Shown here: positions 1-64,000 of the stretch, one piece after another
How the letters are laid out: every line of letters begins with the position of its first letter
Numbering within the stretch: the stretch's first letter is position 1
NCBI GenBank assembly: GCA_947462335.1
Contig: OX381706.1
Location: 16,096,784 to 16,160,783 of the forward strand
Reading direction: 5' to 3'
Source: Harmothoe impar
Taxonomy: Eukaryota > Annelida > Polychaeta > Phyllodocida > Polynoidae
DNA: 64,000 nt
Program-made: the position numbers and the translations under genes
Notes under the pieces: generated by a model
What the model was told of the DNA's origin: nothing
Seen by the model: only the letters and a program-made list of their open reading frames with translations
Databases searched by the model: none

Positions 1-2540
1 AACTGGAGCTCTTTAGAGGAAATGCGATAATTGTAAAGTCTGAGGCAGCACTTCATAGCCCTATTTTGATTTCTCTCAATTTTTTTGGTCCATGATTTGG
101 AAGCAGAATCATATAGAAAGGCACAGTAATCAAATTTTGGGAGGATGGTCTGCTTGAACACTTTGATTGCAGTCTCCCTAAGCATCATGTGTCTTATTTT
201 AGTCAACTTAAAAATGAGAAAATTTGTACTTTGAACCACTGCCTCAGCTTGTTTTGCCATGGTAAGGCACCTGTCGAGAGTAACACCCAGATAGGAGAAA
301 GTTTGGACAAGTTGAATGGGCTTGCCATTAATAACCGGGAGTGAGTCTGGACATTTTTTGAAAGCCTGGGAGGTACAATACCAGGCAAACTTTGTTTTAG
401 CCTCATTAACAGTGAGGCCAAGGGAGATGCAGGTCCTGTGGATTACATCAAGATCACTTTGTAAATTCTGAAGAGCAGTTACAGGATTTGAATGTGTGGA
501 ATAAACTACTAAATCATCTGCATACATTTTGACTTTACAGTTTTTTGCAACATTCAAGATCTCGTTAACATAGAAAATGAACAGGGCAGGGCCTAAAACT
601 GAGCCCTGAGGCACTCCAAAGTCAATGGTTTTTGAGGAGGAGGTAACTCCTGAAACCGTAGTGGTTTGGCTCCGGTGAAAAAGATAGGATTTAAACCAAT
701 CCAGAATGTGTCTAGGGAAGCCAACATTTTTTAAACCAGTCATAAGCATATGGTGATGGACACAATCGAACGCTTTAGAAATGTCAATATAACAGGAAGC
801 AACAAATTCTTGTCTGTCTAGAGCAACATATAGGTCGTCACAGTACTCTAGTATTGCATCCGCCGTGCTAAAACCTTGCCTGAAGCCGTATTGTTTGGGG
901 GAAAGCATTTTCTCATTTGTGATACAGGTCATGAAGTAGTTTTGCATTAATTTCTCAAGTATTTTACTGGGGAGAGGAAGAATAGAAATTGGTCGCCAGT
1001 TAGAAATATTTTGGAGTTTACCAGTTTTCGGAATTGGGGTGACTACGGCTTCACACCAGGCTCGGGGGAAATACCCATTCTTGATGGAAACATTGTAGAG
1101 ATGAGTCATTTGTGGTACTAGAGAGAGAAGCGCATCTTTGAGAAACTTAGCACTAACATGCTTCATACCAGTGGATTTATGAATATCAATATCTTTAAAC
1201 ATGGATTCAATAAGAGGTTCAGCAAACACATCCGGAGAAGGACAGGAAGGAACATACAAGTCATCTGGGTCTTCATAGAGATGAGGAGGAAGGTTTAATT
1301 TTGAGTACAATACGCCCCCAATAGTACTGAAGAAGTCATTAATGTAGGAGGGGGTGTCGGTGACAAGTTCATTTGTTGTCTGATCAATGAGAACAGGTGC
1401 TAAACTACTCTGTGCCGGTTTGAGAATTTTGTTAATTTCTGCCCAAAATTTCCTAGGGTCACCCTTGGCATCCTCAATTTTGTTTATGAAATATGAGTCC
1501 TTGGCATTTCTTACCAAAGTGCTCACTACACCCCTGGCTAACTGAGCATTTTTCAAGTCTTGGGGAATAAAGGTTTTAATGAATTTTGCCGCCAAATCAT
1601 CTCTTTCTTTCATTTTAATAACAAGGTCAGGTGTGACCCAAGCATTACCAGTATTTTTAACTGTGAAGGATTTAATGGGACAGAAAATGTCTAGGAAAAT
1701 GTCTAGAATTGATGTTATAAAACTCCATTTTTCATCGATGGAAGATAACGCATAATACATATTCCAATCAATTTGATCAATGTACTCCAGCAGCAGTGGG
1801 TTTTTATACTTAGCATAGGAGCGCCCTTGAATATGTTCTATTACCCATGTATTTCTAGCCTTTTTACGAATAGCATACACAGGGAAGTGATCACTTACAA
1901 AAAAGGACAGGATGCCTTTCTTTGTTACAAATCTGGAAGAAGTTAGAATATTATCAATGGCAGAACCACCATCATCTTTAGGCCTTGTAATACCCTGGAT
2001 TAACCAGGTCAGACAAGAGTCCCTACAGAAGTTTTTTAGGGTAATGGTTTTGGTTTCAAGGGGGGTGAGCATGTTAACATTGAAATCTCCAAGAATCCAG
2101 ACTTCTTCATTTACATTAGTGACTAAGGGGGTGAGGAAGTCGCAGAAATTTTTTACCACACCTGAGGGGGGTCTGTAAACCGTTATCACTTTCATTGCCT
2201 TGTTCTTTGGCACTTCAACCTTCACAGTTAAACACTCAATATCATCATTTATTACACTTTCTTCATCAACCGTGTGTGAATAAGTATAGAGCTTGTTTGA
2301 TAAATAGACTATAAGGCCTCCAGCTTTGTTCTTTAGCCTATCAATTCTATGGAAGCCCTTCATATGCCATTGAATAAGAGAGGCATCGTATAGATCTGAC
2401 AACCAGGTTTCAGATAAAGTAACGACATCAAAGGCTTCCAAGGCAATCTGTACTTCTGGAATTTTTTTATGAAGGCTGCGGCAATTAAGGTGGCAGAATT
2501 TGATACCTTTTTCCTTTTTAATGGAATCTGAACTATCCAT
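1..2540 (-). CDS. LINE pol ORF: APE endonuclease + reverse transcriptase (3' end beyond window)
   Basis: I read this frame through without a stop from an ATG at 2540 to the left edge (at least 846 codons); it continues outside the window. The N-terminal part is an apurinic-like endonuclease: HLNCRSLHKK near residue 17, SETWLSD near 47, ILGDFN near 153 and SDHFPVY near 225. The middle is a reverse transcriptase: a block with ISKAFDCVHH near residue 592, GVPQGSVLGPALF near 640 and the catalytic KMYADDLVVY near 670 (plus-strand 505-533). These are the family hallmarks of target-primed retrotransposition enzymes. The clade (CR1, L2 or another Jockey-group lineage) needs a tree. The frame is open upstream of this ATG, so the true start could be earlier. 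It differs in frame from both upstream ORFs, so expression would need re-initiation, internal entry or a separate mechanism. Confidence 0.93.
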   Translation of the reverse strand, partial: MDSSDSIKKEKGIKFCHLNCRSLHKKIPEVQIALEAFDVVTLSETWLSDLYDASLIQWHMKGFHRIDRLKNKAGGLIVYLSNKLYTYSHTVDEESVINDDIECLTVKVEVPKNKAMKVITVYRPPSGVVKNFCDFLTPLVTNVNEEVWILGDFNVNMLTPLETKTITLKNFCRDSCLTWLIQGITRPKDDGGSAIDNILTSSRFVTKKGILSFFVSDHFPVYAIRKKARNTWVIEHIQGRSYAKYKNPLLLEYIDQIDWNMYYALSSIDEKWSFITSILDIFLDIFCPIKSFTVKNTGNAWVTPDLVIKMKERDDLAAKFIKTFIPQDLKNAQLARGVVSTLVRNAKDSYFINKIEDAKGDPRKFWAEINKILKPAQSSLAPVLIDQTTNELVTDTPSYINDFFSTIGGVLYSKLNLPPHLYEDPDDLYVPSCPSPDVFAEPLIESMFKDIDIHKSTGMKHVSAKFLKDALLSLVPQMTHLYNVSIKNGYFPRAWCEAVVTPIPKTGKLQNISNWRPISILPLPSKILEKLMQNYFMTCITNEKMLSPKQYGFRQGFSTADAILEYCDDLYVALDRQEFVASCYIDISKAFDCVHHHMLMTGLKNVGFPRHILDWFKSYLFHRSQTTTVSGVTSSSKTIDFGVPQGSVLGPALFIFYVNEILNVAKNCKVKMYADDLVVYSTHSNPVTALQNLQSDLDVIHRTCISLGLTVNEAKTKFAWYCTSQAFKKCPDSLPVINGKPIQLVQTFSYLGVTLDRCLTMAKQAEAVVQSTNFLIFKLTKIRHMMLRETAIKVFKQTILPKFDYCAFLYDSASKSWTKKIERNQNRAMKCCLRLYNYRISSKELQ

Positions 2541-3481
2541 AATTAAAGCAGACCGTGATGGGAGAGAATTGGAAGCTGGTGATGTGAGATGTGTAAAAAT
2601 GAGATAAACATAGGTAATGTTTAGCGCTAAAGGCAGCTTTATGACATACAAGGGTTCCAACAGGACAACTAGAACTATATACATTTGGGTAGCACAGTTG
2701 CCAGATTCTGCAACTACCACTGAGGCCCCTAAGCCACACATAATACACCAACAGTAACATAAGGGGGCGGTGTGGGGGGTTTTTCCGCGCTACTGATAAA
2801 CCACTGTTCATGTGGTTAGGGATTGAGACGGTAAGTCCCAATGGGAAAAATAATGATAATGGGTGGGGGGGGGGACATAAAATAGTGAAAAGTCTGTCAA
2901 GAGTTTGGAAAGGAAACTCCAAACAGGGAGACACCTTGTGTCAGTTGCAGAAGTTGGCAATAAGGAGTACATTGGATAAGTGAAACACATTATGCTGTAA
3001 GGCATACATTAATACAACGCAGGAAATGTCGAGCTGGCCGGAAGGAGGCCATGTCACACCATCCAACTCAGGAAGGCAGGACTCGGGAGGAGGCAGCACT
3101 CTGCGCTTGAGGTGACCCCTCCACAGATCTACCCAGGCTCAAGAGAGCCCGACATGGTTCAAAAGAACCAAGGTAAGAAAGGTGAGGGGGGTATTCTGTG
3201 GCATGGAAGTATAGCACAGCATGAAGTACTTGAGTTTTTGGGCTCGAGAGAGCCAGGTCAGGTTCCAAAGAACCGTAGCAGGAAGCCGTTGAATGCAGTT
3301 TCATAGTCCTTATAAAATAGCTACTAATTGAAGATGTGTTAGTATTGCTCGGATTTAAAATCAATAAATGCAATGTTCTAAAAACTGTTTGAAAGTGAAC
3401 AGCAGATAGGAAGTCCGGGAGGGACAACATGTTGAACCTAGAGGGTGCAGGGGGGAGAGGTATCAGTACTTAAGCACTGAA
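2541..3481 (-). other. Inter-ORF spacer of the LINE
   Basis: About 940 bp lie between the SGNH-like ORF and pol. There is no convincing coding sequence: short open frames of 65-133 codons occur on the minus strand but lack recognisable domains. The spacer contains a G-run near 2867-2875 and four members of the GGCTC-N4-GAGCC-type hairpin repeat between 3137 and 3274. The same hairpins occur inside ORF1. Confidence 0.6.
3137..3274. repeat. Four hairpin repeats in the LINE spacer
   Basis: Four 14-mers have perfect 5-bp stems and 4-nt loops: GGCTCaagaGAGCC and GGCTCgagaGAGCC, plus GGTTCaaaaGAACC and GGTTCcaaaGAACC. Both stem strands change together (GGCTC/GAGCC to GGTTC/GAACC), as expected when base pairing is conserved. 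In minus-strand reading they fall in different frames, so they do not encode one constant peptide here. Confidence 0.75.
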
Positions 3482-4387
3482 TTAGTGCTTAGAGTGGGAT
3501 CTGCAGTTTTGTCTGATGACCTTTCCAACAACCGAGGGAACAATCGGGGCAGTGAGGGCCGCTGCTCCACAGGTGGCTTTAGTAGCGAGTTGTACACCAT
3601 TTACTTCCACCAAATCCCTGAAAGAGGGGTCAGGGAATTTCTTCGTCCCTCTACTTTTGACTTCCTCGTAAGAGATATCTCCCTGAGGAATAACAACATT
3701 GAAGAAGACCTCTTCCACTGGCTGCTTAGGTTGGTCATGGGTGGAGTTTAGAGCTTTACCAATCATCACAGCCAGTTTGGTCTTGAAGGGGTGGGTCGGC
3801 CTGACACCATCTTTTAACAGGTGGTATTTGTACTTAACAGAACCTTTGACAGAATCATTCTTTCTCAAGCAGGTGTGAATATGTGGAGTGGCTGAGCCAG
3901 ACTCAATATTTAGACCTACAATATTGAAGTTTATTCTTACTAGGCTCCTCTCCAGTCTTGATTGAGAGCTATCCCTTCGCAGAGAACTGTTGGCCTTAGC
4001 TAGGCTGCAGGGGAGGATGGGGAGAATAATGACCTTGGTCCTGGGAGAGGAGGCAAAGATTTTATCTGTCAGACTATTGAGCTTTTCTGTCAGGAGGGAG
4101 ACACTCTCTGACTCCTGTTGATTGAAGTAATGGTAACCATTCATTTTGTCCACCAGATTGTATAAACCTAGTGAGATCAGTACTATATCAAAGCTGTTAT
4201 TCTTCAGGAAGTCCTCCAGGAATTGTGTAAAGTCCTCTACCCTGGCTCTGTATCTCAGAAAAGAAGTGATTTCATAGTCTGTAGAGGCCTGAAGTCTATC
4301 ATACATTCTGCGGAGTCTAGTGTCTCCTATCCAGAGGCACTTGGGGTTTGGAATATTCTTGGCCATGTTGTGTAGTTTTCCTGCCAC
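3482..4387 (-). CDS. SGNH/GDSL-esterase-like ORF of the LINE
   Basis: 301 aa. The order of features fits an SGNH-hydrolase fold: block I-like CLWIGDTRLRRM at residues 18-29 (Gly-Asp-Thr where Gly-Asp-Ser is usual), a block III-like FDIVLISLGLYNLVD near 65-79 with the conserved Asn, then KVIILPILP near 118, and a C-terminal DGVRPTHPF near 193 where an Asp-x-x-His motif is expected. The nucleophile Ser is Thr and the His position reads Arg (a His follows three residues later), so the fold is probably kept but classical esterase chemistry is doubtful. Esterase-like domains are known in ORF1 of CR1 elements. Here it is a separate ORF starting about 20 nt after the ORF1 stop and in another frame, a spacing that would suit termination-reinitiation. 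The last ~80 residues match nothing I recognise. Confidence 0.78.
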   Translation of the reverse strand: MAGKLHNMAKNIPNPKCLWIGDTRLRRMYDRLQASTDYEITSFLRYRARVEDFTQFLEDFLKNNSFDIVLISLGLYNLVDKMNGYHYFNQQESESVSLLTEKLNSLTDKIFASSPRTKVIILPILPCSLAKANSSLRRDSSQSRLERSLVRINFNIVGLNIESGSATPHIHTCLRKNDSVKGSVKYKYHLLKDGVRPTHPFKTKLAVMIGKALNSTHDQPKQPVEEVFFNVVIPQGDISYEEVKSRGTKKFPDPSFRDLVEVNGVQLATKATCGAAALTAPIVPSVVGKVIRQNCRSHSKH

Positions 4388-4407
4388 AGGTAAAGAGGTA
4401 GGGAACT

Positions 4408-7400
4408 TTAATTGGAGTTTGTTGAGGCAAGTGAATGGGAATGTGCAGAATCAGGGAGAATTTGTGTAGAAGTAGATGGTTCCTGTTCCATCAGAGCAGA
4501 ACGTAGCTTTTGCAGGAGAAGGCCATGCATGTTTTTCCCAGGGGTTCTTGTGCCATAGTCATAAGGAGTGTTCTTTCTGAACCGGAAAGAGACTCCTCCT
4601 CCCCAAGATCTATTAGCAGAAGCCTCAATTAGTGGGTATGGGTACGTAGAGATCAGGCGAGAAGCGAGATCTGACTTCGGCTTGAATTTGCATTCAAGTA
4701 ATTTATACATGAGGGTGGGTCTAATCCTTTCCCATTCTGCCCTGTTGGGGATGAAGATCTTGTTGCTCTCTTTTTTTATGTCTGAGGAGATCCTGAGAGA
4801 TAGGATTAAATCAGCAGTCTTTGTGGCTCCGGCATAGATGGCCTTGTAGTAAGCATAGGCTTGCTCCATAGAGCAGAAAGGTACGTCAATGCCCTCGTCG
4901 GTAACGTAGATTACTTCTTGCTGAAAGAAGTTAGACAGGTATGCCGTGTGGCCAGAGTAAATCAGACCTGACATTGTCAGCCTGATGTGCTCGGCTTCAC
5001 TCTGTGAACCCCAGCTCTGTTGACCCTGCTGAAAGGGGGGGTCTTCTCTCCTCCAGTATTCTTGGGTCGAGTTCCACGTCGCCAGTTGTGAGATAGAGTC
5101 TGAGCGGGCAGTGGGGTTCAAGTTCTGGGCCACATGTTGTTCCTGAGACTGACTCCCAGGAGAGCCCAGGGAGGGGGCTGAGAGTGCTGCAGTAGAACTG
5201 GCATGCTGCGCAGAGTTGGAATCTTGGTGCTGGGGTGCGAGGACGTGTTGTTGGCGAATTTGGTGCAAAGAATTGGATTGCTGGGTTTCAGCTGAGATTT
5301 GTTGTTTGTGTTGGTGGAGGAGAAGGTTAGGTGTTTCAGTTTGAGGTGAATGTGGAGGAGGTGTGTGTTGATGAGGCAGTTGGGTGGGGGGATGGTTTGG
5401 TGTCGGGAGTAATGGTAGTGTCTGTGGAGGTGAAGGTTGGGTTTGAAGTTGTTGGGGTTGTTGTAGGTGTTGTGGTTGAGATTGATGAGGGAGTGAAAGT
5501 GGAGGTGGTTGGGGAGGTGTTTGTTGAAGAGGAATGGGTGGAGGTGAGGGTTGTGTATGTTGTTGTTGTTGTTGTTGTATTGGAGGGGGTGGGGATTTAG
5601 GTGGGAGAAGAGGTTGTTGTGTGGTGAGGGGTGGAAGTGTGAGAGTGGGAGTGTGGTTTGAGGGAGGAGTGTTCTGTGGGAAAGGATAGGTGTTGTTTTT
5701 TTTGTTTGAGAAGATAGAAGGAAGGGAAGCAATGGTTTGTAGATGCATAAGCGATTGTCTTTGGTGGGTTTGGAGGTGGGAAGGTGTGTTTTCAGAAGTG
5801 TGTGAGAGGGAATGAGGGAGGTGCGAGGGTAGGTGTTGTTGGGGGTGTTGGTGTGAAATTGAAGCATTTACTTGTGCAGCAGGTCGTGAAGGCTGAGGTG
5901 GGAAATGTGGGAGAGCAGGCTTTGAAGAGTGGGAGCGCTGCCACTGCTGAATCAGCGGATGATCTTTCTGAAGCATTTGTTGCTTGGAGTAGTCGATCAT
6001 ATCTGAACCATTTGGCTTAGGATTATCAACAGGAGTTAAAGGCATTGAGTTCTGTCTTGGAGGAAGTAAGAGAGACTGCAGGACCATTGACACACTTCCA
6101 TCAGCAACTGAGTTTTGCTGTCTCGCAGCCGGAGCAGGTCTGACATATGTAGCTGCAGCGGGAGAATGTGCCACTGTGTCAGGGGAATTAGAAGAGGGAG
6201 GAGATTCCTCCAGATCAATGTTGTCAAGTACATCCATGCTAACATCTGGGACTTGGTACTGCTGGTCAAGATCATCCGACCTGAAATGGGGGGGGAGGTA
6301 GATTTGTGGAATGGTGTGAAGTCTATCCAGAGTGTAGACTGAGCCGTGTATGGTTATTTGGGTTTCAGTATACGGCGCAGGAATGTTTTTTACTACATTG
6401 TACCTGGAGATTGTTCTCATCCTATACTTTAGAGCTCTGGTCTCTTTAGAATCTTGTGCTTCTATTTGAACCCTCTCCATTCCATCTAATAGGACAATCT
6501 TTTCCCTAGCGGCAAGGAATCTGGCCTTGGCAGCCAAACTAGTGAAAGCAACCAGAAGCGGGGCAGGCCTGTCTCTGTCTATGGGGGTGTCAGCCTTGCG
6601 AAGTCTGGAAGTCCTGAAGATGTCACGGACTTCCATATCAAGACTGCATTCCCTGGAGATGCGAAGGACAACACCAGTTTTGTTTTCTCCTAGTGTTTCC
6701 GGGACGTTGTACAGCACTAAGGATCTAGTAATGTTTTCAAAGTTGAACCTGGTGGTAGTTTTGTTCTTTGTCAATGCAGAGAAGGATGTGGAAGGACCAT
6801 CAGAGGATACACAGAGCTCCTTTGTAAGGTCAAACACCTCTTCTGTTCTGCATTTGAGATCCAGCACCATATTTAACCCTATGTCAGGATCATCAACTCT
6901 AGACTGGAGAAGTGCAGTTTGGATCTTCAACTGATCTAGGGTTTCCGTGTTACCTTTAACATCAGCAGCATTAGACTCTAAAGTGAGGAGTCTTTGGATC
7001 ATAGAGTCAAGCTGAGTTGATTTATCTTTCAGCTGTTGAACTGCAGATTCATATTCAGACACCTGTTGAAGCCTTTCAGGGTCACCTTCTACCGCAATCA
7101 GCCTGGAGTGGAGATTTTGAAAGGCTGACGTGGATTCAATTGTGTCTACTCTGCTTTTTATTTTGCTAGCATCAGATTGAACCACAGACAGTGCAGCCGT
7201 TAGGACTTTGTCGTCAGCCTTTAGTTTAGAGATAATTTCCTCCTGAGACTCTTTCGTCTTTTTGACACTTGCAATACGGTCATGGACATCATCAAAGGCT
7301 TCAGCTGAACTCTTAAAATTGGCATTTATTGCAGTGCCTAGGGACTTGAATTTTTCATGTAGTCTGTTCGCCTTGTTTATAAGGAGCGTGTTGTTTGCGG

Positions 7401-9366
7401 CCTTGGAACTGATAGCCGCAATGGAACTTGACATTTCAATTTTACCGGTGTCAAGAGCAGTAATTTTAGCCTGGAGAGATTGTATCATTGACTCATTTTT
7501 GGTTGAGCGAGAGGAATTTGATTGCACATCAGATCTAAGAGGGAGATAATGCTGGTCCAGTGTTTTGGCAAGGATAACTTCAAGAGAGTCAAGGTCATTT
7601 ACTTTGGTCTCGACTGACTTGAATCTCCCTCCCATCTCTTCAAGCTTATGCGAGAAGTCTTTGAAGGCTAGCGACATGGATTCTTGAATTTCCTGTAGCT
7701 GCACAGAGAAATTGCTTTGAGGCAAGGTTTCCAAGAAGGAAAGCGAGAAGGGATCAGTTGGGCCTCCAAGGGATGAAGTTGAGGTGGTGGGGCCACCTGT
7801 ACACAGCACAGAAGTAGCTTCAGAAAGAGAGTGAGCACTGAATAGGGAATCCAGGTCTTCCAGTGTGACAGAGACAGCTGTCGTGTGTTGTGTCAGCTCT
7901 GAAGAGCCGGACTGTACCGGTTCAGAGGAGCCGGAAGCAGGTGACACAGAGGAGCCAGGTGGAGGAGCTGCGGTTGCAGCAGCAGAGCTGATCCTGACAG
8001 AGGGCTGTGTCAGCTCACAAGAGCCGAGAATAGTGGGCTCTAAAGAGCCAGGTGAAGGTACAGCTGTCAGGGAGGGTGGAGCCGTAATAGCTGATGAAGG
8101 ATGTAGTAGCTCGGAAGAGCTGGAGCTAGTGGGCTCAAAAGAGCCGGTCTCTGGCACTGTACTAGAAGAAAATACAGTGATATCCAGGGGATCTGTAGAG
8201 GCAGGTTGCAGGCGTAAGAGCTCAAGAGAGCCAGGTGATTTGGGCTCAGAAGAGCCAGGCAATTTAGGCTCAAGAGAGCCGGGCAGGGGATCCTCCGTAG
8301 GTGCAGGATTATGAGCTGGAGAGTCGTCATCCAGGTGGATGTCAGGATAGTGAAAATTGGCCCCATTGGAACTGGATGGTGAGTTAGGAAAACCGAGGAA
8401 ATCATGGGGACCAATTTCACTAGTTGTAACACTGACCTCCGAACCTATGTCTTCAAAGTCAAGACCATCAAGGATGATTGGTTCTCCGTCTATGTCCTTG
8501 AAGGAGGATAGGACATCTTGGAAATGGAAACCTGTGACAGCATTTTGTATGTCTTGTGTCAGGGAGGAGAGAGCGTAATTCTCCTCAGGAGGGAGGGGGA
8601 AGTGCAGAGCCACCTCTTCCATAGTGTATTTGGTACGTATCCCTGCTTGCATAATTTCGGAACCTACCAACTCCTGCCTGACCTCATTACTGCCTAGTGC
8701 CTCCAGAATTGGGTCACACATTATGCTAGATGTTGTGGATACATAGTCTGGTGGTAGGTCAGGATCAGTTAGCGATTCTTTTGCAATTTGGTTACTACGA
8801 TCAATTGACGATTTTTTTTCAGCATGGTTACTGTCAACAAATTTTCCCGTCAGGATGTCTTTACTCAAGCACAGAGAATTCGGGGTGAAATGTTGCTTAT
8901 CTAGAGTGTCATGTGCGGAAGTGCAGGATTGCTGCCTATCAGAGGAAATACTCTTTAATAGGACGTCAGCTGGTACAATAGCAGCTTTCGGCGTCAACAA
9001 GTTCAAACCTTCATCGGCGTCCATCGGAGTTTGTTTATTTACTCGGGAGGCGGTGGGCGGAAGTGGCGCAGAGGCCTTCGGGAATCCCGAAGCAGAACAC
9101 GTGGGAACATCGTCAGTGCTCGGTGGGACTCGGTGGGACTCGGGAATTTCCGAAGCAACCTCGGATTCCTCTCGGGCCTTGGTTACCCAGTTGCGACCTT
9201 CGGCAGTTTGCTTAGATACTGCCAAATTCTCGTCCCAAGAGCCGTCATCGTCATCAGAATAAACTTCTAGCGAGTCATTTACCTCCATTTTCCTTGCTAC
9301 ACCCCGGGTGAAGTAAGATTTTTCCGGAGTACTGCGCTTTTTCTTTTTTCGGCCAGTCCGCGGCAT
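4408..9366 (-). CDS. LINE ORF1: coiled coil + RRM-like + NADAR (YbiA-like) protein
   Basis: 1652 aa, intronless. In order: a basic N-terminus with RKKKKR at 6-11 (possible nuclear signal); an acidic and Ser/Pro-rich region with GSLEP/GSSEP-type repeats at about 355-500; a long coiled-coil region about 555-860; an RRM-like nucleic-acid-binding segment about 875-1025 (SLVLYNVPE near 884, as in LINE ORF1 proteins); a Pro/Gln/His-rich linker about 1115-1420; and a NADAR domain at 1466-1625. NADAR landmarks are YLSNFF near 1476, FCSMEQAYAYYKA near 1497 (the Glu and Lys of the family), KLLECKF near 1555, SWGGG near 1587 and GKNMHGLLLQKLR near 1610. Known NADAR proteins act on ADP-ribose-type N-glycosidic bonds, including ADP-ribosylated guanine. 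The conserved motifs look intact, so activity is plausible. The first three modules are typical ORF1 RNP architecture; the NADAR fusion is the novelty. A 5-codon upstream ORF precedes the start. Confidence 0.9.
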   Translation of the reverse strand: MPRTGRKKKKRSTPEKSYFTRGVARKMEVNDSLEVYSDDDDGSWDENLAVSKQTAEGRNWVTKAREESEVASEIPESHRVPPSTDDVPTCSASGFPKASAPLPPTASRVNKQTPMDADEGLNLLTPKAAIVPADVLLKSISSDRQQSCTSAHDTLDKQHFTPNSLCLSKDILTGKFVDSNHAEKKSSIDRSNQIAKESLTDPDLPPDYVSTTSSIMCDPILEALGSNEVRQELVGSEIMQAGIRTKYTMEEVALHFPLPPEENYALSSLTQDIQNAVTGFHFQDVLSSFKDIDGEPIILDGLDFEDIGSEVSVTTSEIGPHDFLGFPNSPSSSNGANFHYPDIHLDDDSPAHNPAPTEDPLPGSLEPKLPGSSEPKSPGSLELLRLQPASTDPLDITVFSSSTVPETGSFEPTSSSSSELLHPSSAITAPPSLTAVPSPGSLEPTILGSCELTQPSVRISSAAATAAPPPGSSVSPASGSSEPVQSGSSELTQHTTAVSVTLEDLDSLFSAHSLSEATSVLCTGGPTTSTSSLGGPTDPFSLSFLETLPQSNFSVQLQEIQESMSLAFKDFSHKLEEMGGRFKSVETKVNDLDSLEVILAKTLDQHYLPLRSDVQSNSSRSTKNESMIQSLQAKITALDTGKIEMSSSIAAISSKAANNTLLINKANRLHEKFKSLGTAINANFKSSAEAFDDVHDRIASVKKTKESQEEIISKLKADDKVLTAALSVVQSDASKIKSRVDTIESTSAFQNLHSRLIAVEGDPERLQQVSEYESAVQQLKDKSTQLDSMIQRLLTLESNAADVKGNTETLDQLKIQTALLQSRVDDPDIGLNMVLDLKCRTEEVFDLTKELCVSSDGPSTSFSALTKNKTTTRFNFENITRSLVLYNVPETLGENKTGVVLRISRECSLDMEVRDIFRTSRLRKADTPIDRDRPAPLLVAFTSLAAKARFLAAREKIVLLDGMERVQIEAQDSKETRALKYRMRTISRYNVVKNIPAPYTETQITIHGSVYTLDRLHTIPQIYLPPHFRSDDLDQQYQVPDVSMDVLDNIDLEESPPSSNSPDTVAHSPAAATYVRPAPAARQQNSVADGSVSMVLQSLLLPPRQNSMPLTPVDNPKPNGSDMIDYSKQQMLQKDHPLIQQWQRSHSSKPALPHFPPQPSRPAAQVNASISHQHPQQHLPSHLPHSLSHTSENTPSHLQTHQRQSLMHLQTIASLPSIFSNKKNNTYPFPQNTPPSNHTPTLTLPPLTTQQPLLPPKSPPPPIQQQQQQHTQPSPPPIPLQQTPPQPPPLSLPHQSQPQHLQQPQQLQTQPSPPQTLPLLPTPNHPPTQLPHQHTPPPHSPQTETPNLLLHQHKQQISAETQQSNSLHQIRQQHVLAPQHQDSNSAQHASSTAALSAPSLGSPGSQSQEQHVAQNLNPTARSDSISQLATWNSTQEYWRREDPPFQQGQQSWGSQSEAEHIRLTMSGLIYSGHTAYLSNFFQQEVIYVTDEGIDVPFCSMEQAYAYYKAIYAGATKTADLILSLRISSDIKKESNKIFIPNRAEWERIRPTLMYKLLECKFKPKSDLASRLISTYPYPLIEASANRSWGGGVSFRFRKNTPYDYGTRTPGKNMHGLLLQKLRSALMEQEPSTSTQILPDSAHSHSLASTNSN
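7895..8280. repeat. About ten hairpin repeats inside LINE ORF1
   Basis: Degenerate 14-mers of the form RGYTC-N4-GARCY recur at about 7895, 7920, 7945, 8011, 8037, 8108, 8132, 8219, 8242 and 8267. Most form 5-bp stems with 4-nt loops; AGCTCggaaGAGCT at about 8108 shows a paired change of both arms. On the minus strand they encode GSLEP/GSSEP-like pentapeptides. The same DNA motif also occurs in the non-coding spacer near 3.1-3.3 kb. Confidence 0.75.
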
Positions 9367-9378
9367 GACGAGTCACTT

Positions 9379-9396
9379 TCAGAGGAGTGCCGCCAT
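9379..9396 (-). promoter_or_regulatory. uORF and YY1-like motif just upstream of LINE ORF1
   Basis: On the minus strand AAAATGGCGGCA overlaps a five-codon uORF (ATG at 9396, TGA at 9379-9381) ending 13 nt before the ORF1 ATG at 9366. The AAnATGGCGGC core matches the YY1 consensus; YY1 sites set transcription starts in mammalian L1 5' UTRs. Function here is inferred. Confidence 0.4.
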
Positions 9397-9500
9397 TTTC
9401 CAAAGTCGGCGGTGGGCGCCAACAGTAAAAGTCAGTCACACTGCACAAATGTAGAGCAGAATCAGCCGATCTCTCGTCCCGATAGTCTTGGCACCTTCAC

Positions 9501-10136
9501 AAAAGGTTTGCAAGAAGTTCAGTTTGGGGGGGGGGGGGTTAACTTAAAAAAATTGAAAACCCGAGGGACTCGAACAGCGAAGTCGACTACTCCATTTTGC
9601 GCATGCGCAATGAAAACTGAATATCATATCAATAAACTCAGGTACATAACAAAAAAAAAGAAAGATCGCAAGCATGTTTATCTGTTCCTTTTTAGACTAA
9701 GCAAAAAGTGCACTAACTATAATAACTATGTGAGCTACAATGAAGCAAATAAAAAAAAAACAACAGCAGCACAAAATCAACATGAATAAATCAGATAAAA
9801 AATATTTTCGACAGAAATAATAAGCAGAAGGATTTGTACATGCCAAAACAGAATACATTGTATACAAAGGAAGGTTTGTAAAACAAATTTATAAAATACA
9901 AGAATAGTGTTCTTATTTATTTGCTTGTCTATAAACAAGACCCACCCAGACCCGCTTCTGCTTGTGTTGTAACTTGGTCTGTAGTCAAAGTCATCTCTGT
10001 AATGTTTTGTGAAAATCAAAACACATTATTTTGAGGAAAATAAATGCAAATGTGTATTCAAATTTTTAGAAAGGTACATCATTAAAAACATGATATATTT
10101 CACAAAGGTAAATTTTAGAAACATAAACAATGGATG
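9501..10136. other. Spacer between LINE and coiled-coil gene
   Basis: AT-rich sequence with a G-run at about 9526-9538 and A-runs. No supported gene. A TTTATT motif on the plus strand near 9916 could be the minus-strand poly(A) signal of the coiled-coil gene, unproven. Confidence 0.4.
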
Positions 10137-10304
10137 TACCGTATTCGACGTAATAAGTACACAGTGCGCCCAAAAAATGATTATGGACACCTTTTAGTAG
10201 CTAAGAGTTTAATTGGGATCAAAAATGCAGATATTTTTGGTTATTTCTAGTATAAGAATCGGCCAAAAACCGGGGGGTGTGCGCTTATTACGTTGAATAC
10301 GGTA
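10137..10304. mobile_element. TA-flanked MITE, GTATTCGACGTAATAAG family, copy 1
   Basis: Terminal inverted repeats CCGTATTCGACGTAATAAG and CTTATTACGTTGAATACGG are flanked by TA on both sides (168 bp), fitting a Tc1/mariner-pogo-type non-autonomous element. A sister copy lies at 42838-43022. Confidence 0.8.
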
Positions 10305-10491
10305 CATATCAGTTTTCTCCGTCTGAGGAATAATGGGAGGGGATACATAAGAGGTCTGTTTACAGTGGAATAAATATGAAGATGGCTGTAAAAAGATTAG
10401 GTAAAGATATAGTGTACATACCGTTAGGTCATTTACACTGATATTCCTTCCTACTGGTACATTTAAACTAGATACAGTGTTAATTAATCCA

Positions 10492-13400
10492 CTATTTCAA
10501 AAAGCCCTTGTTAGTTCCTTTATTTTTCACATTACTGAATGAATGAGAAAATCTCTTTGGAAGAGAAATGAATTGAACATTAGCATCTACGTACTGCATT
10601 GAAGCACTAGAGGATGGTGTTCCTCCTAGAAGCATGCGTCGGAAGCGTCTTTCGCTGGATGTGGGAGAGCGGCGTGAGGGTTTGGAACGGTAAAGGCTGG
10701 AGGTGAACTTGGTCTCTTTGAGGAGGTTCCTCTGGTCTACGAAACGGTCAGGGGCACCAGACGTAGCTGCCTCACCATCTACAAAATTACCTGACTGACG
10801 GGGGTATTCCACTTCCCTGTTCTACTTACAAGAAAGGAAAGTATTATTTAGTTAATCACAAAACAAATACAACAAAAGTACAATTCAACCTTAAAATCCA
10901 ATTCAGGCATAGATCAATCACATACATACATACATACATACATACAAAATGTACTAGTTCATTCGGCTATCACGACAAGTGAGTCATTTTGCTAAATCTA
11001 GGGAGTACATTGCCCTCTAAATTTCTTCTCATGGTACAAGAGAAAGTTGAATCAGAGAGAACATTGATTTTCTCAATAAAAAAAAAGAAGAAAATAAAGC
11101 TTTTGCTAATTTTGATCTACGGATTTTCTAATACATTATGTCTTTGTGATTGGGAGAGTTATTCATCATATAAATTTACTTACAGTTCTTGTGATGGGTA
11201 GTTTTTCTGGGTAGGGTAGTGGGTTGGGGTAGTAGATGAGGCGACCAGACATGGAGGACCCCAGGCGGTCCTTGTCCAGTGGTGGGAAGGCTACAGACTC
11301 CTGAGTGCCAAATTTGTCCATACTAACAAACTTTGCCATTGTAGGCTAGGATAAAAAGAAGGAGAATATTGATAATATTGTCACAATCCCTTCAATAGAG
11401 TGTGGGAACACTTGTCTGTAGACTCACTTAAAACATTAATTCAATGAGAAAGTAGGTCAACTAATTTCAAAAATATATGTAAGAAAGAGAATGTTTTACA
11501 GAAAAAATAGCGGACAGTGGCAAGTTTATAATTATTAAAGAAATTATGATAGTGTCTCACCTTGGCTGCTTTATTCTTGCCTTTGTCTTTCATTGTAAGG
11601 TCCACTGTTTAAAATAAAGTAGTGTTAAGTGTTATTAACATGACCATCTTTGCAGCATAATTCTGTTATTTAACATAATAAAGCTTGTCTATCTGTATAT
11701 CATGAATTACAATCAATTGATACTGTACTTGATTGTAGATAGCTTCTAAATTTCTCAATAGATAAATATGCATTACTGATTATGTCCATGTGAAGAGAGA
11801 AATGGAAACTATATACCAGGCACACTGACTCTAAACGTGCTTATAACTTTGATGGCAAAGCGGGATGTAAATGCTTCTCTTTCACACCTGAACATACAGC
11901 TCTGACGGAGACTAACTTTGACAAGAGGAGTGCAATTCATCATGCTTTAGGAAATATTGTAAAAATTGTATATCATTCTTCTGGGCGGCATTCTCTCCAC
12001 ATGCTCTGAAGTACATTGCAATGATTGTGAGCTTCTAGTGCTGTGCAGAAGGGGATTGAACTTCTACCCTACTTTTCTTTATCTACACAATAAACCCAGT
12101 ATCCATGGTATGGGCATACAAACAAAGGTACATATTGACATGGTTCAGGCATAGAGATTGGAACAACAACTTGAACAAGCCAACTAACAATGTATAAAAA
12201 AAATCTCGCCTCTTGACAATGTGTGAAATGAGTGATCAAAGACTTATGTTTGTTTCATGGCCAAGAATTCAAACTAAATCGACCAGATTATTGTTAACAC
12301 CTTATCTAATTATCAATATTGGAAGGACGTAGTAACACTGTGTCAAGCCTAAATCCTCACTGAAATGAGATCCTCTGTAACATCCTCAGTTGATTAGGTA
12401 GTGTCACAGTGTATGAAAGTCACCTCCCCTACCTCCCTGGAGAGACCAATATGATTTGTTTTGTGGCGTGACACAACTTGCTAAACGGGACATGTATTAA
12501 AGGCATCCAGGAGGAAAAGGAGCATCCCCCAAAAAGAATATCCGTTGGCCATGGACCTTAAATCAGAAACTGTTGAAGCCCCAAAGGCAATCAAGCATTT
12601 CACACAAAGTAAAGTCCTTTAAAAAAATAATAATCAACAATGTCTGCCATTTGCTGATATTAAATGGGAACCATAGGATACACCAAAATGTAGCATCACT
12701 GTGTAATGCATGCATAATGAGGAACAAAAGAAAAGGGTTATGGTGCATTTTGTAAGAAATATATACAAACCTCCACCTCCATAGAATATGACCTACAACA
12801 GATAATTATTAGATACCCTACTGTATGAGTTTTAGCAGTGTAATGTTATCTGCATCATATTAATAGCAAGTCACCATGTGTTACACACACTAAAAGTGTA
12901 TTCAGGATTATACACACACATTGACATATCTCTAAAATACTTCAACCATCGTCACCTTTCACCCTCAAAATAGTACTACAGACATAAGACATGAGATAAT
13001 GGTACCAATGTGCAAAAGAAATATTTATACTCAATGTGATGACTTTTTGAATGTTTTTAATATCTTGGAAATATAATGTTATACCTATATCATCCTTCTT
13101 GTTGTGGCTTCGTTTTTTTTCTCCAATATATTGAAGACAAATCCATTTTTCAAAGTAGGGGGTCGTATTAAAGGTGGGGTTCTATTGTAACTGTTTATTT
13201 TCATGGAATTATATCATATATGTATATTGCAGGTGATATGTTTGATGTGGTTTTGCAAAAGATAATAACCTCCGCAACTAACATATAGGGACAAATGATA
13301 TTATGTGAAAATATAACACACCAGTATGTGAAAATTATATGAAGGTATTCTCTCTTGTGTTACATTTTAACCATTCATCATGTTAACTAGTTGACATTGC

Positions 13401-16400
13401 AACACTTTAGTTCACCCTGCAGATTTAGCTACAAAAGCATTATATTTTTTATCTCATATCATCTATAGTGGAGGAAAAATATTGTGATGTATGGTGTAGG
13501 GAACGTCATTTATTGTATCATATAATGATGCAACAAAGTTAATTCTTATCACATAATGTGTTAGGCTTAAGAACTCACTGTATTTTTTTTGGGGATGGAT
13601 TTATCTTATTAAAGTTTATTATATTAAACTATTGAAGTGAAGTACAAACTATGCATTCTTAACATCATTAAGGCAAAGGGTCAATTAGAAACTAGGGGTG
13701 GGTCCTTACGACTACATTTATAAAGGTCAAAATCACTGGGTGTGTTATATTATTTCTATCTGTGATGAATTCTCAAATGTAATGAGCTTGAAAATTATCT
13801 AATTTCATCTGTTAAATATTAAATATTTCAAAATCTTATAAGCCTCAATATACTAGTTTAAAAGGGATAATTAGATGTTAAAAAACCTGTTGCATATATA
13901 CAGAAGATGAGCATAGGAATCATTCGGGAGATTTATGAAACTAATAGAAAATAGATAGAATCTTTCTTTTGAGACAATCGCCTTATGTGGATTTCTATTT
14001 ACATTTTCTAAATTTAACCTATACCTTTGTGTTTTGTTCTGCTTTCTGCAGTGTGCGGGGTACGATTAAGACCTTGTATGAAGGAAAACGGTTATACAGT
14101 TAAAATGGTAAGTGAGTTTAGGGAGGGGGATGGGCAGGGAAGGGGAATTATTGACCAAATTCTTATCATAAAAAATATGATAATTTGGTTGTAATTCATT
14201 ATATCAAGATTATTATTACCAGCACTGCTCAAAAGATTTCCTGAAAGGTAAGAAGTGCTTATAATGGAAAACATAGTACGACTTTATTTTTAGAAGAATA
14301 TTATACTAATGCACACAATCTTGCTATCACATTATAAGCTAGTACAGATACTAAAAGATGGAGACAAGTCATCTTTTACTTTTAGAAGTATTATGGCACA
14401 TTTTTTCTATAATTTCTGTATAGTGCACTAATATCTAAAACTAAACAGAACTATTTTATTGGAACTGAAAATACTACCATGTTGAATATGAGCTTTTTGA
14501 AGATCACACCCACCCGCTATTCTAAGGCGCAAAATACCCAAGGTCCCACTATCTTCTTTGATACTTACTCATATTTTTCCACCTATGATTAACTAACAGG
14601 GATTCACAAAATTTAATCAAATTCTTTCACCAAATAAGGAAAAAACATGAATTAAAATCAAAATATGTTACACAAAATAAAATTGTGGTGCATGAAATCA
14701 TAGCTTAATGGAACAAAAAAGCAGCTTCTGCATCAGTTGAGTGAGTTTCATTTAGTGATCTTAGCATTATCTAGTACATGCTGTCTTAAGCAAAACAAAA
14801 GGTAAATATATGTAAGTATCCCATTCAGCAATCATGATATCCTAAAGTAAGCAATGTAACAGACTAATTTAATTTTGCTCTGGATACTTATTGATCAGTA
14901 AGAAAATCCTGAACCAACTCACGGTCAAACTGGTTGAGAACGGACACCCCAAGCATCTCTGGTGGCACAGGTCGTACAGACAACATGGCCGCATCCTGGA
15001 CCTTTTCATACATTCGGTGTACACGGCGCTCTAAACGGTCCAGTTCTAGTTTCTGCAGAAGTTATTTGCTATATCTCAATATGGTGTTCAATTTCAAGTG
15101 GGGGATACGCTTACCTATTATTTACTTTAATAAAATAATTCATGACATATTTTTAACTGAATAACTATGCACTCTATTATAATACATGATTGAGAAGATA
15201 TGATAAGATGCCATGAATGTGCATGACAGAATAGTAACGGTGGTGAGCTGGTACAAAATACTAGTGAGTGAAGAAAAATTAAATACTATACATTTTTTCT
15301 ACTGTAAATTCCCGCGTATAACCCTTATCTCGCGTATAACCTGCACCCCCAACTCAGGAGAATCATATAACCCGTTTCTGGATTTATATTTTAGAACTGT
15401 TCTATAGTAACAAAAACCCTTGTATTACCTGCACCCTATATAGGCATGTTTGGTATCAAATGAAAGCTGTGTTCGGTCCGCGTACAACCTGCGGGTAGTA
15501 CGCAGGAATTTACGGTAGTTAATTTTCAAAGCATGCCATGTAACCAGTTCAAATTATCCCTCGCTCACACTTACATGTATATCAGTCACATCGCTTCCTT
15601 TCCGCTTTGGCCGCCATGGAAGAAATGGTTCACCATCAACTGTAGGAAGAAGACATACATTTTGTAGAATAATGCTTATGATATGCAGATTTCTTTTTCT
15701 ATACAGTGTGTATAAGTACCGTAAAACCTTGGCTATAAGCCGAATGTGAGTTTGGGAGTAAAAATTCGGCTTATAACCAAAGTGCTTGAAATTAGTTTTC
15801 ACTATGTTTCTACATTATTAAAACCTCGCCTATAAGCTGAATGGGAGTTTGGGGCTTAAATTTCGGCGTATAGCAAATAAAAACGCCAAATAAAATAGCC
15901 GAGGTTTTACGGTAGCTCTAGTTTATCTAAATTCATGCATACACAATTCTACTTCAAGAGATATGTCAATAATACTCTGTAAACATGAGAAAAGCTGATT
16001 AAAATTTCTTTCTATTCCATAATCATTATATATATATTAAAAAACACACTTACTCTCTTTGACAAAGCTGCCAGGGACAGCTAGCCCCATCTGGTGGTAG
16101 GAAAGAGGATTAAGCTGACACAGCATATTGGCATATTCTGAGTGTTCAAAGCGGTGATGTTCAGAGTCCCAGTAGTCTACTCCTGAAGACCCGCCGTCGT
16201 CATCCACACCTTCATCATTTTCCAAGACATCGTCCACTAAAATAGAATAGAAATATTTTCCATTAATACTAGTATGCTTATTATGACTGACACTGATGGA
16301 TTACCATAATAAACCTAATTAGTGCCTCCACCATAATAAGCACGTCCTCCTTTTTTGGGACTTTCTTCAGACTAGGACATTAAACTTGGCTAATTATGTT

Positions 16401-19400
16401 GAATATGATGATAAAATAACACTCATCAATTTTGTTGATGAATGTGAAATGACTTGAATTCCTACTAAAGGGAAAGACAACACAATATTATTTGTGGTTG
16501 CCCAATGGCATGTTTAGACTGTTGTAATTGAATGTATAGGATTTGGGAGTTCATGAACTCATTTACACAGACTTACATTCTGCAGTAGGAGACTTAATGG
16601 TGACTCTGGATCCCTTACTGCGTCTGGTCCCAACAGACTGTGTGTCAGTGAGAAAGGCTGGTTTTGAGTCCTTATCGTCTTCAGTACTGCTACTGTCTGA
16701 GGTCTCAGAGCTGCTGTGAATAATACATGAAATATATATATTCTCAAAATAGTTAAGGAAACTTTCATCAATATCTTTTTCTCCTGATCAAATAACCAGA
16801 GGGGGGGGGGAGACATTTTTTTACAATGGCAAATTGCAATGGTGAGTGGAGGAGGAATGGGGGGAGAAACTTTCACAAATAGACAGATTTAGATGGTAGG
16901 TGAAGGAGGGGTGGAGGTGGAACTTTTACAGTGGCAGATCTAAATGGTGAATGGGGGAGAGGTGGGGAGAGACTTTAGGGGTAGAGTTAAATGGTCAGTG
17001 GAGGAGAGGTGGAGGAGGAAGTATTACAATATTAGAGGTGGCAGATTTAGATAGTGGGTGCAGAAGGGTGGGGGAAACTCTTATATGGTGAGTGGAGGAG
17101 GGCTGGTGAGGAACTTTTATACAGAAGCATATTTAAATAAGGGGGGGGGGGGGAGGATGGGTGGAAGAGTAACTTGCATCCCATTTATGCCATCAAATTA
17201 GGACTAATGAGCTGGTAGTGAACCACCAATAAGTATATAAAAATATACTGCTGTTCTGGAGGGTGTGACTATAAGGGAGGAGTTGACTGACAGTGCATCT
17301 ATCTCTTTCAAATGTATTAATGAACTGTACCTTGTCCTATATACATACCTATCTGAACTGCTGGCAGGAGATTTTGGTGGCTCGCTCGGTTCGTGTCTCA
17401 CTGACATAACTGCAACTTCCCGGTTGTTCTGGTTCTCTGCGTCCACATCCTGCGATGGCAGATGCATCGTCAGCGCAACATGCACATCAACTATAGGGGA
17501 CTCGGGTTCAGGCTCGCTAACGATGACGCGCCGTGTAGGGTAGTGCGGTGTTGAGGGTGCAGTGTTTGTGAACTGTAACCATGGAGATGTGATCCTACTT
17601 GTTTATGTGTATGGTGCTGTCATGTTGTGTTATGGGAATTAGGGTGTTTGAAGCTATTTGAGGTCTATCATTAATCAGGTTGGTGATCAAGTGTATTATC
17701 TATATATAACACATGTTTACACAATGTTATTTAAGGTTCGGTCCGTATGGGCCCTGTGAACCTGCTGACCACCCTTCGGCTCTGTTGATTTTAAAACTAT
17801 ATCTATCTATCCATGTTATTTAATAGTGTGTTTTCTGTTATTCTGGATGGGCGATGTTATGTATACATGTAGTATGCAATATTTGAGGAAGGGAACTACA
17901 TAGAGAAGGTGTGAGGATCATCACTAGGTGTGTATTAGAACTATGGGGTTGGCTACCAATTAGTGTTACCATTACCACAATGTACATATCAAAGATATGG
18001 AGTTAAATTTGGTTAAGTATACAAGTAGGTTTACAGGTCTGGGGATTCCTCAACCATAACCTCCACCTTTAATAGAGGTGTGTTTCTAAGAAGGGGGTTC
18101 AGATGGTTAGAGTATATCTTTAGAATGTTATCATTGTTTTAAAGTTAAGGTAATTTATGTATATATCTTTGAAATTACTTATTTGCACTACTGATCTAAA
18201 ATAAGCTTTAGAATTACTTGCCAATACAGTAAAAGAGATTGGTCTTTCATGTCACAGATAAGCAACTCAAAAGTAAGAAGATGATCTATTTCCTGCTACT
18301 GATCTTATCTCTATCATTGAATTGAGAAGTTTGAGGTGAACGTAAGACACTAAGTGTAGATGGCACTGACCTCATCTTCTGGTGACTGCAATCCGTCATT
18401 GGTCGTCTCCTCTGAGGATCCCTCAGACGAAGACTCCTCATCCTCCTCATCCAAGTCTTCTGTTTCTTCAGTACCTGGGAAGAGATGGAAATTCGTGTCA
18501 AAGTTCTAGTACCTTATCGGACAGGAGAAGAGCCCTTCAAGGTATAAGACTTACCTTTAGTGTGCACACCGGCATTGGTCCAGCATTTTCCTAGAGTTGC
18601 TCTTCCATTGAAATGCAGACAATTTTTTTCTTCAAAACTTAAATACCGTAAATCCCCGCGTACTACCCGCGGGTTGTACGCGAACCAAACTCAGCTTTCA
18701 TTTGATACCAGACATGCCTATATAGGGTGCGGATTATACGAGGGTTTTTATCACTATAGGATAGTACTAAAATTGAAATTTTCAGATCCCAAAACGGGTT
18801 ATAGGATTCTCCTGAGTTGGGGGTGCGGGTTATATGCGAATTGCGGGTAGTACGCGGGAATTTACGGTAGTTGCATCATAAAGGTTATAAGAAACAATTT
18901 AGCTTTATAATTTCATAGCTTTAATTCATTTAATACCTCGCAGTGCCTCATAGTTGGTCTCCCGATGCGGTGGAAGATGTGGAGTTCCTGTTAGACTTGT
19001 ATCTGTAAGGAAGTCCTCCCCTGCTCGCATGCCGAGGGGTAAGTCACTTCCACGGGAGTCTTGACTAAACATTAGGAGACGCGGGTCATCCAACATCATG
19101 GCTGACCGAATCTGTGCACGAGCTGGACTCTGATGATGGATTAGAAGGTGATGGGTTTATTTTTTAAAACTTATTTTACTTCAGAATTTACTTCTCATAA
19201 ATGTATAATGATGAGATATTTACTTTTTAATACTTTTTGATTATTTATTTGCCAATACTTTTTCATGTAAAGAAATGTAATTAATTTTTGTTTTACAGTT
19301 GTTACATATATTCTAAAAATCCTCCAGTATATAAACAAATCTTGTAGGCCTATTATTTCCTCCAGATATTGAAATAAAACATCACTTTACATATGAATAG

Positions 19401-21376
19401 TGTACAGAATCTATATGTTATACAACCAATTTGAAAAGCTTTACTACACAAGATGATAGGGCTAAGTCATTGACATAAAGACACCTTTACAGATCTATCT
19501 TAATCTATGCAACATCCCTGTGAAATGTCTTTACAAAAGGATACATCTGTAAAAGCTATATTCCTATGTGTATCAAAAGCCTTGAAAGATTCTACAAAGG
19601 CGGTACTCTTCCAACTGTCTTAACTAATCACACATATTATCTGACATATGTACAAGATAACAGTTTATAAGTATAAATATGTGACTACATGAAATAGGTT
19701 AAACAAATTCATACTATGTACATGTTAACCGTTTGCAACTCAAGTACCTGAATAACCACTCTATACTTAAACCTTACCTGTTCAAAAACTGAATCATCAT
19801 TCTGTTTTAAGAAGAAATAAACTGCTGTGCTTTATGAGTTAGAAGCTGTGCAGAAAACACAAGCATTGCTGAACATGCAAGGCCTCTTCTCTCATAGATA
19901 TGTAAGCTGTTTGGCCCATATGTTTAAATGCCAGTTAGTGTACAAATAAGGTGAAGCAGTAAATAAAGCATTGATGAACAATGGTGAGTAAATAAGTGAA
20001 TTTAAAAAAGCAAAATAAGAATAAGCAAGTTGTTGTCTGAACTTTACTTATTTTTTAAAACAAGGCATAAAACAGATCGAAGGCAAAGTGAAGCGCATAG
20101 GTATAATTTTATGACGCCAATACAAAATATCTCACCCTTTGTCTTTTGCGTCCCAGTAATTTCTCCATTCGGTCCTCAAGCCACCCGACTCTTTTCCGGG
20201 CAAGATTGACATCACCATTTGTCTTCAAGGCTTTGTGAAGTTCAACGCGAGCAAAGCCAAGCTCAGTGTTGATCTTATGTACAACCTGAAACAGCAGAGA
20301 TGCGACATGACTTAAGTTGAAAGCGTTTTCTCCCCATTATTTTTTATTTAGTATTTTGACTTTACCAGCTTCTTTATTTTGTGTTCTTAAATGTGTATTG
20401 CAGTACTGCAGTAAAAACCATACATGCTACAAGGACTGATGCTCAAACTTTGTTAAGTCAACTCAAGCCATTGACTGATATTAGTTATTATTATACCTGT
20501 AAATGCCAAATACTTACTGTCACTTTTGTATAATACTCATGTAAAAATCTACTTACTAGAAGTGGTATGTATACTGCTTTAGCACATGATAAATAGATAT
20601 CTACAATTGATTTGTATAATTTACACCCTCAAAAAGAGACATTACATATGACAAAAATGTTGTCTTACCTTCAGAATTAGCATCATCTCATCATTTTTGG
20701 CCTTCAAATCATTCACTTGGCGGGAATGAAACTTGAACTCTTCATCTGATCGGGCTTGCTCAAATTGAGCAAGACTGCGGCGAAGTGCTTCTTGTACATT
20801 CTTCACTGTCTGAATCTAGACATTCAATAAAATGACATTATAATCACTGCTTATTACCAGGTATACAGTGGTGGACACTTGGTAACTTTTCAAGACTTAA
20901 TATGGACCACTTGGTGCACCTAGAAGTGTAGGATCAGCTTTTTCTATTTTCTTTTCTTATAAATAATGCGTTTTATCAAACAGAAAAATAACCAAGGATC
21001 AAAATGTACACTATATCATGCTCCCTGGTGCTTTCATCTTTAATACCAATAATGTCATGGCTATATAAAAATCATATGCTCTCCTTTCATGGCCTGAGGA
21101 AAACTGTGGGCCACCAAGGCTATTTTACTGAAAACTACAGGCCCGCGGCCAAAACTAGGGACCCTTGGCCCCTGGGATAGTGTCCACCCCTACTTAACTA
21201 CTTGATATCATGTTGTATGTTGTTACCTGCTCCTCCATGAGGATGTCCGACCGGTGTTGAACTTTGACTTTGTAGTCGAGGGGAGCCCCGCTGCCTAGTG
21301 CAGCTGGCCGGTCAAACAGACCGCCCTTCTTTAGGCCGCCAGTGATCGGCATCGCGTCAGATGAGGTCAGTGCCAT
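10492..21376 (-). CDS. Unrecognised coiled-coil / acidic protein, 14 coding exons, 680 aa
   Basis: Proposed coding exons (5' to 3'): 21376-21227, 20815-20669, 20285-20136, 19801-19778, 19129-18937, 18474-18371, 17572-17349, 16713-16577, 16236-16054, 15639-15575, 15052-14923, 11604-11561, 11345-11184, 10821-10492. All have GT/AG borders and all phases join, giving 2043 nt. The start (MALTSSDAMP) lies in an exon whose acceptor is 6 nt upstream, so a non-coding first exon must exist. Residues ~45-150 are helical and charged (QTVKNVQEALRRSLAQFEQA), consistent with coiled coil; a 24-nt microexon encodes NDDSVFEQ; the middle is very acidic/serine-rich (exons 6-9); KLELDRLERRVHRMYEKVQ is a second helix; the C-terminus is basic and Ser-rich. 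I do not recognise the family. A cytoskeletal or centrosomal scaffold is possible but unsupported. It is transcribed away from RPS15A. Confidence 0.75.
10919..10947. repeat. (ACAT)n microsatellite
   Basis: About seven CATA/ACAT units in the last intron of the coiled-coil gene. Confidence 0.9.
11605..14922 (-). other. 3.3-kb AT-rich intron of the coiled-coil gene
   Basis: No coding exon, RNA gene or clear transposon recognised; AT-rich sequence with only short chance ORFs. Confidence 0.5.
15300..15517. mobile_element. TA-flanked pogo/Tigger-like MITE (GTAAATTCCCGCGTA family)
   Basis: Ends CTGTAAATTCCCGCG and CGCAGGAATTTACGG, flanked by TA, 218 bp, with internal CGCGTATAACC repeats. It lies in an intron. 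Relatives occur at 18644, 56849 and 59153. Confidence 0.8.
15717..15914. mobile_element. TA-flanked MITE (CCGTAAAACCTTGGCTATAAG)
   Basis: Inverted ends CCGTAAAACCTTGGCTATA and GCCGAGGTTTTACGG, TA on both sides, 198 bp, with two internal copies of a GCCTATAAGC-type motif. Confidence 0.8.
16800..17175. repeat. Degenerate purine-rich minisatellite
   Basis: Five to six degenerate units of about 60 bp, each with a version of 'cagatttaaatggtgagtggaggag', separated by G-rich runs, inside an intron of the coiled-coil gene. Confidence 0.65.
18644..18869. mobile_element. TA-flanked pogo/Tigger-like MITE (GTAAATTCCCGCGTA family)
   Basis: Ends CCGTAAATCCCCGCGTACTA and TACGCGGGAATTTACGG with TA flanks; 226 bp; same family as 15300-15517, in opposite orientation internally. 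Confidence 0.85.
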
Positions 21377-21420
21377 CTCTATCTGCATATAAATGAACAG
21401 AAATTTTAAACATTTTGATA

Positions 21421-21598
21421 TACCCCGGTAGTAAATCTAGTTGTCTTTATTTTACCCCCCCCCCTCAATATGTTGAGTCCCCGCTTCCAAAAACTCTTGT
21501 ATTACCCACACCTAGACTTTGATAATTTTGGAGAACTTGCACTGAGGATTTGGTCCCCCATATAACCTGCGGGTTATATACGGGGAATTTACGGGAAA
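21421..21598. mobile_element. Degenerate GTAAATTCCC-family MITE remnant
   Basis: The right end ATATACGGGGAATTTACGG is recognisable; the left end is decayed and interrupted by a C-run. Confidence 0.5.
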
Positions 21599-23580
21599 TG
21601 GAGAATTGAATTTTATCTTGTTTAAAAAAAAAAAATTTGGGTTGGGGGGGGGGATGACAAATGCTAGAGGGGGTCGAGGGTGTACATTGATAGGCCTAGA
21701 TAGGCTTAAACGTTTATGTTTCCCTCAACAACATTCCAAATCCACTACACTGTAGTAGGCCTACACTGTACAGGCTACATCACCCCAAGTCATTCAGCTT
21801 TGTGGCCAGTTACATGTATCTATAACCTACCCTATGCCCTGTACTGTAGGCTAGTGTAAGGGAGTGATCATTTGTTAACAACTGGGGTGTGTGTGTGGGG
21901 GGAGGTGTTTTTTTACACCCTCCCTCCCCACCTTTAGACGAATGGCAAAAATGTGTACTCCCATCCCTAACTTAGGAAGTGTTCATCTATTAGTTGCAGT
22001 GGGGGGGGGGGGGGGGGGGCGGGGCGTAAAAGATTTCGGCGAGGGGGCCCACAAGATTTTTTTACAGTGTAGGCCTCCTGTTGTAAATTTTTTTGAGGGG
22101 GGGGGGGGGGGTGGTGGTGCGTAAAAAATTCTGCCCCCTTTTGAGGGGGGCAAAAAGGCCTGCGTGTTACTATAGTTCAAACTTCTAAGGGGGGTGCGGG
22201 ACTGAATTTGGCTGATATTCTTCTTTTTTTTTTATAAATGTACACTCCCCTACCAAAAAAAGAAAATTGCCCTACTGAATGCACTTCCTCCCACTGTTTA
22301 GTCTTTAGACGAATGGCAACTCCCTTTGTGGAATGTAAGAAAATGTACAAATATGCCACATGTCCGATGAATTTGTTTGAGCGCAGGAAGATAACAATTA
22401 ATAGAGATGGGCATCCAAATATTTAATTTTGTGCAAGCTTATCGTAAAAGATTTCGGCGAGGGGGCCCACAAGATTTTTTTACAGTGTAGGCCCCCTGTT
22501 GTAAATTTTTTTGACCCCTCCTGAGGGGGGGGGGGTGGTGGTGCGTAAAAAATTCTGCCCCCTTTTGAGGGGGGCAAAAAGGCCTGCGTGTTACTATAGA
22601 CCGGACCTGTTCTGTCTCCGTTTCTCTTCAGGGGCCGACCAACTACGGTGACAGCGCTGCCTATGTTACTTCTATGAAACTTCTAAGGGGGGTGCGGAAA
22701 ATTTTCGGCATCTTCGGTGAGGGGGGGGGGGGGGTTCGCAACCCCCCCCCCCCCCTCCAGTGGGTCAAAAATCGGCGCCGGCTTTTTATCTCAAAACAGG
22801 TGACCCAGGGTGAGGCCGGGGGACAAAGCAGACACCCCCGGCCAGGGTAAGCTGTGAAAGCGGCCTGTGACAGTCACACCTATTGTTTCACCACATCACA
22901 AAAGCTCAACCAATGGTTCTACCATTTCTATAGTGGAAGTAGACCAATTATTTTGACACTAAATGCCTACTAGACCAGATAAAAATCTAATTCCAAAATA
23001 TTTAGAAACCTCTCAAGAAGCTTATTAGAATGCGATTAACAGGGACTGAATTCGGTTGATATTCTTTTTTTTAATTTTTTTTATAAATGTACACTCCCCT
23101 GCCCCTACCAATAAAAGAAAATTGCCCTACTGAATGCACTTCCTCCCACTGTTTAGTCTTTAGACGAATGGCAACTCCCTTTGTGGAATGTAAGAAAATG
23201 TATAAATATGCCACATGTCCGATAAATTTGTTTGAGCGCAGGAAGATAGCAATTATTGAATTAAGGGGTATTTTGACAGCTTTCTGTGACAGGTAAGTCT
23301 GAGGGATTTGTGCCAATTTTGGTCGGTAGCGAATGTAAACAATCACTTTGACTCGAGTTGCTAGGTCGAAATCGCAGAAACTAGAGCAAGTCTCCAGAAC
23401 TTACCTATGTAATATACTGCTATAACAAGATACTAACTCCTCTGCACCCTTGTATTTGTTATCAACTCGTTTAGATGTGAGAAAAACACAATAACACCAT
23501 CGTAGTGCTCAGTACTCCGAGCGCGCACCTGTCCGCCATGTTTCTAACCGGAAGCCGCAACCTCGCTCCCAGAATCCTCC
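21599..23580. other. Upstream region between coiled-coil gene and RPS15A: G-runs and duplications
   Basis: It contains several G/C homopolymer tracts (about 21645, 22001-22019, 22097-22111, 22495, 22720-22757), a ~150-bp direct duplication (22024-22175 and 22445-22600) and a ~210-bp near-identical duplication (22202-22405 and 23043-23255). CCGGAAG near 23551 and ATGGCGG on the minus strand near 23538 look like ETS/YY1-type promoter motifs, which fits a divergent promoter just upstream of RPS15A. No supported coding gene. Confidence 0.55.
22202..23262. repeat. Near-identical ~210-bp direct repeat pair
   Basis: Segments 22202-22405 and 23043-23255 match at about 95% by eye, including the shared run TGGCAACTCCCTTTGTGG. 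A third short piece (tttagacgaatggcaa) occurs near 21935. Origin unknown. Confidence 0.8.
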
Positions 23581-23582
23581 CC

Positions 23583-23618
23583 ACTTCCTCTTTCCCTTAC
23601 AGCTGCCATATTGGTTAG
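23583..23618 (+). promoter_or_regulatory. RPS15A: RPS15A 5'-TOP start and non-coding exon 1
   Basis: A pyrimidine tract (CTTCCTCTTTCCCTTAC) is followed by a short non-coding exon ending TTGGTTAG at a GTATGT donor (23619). A transcription start inside a C/T tract is the 5'-TOP hallmark of vertebrate-type ribosomal-protein genes and implies mTOR/LARP1-dependent translation. The exact start base is inferred. Confidence 0.7.
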
Positions 23619-24475
23619 GTATGTGTACTCGACATGCTTTTGAAAATCTACTAACATCTCCTTTCCTGTCTCACCAATTATTCTAAAACTCATCGGTAAT
23701 GTTGCTAAGATTGTGTTTGATATATATTCCAAAGAATTTTCGTGAGTGAATCGTATTATGTTCTGTTTCGGGACGCAGTATTAGGACTATCCCCCATGCG
23801 AATGGCAGACCCGTGGGTCAACACAAACGTCAAAGTAGTTAATTTCTTGAAATATCGTTCATTTTTTCGCCGGGATTTTCAACAATTGTGTATTGGGGTG
23901 CTACCATATTACCCTGGTATATAAGGGATCCACCGGAGTTTATCCAATAACCGTCAAATACTGATGTAAACAAAGTATTTGGACACTCCGTTGATGTTTT
24001 GAGTCTGACATCAGCGTTGTCAATGTTGACACCTGCCGGAATCCACTCCCCTGTGCCAGGATTACCAAAATTGATGATCTTGCCGCCTTGGAGACTCGGA
24101 ATTTCACACGCTGCTTAAATATACATTGGATTTACCCACTGGAATCACTTGTGTCCATATATGTGTAGTGTTAAACGCGACGATTGGAAAAGTGACATGA
24201 CATGTGTATCGCAAAGACAACACGTCAGTGCAGGCTGTCAATATACTGACAATAGTGATCTCACTTTCCTGTGATTTACCTTGAAATTATTTTAACATCC
24301 CATGAAAAAAATGACCAAAATACGAAGATATTTATACCCTCTGTTGTCCAGAGAGTGGCAACACGTAATACTGATTTATATACTCACTTGAAATCTTGAA
24401 CTGTGTTATTGTGGAGGGTGAAAAGCTAGTTCAATATGCTTTATTGTAACACATTCATACTCTTGTTTATTTCAG
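23619..24475 (+). other. RPS15A intron 1
   Basis: Bounded by GTATGT and TTTATTTCAG. I see no snoRNA box pattern or exon in its 857 bp. Confidence 0.6.
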
Positions 24476-24480
24476 CATAA

Positions 24481-28132
<3,652 letters not shown>

Positions 28133-28333
28133 AATAAGCAAATATGGTATGCAACAAATAAAAAAAAGAAAAGAAATACTGATGTCTGGTTGTTATTTAT
28201 AGAACAGTTTGTGATTTAAAAAATGATTGTAACGGACCAAAAAGTGCCATAGCATCAACGTGTGTAGTGCGTGAGTGATTTATCTATTTTGAATATAATG
28301 ACTGATCTATGAACCCGAACCATACGACTTCAG

Positions 28334-28734
28334 CAGAGCTGCCAAGTATTACGATTTGTCCTACTCAGATTACGATTTTGAGGTTTCTATGGAAGAGTGC
28401 CCATTTGTATAGGAAAATCTGAATGTGAGAAGGGGTGGGGCTCTTTCAAAAAAAAGAAACCTTTCAATTTGGTTAATGTTCATTCAAAATGAAGATGTAC
28501 TTCCTTAATTGTTTTGTATTAAAATATTTGTCATGAAGTTATTTTAAAAATCTATCGTTAAAACATCTTTTCTGTATGCAGTAAAAGCAGCACTTTGACA
28601 AAAATATGATTCATTTTCATGGAAATTTTGTGAAAATCTATATTACGATTTTAATTACGATTTCTTAGGAAGTGAAATTACGATTTTCTTTGATGGAAAT
28701 TACGAATTTGAAGGATTGGAACTTGGCAGCTCTG
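28334..28734. mobile_element. hAT-like MITE with 6-bp TSD CTTCAG
   Basis: Ends CAGAGCTGCCAAG and CTTGGCAGCTCTG are perfect inverse repeats, flanked by CTTCAG on each side (28328-28333, 28735-28740). The interior repeats TTACGATTTT several times. Confidence 0.85.
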
Positions 28735-28878
28735 CTTCAGACGATGTTAGTTAAGAAAAAAGTCGAATTTCTAACCAATCCCTAAAGTTGAAATTGATTA
28801 AATATCAGTGAATTTACAGCTACCGGTACCTAGTTCGTGGCAATCTGCATTAGTCCAATTGGTTATCTGACTAAACCA

Positions 28879-29157
28879 CAGGGTTCCCATGTGTCCTGGA
28901 AAGCCATGGAATTTCGAAAGCTGTCTAGAATGTCATGGAATTTTGTAAAACTTAGCTTTTGTCACGGAAAAATGTATTAATATGTATGTGTTAGTACAAT
29001 ATCTCCCGAGAATGGTATATTTGCTTTCGAGATTTTAAATTTTTTTCTCGGCTAGGCCCCCTGACCCGACAAGAATGTAATAAATGTCATGAAAAATCGG
29101 GATTTTCGTCATGCAAATGTCATGGAATTTCAATCTGGAAATTTTGTGGGAACCCGG
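28879..29157. mobile_element. hAT-like MITE, GTCATGGAA family, copy 1 (5-bp TSD AACCA)
   Basis: Ends CAGGGTTCCCA and TGGGAACCCGG, flanked by AACCA direct repeats; the interior is rich in GTCATGGAA(T). Confidence 0.82.
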
Positions 29158-29228
29158 AACCACTCCACCCAGCGAATTTTAGTCCACCCGGCCTTATCTG
29201 ACATGAATATAGGAATCCATACCACAGT

Positions 29229-29516
29229 CAGGGTTCCCACATGTCATGGAAAGTCATGGAATTTGAAAGCTGTCTGGAAAGTCATGGAATTTTGCAAAAT
29301 TTTGCAATGTGTCATGGAATGTCATGGAAAATGAAAATAATGGAATTGATATCACAAAATATCCTAGAAATCTCCGATTTGCTTTTTTGATTTTAGAAAT
29401 TTTCTCGGGGGCCAAGCTCCCGACCCCTACAAAAATGTTATAAATGTCATGGAAAATTGGGATTTTTGTCATGGAATGTCATGGAAATTCAATCTGAAAT
29501 TTTTGTGGGAACCCTG
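29229..29516. mobile_element. hAT-like MITE, GTCATGGAA family, copy 2
   Basis: Ends CAGGGTTCCCACATGTCATG and TTTGTGGGAACCCTG. The flanks ACAGT and TACAGT form an imperfect target duplication. Confidence 0.82.
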
Positions 29517-31351
29517 TACAGTGCGAGTTGCAGGGTTCTCCAAAACTCCAGGTGGGGGGTTTGGAAGTATATATATTTTTTCATAAATCGTTTGGCCCAT
29601 GTTGGGGTTTCCTCTGAAAAGTTTTGGTGCGGATTATACACCTGATATAGACTACCGCATCTGACAGTGTGTAAATTGTAGATAGTATTGCACTATCTGT
29701 AGGCCTTCATTGCCCACCCTACACAGTCTGAACTTAAGTCTCCAATACACTAATTGAATAAAATGGAGCATGTGAGTGGCCTCACAGATGACTCAGGGTA
29801 ATCTGTCAATTCTGGCATCAGAAATGAATTCTAATGAGTGATCTAATTTGAGTACAATACGTCATTTCTCATTTCTGACGGCAGAATCGTAATCGCCAGA
29901 AAAAGCTACCCTAATTTCATATATTGGAAGTCATATATAATCGAATTCCAGGTGGTGGCTGTGGGAAAGCAGGTGGCTGGGGGCGAGCAGGTGGCTGCGG
30001 GCCCAGCAGCGCGTAACCTCTGTTTTACGTCTCGGCCAAAAAGCGTGTCGATCGGAGCGTCAGCAGCGACACCATCCCCGTTTCCGTTTCACCGTGTCGG
30101 TCGGCTGCGGGGTGGCGTGTACTACGCATCCATGCCTTTGCCGTCGATCCCCTGTCCCCCCGCCCCTGGTGTAGAACCGCTATCTGTTAACATATAGATA
30201 GAGAGTGGATGTGACTTGTTGCATAGGTCCTGGCGGTAGAATGTGCCCAGTTTTTGCCCGCTTTGGGGGTAGAAAGAGAAATACGGGCAAATTCGCTCAA
30301 AATGTCATTTCTATCTTCTGCTGAAAACGCTTATGCCTTGAAGTCTATGGGTGTCCGAAGCGGGTGATAGATTTGTTTAGTACATTTCCATAATAGCGAA
30401 AGAGAGAAATAAATTTGTGAAGATCGCAGTTCAATTTCTTTAAGAAAAATTGAGATTTTTAGAAAAAAATTTGAGGAAAATGCTGTCCCCCGATCTTGCC
30501 TATCTCATGTTTTTTTCCGCATTTCTCTATCTCAAATGATAACCAAAATACAACGATTCTCCTTTGTAACAAAATTGTCTTAAAATGCAAAATTGGTAGG
30601 TGTATATTACTTAGGGTTAATTAAACCCTGAGTCAATTATAAAGATAACCTGAAGATACCTCATGCACCACCCATTTAATGGTGTATCCAATACCTCGTA
30701 CATGATGTATACTGCGATACAAATGGACACGACAATCAGAATGTACATGGTTCAATGTAAAAACTTTATTTATAAAGGTTTATGTACAGAATGTTTAGTT
30801 GGGGGTTGTTCGGGTACGGAATGGTGCTACTGCGCTGCAGGGAGACCCGAGTAAGCGGAGATATCTGAGGCGGTAATCTACAGGCAGCCTGCACGGTAAT
30901 AACTTAGGTTGTAACAAGACCATGTACAAGAACCAAACATACATGCCACTATACAACGCACCGTCTTTACGCCTTTTACCCTAACACGCGGTTTGGGGAG
31001 TATTTCTATTATCGGGTAAATACATCATGACTGACTTGTTTCCACTTGTCGATACAAACGCTGCAGAACAAGTGAAAAATACTTGTCAAAATAACTTGAG
31101 GAATTAATGAGTAAAACTTTTTACATGCATATTATTATGTGTGGCTACTATTAAACATGTGTGGACCATCACAGTGTCCCACTATGTCATGTGTGGGCGC
31201 GGTGTTAAACCTTTAAGGGCAGCATAGTACTTTTAATGCACCTTGCTCGGTTGTTGCCGCGAACTCTCAGAGCCAGCGAGTAACTCGCCGGTACTGCGTT
31301 GGTTCATCTTGACAGCAAAGGGACATGCAGCCTTAGGGTATCATGCCACAC

Positions 31352-31572
31352 TTAACCCTTTAAGGACGGCATAATGCCTTAATGTGTCATGCCCTTGGTC
31401 GGCATGATGTATGAATGCAGCTCTGGCGAGTGACTCACCAATGCTGCATTCACACATTATGCCGACCCTTCAGGTTTATACACTCCCAATGGAGTTACTT
31501 GCCGGCGCTGCATTGGTGCATTAAGACTACAAAATGTCATCTTTTAGCGACATGTCGTCCTTAAAGGGTTAA
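31352..31572. mobile_element. piggyBac-like MITE (TTAA flanks)
   Basis: TTAACCCTTTAAGGACGGC at the left and GTCCTTAAAGGGTTAA at the right. TTAA target sites and CCC-starting ends fit piggyBac-type elements. The interior has repeated GCATGATG and GAGTnACTCnCC motifs shared by all family members here. Confidence 0.82.
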
Positions 31573-33972
31573 GTCCATCACAGCTGCCTACATACAGGAT
31601 TCGTGAATAAGACCAACGGTCTACTCTATATCATATGTACAGCGTGAAATCAAAGAGTCGTATCCAACCGGGGTAACCCAAAGGGAAGAGAAATGTGTGA
31701 AATTTGTACACATACCTACTGTCATAAATTGATTTACATTTACATACATGTAAAAATGCCTTATCACATACAAATCTCTGAATCATTTTAACAAACCAAC
31801 CCTTTATACTAATAGTTCATGCCAATATTAAAGAGGATGAAATTCAAGAGTAGTTCGCAATGACTGATGAAGAACGGAGGCGCGTTATGTCATGTTTGCA
31901 TGAATAGTCAGTGCCCAACGTGGTCACTTCTACTGAGCAGTAGTAGATAGAAAACTCATGTGACGCCACTTCAACACACTCAATCTACATCAGTTATACA
32001 GCTGAGTGCCTTTAAACTGGTTTTATGTAGGAAACCAACACTTTCGCTCGGTTGGTGTGATTTTGCGAGAAGCTGTGGACAGTTCAAGATACAGTGGTAA
32101 CATACCACCTTCAACAGGTAGCATGGTGGACAAGTTCTTGTATACGTGCCATAAGAACACTGCATGAGATTTGTTATTTAAGCATTTCTTAAAGTTCCAT
32201 GAGGCCCAGTTTGTTATATTTGATTTCCAGTTAAGTCTATATAATGTTTAGCGGGTACATACCAAACCCATACCGCTATATTCCCCAATAAATTTATTCC
32301 CATAAAAATGGTCCATTTGACCAAGGACATCTGGCATAGCACATGAAGATACTATGATGTCCTTTAAGGTTTAAACCCCTACCAACCCTATAAATGGTCC
32401 ACAGTACTGGTCCTGTCTCCACTCCAACTAAATGGTGGAGGGGCAGTAAGATCTAGGTCTTTAAAGAACTGCTTAAAACCCAAAACTTCTTATGCAATGT
32501 CCTATTACACTTCAAATACAAGTCGTGCATTGCTTACAGGGTGTGTACTATCTAGATCTCGCACATACACACACCAGTCCTTTCATCTCTTCCTAATGAA
32601 AACAGAACCTGTGGCAGTTAAGCATCAAGGAATTATTATACCATGTTTAATAATCCCTCTGACCAAGTCCCCAATTTGGCCAAGCCACTAACTAGCACCC
32701 CCCTCCCTAATGAGAAAATGGCCACTCCCTAAATTGCTTTAGACCTATGCACCCACAGGAGATTACCTAGATAAAGGTATTATTTGAGAATAATGCTCGT
32801 CCATATAGAATGGCATGACTGTATAGACATACATTGTAGGTACAGAATTATCAAATATTTGTTTTTGGCCTCAAATATATCACCGTTTTCTGAGCTAGCT
32901 ATTACATGCATTATGTAAAGAGCACTGTTCTGGTGACTGCAAACAATCTAACTTATCTACATATCTTAGGTGGAGAGAAAAAAGATATTTTTAAACAAAT
33001 TGTTGCATAGAAGGGCATACAGATATATGCCGAAATGATATCAAAGGCGCCTAACCTTAATTAAAGCATTACAAATGCATATATTGCTGAGTTTGTAAGG
33101 CAAGATTATGCCATGAAATAATTGTGTAACCAGAAAGACCTTTTCAACTTTTTCTCATAAATTCATATTTTACAATTTGATGTAGCAGAACCTAGTACGA
33201 CATTTTTTTTCAGAAAACACTTATTCTGATTTACAAATACATTTGCATTTGATTTTTTTTCAGGAAAGCTTGAACACATGTGAAATAATAAGCACGACTT
33301 TGTCTATAGACAGGATAAAGGATAAAAAGAAATTTGATACTCTACTACCCGGGAGACGTGAAAGGGAAACGCCACTCGGGATTAATCGCAATAACAACCG
33401 TCATCCACATAAATAATCCGAACTCGCAATATTTTGGTATCGCTATGTATGTATATGTATATATATATGTACAGCAATGAGTTGAGACAATATTTACCAT
33501 ATTCATGTGTTCATTGAAATCTAGGGAATTGCAACATTTTTTCCTGGTGTATGCTTCATCTATTCAAAATAACTTATAAACATAGCAGTATATTTCTCTG
33601 GTTATAACCACCCGCTCCCCCGGACCACAACAGAAATCTCATGTGTTCTCCCTATTGTAACTGTCTCCACTACGCAGCCTACCAGACTCTAACAGTTTAC
33701 ACATCAGGACGTAGAAATGAGTCGCATGCATGCTGAGCGGGCTATCCCCCGTTGTTCCCCCTGTGTTATGTCCAGCCGCGTGGGGCCGTTCTGTGTTACA
33801 GCGCAGTGTGCCACACACATAGCGACACCCACATAGCGCAGCTTCCCAATGAGCACAGACCGCGCCCACTATGGCCACTCCCCTCGCGGTCCGCTCCCCT
33901 CGTCTTGTGGTATATCCCCGGTGGTGGCGCCATTATTACCCCCGGTGGTGCCTGGATGTGCCGGGTGGTGCC

Positions 33973-34004
33973 TGGATCCCCGGTGGTGGTGGTGGTGGTG
34001 GTGG
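33973..34004. repeat. (GGT)n microsatellite next to the RHOT stop codon
   Basis: About ten GTG/TGG units start ~20 bp beyond the RHOT stop, in its 3' UTR. Confidence 0.9.
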
Positions 34005-34024
34005 TGTGTCGGGGCGGTGCCTGG

Positions 34025-51724
<17,700 letters not shown>

Positions 51725-52374
51725 GGTTATTTTAGTTTTGTTTTAATCCCCTAAAAGAAATTGAGCGATTTTGTTTCCAGTCAAGGGCAAGGATGCCACA
51801 CTCCCACCGCAAACCGGTGTTTGACAAGTCTCCCATGCGGTCCGAGCAGACGAAATCTCCTTGTCCTCAGAATTTCCTTCTGTCTCAGGACAATGTCTTT
51901 TAACTAACGCAGGTTCCTGGGCGTTTTCAATGCAGAATCATAGAGAATAATATTGAAATACTGGAAATTATCACATCTTGGTGAGAGGAAGTTCAGTTCC
52001 TTCTCACGGCCGACGCGCACGCGCAGTACGGATCGCACAATCAAATTTTTCCGTGAGCTCACGAATATCTTCCCCTTAAAATCTTTATCAAAATCGGTGA
52101 CAGCTGCTACTATACACGAATATATCTAACAGTATACATCTGTCTAATAACAACAATTAATATGAGATGGAACGACATGACTGATGTGCAGATTATAGAC
52201 CAAAATACACATAAAACCTAACGTCTTATTTGACATCCAACAGCATTGACCTTTGGATCTAGTTCAGGTGGGGTCAAGGTCGTTCCCGGTGAGTTGTCGA
52301 AGGGAGTCAGTGGGCACGGTTGTTTTGTGAAGTTTGGACTTGGGGCGAGATAAAACACATTTTAAGGAACAAAA
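51725..52374. promoter_or_regulatory. Divergent RHOT-HADH promoter region
   Basis: 650 bp separate the two opposite start codons. No TATA box stands out; there are scattered CpG-rich stretches (51806-51850, 52008-52035). Both genes serve mitochondria, so co-regulation from a bidirectional promoter is plausible. Confidence 0.6.
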
Positions 52375-55300
52375 ATGGCTTTTGCAACCAACCTCATTAC
52401 TCGGACGCTGACGACGACGGCACAGCGCCTCGCCATAAAGAATGTCACCGTCATCGGAGGCGGTTTGATGGGCTCTGGGATCGCTCAGGTTTGTCTGCTC
52501 AAAACTGTCACTCTCAAATTCTTAAAGATTCTAGGTAGTTTACCTATATTAGGGACCCAGGAATCCGCTAGGTGCGCCCCTATGCACAGTACACACAGCA
52601 GGTTGGTATTTTGGTGCAGCTATCTATATAAGAAATAGGTGAAACCCTATGAAGTTGTGAATGCTACCGGTTGCTACTTGGTATGTGATATTCTCCAATA
52701 TGTTGTTATATGGTGTTAAAGAATGGGAGCAAACAGAGGAAGCTCTCACCTGTTCCTAGGCCAAAACATTAAAATGATTATGATTGGGTCATTAAGACAA
52801 TTTGTTTACTCTATACTTACACCCACTGAGGTGACTTGCAGTGTATTGGGTGATCATGTTAAGAGGGTCTGTCAATCATGGCCCAGCCTGGCCAGTACTC
52901 CAGATGCCCTCCAAACCCCTTACATTACTACTTTCCACTCACCAGCCTGACACAAATAGGCACCACCACCTCTCAGATTGACTCCACATCTAGATAGCAA
53001 TTATATAGAAGATATACTGGGGGAACTTGGTAGGTTTTGTTGACACATATCTGATGATTGCCTGGGTTCTATAATGGATAGAAAGAAAATTCCAAAAGAT
53101 TTGCATTATATTTCATATGTTCTACATATTAGAAGAAAAGAAATTGACTTTTTAATAATTCTCAATTTTTTCTGGAGTCCCTACCTATATGATAATACTA
53201 TATCGTCTACGTTCAGTTATAAAATTAATACCGGTGCTCATTAATTTAACAACATGGATGGCTGGTGGATTTCCGACCATCCTCCCGGCTAAACATTTTC
53301 CGACCCATCCCCCTTTTTGCACACAGTAGCCTGAGTAGGCCTAGGCCTAACGTTTGCTGAAAAGGCCAAATGCCTGAAAAGGGGGGTCTAATTTTTTCTG
53401 ACCCGCCTCCCCCTCCCCCATCCAACCCCCTTCCGGATTATTGCACTTATTGTTAAATCCCCAAAAGTATAGGCCTAGGCCTACTGTTCACTACAGCACG
53501 TCCGATTGCCTGTCTCCATTAATTCAAAGTACTAGTAGTACATATGGGGGTCCTTAGAACCTTACTAGTACAAGGGGGTCCTTACTAGTACATGGGGGTC
53601 CCTATTACATGGGGGTCCCCACACATTCCCATACTGGCCATAGGCATAGTCCCATCTCATCCGTCAAAACTACAATAGTAACCACTCCCTCAATTGTCTT
53701 CACTTTTGGCATGTTTTTATAGAGAGGCAGGCAGTCTCTCCCAGGCGCTCCTACACGGGACAGCCTGTCTATGTTTTTAGGGCATTTTTGGGAGAAATAT
53801 CAAATCATGGTGCTCAAGTATAGCTGTGCTTGTGGCTACCGGGTACTAAAATAGCCATAAACACATTCCTCTATAATATAAAAACTTGACACAGCTATTG
53901 TAGGCCTATGTAGATATGGTACAAGTGACTTGCTGTATGAGTGATATAAGCCAAGGACAGGGTAATTGTCCAAGTCGTCAGCCGCAGATAATTACCATTG
54001 TCCAAGGCTTATAACACTCATGCAGCTAGTCACGCGTATCACATCTGACTTACACCCACAGTAGGAGAGAGTGCTCAGTGGACCGCATCAACATACAGCC
54101 ATGTATGTGAAATACAGTCAGGCCATTTCTTTTGTTATCTCAGCCAACTGTGGTGTAATGATACAAATTCGGTGTTGGAATGAATGTAGGTGTATCATAG
54201 CAGGCAGGTATCGCTCAGCTAAACCCAAGCTGCCTGGAGAGTGAAGTATCTCAAGTATCGCAGCGGAGCGTTGAAGAAGCACCGGTTCCATACTACCATA
54301 TATCAGAATACCGTACAGTTGTGTATAAGCGCCGGGGCGCTCTTCAATTTGGCGGGCTGTTACCCAGGCACTTATTCAAGGTCACGTTTTTAGTGCTTAA
54401 GAAACATTTGGAGGCCTCTATACCCCCGGCGCTTTGGGTACATATCCCTACCCTGGATAATTCTAACAATCTACATATCAATCTGTGCGTTCTAAACTTT
54501 GTAATAATCTGTGCATGCCGATTTGTGGATGAATAGGGAATTCACTCTAAATCTGAGCATCTTAAGCCATACCATAAATTTCCCTCTTGTGGGGGGGGGG
54601 GGGGGGTACTGCTGGTGTCCTGTATAACCTCATGTCTAGGGTTAGTTATAGCGTCACTGTCGATATATCATATTCATGTACAATATACGGTTTTGCCGAA
54701 ATGAGACCGGTACACCGGCCTTTGCCGATGTAGAATCTTAACGGCCGATGTAAGGCTCTCTTGCACACTCGCCACAATGGCCGGCCATGATGTCAGCTTT
54801 CCAAAAGTGAAAGAATTTTTCAAATATTCCTATCAGAAGCTGAGCTAGTTCCATGCAAGTGTTACAAGTATTTTTTCACTGAAATTAAGTATTTTCAGTA
54901 GCATTATTTAAGAAGCATTGCAATTAATATTAATTAATATAAGATACATACATGTAGTATGAAATGCGTTATATGACATGAATATATAATGGCCTATGTA
55001 GAAGGCAAATGGCCTGTGTAAGATCTTGTGACACAGGCCAATGTGGCCTATGTACTTAACAAGTTTTCGACAACACTGAATGTATACCCTTCTTACTAAA
55101 ACTTAGGTGGCCATAGAGGTCGGAATGTGTACTATAATATAGTCAGCGTGATACATAGTGAATCAGTGCCTGCCTTATCTGTTGTGTAACCTTCACACCA
55201 GAGACTGCCCAGGGACACCACCTGACCCCTAGTCTGGACTACCGTAGAACCTCGCGTATAAGCCTAACTCGTGTATAAGCCGCACCCCGACTTTGGGCCG

Positions 55301-58300
55301 ATCCTATAAGCCGCACCAGCGATCTGATTCTTGTGACTTTTATACTGTACTATAGGAGCAAAAACTCGCGTATAAGCCGCATCCTGACTCTGTGCCAATC
55401 CTATAAGCCGCACTGGCGATCTGATTCACGTATAAGCCGCGGCTTATACGCGAGGTTTTACGGTACCTGCCCTGGCCGCTTCCACTAGAGTTCCCACTCT
55501 AGGTACGCAGGGTCAGTCTACTGACCCCTTATCTAACCGTTGGTTCCCCCAGGGAGTGTACTCCCTGGTCCCCCAATCACTTCAGTACGGTACGGTGTTT
55601 GCCTGGGCGGACTCTCGATGAGGCAGCCCATACTAAAGTATACAGAGATAAAAGTCACTTTCATCCCTGAGTATGACAGGGTCTTAATACTCTTATACGT
55701 GACCTAGTCACAGTACCAGTGTCACCTGAGGACAGTATAGGGAAAACAAAAAGAAAAGTTCCCAACCGACCCTATTTTAAAAAATCTTACTACAAAAATG
55801 TTTTTCGTTTTAACCAAATGGTGAGAAAAGGAAGAAAACGGCTTTCATATCAAAATCCTTTATTGTTCGGGCCTTAGTAGTCTACACAGACAGTAGCGCT
55901 CTCCCTCCTCGCCCCCGTGCTTAATTCTGCACGTGCCTCTTACTAAGTGAGTCTTACAGACACAATAGATTAAAGATAAGGAGATGGGAATTTGATCCTT
56001 GTCCTGGGACATCGTTGACCTTGTCTGTTGTTATTGAGGATGGTTTAGATTAAATGATTTTTTCACGGATAGCTGAGTTCCTGGCCGCCACTTGAACCCT
56101 GGGTGTGATACCTAGGTGTGATATCAGGCCATTCAAGGATCCAAAGTGCAGTGTATACATTGTTTACACAGACAACATTACTGAATAAAAAAACAACTAG
56201 TAGCTCACCAGGGCATTGAACCAATCATACCCTTCAGAAGTGTATGAATCCCATGCGCCCAGATTATGTAAACAATGCTATTTTAAATCTCTATTAATCC
56301 CCTAAGTGTTGTATAATAGCTCAATCCTTCATCATCAGGTCAAGTATTGGTCCATTATGCTGACTCTCAGGGAGTGTATCAACTCGGTCGGGTGGGCATG
56401 ATGCATCATTACAGCACTGGCGAGTTACTCCCCAGGGCAGGATTCATACATCATGATAACAAAGAGATATAGTGTATTAAAGCACTATGTTGCCATTTAT
56501 TAACGCCTGATCCTATCTTGCAGGTAGCAGCTCAAACCGGCCACAATGTGAACATCGTCGAGGTGTCCGACGACCTCCTCAAGAACGCAGAGAACATCAT
56601 CTCAAAGTCGCTCGGTCGCGTCGTCAAGAAGAAGTATGCAGAGAACCCTGAGGTAAAATATATCATCTGACTCTAATTCCCTTTTATACCCGTGTTTTAC
56701 CCTTCAGCAGCAGTTCACTGCTATACACATCTAATGTTGATTTATCTTATTATCGTGAATTCTCACATATAAGCTGGACCCCAAACTTTGCCAAATCCTA
56801 GAACCCGCACAGGGGGTCGGATTATTGTTAATTTAGTATTGTAGTATATACAGTAAATTCCCGCGTACTACCGCATCTCGTGTATAACCCGCACCCCCTT
56901 TTGTTATCTCAGCCAAGAATCCTATAACCCATTTTTGGACCTGAAAATTTCAATTCTGGTACTGTTCTGTAATAAAGACCCTTGTATAACCCGCACCCTA
57001 TATAGACATGTCTGGTATCAAATGAAAGCTGAGTTTGGTTCGCGTACAACCCGCGGGTAGCACGCGGGAATTTACATTACTTATGAAAATCCTCGTATGA
57101 GCTGTACCCTATATATTTGGTACCGTAAAACCTCGCGTATAAGCCGCGGCTTGTACGCGAATCAGATCGCCAGTGCGGCTTATATGATTGGCACAGAGTC
57201 AGGGTGCGACTTATACGCGGGTTTTTGCTCCTATAGTACAGTATAAAAGTCACCAGAATCAGATCGCTGGAGCTTGGTTATCCAATGGGCCCTTATAGGC
57301 GAGAATTTACAGTACCAGTACTTCACAACATTGAGAGTAGCATATAATACTACTGTAAAACTTCTCTGATAAGCCGACCTTTTTAGGGGATTTTATGCCT
57401 GATTCGGCTTAAAGCATTGTCTCAAAGAGGGGGGTCGGCTTATAAGGGAGATTTTCTATCAAGCAAATCATAGTTTAACCATGTTTAAATGGGTCCAAAT
57501 TCGGCTTATAATATTGTCAAACTGGGGGGTCGGCTTATAAGGGAGGTCGGCTTATCAGAGAGGTTTTGCGTTATCTGGTATTGCATAGCACAAACAAATA
57601 AATCCCGAATGTTGATTCAGTTTACACAGACAGTGATATCACAGTTAGAGTGATGTTGAGAAAAAAACAAAACATGTTGTATCTTGACTTCCAGGAGGGT
57701 AAGAAGTTCATGTCTGACATCATGGGACGTATCACCCTTCTGACCGACTCTGCCGCCGGTGTTGCTGATGCCGACCTCGTGGTAGAGGCCATCGTGGAGA
57801 ACATCGACATCAAGCGGAAAGTCTTCTCTGCACTTGATGCTGCCGCCCCAGCGTAAGAGGTTTTTGCACTCTCTAGATAAAGTTGAAATGCTACCCCTTA
57901 ACATGCCAAGCATCCCTCATAGTACTTAATACAAAACACAATGAAAAATGAAAGGGCAGTATACACAGAAGTGCCAAAAAAACACATGTTATTGTACTTC
58001 AATAGTGATTACAGAAGTGATTTAGTTCCAAGTAACCTCTACACTTAACTTATATACCAGTATTCATATCTTGCTTATAAACCATGTTTATCCTCTAACT
58101 GTATGTTTCCGTCTTGTAGAAAAACCATCTTTGCCAGCAACACATCGTCCCTACCCATCGGTGACATCGCCGAGGCCACGACCCGCAAGGACCGCTTCGG
58201 GGGCCTCCACTTCTTCAACCCTGTGCCCATGATGAAGCTTGTAGAGGTAAGATGTCTGCAATATTACCTGTTACTAACCCTTTATCTTGGTCTTCATGAT

Positions 58301-61300
58301 GCATGAATGCAGCCCTGGCGAGTAACTCATGATGACAAATGTCTTCTCTTAGCAACATGGCGTCCTTAAAGGGTTAAGGGTCGCATAGTGCTTTGATGCA
58401 CCATGGCCATTTGCCGTGATGCATGAATGAAGCCCCAGTGAGTAAATCATCCGCAGTGCATTTACCGGGTTTGCATCATGCCGACCCTACATGGTTAAGA
58501 CAGACTCCCAAAAGTTGGCATGATGCATGAATGTAGTACTGATAGATTACTTGCCAAGGCTTCATTCATAGATAACAAGAGCGCAAAGTTCAACGAATCA
58601 CAATAACTGCAAATGTGATATATTTCTGGTTATTCTATAGTATCAGACAACATTAGGTCCTCATCATATTAAAACATTGTGGATTACAGCACATTGTGCT
58701 ATGAGATCTGCAAATCTGATCCCATCTTTGGCCAATATATCCAATTGTTTTATATATCAACTGATAGATACAGACAGAATGGTGCATGAATGCTATCATT
58801 TGTGATGAATAGGTTGTACGGACACCCGAGACAAGCGATGCCACAAACGATGCTCTGACCGAGTTCAGCAAAAACGTAGGCAAGACCTCCATCCAAGCCA
58901 AGGTAGGTTTTCCTAATGTCTGCTCTAGAGGAAAAAGAAAATCTGATCCATCTCAGTTCATACCCACCCAAACTGTGAACCCTAAAGTTGTAAACTTCAT
59001 TAAGTTAAAGTGTAAAAACTGGGAAAGGCCTGAAATAGAAAACTGTATAAAATACATATGCACCCAAATTGTGAACCTAAAGCTATAAACTTCAGTAAGT
59101 AAAAGTACAAAAGCTAAGAAAGGCCTGAAATAGAAAACTGGAAAAAATATATTCTGTAAATTCCAGCGTACTACCTGCATGTCATATAGAACCCGCACTT
59201 ACTCATCAGAATTCTACAAACCGTTTCTGGATCTGAAAATTTCCATTTTAGTACTTCATATAACCCGCACCCTAATAGGCATGTTTCATATCATATAAAA
59301 GCTGAGCTTTGTTCGGGTACAACCCCTGGGTAGTACGCGGGAATTTACGCTAATAATACTAACTAGTGTTACCATGGTTACAGGACACGCCCGGGTTTGT
59401 CGTGAACCGCCTGCTGGTACCCTACCTCATGGAGGCCATCAAGATGGTCGAACGAGGTCAGTCTGCATGGAAACTTAACCAAATATGACTCAGCATTTTT
59501 ATTAAAACATGAAACGTTTCTAAAATAATTAATGAAAGAAAACAATCCCGTGGTTAATAGAAATGATTCAAGTATGAAAGTATATCAAGTGATATCTGTC
59601 TTTATATTACAAGTACAAGAAATTGAAAAGGAAAGAAAATTTTAACGAATATACAAAACTATCAAAACCATTTTCTCAATACCGGATCTATATGGAAACG
59701 CACAACTGCTAATTAATAAATTAAAATGCTATATGTACGTCCGTAGCTAACCCATGTATCTTTTCCAGGACATAAGTGAAATAATTACAAATGTTATTGT
59801 TTGGGCTTAATATGAGTACAATGTATGACAATATGTCCTTTGCTAAAAAATATTCTTGGAGGAAGTTAAAACGCACAGGAGCACTTAACCCTTTATGGAC
59901 TGCATAGTGCTTTAATGTTTTATTGAAACCTTCTGGCAACATGCCGTCCTTATAGGGTTAACACACAAAGCATCAGTAACCAAGCCATTAGAGAAAATGT
60001 CACAATGTCTCACCCATATATATTGTAATTGTCAAAAGGGGATGCAACAGCAGAAGATATCGACATAGGCATGAAACTTGGGGGTGGTTATCCAATGGGC
60101 CCTTTTGAGCTCATCGACTTTGCCGGTCTCGACACCTTCGAGTTTGTCTACCAGGGTACTAACAATTACTTCACAAGGGCCTATGTACATGCAGATACTA
60201 TCGGAAGTAGTGATAATGCTTGCTTTGCTTGATGTTTAGTTTAGAGAAGTAAGTGCTTACACGATCCGCTTCACAGATGGCAACAAGTTTATGATGACAC
60301 CAATATAGAAAGACAAAACTCAGCATGTTTTTGGTGTGCCACGCTAAGTTAAACTTCACAAAAAAGTTAATGTCGACCTTAGTAAGTAGGATATCGACAT
60401 CAGGATGAAACTGGGGACCAATGGGCCCAGTTGAGCTCATAGATTTTGCCGGGGTGATGTGTTCGAGTTTATCTAGAAGGGTACTCAAGTAAAGTTACAA
60501 GCCTATAGGGCGCGTAAGTAGGTTGCGAGAACGCCCAAGAAAAAAATATATTTGTGATCCCCTCATTTTCACTCGCAGGCTTGAAGGATGGACACTTTTT
60601 TAAGGGCTTAAAGTGATAGGCCAGCTCTTATGACAAATTTGGTGAGACAATGGTTATCAATGGCTGATGATACCATGAAACTAGACATTGCATTACCTCA
60701 ATGTTCTTAAAGGTGACGCGACTCCTGAAGATGTCGATATCGGGATGAAACTAGGGACCGGCGTCCCGATGGGGCCCTTTGAGCTCCTGGACTTTGCGGG
60801 CCTTGACACCTTCTCCTTTGTCTACCAGGGTACTATAAATAGTCCCTCATCTAAAATATGAGGGTTAAATGGATTTGATAAGATCCTCTATTCAGAATCG
60901 TTTCTTTGCACACTGAAGAAATGATTACCGTAAATTCTAACGTATAAGCCCAACTTGTGTATGAGACGGACTGGGATTCTGACTCTCATACGAGTCATAG
61001 CTTCTACGAGAGAATTTACGGTACAAAGTGGGCGGTGTTGGTCCCCATCTGGTGTCTAGCTCAACGTGCCCTGTGTGACCTGCAATGCTATTAAAAATTA
61101 AAATTTAATTAAAAATCAAAAAAATACAAGATGCATGTATCCGAAGGCCCAAGGGTGTACTCCGTTCCTCAGTTGGACATGATGTTCAACATGTTTTAAA
61201 TGCAGCAACTGTGTATGTGTATGTACATGGGATTCCTGGTGTTTTACCCCATTAAGTTTTTTTCCCACCTGAGATCCCATTCCTATATAGGCCTGAGATA

Positions 61301-63433
61301 GGAATGAGGAAATTTTGAATATTTGTCCTAAGGAACAGCAAATGGGACTTATCATCAAGTGTCATATTTGGAGAGTTTGCAGGTATTATGTATAGGGGTG
61401 CATCATTTATGCGTGTAATAAATAAAGTGAGTGTGGTCTTTGCACAGGGGATGCGACGATGGAGGATATTGACCTAGGCATGCGGCTGGGGACCGGGGTG
61501 CCCATGGGCCCCATGAAACTCAATGATTACATCGGGCTAGACACTATGTTGCAGATCTATCAGGGTATACGGCTTAGACTTATCAGCTCTGGGGCTAAGT
61601 GGAGTGGTTCAGTTAAGATATTAGCAATACCCTGTAGTGGTTCAGTTAAGACATAAGAAATATCCCATAGACATGTTTAAGGTCACACTGACGCACCGAA
61701 TTCATGGATTTCTCAAGCGAGAAGTAGACGTTGTCTATAGTCAGAAAATGGAGTGAGCAGATCCATTGTTTTATTTTCAATGGAAAACATCTCTCCAAGA
61801 TAAGATCACATTTACCCCCATCCCCCCCCCACACTATACTACCTTTCCCCATATATGCAGTGTGTGCAGAAAATATCTTACTCTTCCCACCTACAAGCAT
61901 CAAAGAAGAACATTTTGCAAGCGCTGTATATGTTTCATTATACTCATGCACGACTATACACCCAAAAATAAGTTGGTCTAAGGATTTTCCCTCGAGAAAA
62001 GTGGTGATGTCTTTTCTCTCCAAAATATCATTTGCAAAACTATATTCAGCAAGAATTTCTTTATTTTGAACGATTACCATTTGTTGTCATAAACAAAGTT
62101 GTGTTTTGAGAACGGAGAAAAAAAAGGAAACTAGATATAACCAAAATGATGTGGGAATTTCATAGACCAAACACCTATTTTTGGTGTGACAAATAAGTTA
62201 CCCTGAGTTCTCCCCTCAGCCCTACCTCTACACCCTATACCCCACGTCTCATAGTTAAGTTCCTCATCCCCGCACCAGGTGACTGTACAGCAGAGGACAT
62301 TGACATAGCCATGAAGCTGGGTTCCGGCGTACCCATGGGCCCGCTAGCACTCGCCGACTATGTCGGGCTCGACACATGCCTATTTATCATCAACGGTACT
62401 TTAAGAAACCCTTCCCTGCTTGCTTCCTTAGATTTACATAATTAAGAATTCCTTGTCTTCTACTAAAATTGTGTGTGCTGAATTTTGTAGTCCTATATAT
62501 ATTGTTTTGTTTCTCAGAACTTATATACTTTCTAATATATTTGAATTAACATTACATGTACTCACTAACGGTAGTTCATGTTAGAATTCTTTCTTTCTAA
62601 TGATGATATTCTAAATTGCTAACTATGAACAAAAATTGCACGATTTTTCTGTTGGCTGTCTATTTTAATCTACCATTTCTATAATATCAAGTTTATCTGC
62701 ATTATCACCTGCATTATAGATTCCTTTATCAGTGGACATTTCTTTGGTTGATTTTACCTTTCCTTTGCCCCTTTTCTAGAAATGTCTAATGAGTTTTGTT
62801 ACCGTAGACCTACCATATAGAAAATAGGATTTTCATTGACCTGTCTATTCCCTTTACCAATCCTCTAACTAAGATCCACTTTCTCACGCTATCATAAGGA
62901 CTGTTTTAATTTTCTTGTTCATTTATTCTGTGTTTGTAGACACTCGTATGTTCACCAATTTCTTCTGTTCTGAGATCTATAACAAGCAGAAACAATTCAA
63001 ATGTTAATATCCGTCCAAAACAGTGAAAAAGCCTCCACTATATATTTAAGCCTGATACAAAAGCGTAACTGGAATAACATTTATCGCATGTGGAATAACA
63101 TTTAGAATAACATTTTCCACAATTAAAGAAATAGACCACAGTCATTAGTCAATGCTTCTCAGACATTGATTCTGAAGTAATGTGAGCGGACCCTGTATTG
63201 TAGGAGCAGAATTAACTTATTGCCACAACAAGATAAAAATTTGATAAAAACTATAATTAAAAATAGTTTATTTCTACGTTTAACTAACCCTACCCTCTGT
63301 GTTGTTAGGATGGCATGAGAAGTACCCAGAGAAGGAGATCTTCGAGCCGAGCCCACTCCTCACCAAGATGGTGGCCGACGGTAAACTGGGTATGAAGTCC
63401 GGAGAGGGCTTCTACAACTACAAGAAGAAGTAA
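52375..63433 (+). CDS. HADH: Mitochondrial L-3-hydroxyacyl-CoA dehydrogenase (model with exon 7a)
   Basis: Coding exons 52375-52488, 56524-56652, 57695-57852, 58120-58246, 58813-58902, 59384-59456, one exon 7 (here 7a, 60039-60155) and 63309-63433 give 933 nt, 310 aa (human ~314). It oxidises L-3-hydroxyacyl-CoA to 3-ketoacyl-CoA with NAD+, the third step of beta-oxidation, in the mitochondrial matrix. Residues 1-20 ([20 protein letters not shown]) are a typical targeting peptide. The NAD-binding GGGLMGSG lies at 28-35. The catalytic pair is His164 in GLHFFNPVP and Glu176 in MKLVE. The C-terminal dimerisation/substrate domain includes exon 7 (residues 231-270, [16 protein letters not shown]) and ends [10 protein letters not shown]. 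Exon 7 is present in four tandem versions (7a-7d). Start by AAAAATGG context. Introns are loaded with MITEs. Confidence 0.96.
53530..53612. repeat. Short minisatellite (TACTAGTACATGGGGGTCC)
   Basis: Three to four imperfect ~25-bp units in HADH intron 1. Confidence 0.7.
54694..55075. mobile_element. hAT-like MITE related to 42117-42473
   Basis: Shares ATGTCAGCTTTCC, AAAGTGAAAGAATTTTTCAAA and the CGACAACACTG end; the left end is decayed. HADH intron 1. Confidence 0.7.
55240..55465. mobile_element. TA-flanked pogo/Tigger-like MITE (GTAAAACCTCGCGTATAAG family)
   Basis: CCGTAGAACCTCGCGTATAAG to CTTATACGCGAGGTTTTACGG with TA flanks; 226 bp; internally repetitive (GTATAAGCCGCA). Confidence 0.87.
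56849..57076. mobile_element. GTAAATTCCCGCGTA-family MITE, HADH intron 2
   Basis: CAGTAAATTCCCGCGTACTA to CACGCGGGAATTTAC; about 228 bp. Confidence 0.8.
57121..57317. mobile_element. GTAAAACCTCGCG-family MITE carrying an HADH exon 7 fragment
   Basis: Starts TACCGTAAAACCTCGCGTA. The right part is replaced: at about 57277-57295 it carries GGTTATCCAATGGGCCCTT, identical to HADH exon 7a, then GCGAGAATTTACAGTA. Confidence 0.7.
57351..57573. mobile_element. TA-flanked MITE (GTAAAACTTCTCTGATAAGCC)
   Basis: CTGTAAAACTTCTCTGATAAG to CTTATCAGAGAGGTTTTGCG; internal GGGGGGTCGGCTTATAAGGG repeats. Confidence 0.78.
58274..58506. mobile_element. Two adjacent piggyBac-like MITE fragments in HADH intron 4
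   Basis: One unit runs from CTAACCCTTTATC to CTTAAAGGGTTAA (58274-58377); a second begins at AAGGGTCGCATAGTGC and fades at ~58506. Confidence 0.65.
59153..59354. mobile_element. GTAAATTCCCGCG-family MITE, HADH intron 5
   Basis: CTGTAAATTCCAGCGTACTA to TACGCGGGAATTTACGC; ends about 30 bp before exon 6. Confidence 0.75.
59885..59961. mobile_element. 77-bp piggyBac-like mini-MITE
   Basis: TTAACCCTTTATGGACTGC to GTCCTTATAGGGTTAA with TTAA on both ends; little interior left. Confidence 0.75.
60039..60155 (+). CDS. HADH: HADH exon 7a (117 nt)
   Basis: Encodes a segment with [20 protein letters not shown], the version closest to vertebrate HADH. Acceptor TCAAAAG has a weak pyrimidine tract; donor GTACTA. 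Phase 1 at both ends. Confidence 0.92.
60389..60480 (+). pseudogene. Decayed HADH exon 7 copy
   Basis: GATATCGACATCAGGATGAA through GTTCGAGTTTATC aligns with exons 7a/7b, but the first ~16 nt and several internal bases are missing, the frame is broken, and TGA appears after GGGCCCAGT. The GGGTACT donor region survives. Confidence 0.85.
60713..60829 (+). CDS. HADH: HADH exon 7b (117 nt)
   Basis: Encodes [20 protein letters not shown]; acceptor TTCTTAAAG, donor GTACTA; same length and phase as 7a. Differences from 7a cluster at ED(I/V)D, GGGYP to GTGVP and FEF to FSF. Confidence 0.92.
60926..61023. mobile_element. 98-bp TA-flanked MITE between exons 7b and 7c
   Basis: CCGTAAATTCTAACGTATAAG to ACGAGAGAATTTACGG, TA flanks. 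Confidence 0.78.
61448..61564 (+). CDS. HADH: HADH exon 7c (117 nt)
   Basis: Encodes [20 protein letters not shown] ending MLQIYQ; acceptor TTGCACAG, donor GTATAC. More diverged: Phe-Glu-Leu becomes Met-Lys-Leu, yet GPM/GLDT landmarks and exact length are kept. Confidence 0.9.
62279..62395 (+). CDS. HADH: HADH exon 7d (117 nt)
   Basis: Encodes [20 protein letters not shown] ending CLFIIN; acceptor CGCACCAG, donor GTACTT. The Tyr-Val-Gly-Leu-Asp part recalls vertebrate HADH more than 7a does. Confidence 0.9.
62396..63308 (+). other. HADH last intron after the exon 7 array
   Basis: 913 bp, AT-rich. No fifth full exon 7 copy or MITE recognised. Confidence 0.6.
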
Positions 63434-63625
63434 ACCCACCAGTAAGTATATCCTACACACTGTATTTAACACAATGTTACCACTAGAACTAAACCTGCCA
63501 GTAAGTATACCCTACACACTGTTATCAACACAATGTTACCGCTAGAAGTAAACCCACCAGTAAGTATACCCTACACACTGTATTTAACACAATGTTACCA
63601 CTAGAACTAAGCCTGCCAGTACCAC
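63432..63625 (+). repeat. 59-bp tandem repeat spanning the HADH stop codon
   Basis: Three full units (63432, 63491, 63550) plus a partial fourth, each AAACC(C/T)(A/G)CCAGTAAGTATA... ending CTAGAA(C/G)T. The first unit begins inside the HADH stop codon, and every full unit carries a consensus-like CCAG|GTAAGT-type donor (CCAGTAAGTAT). Confidence 0.9.
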
Positions 63626-63654
63626 AGGTATCAACAATCTAGCCTACACAGTAA

Positions 63655-63961
63655 TTAAAAGGGCCGCATGTCGCTAAAAGATGACATTTGTCGCCATGAT
63701 GCACCAATGCAGCTCCGGCAAATAACTGGCCAATGCTACACTGGTGCATTGTGCCGACACTTCGTGAGTGTCTCAGCCCTGTAGGGTCGGCATGATGCTT
63801 GAATAATGAGTGCAGAGTTACTCGCTAGGGCTGCATTCATGAATCATTATGACTAAGTGCATTATGCATTATTAAAGGCATCATGCCAACGAGGCCTGAC
63901 GAGTAGACTCGCCAGAGCTTAAGACATTACATTTTGCACTATGGGGCACTTAAAGGGTTAA
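63655..63961. mobile_element. piggyBac-like MITE downstream of HADH
   Basis: TTAAAAGGGCCGCATG to GGCACTTAAAGGGTTAA; TTAA both sides; interior with GCATGATG/GAGTTACTCGC motifs. It may lie in the HADH 3' UTR or an intron of it. Confidence 0.75.
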
Positions 63962-64000
63962 TATTAAAGAATGTATTGACATCTCCCATACTGTGGTCTC

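Follow-up and report, generated by a model that had tools for sequence, protein, structure and literature searches.

A LINE-type element of the annelid Harmothoe impar with a NADAR domain in its ORF1 protein

What is a NADAR domain doing in the ORF1 protein of a retroelement? This question is raised by a locus of Harmothoe impar (GenBank assembly GCA_947462335.1, contig OX381706.1, positions 16,096,784 to 16,160,783), a stretch of 64,000 nucleotides analysed here as a whole and called the window. Three consecutive ORFs lie at its low end, all on the minus strand. The ORFs and the domains or segments assigned to them are as follows.

4408-9366, minus strand: ORF1, 1652 aa, ATG start, one continuous frame
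6934-7686, minus strand: predicted coiled coil (ORF1 aa 561-811), with heptad periodicity in part and SMC/Rad50 matches below cut-off
6283-6756, minus strand: RRM-like segment (ORF1 aa 871-1028), labelled by eye only
4987-6066, minus strand: Pro/Gln-rich linker (ORF1 aa 1101-1460), 65 Pro and 64 Gln among 360 residues
4492-4944, minus strand: NADAR domain (ORF1 aa 1475-1625), assigned by the PF08719 profile, the predicted fold and residue matches
3482-4387, minus strand: middle ORF, 301 aa from a GTG or 294 aa from the ATG at 4366, no profile match
3-2741, minus strand: ORF2, endonuclease-reverse transcriptase, 913 aa, open at the low edge of the window
1887-2486, minus strand: apurinic-type endonuclease domain of ORF2 (aa 86-285), profile match
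276-1034, minus strand: reverse transcriptase domain of ORF2 (aa 570-822), profile match

The preliminary description of this DNA had placed a complete NADAR domain at the C terminus of ORF1, and had suggested a profile search and a comparison of an AlphaFold model with YbiA as checks. Both checks, together with the conserved residues described below, bore the claim out. Pfam PF08719 matched ORF1 aa 1475-1625 with 55.6 bits (E 9.7e-15, cut-off 35.1) and the isolated NADAR piece with 60.9 bits. The AlphaFold2 model of this piece, built on a 49-sequence alignment, reached a mean pLDDT of 82.6 and a pTM of 0.79. When the modelled fold was compared with solved structures, two PDB entries matched at E < 0.001, both of them NADAR/YbiA, and the closest one turned out to be a NADAR known to act on guanine-ADP-ribose. 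Against viral models, six of the 45 best fold matches were RNA-virus replicase proteins or fragments thereof.

The sequence relatives of the domain were more elusive. Single-sequence protein searches with the NADAR region gave nothing at E 0.01 (among 276 and among 21 candidates), ORF1, ORF2, and the NADAR piece all lacked relatives in the viral contigs scanned, and so did the NADAR piece in the prokaryote genomes scanned. A tblastn search of the piece against phages returned 28 records at E up to 1, four of which, with the window piece, made up alignment A1. A scan seeded with A1 gave 80 loci, 48 of which, after thinning of near-duplicates, were joined to the window piece in alignment A2, the one used for the structure model; a further set of 80 loci was left out of A2. 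At E 0.01, the 165 loci gave no match to ORF2, to the middle ORF, or to aa 1-1460 of ORF1, which is a weak test for the A1-seeded loci, as these carry only about 600 bases of flank.

We then asked whether the three ORFs belong together. The preliminary description had noticed a reverse transcriptase ORF on the strand of ORF1, and ORF2 indeed matched RVT_1 with 128.3 bits. It also matched Exo_endo_phos with 24.8 bits, just over the cut-off of 24.5, and Exo_endo_phos_2 with 23.8 bits, below the cut-off of 27.4. ORF2 thereby combines an endonuclease with a reverse transcriptase, as APE-type LINEs do, and is colinear with LINE-type ORF2 relatives. The middle ORF starts 21-42 nt past the ORF1 stop, and an untranslated leader of about 740 nt separates it from ORF2. 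Judged from the sequence, ORF2 probably starts at aa 68 (about 2540), near the point where most of its best relatives begin. ORF1 and the ORF2 leader have a hairpin repeat in common, found in two places.

7895-8280, minus strand: hairpin array in ORF1, coding for GSxE(P/L) and SSxE repeats; eight of its nine units keep the 5-bp stem
3136-3274, minus strand: two hairpin pairs in the ORF2 leader, each with GGTTC-N4-GAACC followed by GGCTC-N4-GAGCC

The underlying palindrome, GGYTC-N4-GARCC, has nine exact sites in the window, all of them between 3136 and 8280, against an expectation of 0.12 per 64-kb window, and none of 100 shuffles reached nine. ORF1 has five of the sites, and the other four lie in the untranslated leader before ORF2. 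When one mismatch was allowed, one further site appeared outside the element, at 37432. On the sense strand eight of the nine exact sites are fully paired, the ninth (7919, in ORF1) having one broken pair, and in the hairpins at 3156, 3261, and 8108 both partners of a pair depart from the commonest stem while still pairing. Four folded stretches gave z-scores of -3.8, -3.1, -4.6, and -2.9. The codons of GSxEP by themselves nearly give four of the five stem pairs, and the protein repeat explains much of the pairing in ORF1. An excess remained in a synonymous-codon control, with eight of nine sites paired where the control averaged 3.37 (fraction 0.002 of 5,000), a value to be read with the units being tandem copies and not independent. 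All ten Rfam matches in 1-9600 fell short of the gathering score; the histone 3' stem-loop, considered as a candidate for the hairpins, was absent from these matches.

That ORF1 and the leader of ORF2 have this hairpin repeat in common speaks, more than anything else in the window, for a single RNA holding both ORFs. With the same strand and the short gap, it suggests that ORF1, the middle ORF, and ORF2 apparently form one propagating LINE-type element. We hold with high confidence that this is a LINE-type element whose ORF1 carries a NADAR domain. As for the hairpins, a role in binding of the ORF1 protein (ORF1p) or in RNA dimerisation is a guess. No second copy of the element was seen in the window: blastn of 1-9600 against the other 54 kb gave two short matches (E 0.13 and 0.44) and tblastn a single one (E 0.39), all at chance level.

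The remainder of ORF1 proved harder to name. It runs from an acidic, Ser-Pro-rich N terminus through the GSxE(P/L) repeats, the coiled coil, the RRM-like segment, and the Pro/Gln-rich linker to the C-terminal NADAR domain. The coiled coil of the preliminary description held in part. In eight overlapping stretches of aa 541-876, the observed heptad periodicity was reached by at most 2% of shuffles in four and by 6-7% in three, while in the last it was reached by 45%, and the SMC/Rad50-type matches at aa 556-818 stayed far below the model cut-offs. The RRM-like segment fared worse: neither Pfam nor a structure model lent it support, and it is so named by eye. It had no Pfam match to L1-type ORF1 proteins or to Transposase_22, its single-sequence AlphaFold2 model had a pLDDT of 28.8, and phmmer against the PDB returned only two matches (E 0.76 and 0.9), neither of them a LINE protein. 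Two weak Pfam matches of this piece (DCD, 18.8 bits; divDNAB, 16 bits) were dismissed as below their cut-offs. A 249-aa ORF at 5118-5867 (minus strand) lies in another frame inside ORF1, over the Pro/Gln-rich linker; it is of low complexity and likely a by-product.

The middle ORF had been called esterase-like, a label that found no backing in Pfam, NCBIfam, or the PDB and goes back to motifs recognised by eye. The order of these motifs (WIGDT, SLGLYN, PILPC, DGVRPTH) is SGNH-like by the block pattern of that family. By eye, GDT replaces GDS and DGVR replaces DxxH, which would put Thr in the place of the nucleophilic Ser and Arg in that of the His. A working esterase is therefore unlikely, and the middle ORF is possibly a dead esterase kept as a separate ORF. 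The esterase triad of a zebrafish element is S143, D279, and H282 (PMC3905857).

Which LINE lineage, then, took up the domain? In a protein search with ORF2, 5,754 of 7,973 scored candidates passed E 1e-10, and the best 120 were listed. The 15 best of these 120 are colinear with nearly the whole of ORF2 at 32-36% identity, and 14 of the 15 start at ORF2 aa 67-84. P0002, the first of the listed 120, has two reverse transcriptase copies (188.6 and 209.5 bits); P0003 and P0004 have one copy each (569.8 and 579.4 bits). In phmmer with the whole ORF2, the best single domain scored 185.0 bits for a stork reverse transcriptase (P0022), which is probably CR1, and 259.3 bits for a sea spider protein (P0104). 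The stork protein also has two reverse transcriptase copies, summing to 259 bits, and the comparison therefore uses its best single domain. Human L1 ORF2p, the best PDB match to ORF2, reached 52.1 bits in its best domain, a value obtained with the same program and query as the 185.0 bits but from a different database. The best R2 protein scored 48.1 bits over the whole sequence. The motif xPQGS(V/I)LGP, typical of the Jockey/CR1/L2 group, occurs, by a loose pattern, in 85 of the 120 best listed relatives, while human L1 reads GTRQGCPLSP there. Tx1 belongs with L1. Because ORF2 scores higher against the bird and sea spider proteins than against human L1, and because of the motif, its reverse transcriptase probably belongs to the Jockey/CR1/L2 group and not to L1/Tx1, a call made from pairwise scores against the listed relatives, human L1, and R2 and from the motif. 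If this placement holds, the element represents a second LINE lineage with a NADAR domain.

The first such lineage is already on record. In Crassostrea gigas, several Tx1 LINE families have been reported to have YbiA-family NADAR domains in ORF1, as divergent Repbase matches, in a study that also describes a NADAR domain in the Gypsy Pol of Ectocarpus (PMC12477816, Genome Biology 2025). The preliminary description, which knew of no LINE described with this domain, is thereby corrected. Within the open-licence literature searched, most matches being judged from their listings, only that study links a transposable element to NADAR or YbiA; NADAR is absent from the text of PMC10294476, and PMC11203168 mentions neither esterase nor any term in ADP-ribos. 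The oyster elements, as described there, are like ours in being LINEs with a YbiA-family NADAR in the ORF1 protein and unlike it in being of the Tx1 clade, whereas ORF2 here scores 185 bits against the bird protein and 52 against human L1. Ectocarpus Gypsy is likewise a retroelement that took up a YbiA-family NADAR, but it is an LTR element with the domain in Pol and another mode of replication. The ORF1 proteins of Jockey-superfamily LINEs (CR1, L2, Jockey; type II/IV ORF1) offer a different likeness, those of CR1 and L2 varying by domain shuffling, yet the excerpts of PMC4120745 and PMC3905857 do not list NADAR as an ORF1 domain. An excerpt of the latter states that the RRM was absent from all esterase ORF1 proteins in Repbase; in the present element, unlike in these esterase ORF1 proteins, the SGNH-like stretch, so called by eye, is a separate ORF. 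What is new as far as our search reached is thus a likely non-Tx1 LINE with a NADAR domain whose residues have been mapped and whose fold has been modelled.

Whether the domain could still be an enzyme was assessed from the 11 side chains that hold ADP-ribose or take part in catalysis in the Phytophthora enzyme (PMC11543638), mapped by pairwise alignment with a two-residue numbering offset inferred from the spacing. Seven of the 11 turned out to be identical (E43-E1501, K50-K1508, K75-K1531, W89-W1545, R93-R1549, E125-E1581, and W133-W1588), while four differ (R79-N1535, Y84-P1540, D86-R1542, and D130-gap). Three of these four fall on the adenine and phosphate side, and the changes may have altered the affinity or the substrate. 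These same four positions set ORF1 apart from the Phytophthora nicotianae NADAR (PDB 8bau), which, in the source excerpts, has no link to a retroelement. The lysine column depends on the alignment, K1508 occupying it in the pairwise one only and K1516 in the multiple alignment A2; the pairwise placement fits a single modelled helix over E1501-K1508 (residues 44-55 of the piece).

In the E. coli C7 enzyme, E88, K95, and D171 correspond to E43, K50, and E125; mutants of all three did not rescue DarT1 toxicity, and the K95, D171, and E88Q mutants lost in vitro activity as well (PMC11543638). ORF1 reads E, K, and E at these three catalytic positions, like the active Phytophthora enzyme. The mark of the YbiA subfamily is reported to be a glutamate in the last strand, replaced by Asp in BC4488 and by His in the phage type (PMC11125620). 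E1581 aligns with E125, which places the ORF1 domain in the YbiA subfamily. It lacks the features of the BC4488 or DarT1-associated antitoxin NADARs, namely, an aspartate at that position, where E1581 stands instead, and a DarT partner; a Pfam scan of the three long ORFs gave no ADP-ribosyltransferase. On the strength of its residues, we predict ADP-ribosyl hydrolase activity for the ORF1 NADAR.

Our preferred reading, which we hold tentatively and at slightly less than an even chance, is that this domain is an active hydrolase, likely travels in the RNA-protein particle of the element, and strips guanine-linked ADP-ribose from the RNA or cDNA of the element. Host ADP-ribosyltransferases would put ADP-ribose on guanines of the element RNA or of new cDNA, ORF1p would bring the NADAR enzyme onto the element's own RNA, and the ORF1-borne domain would then remove the modification. 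Protection would act in cis, because ORF1p would sit on the element's own RNA. No host ADP-ribosyltransferase is known to act on the element. NADARs of several branches, that of Phytophthora included, are reported to remove ADP-ribose from guanine (PMC11125620 and PMC11543638), and the clam enzyme CARP-1 adds it to guanine N2 of DNA (PMC11209040). Two of the roles proposed in the preliminary description, stripping of DNA or RNA and resistance to a host ADP-ribosyltransferase, would agree with this published biochemistry. The profile match, predicted fold, and conserved residues of the domain, the open frames, and the endonuclease and reverse transcriptase profiles are observations; from them we infer one propagating element, catalysis, a substrate of guanine-linked ADP-ribose, and a benefit to retrotransposition.

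A NADAR enzyme need not act on nucleic-acid guanine, and the domain could instead process small molecules (free ADP-ribose derivatives, NAD-derived signals, or riboflavin-type N-glycosides) or RNA ends. E. coli YbiA cleaves riboflavin intermediates (PMC11543638), small ADP-ribose derivatives have been posited as targets of many viral NADARs (PMC9503650), the authors of the Ectocarpus study suggest a role in processing RNA intermediates (PMC12477816), and some ligand contacts are changed in ORF1. We nevertheless consider this unlikely: the equivalog for riboflavin-intermediate N-glycosidases (TIGR02464, NCBIfam) scored 51.9 bits on ORF1, below its cut-off of 73.7, which, with the single-domain architecture of the bacterial enzyme (PDB 2b3w), separates ORF1 from E. 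coli YbiA; the closest solved fold acts on guanine-ADP-ribose; and a domain fused to an ORF1 protein suggests that the substrate is a nucleic acid. The paper that posits small targets favours macromolecular ones for the NADARs of eukaryotic RNA viruses (PMC9503650). The polyprotein NADARs of animal RNA viruses described there resemble ours in being physically tied to a replication polymerase or RNP, but they belong to RNA viruses, with no reverse transcription.

The four changed positions among 11 could also mean that the domain binds ADP-ribose or RNA without catalysis, aiding RNA binding by ORF1p or the finding of nicked targets, and one of the three NADAR domains of C. elegans SNA-3 is indeed reported without key residues (PMC9303266). 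A mere binder would have no need of both active-site acids and the lysine, all of which are kept in ORF1, and we regard the loss of catalysis as improbable. Still more doubtful is a domain that reverses PARP-made ADP-ribose, on proteins or on DNA ends at the integration site, or that counters PARP-family antiviral factors; among the three roles of the preliminary description, reversal of PARP marks appears the weakest. ZAP/PARP13 does restrict human LINE-1 and binds PARP1, but its zinc fingers alone suffice for restriction (PMC4441479), and the NADARs in question are reported to remove base-linked ADP-ribose, with no activity on proteins or poly-ADP-ribose in the excerpts of PMC11125620 and PMC11543638. 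A one-off fusion or assembly accident, by which a host NADAR gene entered a single copy of an element family otherwise lacking it, would fit the one copy seen in the 64-kb window but is very unlikely indeed, as the domain lies mid-element in one frame of 1,652 codons with the next ORF 21-42 nt downstream and as a fusion of this kind is also reported from the Tx1 families of the oyster (PMC12477816). The preliminary description had named the lack of any other copy uniting NADAR and reverse transcriptase as a refutation; the oyster families provide such a union in kind.

That DNA bases can be ADP-ribosylated reversibly has been proven in bacteria. If real, a retroelement with the matching eraser in its RNA-binding protein would point to an ADP-ribosylation defence in animals. 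The presence of NADAR domains in Gypsy elements, RNA viruses, and probably two lineages of LINEs would suggest that they were selected repeatedly and did not arise by accident. A wider scenario, conceivable but rather doubtful, is that animals may restrict retrotransposons by guanine ADP-ribosylation and that a non-Tx1 LINE independently captured NADAR into its RNA-binding ORF1 protein as an in-cis eraser, in a DarT/NADAR-like conflict played out in the germ line. Clams and butterflies make guanine-modifying ADP-ribosyltransferases, for which the sources consulted give no role against mobile DNA.

Outside the element, the window resembles ordinary nuclear DNA, likely animal. It has one stretch like an HADH exon (E 3.6e-6) and one like a Miro/RHOT exon (E 3.7e-5). 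Two SNORD14 (U14) snoRNA genes, 26903-26999 and 27303-27399, lie 400 bp apart with equal Rfam scores, in a duplicated stretch (26902-27034 and 27302-27434) whose copies are 92% alike. Directly upstream of the element, on its 5' side, a 154-bp stretch (10137-10290) is 87% like 42838-42990 and constitutes a dispersed repeat; it contains a GGGGGTGTGCGCTTATTA-like motif. Region 24762-26557 holds several repeat copies, with matching stretches of 142-251 bp at 86-98%, possibly of a short dispersed repeat family, and three six-frame reads from this region have a 15-letter protein stretch in common.
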